Positions 1 through 11,416 of a stretch of DNA of 11,416 bases are shown piece by piece. The notes beneath the pieces were generated by a model. The model ran no database searches and had not been told where the DNA came from. It worked only from the letters and a program-made list of their open reading frames with translations. A program made the translations under genes and the position numbers. This stretch comes from Lachnospiraceae bacterium (lineage in GTDB: Bacteria > Bacillota > Clostridia > Lachnospirales > Lachnospiraceae), in NCBI GenBank assembly GCA_024697505.1, contig JAILFQ010000259.1:1-11416 (forward strand). The letters run 5' to 3'. Position 1 is the stretch's first letter, and each line of letters starts with the position of its first letter.

Positions 1-1
1 A

Positions 2-400
2 GGTCGTTTCTATGAAGCAATGGCAAGATCTTTCGAAATGACTCTTCCTGAGTTCTCTCAGCTTTCTCTTACAGCAAAGAATGTAATTCCTATTACAGCT
101 CAGTGTACAGTATTTGCAGAGTCTGAGGTTATTACTCTTGTGGGTGAAGGAAAGCCAATGGATGAAATTGCCGCCGGAATTCAGATGGCAGTTGCTAAAA
201 GATGCTTTGTTATGGCTAAGAAGGCAGGTGCTACGGACTCCATTACTCTTACGGGAGGATGCGCCAAGAATGCCGGTCTTAAGCAGGCAATCGAGCATGT
301 GTTAAAGCTTAAGGTTATAGATCTTAAGACAGACCCACAGCTTATGGGAGCACTTGGAGCAGCAGAATATGCTCGTCAGAAGGGCATGGCTAAGGCTTAA
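2..400 (+). CDS. 2-hydroxyacyl-CoA dehydratase activator (HgdC/FldI-type ATPase), C-terminal part
   Basis: The 5' part lies outside the window; the reading frame is open from base 2 and ends with TAA at 398-400. The visible 132 residues match the C-terminal half of the BadF/BadG/BcrA/HgdC ASKHA ATPase family. They begin with GRF, the tail of the family's CAAGTGRF motif. An ITAQCTVFAESEV segment follows, whose Cys is the usual second ligand of the [4Fe-4S] cluster bridging the homodimer. Next come the nucleotide-binding segment LTGGCAKNAGL and the terminal MGALGAAEYA. Family members hydrolyse ATP to push one electron into a 2-hydroxyacyl-CoA dehydratase. The + strand gene behind it encodes a small membrane protein; the likely dehydratase subunits sit 4-7 kb away on the other strand. 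Whether further subunits lie upstream cannot be seen. The family call is firm; the substrate is unknown. Confidence 0.9.
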   Translation, partial: GRFYEAMARSFEMTLPEFSQLSLTAKNVIPITAQCTVFAESEVITLVGEGKPMDEIAAGIQMAVAKRCFVMAKKAGATDSITLTGGCAKNAGLKQAIEHVLKLKVIDLKTDPQLMGALGAAEYARQKGMAKA

Positions 401-419
401 TCCTGAAAGGAGCAGGTTA

Positions 420-587
420 ATGGGCAAACTCATAAAATTTATCGGGGGGCTTTTAAAGATTTCCTGTATTGCAACATTCATACTTTTCATAGTCTATTTT
501 TTCAATTTAGACCAGAAGATACTTGGATGGGCATATGTGCAGGTAAATAAAATCTTTGACCGAAAGAAAGCGGATATTAAATTCTAA
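420..587 (+). CDS. Small single-span membrane protein downstream of the dehydratase activator
   Basis: This is a 55-residue protein of no family I recognise. The ATG at 420 was chosen because AAAGGAGCAGG lies just upstream; an in-frame ATG at 354 would overlap the activator gene and has no such site. The N-terminus is short and basic (MGKLIKF). One hydrophobic span follows at about residues 8-29, then a YFFNLDQKIL segment and a charged tail (DRKKADIKF). The tail is probably cytosolic or peripheral, but topology is not certain. It follows the activator by 19 nt, and its TAA overlaps the next gene's ATG by one base (TAATG), so the three genes are probably co-translated. A second protein with the same layout is encoded at 4302-4511, directly behind a dehydratase subunit. 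This suggests a membrane-associated accessory of the dehydratase system, but that function is inference. Confidence 0.72.
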   Translation: MGKLIKFIGGLLKISCIATFILFIVYFFNLDQKILGWAYVQVNKIFDRKKADIKF

Positions 588-1378
588 TGGAACTTTACAA
601 TGCAGTTATAAAGAAGGCAGAGGAGTTATTGGGCTCCTCTGCCCCAAAAAAATATGCATATAACAGTAGCAAAGGCTGGAAGGAAAATTCCAATTTTGAA
701 CTTGTTATGGCAAGAGATGCCGCATACGAGCTTGGAGGAAACGGTAAAACTGCGGTAAGCTTTACCTGCGTTACAACATCCTCAGAGCTTGTTAACGGAG
801 ACGAAATACTTGTTTACGGACCGGAACTGGCGGAAATTAAAGAAGATTCCACCTATGCCAGAATAACGGTAATTAAAGTCGGAGACATTGAGTCCGGAGA
901 CGATGACTATGCAGACGACTTTGATGACGACTTTTCTGCAAGTGCTGCACCGGTGGTAGAGAATACCGAGGAGACTTTCAGGGAGATTCAGGCAATGGAT
1001 TTTACAAAATACCATGTCTTTCCTGAGGGCTTTATGATGCGCACTTCTACGGAAGCAAACAGAGAGCACGTAAGAATAAGCAAAGAAGCCATAAAGGGCG
1101 GAATAAGCTTTGAAAAGATCGGAAACACATTTATAAAGCACTACAAAGAAAATCCGAAGGTTTTAAATGTTAAACAGATATTTGTAACAGCTTCGGACGC
1201 AAACTACGGAGAGCTTGTTAAATGTGCAAAAAATGTTCATGACATTACAATGACGCTTACCAAAATACTTGAAGGAATGCCTACGGATTGCTCTTCTTGC
1301 GGTCTTAAACCTATTTGCGATGAGGTTGAGGGTATGAGAGAACTTCATTTTGGTAAAAAGGACATAAATAAAGATTAA
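587..1378 (+). CDS. Acetyl-CoA-synthase-like domain protein with C-terminal cysteine motif
   Basis: This 263-residue protein resembles, from memory of the family, the middle part of the CODH/ACS acetyl-CoA synthase subunit (AcsB/CdhC). The matching stretches are NFELVMARD (36-44), GDEILVYGPELAEI (71-84), and the block from EGFMMRT (147) through HVRISKEAIKGG (161-172) and FEKIGNTFIKHY (175-186) to VKQIFVT (195-201). An acidic insert (DDDYADDFDDDF, about 105-116) divides the two halves. The C-terminus carries C235-x2-C238-x5-C244 and H254. In true ACS a C-x2-C motif at the corresponding place provides [4Fe-4S] ligands of the A-cluster, and a later CGC motif binds the distal nickel. Here the protein ends before that, so ACS catalysis is not expected. 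An Fe-S or metal-binding accessory is possible. The start overlaps the preceding stop (TAATG), implying translational coupling with the membrane peptide and activator. The exact function is unknown. Confidence 0.75.
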   Translation: MELYNAVIKKAEELLGSSAPKKYAYNSSKGWKENSNFELVMARDAAYELGGNGKTAVSFTCVTTSSELVNGDEILVYGPELAEIKEDSTYARITVIKVGDIESGDDDYADDFDDDFSASAAPVVENTEETFREIQAMDFTKYHVFPEGFMMRTSTEANREHVRISKEAIKGGISFEKIGNTFIKHYKENPKVLNVKQIFVTASDANYGELVKCAKNVHDITMTLTKILEGMPTDCSSCGLKPICDEVEGMRELHFGKKDINKD

Positions 1379-1400
1379 CAAGAGAAGGTTAATAAAATAA

Positions 1401-1437
1401 GCAAGACATCCGGATCTTTGTGTCCGGATGTCCTTGT
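1401..1437 (+). terminator. Hairpin between the ACS-like gene and pgeF, possible terminator
   Basis: A perfect 10-bp inverted repeat, GACATCCGGA (1405-1414) with TCCGGATGTC (1423-1432), has an 8-nt loop. It can extend through GCAA (1401-1404) with TTGT (1434-1437) around a bulged C. It begins 26 nt after the ACS-like stop codon. It is followed by TTGTATA rather than a clean U-run, so termination may be partial. It could instead be a processing site or 3'-end stabiliser. It overlaps the first possible ATG of pgeF. Confidence 0.55.
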
Positions 1438-1451
1438 ATAAGCAGGTAATT

Positions 1452-2318
1452 ATGTACGAATACGTTAAGAAAAAATATGAATACCACAAAGAGAATGATG
1501 TTGTACTTCGGGAAGCCCAAAACGGCGTGAATTTCTTTTCCTTTCCGGCGCTTGAAAAAGAAGCAGGTGTAAAACATGGCTTTTCCACCAGGATAGGTGG
1601 TGTAAGCGGGGGCTTTTATTCATCATTAAATCTTTCTGTAAGTACAGGGGATGATATTGAAAAGGTTGAAGAGAATTACAGGAGAATGGCGGAAGCTATA
1701 GGAGTCGTACCGGATTCTTTGGTGGGTTCTGCGCAGACCCACACGGTAAACATACGAAAAGTTACCGGGGAAGACAAAGGAAAGCTTTGCAAAGAAAAAC
1801 CGGATTATAACGACATAGACGGTCTTATTACAAATGAGCCCGGCATTACTCTGGTTACTGTAAGTGCAGACTGTATTCTTGTGCTTTTTTACGACAAAAA
1901 GCATAAAGCTATAGGAAACTGTCATTCCGGATGGAGAGGAACCGTAGGGAAGATCTGCGAGAAAACACTTAAGGCAATGAATGCGGAATACGGCTCTTTA
2001 CCTGAAGATATGATTTGCTGTATTTGTCCGGGTATTTGCAGAGACTGTTACGAAGTAAGCGAAGATGTGGCAGAAAAGTTTTACGAAGCCTTTGATAAAG
2101 AAGAGGCACAAAAAATTGTTAGGAAAAGGACCGGAGACAAGTACGATCTGGATCTTTGGAACGCCTGCAGGTTGACCTTGTTAAAGAATGGGGTTAAAGA
2201 GGAAAATATACATGTTTCCGATGTATGCACAAGATGCAATAAAGATCTTTTGTATTCCCACAGGGTTACGGGAATTAAAAGAGGCAGCCTTGCGGCCTTT
2301 ATAGGGCTTGAAGGTTAA
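1452..2318 (+). CDS. pgeF: Purine nucleoside phosphorylase / laccase-domain protein (YfiH/YlmD family)
   Basis: The product is 288 residues from the ATG at 1452. An in-frame ATG at 1428 would add eight residues but lies inside the 3' arm of the upstream hairpin, so the later start with AGCAGG in front is preferred. The family's metal-site triad is present: His97 in SAQTHTVN, Cys141 in VSADCILV and His158 in GNCHSGWRGT. Further family marks are DGLITN (about 123-128), the CPGI.RDCYEV block (about 192-202) and C-terminal DLLYSHR. Members are cytosolic zinc enzymes that phosphorolyse adenosine and other purine nucleosides. The older names (laccase domain, polyphenol oxidase) are probably misleading. 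The protein is rich in Cys, with several outside the active site (192-207 and 259-262). htpG follows after 35 nt and is probably co-transcribed. Confidence 0.9.
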   Translation: MYEYVKKKYEYHKENDVVLREAQNGVNFFSFPALEKEAGVKHGFSTRIGGVSGGFYSSLNLSVSTGDDIEKVEENYRRMAEAIGVVPDSLVGSAQTHTVNIRKVTGEDKGKLCKEKPDYNDIDGLITNEPGITLVTVSADCILVLFYDKKHKAIGNCHSGWRGTVGKICEKTLKAMNAEYGSLPEDMICCICPGICRDCYEVSEDVAEKFYEAFDKEEAQKIVRKRTGDKYDLDLWNACRLTLLKNGVKEENIHVSDVCTRCNKDLLYSHRVTGIKRGSLAAFIGLEG

Positions 2319-2353
2319 GAATCGGAAAAAGAAGAAGCACAGGGGTTAATAAA

Positions 2354-4258
2354 ATGGAAAAGAAAGAATTTCAAACCGAATCCAAAAGACTTTTGGATTT
2401 AATGATCAATTCTATTTATACACATAAGGAAATATTTTTAAGAGAGATCATCTCCAACGCCAGCGATGCTATAGATAAGCTTTGCTATTTAAGTCTTACG
2501 GACCCCGGCGTGGGAATGGTAAGAGAAGACTTTAAGATTGTAATTACAATTGATAAGGAGAAAAGAACCTTAACCGTTAGCGATAACGGAATAGGCATGA
2601 ACGAAGAAGAACTTTCCAATAATCTTGGTGTGATTGCAAACAGCGGCAGTCTTCGTTTCAAGCAGGAACTTGAAAAGAGTGAAAAGGCGGGAGAATCTGC
2701 GCAGCCTATTGATATTATAGGTCAATTTGGGGTTGGATTTTATTCTGCTTTTATGGTTGCTGATAAAATAATTGTAGAAACCAAAAAGTACGGCGAAGAA
2801 AAGGCTTACAGGTGGGAGTCTGAAGGCGCAGACGGATATACCGTTTCCGGGTGTGCAAAAGAAAATGTGGGAACGGATATAATTATGCATATCAGGGAAG
2901 ACGGCGAGGAAGCAGACGAGTTTAGTAAGTACATAAGAGAGTACACTATTTATAAGCTTGTTAAGAAGTATTCCGATTATGTGCGCTACCCTATTAAAAT
3001 GCTTATGCCTCATCCGGAACTTAAAGAAGGTTCCACAAAGGAGAACCCGGAATACGAGGAAAAGTTTGAGTACGAAACCTTAAATTCCATGGAACCTATA
3101 TGGCAAAAGCCAAAGAGTAAGGTGACAGAAGAAGAGTATAAGGCATTTTATAAAGAAAGATATGAAGACCCGGACGATCCGCAGTTTTATTTAAGCGTTA
3201 ACGCAGAAGGAAACATAGAATATAAAGCCCTTCTTTTTGTACCCGCACATATGCCTAGAAATTACGATACAGAGGACTTTAAACCGGGGCTTACATTGTA
3301 TTCTTCCGGAATAAAAATAATAGACCACTGCGAGCAGCTTTTACCGGATTACTTTAATTTTGTGTGCGGAATAGTAGACTCTCCGGACCTGAATCTTAAT
3401 ATTTCAAGAGAGATGCTGCAGCAGGACAGACAACTTGCGCTTATTGCCGCCAACATAGAAAAGAAAATAAAGAATGAACTTGAAAGAATGCTCAAAAATG
3501 ACAGGGATTCTTACGAGAAATTCTACAAAAACTTCGGAAGAAGAATAAAAGTATGCGCTCTTGATGATTACGGGGCAAAAAAAGAAGTATTACAGGACCT
3601 TTTAATGTTTTGGTCTTCAAAAGAGGATCATTTTATTACACTTTCCGAATATGTGGAAAAAATGCCGGAGGAGCAGAAGTTTATTTATTACGCATCCGGC
3701 AACACAAATGAAGGTCTGGATAAACTTCCGCAAACCGAGGTTTTGAAGGAAAAGAATATGGACATTCTTTACTTTACCGACAAAGCGGATGAATTTGTTG
3801 CGGATATGTTCAGAAAATACAAGGATAAACCTTTCCGGTCCGTAATAGACGGAGACCTTGGTCTTGAAGGGGAAGAAAATAAAGACAACGAGAAGGATAC
3901 TTTCCCGGAGACCTTTGCTTTTATAAAAGAAACCCTGGGAGACAGAATAGATGAGGTAAAAGCTTCCACAAAGCTTAAATCCCATCCGGTTTGTCTTACT
4001 TCCGGCGGCGGAATAACCTTTGAAATGGAAAAATACTTTAAAGCCGTTTCTCCAAATATGCCTATGAAGGCTAAGAGAATACTTGAAGTAAATACAAGAC
4101 ACAAAGCGTTTTTGGCGCTTGATATGGCAAGGATCCTGGAACCTGAAAAGGGTAAAAAGTATTGTGAGATCTTCTATAACCAGGCTTGCATGATTGCCGG
4201 ACTGCCGGTTGACGATCCATCCGGATACACAGATCTTTTAGTAAGCTTATGGCAATAA
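2354..4258 (+). CDS. htpG: Molecular chaperone HtpG (Hsp90 family)
   Basis: The 634-residue length is normal for bacterial Hsp90 (E. coli about 624). The N-terminal GHKL ATPase domain shows E31, N35 and D38 in LREIISNASDAIDKL, then DNGIGM (77-82) and the glycine lid GQFGVGFYSAF (123-133). The middle domain carries the ATPase arginine at about R352 in NISREMLQQDR, and the C-terminal dimerisation domain is complete. This cytosolic homodimer remodels and refolds client proteins under stress. The start follows CAGGGG. I see no CIRCE-type repeat (TTAGCACTC-N9-GAGTGCTAA) upstream and no clear promoter in the 35-nt gap, so transcription probably comes through pgeF. The gene ends just before a bidirectional terminator facing the convergent dehydratase operon. 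Confidence 0.98.
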   Translation: MEKKEFQTESKRLLDLMINSIYTHKEIFLREIISNASDAIDKLCYLSLTDPGVGMVREDFKIVITIDKEKRTLTVSDNGIGMNEEELSNNLGVIANSGSLRFKQELEKSEKAGESAQPIDIIGQFGVGFYSAFMVADKIIVETKKYGEEKAYRWESEGADGYTVSGCAKENVGTDIIMHIREDGEEADEFSKYIREYTIYKLVKKYSDYVRYPIKMLMPHPELKEGSTKENPEYEEKFEYETLNSMEPIWQKPKSKVTEEEYKAFYKERYEDPDDPQFYLSVNAEGNIEYKALLFVPAHMPRNYDTEDFKPGLTLYSSGIKIIDHCEQLLPDYFNFVCGIVDSPDLNLNISREMLQQDRQLALIAANIEKKIKNELERMLKNDRDSYEKFYKNFGRRIKVCALDDYGAKKEVLQDLLMFWSSKEDHFITLSEYVEKMPEEQKFIYYASGNTNEGLDKLPQTEVLKEKNMDILYFTDKADEFVADMFRKYKDKPFRSVIDGDLGLEGEENKDNEKDTFPETFAFIKETLGDRIDEVKASTKLKSHPVCLTSGGGITFEMEKYFKAVSPNMPMKAKRILEVNTRHKAFLALDMARILEPEKGKKYCEIFYNQACMIAGLPVDDPSGYTDLLVSLWQ

Positions 4259-4264
4259 AAAACA

Positions 4265-4301
4265 AGGCTGCCTGCAGTTGCTACCTGCAGACAGCCTATT
4301 T
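4265..4301. terminator. Bidirectional intrinsic terminator between convergent operons
   Basis: The stem is AGGCTG (4265-4270) with CAGCCT (4292-4297), then a single C/A mismatch, then CTGCAG (4272-4277) with CTGCAG (4285-4290) around a 7-nt loop. It is followed on the + strand by ATTTTTATTT and preceded by ATAAAAAACA, which gives a U-rich tail on the - strand. It sits 6 nt past the htpG stop and just past the stop of the small membrane gene on the other strand, so it can end both transcripts. Confidence 0.9.
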
Positions 4302-4511
4302 TTATTTAACGTCATATTCGTAATTTGGTTTATCCATTCCGTAGACCGCCTTAAGAGGATCCTTACGCTTAACGGAATCGTAATGTTTAACAAGGAAAGG
4401 CTCAACCACATAGAAGAGAAGCTTTCCGTCAAGGTCGAAATAGAATACGGTAAAAAGAACGCCATAAACCAGAAGACCGAGTTTTATAAGCTTTTTAAAG
4501 AATTTTTTCAT
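4302..4511 (-). CDS. Small single-span membrane protein downstream of dehydratase subunits
   Basis: This is a 69-residue protein, unrecognised. The ATG at 4511 was chosen because GGGAGGGAGAAC directly precedes it; the longer in-frame start at 4553 would lie inside the dehydratase gene. The sequence begins with a basic segment (MKKFFKK), has one hydrophobic span at about residues 8-25, then YFDLDGKLL, then a charged tail with DSVKRKDPL and NYEYDVK. The layout and the YFxLDxKxL core match the 55-residue protein at 420-587, which sits behind the activator gene. It follows the alpha-like dehydratase subunit by 13 nt with its own strong ribosome-binding site and is last in the operon. A role in anchoring or supporting the dehydratase at the membrane is inference from repeated context only. 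Confidence 0.75.
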   Translation of the reverse strand: MKKFFKKLIKLGLLVYGVLFTVFYFDLDGKLLFYVVEPFLVKHYDSVKRKDPLKAVYGMDKPNYEYDVK

Positions 4512-4524
4512 GTTCTCCCTCCCT

Positions 4525-6192
4525 TTACCAGGATTCACCGTCGTCAAAATCAAGAAGAGACGGATCTAACGGTTCTTCATGCATAACGGTGGTCATATAA
4601 TCGTTTACAATCTGTCTGATTTCTGCTCTTGAAACCACTCTCTTGTCCGGAAGCGCATGTGGCATCCAGATTGCGTGGATGTTGCGGGCACGGAACTCGT
4701 CTTCAAAGAGACCGTGTACACCCTGCATTCCCTTACACTGGAGCTGGTCGTACATCATTACCATGTCGCAGTGGAAACGCTCCATGTAGTCCCAGAGTTC
4801 AAAGATGTGGTGCATACCGCCGACGGCCATTCTTCTCATAGGAGCCCATTCATGGTAAACAGCCATATCGTGCAGGCAGTTTTCGTAAGTGTCTGTGCGG
4901 ATTGTCATATCAAACATAAGGGAGTCCCTATTAATGATACAATTAAGACCCCAACAGTTGTAAGCCCATGTACACCAGTTGGAATAGTAAAGGGGTGCAC
5001 AGGACCAGGCAATTACTCTGTGACGGGTAAGAGGAAAGGAATCTATTTTCTTCTCCACAACCTTATTTAAAATCTTTCTGACCTTTTTATCTGTTTCTGC
5101 CCAAATATCTCTGTATCCGTCCTGTGACTGATAGATACGGTAAAGGGCTTGGGCTACGCCGTTAATAGGATAGTAGTTTGTATTTGCGGCAACGTCCCAT
5201 TTCTCCCATTCAAATTCCTGAAGTTTGTTTTGTTTTTCAAGATATTCTTTTAATAATTCGAAGTTGAAAGGCTGGCCGGTCTGTTCTTCAATAAACTTCC
5301 AGCATTCTTCAATCTCTCTTTCGCAGTGCTCAAGAACCAGCGGATCGTCAAACTGCATAGGCTGAGGCATTGCAAAAAGCGGTTTGTTTATCATCCAGTC
5401 CTGAAGAACCGAAGTGGCAACGGAACCGTCGCAGGCTTCGTTGGAGGTTACAAAAGCAGGATAATAATCCGGCATATCATCGTCTACAAAGATTCCTGCT
5501 TCTGCCTGGCACATAGGGCAAGGGTCGCCCGGAAGGCCTATGGACTGAACGGCATCTATGTAGTGGAGAACGGTGTGGTTGTTAACATGGCAGGTAACAA
5601 AGTAAGGTATCATTTGGAGGGGAACATCGTCAAAGTTGTTTCTCCATGGATAAAAGATCCCGCCCCAGACTGTTTCGTCGTGGGCAAGCGTGTGGTCATG
5701 AAGTTCTTTGCTGCCGCCGTTTGAAACATCTGCCGCAAACATTCTCATAAACTGACGTATGGTTTCGCTTGTCATTGCGCGGTAGTGCCATGCGGATGCA
5801 CGAAGTGCCTCCCCTCTTAAGCCTTCTAGTCCTCTGTCGAACCAGTGCATAACCGGAAGATAGGTCTGGCCCATCCATCTGTAACGCCAAAGGCCGCGTA
5901 CAAAAGCGGGAAGTCCGCCGTACTTCATTATGTCCGTAACCATGTGTGCATAATTGTAAAGCCAGATCATATTAAAGTAGTAAAAGGTATCTTTAAGACC
6001 TCGCCACTCTCTGTGCTTGTAAAGACCGGTCTTTGGGAGATAAAGGTCTCCAAGGCGTCTTTCGCCATGGGGCTTGCCGTAAACAAAATCTTTTGCCAGC
6101 TTTTTGTAATCTGCTTCTTTTAACTTGTTAACGTCGAATTCCGAAATGGATTTGGCAACGTTTTTTACTTTTTCAAGGATGTTAAGTTTCAT
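4525..6192 (-). CDS. 2-hydroxyacyl-CoA dehydratase, alpha-like subunit
   Basis: The protein has 555 residues, longer than the roughly 400-480 usual for this family. The C-terminal third is the clearest match. HCDMVMMYDQLQCKG (474-488) corresponds to the HgdA-type segment with a cluster-ligand cysteine (C486), and NIHAIWMPHALPDKRVVS (504-521) with the following helix fits the substrate-domain end. Other cysteines are C201, C225, C228, C254, C290, C297, C398, C407, C413, C418, C439 and C475; GDPCPMCQAE (222-231) and the 398-418 group stand out. The family dehydrates (R)-2-hydroxyacyl-CoA through a ketyl radical, using a [4Fe-4S] cluster and one electron from an ATP-driven activator. The first 200 residues are rich in Trp and Tyr and are poorly recognisable to me. 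Its ATG overlaps the upstream stop (ATGA), and AAGGAG lies within the upstream gene. Substrate not assignable. Confidence 0.85.
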   Translation of the reverse strand: MKLNILEKVKNVAKSISEFDVNKLKEADYKKLAKDFVYGKPHGERRLGDLYLPKTGLYKHREWRGLKDTFYYFNMIWLYNYAHMVTDIMKYGGLPAFVRGLWRYRWMGQTYLPVMHWFDRGLEGLRGEALRASAWHYRAMTSETIRQFMRMFAADVSNGGSKELHDHTLAHDETVWGGIFYPWRNNFDDVPLQMIPYFVTCHVNNHTVLHYIDAVQSIGLPGDPCPMCQAEAGIFVDDDMPDYYPAFVTSNEACDGSVATSVLQDWMINKPLFAMPQPMQFDDPLVLEHCEREIEECWKFIEEQTGQPFNFELLKEYLEKQNKLQEFEWEKWDVAANTNYYPINGVAQALYRIYQSQDGYRDIWAETDKKVRKILNKVVEKKIDSFPLTRHRVIAWSCAPLYYSNWCTWAYNCWGLNCIINRDSLMFDMTIRTDTYENCLHDMAVYHEWAPMRRMAVGGMHHIFELWDYMERFHCDMVMMYDQLQCKGMQGVHGLFEDEFRARNIHAIWMPHALPDKRVVSRAEIRQIVNDYMTTVMHEEPLDPSLLDFDDGESW

Positions 6193-7382
6193 GCGCCCTC
6201 TCCTTCCTGCAGTTTCTTAATTTCCACGCTTTCAACAAAGGCCTGGAAACGGGTTCGAAGCTGTCCGGATGCAGAGTTAACGTATTCTTTTTCTATAGAG
6301 CAGGTTGGAATACCGAAGTCTCTCGGAAGGACTACGGCGTCTATTGTACGCTCGTAACTCCAGTATTCGCAGAACTTGTTGGATTCTACAATAAGTCCGT
6401 CTGCTTTGTATTCCTTGCAAAGGTCTGCAATATATTGCTTTCTGCCTCTCATTACGTCCTGCGGCATAAATCTAGGGCAGCAGCTGTATTCAATGTAGTG
6501 TCTTGCAATGGCGGCAAGAGGAGTTTCGCCTTCTTTAATAACAATCTCCTCACGACCCGGAAGAGAACCGTAACAATGACGGTCTGCAACCACAAGAGCA
6601 CCGCAGCTTTCTATAAGGTTTGTAAATTCAGGCATATCATTTTCCGCACCCGCAAGCACGACTTTAATACGCCAGTTAGGTTTAGGATCTGCCTTTCTTG
6701 TCTTCATTTCTTCTGCGGTTTCTCTGAGAGCCGGAAGAATTAAGTACTTTGGGCATACCATTGTAACAAGGTTTATAACGTGGAATTCGTAGCCGGTTAT
6801 TGTTGGGTTGTCCAGCTTTCTGTAGCTTCCTATTTCGGTAATAAGTCGGCAGACTTCGTTATGCTCTTCTATGGCCTTTATAAGAGCTTCGTCGGAGGTG
6901 TCTATGCCGAATTTTTCTTTAAGTTTATCCAAAACATGAGCCTGCAACTGGGTTTTGTAATGAAGAAGACTGTTTTCTGTCTTCTTAAAAGGTACATCAC
7001 AGAATTCGCAGAAGAAATCCGGATTTTGAATAACATCCATTCTCTGCAGATGCTCCTGGAAGCGGCAGGTAACCGTGCAGGTTTCCGTTGCCATTTGAGC
7101 ATCAAGAAAATTGAAACCGCCCTCCAGGGCGCGTTCCATAAGGCTTCTGCCGTAATGGCAGGTACGACCGGACATATAATAAGTAGCCATATCCGGAGAA
7201 ACACATCCCGGCGCACGCAGACGCACGCCAAAACATCCCGGAAGGTCTAACAAAACCTCCGGCATAAAAGAGCAGGTGTAACCAAGGGCGCGTTTACCCT
7301 CAGATCTTGCCTGCTTTACCAGATCGTTGTTGGCCTGCTGGAGCAGGTCTTCAAACTCGATCAGGTGCTTAAGATCCCTCAT
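6189..7382 (-). CDS. 2-hydroxyacyl-CoA dehydratase, beta-like subunit
   Basis: The protein has 397 residues from the ATG at 7382, chosen for the AGGAGG site just upstream; an in-frame ATG at 7439 lacks one and lies beyond the predicted transcription start. The HgdB/FldC-type fold is visible. RALGYTCSFMPEVLLD (31-46) is the family's opening motif, with a Cys at C37. IKVVLAGAENDMPEF (239-253) and ALVVADRHC (262-270) are the Rossmann-like C-terminal domain start. DGLIVESNKFCEYWSYER (328-345) carries the conserved cluster cysteine C338, and SASGQLRTRFQAFVE (370-384) is the near-invariant end. It carries 17 cysteines, many more than the three expected as ligands. It is the first gene of the operon and would form the heterodimer with the subunit it overlaps. 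The electron donor is probably an activator such as the one at 2-400. Substrate unknown. Confidence 0.88.
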   Translation of the reverse strand: MRDLKHLIEFEDLLQQANNDLVKQARSEGKRALGYTCSFMPEVLLDLPGCFGVRLRAPGCVSPDMATYYMSGRTCHYGRSLMERALEGGFNFLDAQMATETCTVTCRFQEHLQRMDVIQNPDFFCEFCDVPFKKTENSLLHYKTQLQAHVLDKLKEKFGIDTSDEALIKAIEEHNEVCRLITEIGSYRKLDNPTITGYEFHVINLVTMVCPKYLILPALRETAEEMKTRKADPKPNWRIKVVLAGAENDMPEFTNLIESCGALVVADRHCYGSLPGREEIVIKEGETPLAAIARHYIEYSCCPRFMPQDVMRGRKQYIADLCKEYKADGLIVESNKFCEYWSYERTIDAVVLPRDFGIPTCSIEKEYVNSASGQLRTRFQAFVESVEIKKLQEGEGA

Positions 7383-7454
7383 AATTATCCTCCTCACACT
7401 GCAAAAAAGACGAACTACGTATCCACCCAATACTAACATCGTGTTCCAACTTTT

Positions 7455-7484
7455 ATATTATCATTTTGGTTAAAAGATTGTCAA
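7455..7484 (-). promoter_or_regulatory. Sigma-A promoter of the dehydratase operon
   Basis: On the - strand a perfect TTGACA (7484-7479) and an extended -10, TGA-TAATAT (7463-7455), are separated by 18 nt. Transcription would start near 7448, giving a leader of about 66 nt before the ATG at 7382. I see no obvious terminator or riboswitch in that leader. Confidence 0.8.
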
Positions 7485-7557
7485 TTACAAACAAATTCCC
7501 AAAAATAAACTACATTCATTATTAGCCAAATTACCTCATTTTAGTCTAATTAGTTTC

Positions 7558-7586
7558 TTTACAAAAGGTGATGCTGCATTTAGAAT
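7558..7586 (+). promoter_or_regulatory. Promoter of the CooT / His-rich / GH94 group
   Basis: TTTACA (7558-7563) and TAGAAT (7581-7586) are separated by exactly 17 nt, each with one mismatch to the sigma-A consensus. The start would be near 7593, leaving a leader of about 20 nt with GGGAGG before the ATG at 7613. The 8-bp palindrome CTAATTAG (7546-7553) lies directly upstream of the -35 and could be an operator, but this is weak. The rest of the 230-nt divergent gap (7383-7612) is AT-rich with nothing else recognised. Confidence 0.65.
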
Positions 7587-7612
7587 TATGTAAGAAAGGG
7601 AGGTAAAATTTT

Positions 7613-7810
7613 ATGTGTCTTTCCACAGTATATAAAATCCATGGAGATGAAAAGGAGCTTCTTTGCAAAAACATTGCAAGTGTAAGGCAAAAAGGCGATA
7701 AACTTATTTTTACGGACATAATGGGAATTCAGACAGAGGCTGAGGGGCTTCTTGAAAGAATAGACCTTATGGATAATTTTATTTACCTTAAAGATAAGGA
7801 AAGTGCTTAA
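7613..7810 (+). CDS. CooT-family nickel-binding protein
   Basis: This 65-residue protein has the family's MC start (MCLSTVY), a small beta-rich body (GDEKELLCKNIASVR, DKLIFTDIMG) and the end segment IDLMDNFIYLKD. In CooT of Rhodospirillum rubrum, Cys2 at the dimer interface is the nickel ligand; Cys2 is present here, and Cys18 is an additional cysteine. In CO-oxidising bacteria CooT helps supply nickel to carbon monoxide dehydrogenase, but the family is wider than that. The GGGAGG site supports the start. The next gene encodes a histidine-rich protein, which parallels the CooT-CooJ pairing and strengthens a metal role. No CO dehydrogenase gene is visible in the window, so the client enzyme is unknown. 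Confidence 0.82.
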   Translation: MCLSTVYKIHGDEKELLCKNIASVRQKGDKLIFTDIMGIQTEAEGLLERIDLMDNFIYLKDKESA

Positions 7811-7851
7811 AAATTTACTTAATGTATGAAGGGGCAAAAGGAGAGGTTAAT

Positions 7852-8184
7852 ATGAAGACAGCAGAAGAATTAATGGTAGTATTTGAGGAGCATTTTGACG
7901 ATTCTCATCATGAGGGAGAGGGTCATCACCATCACGAACACGAACATGACCACCATGAACACAGCCATCATCATGACGGGGAAAAGACGAGTCCTGAAGA
8001 GGCACTTGCACTTTTAAACTATATGGTGGGGCACAATAAGCACCATGCCGAGGAACTGCACGAGCTTGCCCATTCCGTCAGCGGAGAGGCAGCAGAACTT
8101 TTACACAGTGCTTTAAAGGACTACGAAGAGGGAAATGTAAAGCTTGAGAAAGCGCTCGGGCTTTTAAAAGGAGATAATAAATAA
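7852..8184 (+). CDS. Histidine-rich putative nickel/cobalt-binding protein
   Basis: The protein has 110 residues from the ATG at 7852, which follows AAAGGAGAGG; an in-frame ATG at 7822 would add ten residues without a comparable site. An N-terminal helix (1-17) leads into a His/Glu/Asp tract at about residues 14-43 holding 15 histidines. A helical C-terminal part follows (48-106), with six more in NYMVGHNKHHAEELHELAH and nearby. There is no cysteine, signal peptide or membrane span, so it is probably a cytosolic metal buffer. It lies 41 nt behind the CooT-family gene and 20 nt before the GH94 gene. Histidine tails are known in CooJ, HypB and UreE-type nickel proteins, but the body here does not look like HypB or UreE. 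Zinc or cobalt remain possible. Confidence 0.78.
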   Translation: MKTAEELMVVFEEHFDDSHHEGEGHHHHEHEHDHHEHSHHHDGEKTSPEEALALLNYMVGHNKHHAEELHELAHSVSGEAAELLHSALKDYEEGNVKLEKALGLLKGDNK

Positions 8185-8204
8185 TCATTTTAAAGGAGAA
8201 TAAG

Positions 8205-10604
8205 ATGAACTACGGACATTTCGATCTTGAAAACAAAGAATATGTAATTACCCGTCAGGATACACCAATGCCTTGGGTCAACTACCTTGGATCACCGGAG
8301 TACGGTGCTATTGTTTCCAACAATGCAGCGGGTTACAGTTTTGTAAAATCCGGCGCAAACGGAAGAATAATCCGTTTCAGATTTAACTCAATGATGGCGC
8401 TTCCGGGACGTTACATTTATGTAAGAGATAATGATGAAAAAGACTATTGGTCTGCTTCCTGGCAGCCGGTGGGAAAGCCTTTTTCGGAGTATAAAAGCGT
8501 TTGCCGTCATGGCACCGCATACACTGTTATCACTTCCGAATATAAGAAGATTGAAACAGAGACAACCTACTATGTTCCTATGGGAAAGACTTATGAGGTT
8601 TGGCGCTTAAAGGTTAAAAACCTTGATAAAAAGGCCCGCTCTCTTTCCGTAACAGGCTTCTGTGAGTTTACGAACGAAAACAACTACGAGCAGGACCAGA
8701 TTAATCTTCAGTATACACAGTTTATTACAAGAACAAGCTTTGAAGGAAACAAGGTTGTTCAGCATATAAATGAAAACAGCGGAAAAGACGCCACAGGAAG
8801 CAACTACCGCGAAAGATTCCTTGGAATGAGCGGAAGCAAGGTTGTTTCAAGCTGTGGTAACCTTGATGAATTTATTGGTCCTTACAGAACATATTCAAAC
8901 CCTATTGCTGTTGAAAGAGGAGACCTTGGCAACAAGTACAATTACAACAAGAATGCCTGTGGTGCTCTTCAGACGGATTTAGAGCTTAAAGCCGGAGAAG
9001 AAAAGGAAATAATCTTTATTCTTGGACAGAAGTGCCCTGCAGAGGCAGACAAGATCATTGCTGCTTACGATGCAAAGGGACAGGTAGATAAAGAAGTTAA
9101 GGAACTTAAGGAGTACTGGCACGAAAAACTCGGTCACTTTAAGGTTGAGACTCCGAGTGCAGAGTTTAATAATATGATAAACGTTTGGAACGCATATCAG
9201 TGCTTTATAACCTTCATTTGGTCCAGAGCAGCTTCCTTTATATATTGCGGTCTTCGTAACGGATACGGTTACAGAGATACTGTACAGGATATACAGGGTA
9301 TTATTCATTTGGACCCGGAAATGGCAAAAAAGCAGATTACGTTTATGCTCTCCGCACAGGTGGACAACGGCGGCGGACTTCCGCTTGTTAAGTATACACA
9401 CAATGCCGGCCACGAAAATACACCGGATGATCCTGAATACGTTAAGGAAACAGGACACCCGTCCTACAGAGCGGACGATGCTCTTTGGCTCTTCCCTACA
9501 ATAGTTAAGTATATTGGCGAGAGCGGAGACATTGCTTATCTTGATGAGGTTATACCATATGCAAACAAGGGCGAAGATACGGTTTATGAACACCTTAAGA
9601 GCGCAGTGCGTTTCTCCATGGAGCGTCTTGGAGACCACAAGATGCCTGCGGGACTTCACGCAGACTGGAATGATTGCTTGAGACTTGGTAAAAAAGGTGA
9701 ATCCACTTTCGTTGCTTTCCAGCTTTACTATGCAATGTCTGTTTTAAGAGATTATGCAGGAAGAAGACAGGACAAGGAATATATAGAGTATCTTAACAAG
9801 GTACAAAAAGAACTTGGAGAAGCTCTTGAAAAGTGCTATGAAGGCGATCGCTTTATACGTGGAATAAGAGAAGACGGCGTCATTGTGGGTTCCAAAAAGG
9901 ATCCGGAAGCAAATATGTGGGTAAATCCACAGAGCTGGTCTGTAATCTCCGGGTTTGCAACAAATGAGCAGGCTGAAAAGGCTATGGAGAGTGTTCACAG
10001 AGAGCTTAACACTCCTTACGGTATAAGAACAATGGCACCATCTTATATAGATCATTATTTTGACGGCGCTCTTATGCACATATTTAACCCGTCTACCAAG
10101 GAAAACGGCGGTATATTCTCACAGCCACAGGGTTGGGCAATACTTGCGGAAAGCCTTATGGGACATGGAAATCGCGCATTTGAGTACTTTATGGAAAGCT
10201 CTCCTGCAGCAATGAACGATAAGGCAGAGATAAGAGAGATTGAGCCTTATGTGCATGGTCAGTTTACAGAAGCAACAGAATCTCCGTATGCGGGAAGAAG
10301 CCATGTACATTGGCTTACAGGTACCGCCTCCACAGTTATGGTAGGTTGTGTTGAGGGTATTTGCGGTATGAGACCTAATCCTGAAGGGCTTGTTATTTCT
10401 CCTTCTGTTCCGTCGGACTGGAAAGAGTTTAAGATGGAAAAGCTTTTCAGAGGCAAAAAGCTTAACATTGTAGTTAAGAATCCTGACAAAGCCCAAAGCG
10501 GTGTAAAGAAACTTGTTTTAAACGGCAAGGTACTCAGCGGTAACTTTATTCCGGAAGTAGGTCTTGAAAACGAAAACAATATTGAGATAACCCTTGGAAA
10601 ATAA
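8205..10604 (+). CDS. GH94 glycoside phosphorylase (cellobiose or related beta-disaccharide)
   Basis: The 799-residue length matches cellobiose and N,N'-diacetylchitobiose phosphorylases (about 800-820) and is too short for cellodextrin phosphorylase (about 980). The N-terminal beta-sandwich opens with YGHFDLENKEYVITR and PWVNYLG. The (alpha/alpha)6 barrel contains GYRDTVQD (355-362), YRADDALWLF and ADWNDCL (486-492), which includes the family's proton-donor Asp, most likely D490. WLTGTAS (703-709) and the C-terminal jelly-roll cap (RGKKLNIVVKNP) are also present. The enzyme would split a beta-linked disaccharide with phosphate, giving sugar 1-phosphate plus free sugar in the cytosol. The wording of the N-terminus resembles both cellobiose and chitobiose enzymes, so the substrate is left open. 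AAAGGAG supports the start. No sugar transporter is adjacent; it instead follows two metal-binding genes. Confidence 0.92.
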   Translation: MNYGHFDLENKEYVITRQDTPMPWVNYLGSPEYGAIVSNNAAGYSFVKSGANGRIIRFRFNSMMALPGRYIYVRDNDEKDYWSASWQPVGKPFSEYKSVCRHGTAYTVITSEYKKIETETTYYVPMGKTYEVWRLKVKNLDKKARSLSVTGFCEFTNENNYEQDQINLQYTQFITRTSFEGNKVVQHINENSGKDATGSNYRERFLGMSGSKVVSSCGNLDEFIGPYRTYSNPIAVERGDLGNKYNYNKNACGALQTDLELKAGEEKEIIFILGQKCPAEADKIIAAYDAKGQVDKEVKELKEYWHEKLGHFKVETPSAEFNNMINVWNAYQCFITFIWSRAASFIYCGLRNGYGYRDTVQDIQGIIHLDPEMAKKQITFMLSAQVDNGGGLPLVKYTHNAGHENTPDDPEYVKETGHPSYRADDALWLFPTIVKYIGESGDIAYLDEVIPYANKGEDTVYEHLKSAVRFSMERLGDHKMPAGLHADWNDCLRLGKKGESTFVAFQLYYAMSVLRDYAGRRQDKEYIEYLNKVQKELGEALEKCYEGDRFIRGIREDGVIVGSKKDPEANMWVNPQSWSVISGFATNEQAEKAMESVHRELNTPYGIRTMAPSYIDHYFDGALMHIFNPSTKENGGIFSQPQGWAILAESLMGHGNRAFEYFMESSPAAMNDKAEIREIEPYVHGQFTEATESPYAGRSHVHWLTGTASTVMVGCVEGICGMRPNPEGLVISPSVPSDWKEFKMEKLFRGKKLNIVVKNPDKAQSGVKKLVLNGKVLSGNFIPEVGLENENNIEITLGK

Positions 10605-10629
10605 AAGTGTTTTTATTTCAAAAAGGGTT
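10589..10629 (+). terminator. Long AU-rich hairpin across the GH94 stop codon
   Basis: AACCCTT (10589-10595) pairs with AAGGGTT (10623-10629). An inner arm of eight A/U pairs (10599-10606 with 10611-10618) and a G-C pair (10597 with 10619) form around GTGT. The stop codon lies in the left arm. The 3' end of the stem runs into the -35 box of the next promoter. There is no U-run after the stem, so it may be a weak terminator or an mRNA 3'-end structure. Confidence 0.45.
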
Positions 10630-10656
10630 GACAAATCATATGTTCTTTAATATGAT
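10628..10656 (+). promoter_or_regulatory. Strong sigma-A promoter of the exporter leader RNA
   Basis: A perfect TTGACA (10628-10633), a 17-nt spacer and TATGAT (10651-10656) form a near-consensus promoter. Transcription would begin at about 10662-10664, at the base of the first leader hairpin. It is the best-matching promoter in the window. Confidence 0.85.
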
Positions 10657-10714
10657 TGCATTGTCGGTGCTGGGACGGCGCCGGTAAATAATGAAGAAAG
10701 CGAGGCAGTAAAAT

Positions 10715-10792
10715 ATGTCCATTTTAAATTTCAGTAAAAATCGTAAATTTAATGATGTAACAAATAGTGCCTCGGCTTATATATTCGGTTAG
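10715..10792 (+). CDS. Putative 25-residue leader peptide in the attenuator
   Basis: A 25-codon ORF (starts MSILNFSKNRK, ends SASAYIFG, stop TAG) has GAGG (10702-10705) nine bases before its ATG. It fits wholly between the strong promoter and the terminator. Its ribosome-binding site lies in the 5' strand of helix B. Its codons 18-20 (AGT GCC TCG) contain the 3' strand of B, and codons 20-22 contain the 5' strand of antiterminator helix C. Its stop is in the loop of hairpin D. This layout is what a ribosome-controlled attenuator needs; BmrB ahead of the BmrCD exporter in Bacillus subtilis is the closest known parallel. The peptide has no cysteine or signal sequence and matches nothing I recognise. 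It could be a chance ORF within a structured RNA. Confidence 0.45.
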   Translation: MSILNFSKNRKFNDVTNSASAYIFG

Positions 10793-10820
10793 AAATACCC
10801 GAATACCATTCTTGGTTTTT

Positions 10821-10854
10821 AAGCCGTGGTACTTATGTGCCGCGGCTTTTTTTG
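10821..10854 (+). terminator. Intrinsic terminator of the leader RNA
   Basis: A 12-bp stem, AAGCCGTGGTAC (10821-10832) with GTGCCGCGGCTT (10837-10848), has two G-U pairs and a TTAT loop, followed by a run of seven T. It lies 132 nt upstream of the ABC transporter start, so the exporter needs read-through or a second promoter. Confidence 0.93.
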
Positions 10855-10985
10855 TGTCTTTTTTTCAGGTTGTTCAACCGGAATTTCCGCGGCATAAGTA
10901 ACGCAGGTGTTTAAGGCGAGGGAGGAAGTCTTAAATGCTGTATCGGTCGTAAGACCGCTTCATTGAAAGGGAGAATAATACAAAA
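10855..10985 (+). promoter_or_regulatory. Distal exporter leader: complementary segment, five-codon ORF and hairpin
   Basis: This 131-nt stretch lies between the terminator and the exporter start. CCGCGGCATAAGT (10887-10899) is complementary, with a two-base bulge, to the terminator loop and 3' arm (10831-10845). A five-codon ORF (MLYRS, 10935-10952) has GGGAGG nine bases before its ATG, and its TAA forms part of the GTAA loop of hairpin CGGTC (10944-10948) with GACCG (10953-10957). GTCTTA (10928-10933) can pair instead with TAAGAC (10950-10955). AAAGGGAG (10966-10973) is the exporter's own ribosome-binding site. I see no convincing second promoter here. Confidence 0.5.
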
Positions 10986-11416
10986 ATGAAGAAAGTCGGA
11001 ACTTACATAGCGAGATTCTGGTATCTTTATCTTTTTGGGGTAACCAGTCTTGTAATAAGTGTTGTCTTAGATATGATCTCGCCAAAAATAACAAAAAGCA
11101 TAATTGATGATGTAATTAAGGGAGGAAAGACGGAACTCCTCACCAAACTGCTTCTCGGAATTATTATCATTGCCGTAAGAAGGGCAATTTTCCAATATAT
11201 TAAGGAATATTCCTTCGATATGGCCAACTTTAATATTACAAAGAGTATGAGAAAGGATATTTTTGCACATATTCAAAGCCTTTCCGTAAACTACTTTGAC
11301 AAAACAAATACGGGAGAACTTATGGCCCGTATTAAAGATGATGTTGATAACATCGGAGACGGAATGGGGTACATTATAATGCTTCTTATAGAAGTAGCGC
11401 TGCACACCACTCTTGT
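10986..11416 (+). CDS. ABC exporter half-transporter, N-terminal part
   Basis: The gene starts at ATG 10986 behind AAAGGGAG and runs off the window end; 143 codons are visible. It matches the type I exporter membrane domain (MsbA/BmrA/LmrA-like). A cytosolic start (MKKVGTYIARFW) is followed by a first span at about 12-28 and a linker typical of the family (MISPKITKSIIDDVI). The second span lies at about 51-71. The cytosolic segment SVNYFDKTNTGELMARIKDD (100-119), which precedes the third span in these exporters, is strongly conserved. A third span begins at about 128. The ATP-binding domain should follow outside the window. Such half-transporters act as homo- or heterodimers to export drugs, lipids or peptides. 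The long regulated leader suggests inducible expression; whether a partner half-transporter follows cannot be seen. Confidence 0.9.
   Translation, partial: MKKVGTYIARFWYLYLFGVTSLVISVVLDMISPKITKSIIDDVIKGGKTELLTKLLLGIIIIAVRRAIFQYIKEYSFDMANFNITKSMRKDIFAHIQSLSVNYFDKTNTGELMARIKDDVDNIGDGMGYIIMLLIEVALHTTL

Follow-up and report, generated by a model that had tools for sequence, protein, structure and literature searches.

The DNA analysed here (the window) is a single contig of 11,416 bases from the draft genome, 70% complete, of a gut-type bacterium. Its 3′ end carries the beginning of a gene for an ABC exporter half-transporter, preceded by a leader with its own promoter, a short upstream reading frame (uORF) behind a strong Shine-Dalgarno (SD) sequence and a set of competing helices (Table 1). 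By the exporter, the closest named relatives are the Lachnospiraceae MAGs L007 and L008. In L007, a second half-transporter gene comes after the first, so that the exporter is likely to be a heterodimer. Another relative of the exporter, L018, scores 298.9 bits with YheI (BmrC), 321.1 with Sav1866 and 308.2 with TmrAB. Elsewhere in the window, positions 2-400 hold the final part of an acyl-CoA dehydratase activase-like gene, and 4525-7439 on the minus strand hold two genes of the HGD-D (2-hydroxyglutaryl-CoA dehydratase D-component) family. At 7613-8184, a 65-residue ORF lies beside a His-rich 120-residue ORF, the latter with no NCBIfam match; the pair may be similar to CooT and CooJ, which are nickel proteins.

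Table 1. Features of the exporter leader, in window coordinates
Feature	Position	Strand	Basis or remark
Promoter, TTGACA-17-TATGAT	10628..10656	+	11/12 consensus matches
5′ hairpin of the leader	10664..10684	+	folding
Extended SD stretch of the uORF, GAAAGCGAGG	10696..10705	+	sequence; alignments
Helix B (anti-antiterminator), 5′ arm, the SD of the uORF	10701..10707	+	covariation, folding
uORF, 25 codons, MSILNFSKNRKFNDVTNSASAYIFG	10715..10792	+	frame test, folding
Helix B, 3′ arm, anti-SD-like, uORF codons 18-20	10768..10774	+	covariation
Helix C (antiterminator), 5′ strand	10768..10779	+	folding, own-versus-other matching
Small hairpin between arm and terminator, contains the uORF stop	10783..10804	+	folding
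Helix C, 3′ strand, overlaps the terminator 5′ arm	10820..10831	+	folding, own-versus-other matching
Predicted intrinsic terminator (12 bp) with T tract	10821..10853	+	stem 10821-10848
ABC exporter half-transporter	10986..11414	+	truncated by the contig end

A preliminary description of this DNA had named a near-consensus promoter, a 12-bp terminator with seven T, and two overlapping 7-bp helices, B and C, wired as terminator, antiterminator and anti-antiterminator. All of these parts are present, and the wiring is borne out by conservation and covariation. From the promoter spacing, transcription is expected to start at about 10663. The seven T of the terminator include the last two T of its stem, helix B forms its seven pairs where it had been placed, and helix C, reported as 10773-10779 with 10820-10826, is longer, with 11/12 positions paired over its full extent, one G-T among them. 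What had been overlooked is the uORF and the fact that the 5′ arm of helix B is its SD. The 3′ arm of helix B lies inside the same uORF, 22 nt ahead of the stop. The terminator, predicted in silico, sits between uORF and exporter gene, and the antiterminator overlaps both uORF and terminator and, on sequence, folding and comparison, is exclusive of the latter.

Conservation of the leader and its reading frame

Relatives of the exporter were sought with its first 143 residues in 299 family genomes, i.e., genomes counted in the same family as the window. At E≤1e-3 all 299 gave a match of some kind; 57 rows, own genome included, lie at E≤5.1e-32, and the next row is at 3.1e-17. Together with L007 and L008 these 57 make up 59 exporter-upstream regions, among them L048 with 7 nt upstream only and L054, a repeat of the contig of L008. 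An SD, an ATG and a uORF of 14-66 codons, without any criterion for the arm, are found in 52/59 regions, and by this rule the uORF is missing in seven, one of which has only 7 nt upstream. A stricter rule that includes the arm is fitted by 31/59 regions, compared to 1.14 on average, and never more than 3, over 100 Markov shuffles; these figures, like all our leader statistics, ignore shared descent among the leaders compared. Reverse complements fit the stricter rule in 9/59 cases, which has to be seen in light of the near symmetry of the leader, since SD and arm are mutually complementary. Of 20 regions ahead of distant exporter paralogues, none fits the stricter rule. In 37/52 leaders (shuffles expect 2.1), the 110 nt preceding the SD of the uORF contain a promoter with at least 10/12 matches, and the SD stretch is conserved in both alignments that were made, one of 27 leaders and one of 15 rows with the RsgA leaders described below. 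The length of the uORF ranges from 24 to 54 codons across 53 leaders, three of which precede other genes.

At E≤1e-3, the leader DNA matched in 5 of 397 family genomes, its own included, the other matches being pieces of 27-41 nt. The pattern GAGGTAA..ATG..TTACCTC proved unspecific as a marker: it is present in 24/298 genomes, and no count given here rests on it because a backward control matches in many genomes too. A pattern searched in viral contigs gave four matches, of which two fall among phage-like structural genes, one inside an ORF and one inside a short ORF; all four were judged by eye to be chance.

Is the uORF a real reading frame? In each region we took an SD with ATG and then the first arm-like motif 35-140 nt further on, ignoring both the ORF and the complementarity; with L054 set aside, this kept 46/58 regions, in a few of which (e.g., L017 and L042) the first motif is not the arm of choice. 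The frame of the uORF is open through the arm, with its first in-frame stop 10-40 nt past the arm start, in 42/46 regions. The other two frames have a stop at this distance in 0/46 each and a stop ahead of the arm in 43/46 and 44/46, respectively. This contrast suggests that selection holds the frame open through the arm and then closes it, and the uORF thus seems to be under selection as a reading frame, with the spacing between arm and stop conserved.

Alternative helices and a proposed mechanism

About one 7-bp helix per 190 nt would, by a rough estimate, be expected by chance, so that helices B and C by themselves are weak evidence, and it is the comparison that lends them credibility. The leader (10663-10857) does fold better than its shuffles (z −5.08, 0/200 as good), and so does the leader lacking the 3′ arm of the terminator (10663-10830; z −2.71, 3/200 as good). 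When 27 leaders, chosen partly by helix score, are aligned with MAFFT on sequence alone, 97.9% of the helix B cells are paired, and two pairs of this helix have changed on both sides: one is U-A in 17 leaders, C-G in 7 and U-G in 3, the other A-U in 17, G-C in 6, G-U in 1 and unpaired in 3, the window being one of these 3. In the terminator, 8/11 pairs show changes on both sides. For helix B and terminator jointly, there are 48 cells changed on both sides, as against 16.8 in shuffles (0/500 as high) and 6-20 when the partners are slid out of register. The covariation of SD and arm is also seen in a set chosen without regard to helix or ORF, where SD base and arm base are T-A in 21 leaders, T-G in 9, C-A in 1 (L027) and C-G in 14 (Fisher p 7.5e-5, with one A-G left out of the table).

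Helix C was approached by asking whether an arm fits its own terminator better than those of other leaders. It does so with 0/5000 permutations as good over all 48 called leaders, some of which are likely to be wrong calls, and with 1/5000 in a hand-curated set of 34. Within the two SD classes the numbers are 149 and 69/5000 for the 48 called leaders and 120 and 190/5000 for the curated 34; the register of helix C differs between the classes, the GAGGC class using another one. Comparison among the leaders establishes the uORF with its spacing from arm to stop, helix B and the terminator, and lends weaker support to helix C.

When the complete leader is folded, the probabilities are 0.93 for helix B and 0.94 for the terminator, and the best fold with helix C forced reaches −59.2 versus −64.3 kcal/mol. 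If a ribosome on the uORF start codon is mimicked by hiding the RNA up to 10730, helix C has a probability of 0.98-0.99 for RNA ends at 10832-10844. With the SD hidden and the 3′ arm of the terminator complete, equilibrium folding goes back to the terminator (0.95-0.97), and helix C must therefore act by forming first. Likewise, RNA ending at 10836-10840 in the absence of a ribosome prefers helix C over B (0.89-0.94), so that helix B must also gain from its earlier formation. In these models, the results count against a purely thermodynamic reading.

We consider it likely that the leader is a ribosome-sensing transcription attenuator, and that translation of the uORF, which we infer to take place in cells, probably decides whether the exporter is made. 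The preliminary description had guessed at translation-responsive control, and this is now strongly favoured, helix B being composed of the SD of the uORF and a stretch of the same uORF. RNA polymerase would transcribe the leader with the uORF behind its strong SD. In the OFF state, ribosomes would finish the uORF and leave, or never load, the SD would pair with the arm in helix B, the terminator would form and transcription would end near 10855. In the ON state, a ribosome detained near the beginning of the uORF would cover the SD and free the arm; with the 3′ strand of the terminator still untranscribed, the arm could then form helix C with the 5′ strand, allowing readthrough into the exporter. 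A ribosome that has reached the uORF stop would lie just 3′ of the helix B arm while occupying the 3′ half of that of helix C, favouring OFF. With the usual ribosome footprint, a ribosome at the stop codon would cover roughly 10775 onward, that is, the 3′ half of the arm of C and hardly that of B. Such a footprint fits an OFF state under smooth translation and would explain why the distance from arm to stop is conserved.

A second RsgA gene behind the same switch

A covariance model (R1) built from the 27 leaders, which as training sequences match by construction, was searched against 298 family genomes and gave matches at 46 places in 40 genomes, 33 of them at exporter loci by position and 13 elsewhere. 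Six of these 13 (L146, L147, L149, L152, L153 and L154), none of them a training sequence, lie ahead of genes with an RsgA GTPase domain (Pfam). At L158, a training sequence, the switch stands ahead of another ABC transporter pair; L148 precedes a 626-residue ORF that has no assignment, and L155 an ORF that resembles, by eye, a TnpB-like transposon protein. L156 and L157, again training sequences, precede small ORFs of 94 and 54 residues that have no Pfam or NCBIfam match. L150, with no visible leader, and L151, with an ambiguous target, were not counted as targets.

Two strong RsgA genes occur in every one of the six RsgA genomes, a shorter one with an open frame of 295-314 residues and a longer one of 333-531 residues; it is the longer that has the switch ahead of it. 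One such second RsgA protein, compared with 240 family genomes at E≤1e-40, gave 39 matches in 38 genomes. Among 30 RsgA loci examined, 14 have an SD, a uORF of 21-24 codons, a CCTCGG arm and a terminator (an automatic rule counted 11/30), and all 14 rank among the top 17 by E-value (L193-L209). The switch is absent at two of these 17, L202 and L203, and at L208 the sequence ends too close upstream. Six of the 14 genomes were first found via the switch itself and eight independently. No convincing switch was seen at the remaining 13 loci, which include L210 with 58% identity to the query; the sole automatic match among them, L222, looks like chance. The uORFs of the RsgA leaders share a pattern around EY.M.TSV, and CCTCGG in the arm is invariant across the 15 aligned rows, the window among them. 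As for the proteins, the second RsgA of L149 is fused to an acetyltransferase (GNAT) domain (Pfam), and the open frames at L194, L195, L200 and L204 (529-535 residues) are like that of L149 in length only.

In RsgA leaders a conserved element also lies 3′ of the terminator, GGTCTCCATAC in L193, L194, L195, L197, L199 and L201 and AGTCTCCACAC in L200. It can pair with the arm region of the uORF and is perhaps a lock for the ON state. In the 6/14 leaders checked, the number of shuffles that pair as well, out of 200, is 1 for L193, 5 for L204, 6 for L205, 56 for L206, 21 for L207 and 42 for L209. For a downstream element of this kind in the window, 25/500 shuffles are as good, which is not significant.

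Beyond the family, a class-wide search with the model found 8/321 genomes, of which G000, G206, G573 and G320 belong to the family of the window. L187 (G580), from another family of the same class, has the SD GGAGGTC, the arm GACCTCC, a 21-codon uORF and two ABC exporter-like ORFs behind it, and makes a plausible leader for an exporter pair. L188-L190, the matches outside the family that were rejected, look like terminators only.

By name, RsgA is a small-subunit biogenesis GTPase, and finding a ribosome-assembly GTPase as the second target makes it more credible that the switch monitors translation. With pumps and RsgA preceded by the same switch, the two may answer to a common alarm that signals blocked protein synthesis. 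Going further, one modular RNA alarm might drive, throughout the family, both ABC export and a divergent RsgA that may protect or repair small subunits during a block in translation; we raise this tentatively, as a possibility that we would not yet bet on. If true, it would amount to an inducible ribosome-protection route, with a link to RsgA that we had not met before.

Competing explanations and known leaders

Could the leader sense something else? It might respond to translation initiation or the supply of 30S subunits, the loading of ribosomes on the strong SD setting the balance of helix B. This would agree with helix B containing the SD itself and with RsgA as the second target, but alone it leaves unexplained why the frame stays open and closes just past the arm, and we regard it as unlikely. 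In an amino-acid-starvation attenuator of the trp-leader kind, a shortage of one charged tRNA would stall the ribosome in the uORF; the same wiring would do, and uORF translation would be the sensor in both cases. However, the 53 uORFs share no run of a single residue (the longest run is 1 in 7 of them, 2 in 38, 3 in 7 and 4 in 1, and the commonest residue, Asn, makes up 11.2%), and the targets are exporters and RsgA rather than biosynthesis genes, which makes starvation sensing very unlikely. Harder still to sustain is a plain terminator next to a translated small gene, without regulation and with the exporter served by another promoter: the uORF could encode a small protein, but nothing resembling a promoter turned up in a scan of the DNA from 10854 to the exporter, SD and arm covary, and the arrangement recurs ahead of orthologous exporters in many genera as well as before RsgA. 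The preliminary description had left the choice between attenuator and riboswitch, of which the attenuator is favoured, while a small-molecule riboswitch, for which alternative helices and a terminator would speak, is the least probable reading of all, given that Rfam, riboswitches and T-boxes included, has no match in the leader or its relatives (window at E up to 5, 12 loci with relatives at gathering score), that little is conserved beyond SD, arm and terminator (mean column identity 37% over 27 aligned leaders) and that a reading frame is conserved. Four permissive Rfam matches elsewhere in the window are all far below gathering scores.

A ribosome-sensing attenuator at this locus would work like the BmrB, VmlR, CplR and HflXr leaders while being constructed differently. 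The BmrB leader of bmrCD in Bacillus subtilis, induced by ribosome-targeting drugs, has in common with ours a leader ORF, a terminator, an antiterminator, an anti-antiterminator and an ABC exporter target, there a gene pair; its ORF is translated, and its anti-antiterminator is predicted, with a role that was left unclear there (PMC4191407). According to the same account, all three BmrB structures lie within nucleotides 60-162 of a 53-codon ORF, whereas here the uORF ends 28 nt ahead of the terminator (10792 versus 10821), which is outside the uORF, and one strand of the anti-antiterminator is the SD of the uORF (PMC4191407). The vmlR leader of B. subtilis likewise has a uORF, anti-antiterminator, antiterminator and terminator, and a ribosome stall prevents its anti-antiterminator; its 3-codon uORF lies inside a hairpin with the SD single-stranded ahead of it, its target is an ABCF protein, and an extra hairpin hides the SD of the target (PMC9226507). 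In the clostridial species Clostridioides difficile, the cplR leader is described as having a uORF in a 5′ hairpin and a terminator; it differs in its 3-codon uORF, its ABCF target and a terminator hairpin that also hides the SD of the target (PMC10201436). Precedents for the RsgA class, both compared by description, are uORF attenuators before genes of ribosome-acting factors: the hflXr/rli80 leader of Listeria, with a 14-residue uORF carrying an RLR motif and HflX rather than RsgA as target (PMC6310831), and the uORFC-6-1 motif before hflX (PMC8632094). What sets the present leader apart from those compared is that the anti-antiterminator is made of the uORF's own SD and own last codons, and that the uORF ends before the terminator. 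Among literature titles, of which coverage was partial, none was found to describe this leader, and we do not claim its absence from print.

By analogy with BmrB, VmlR, CplR and HflXr, a stalled ribosome would be the ON signal, and translation-blocking drugs or antibiotics would be a natural inducer; the drug-responsive control of the exporter proposed in the preliminary description may follow from the same analogy. The leader offers a mechanism, open to test, by which a block in translation may turn on export pumps in this family; the presence of the switch before the second RsgA links this gene to ribosome stress, so that its role can be tested as well.
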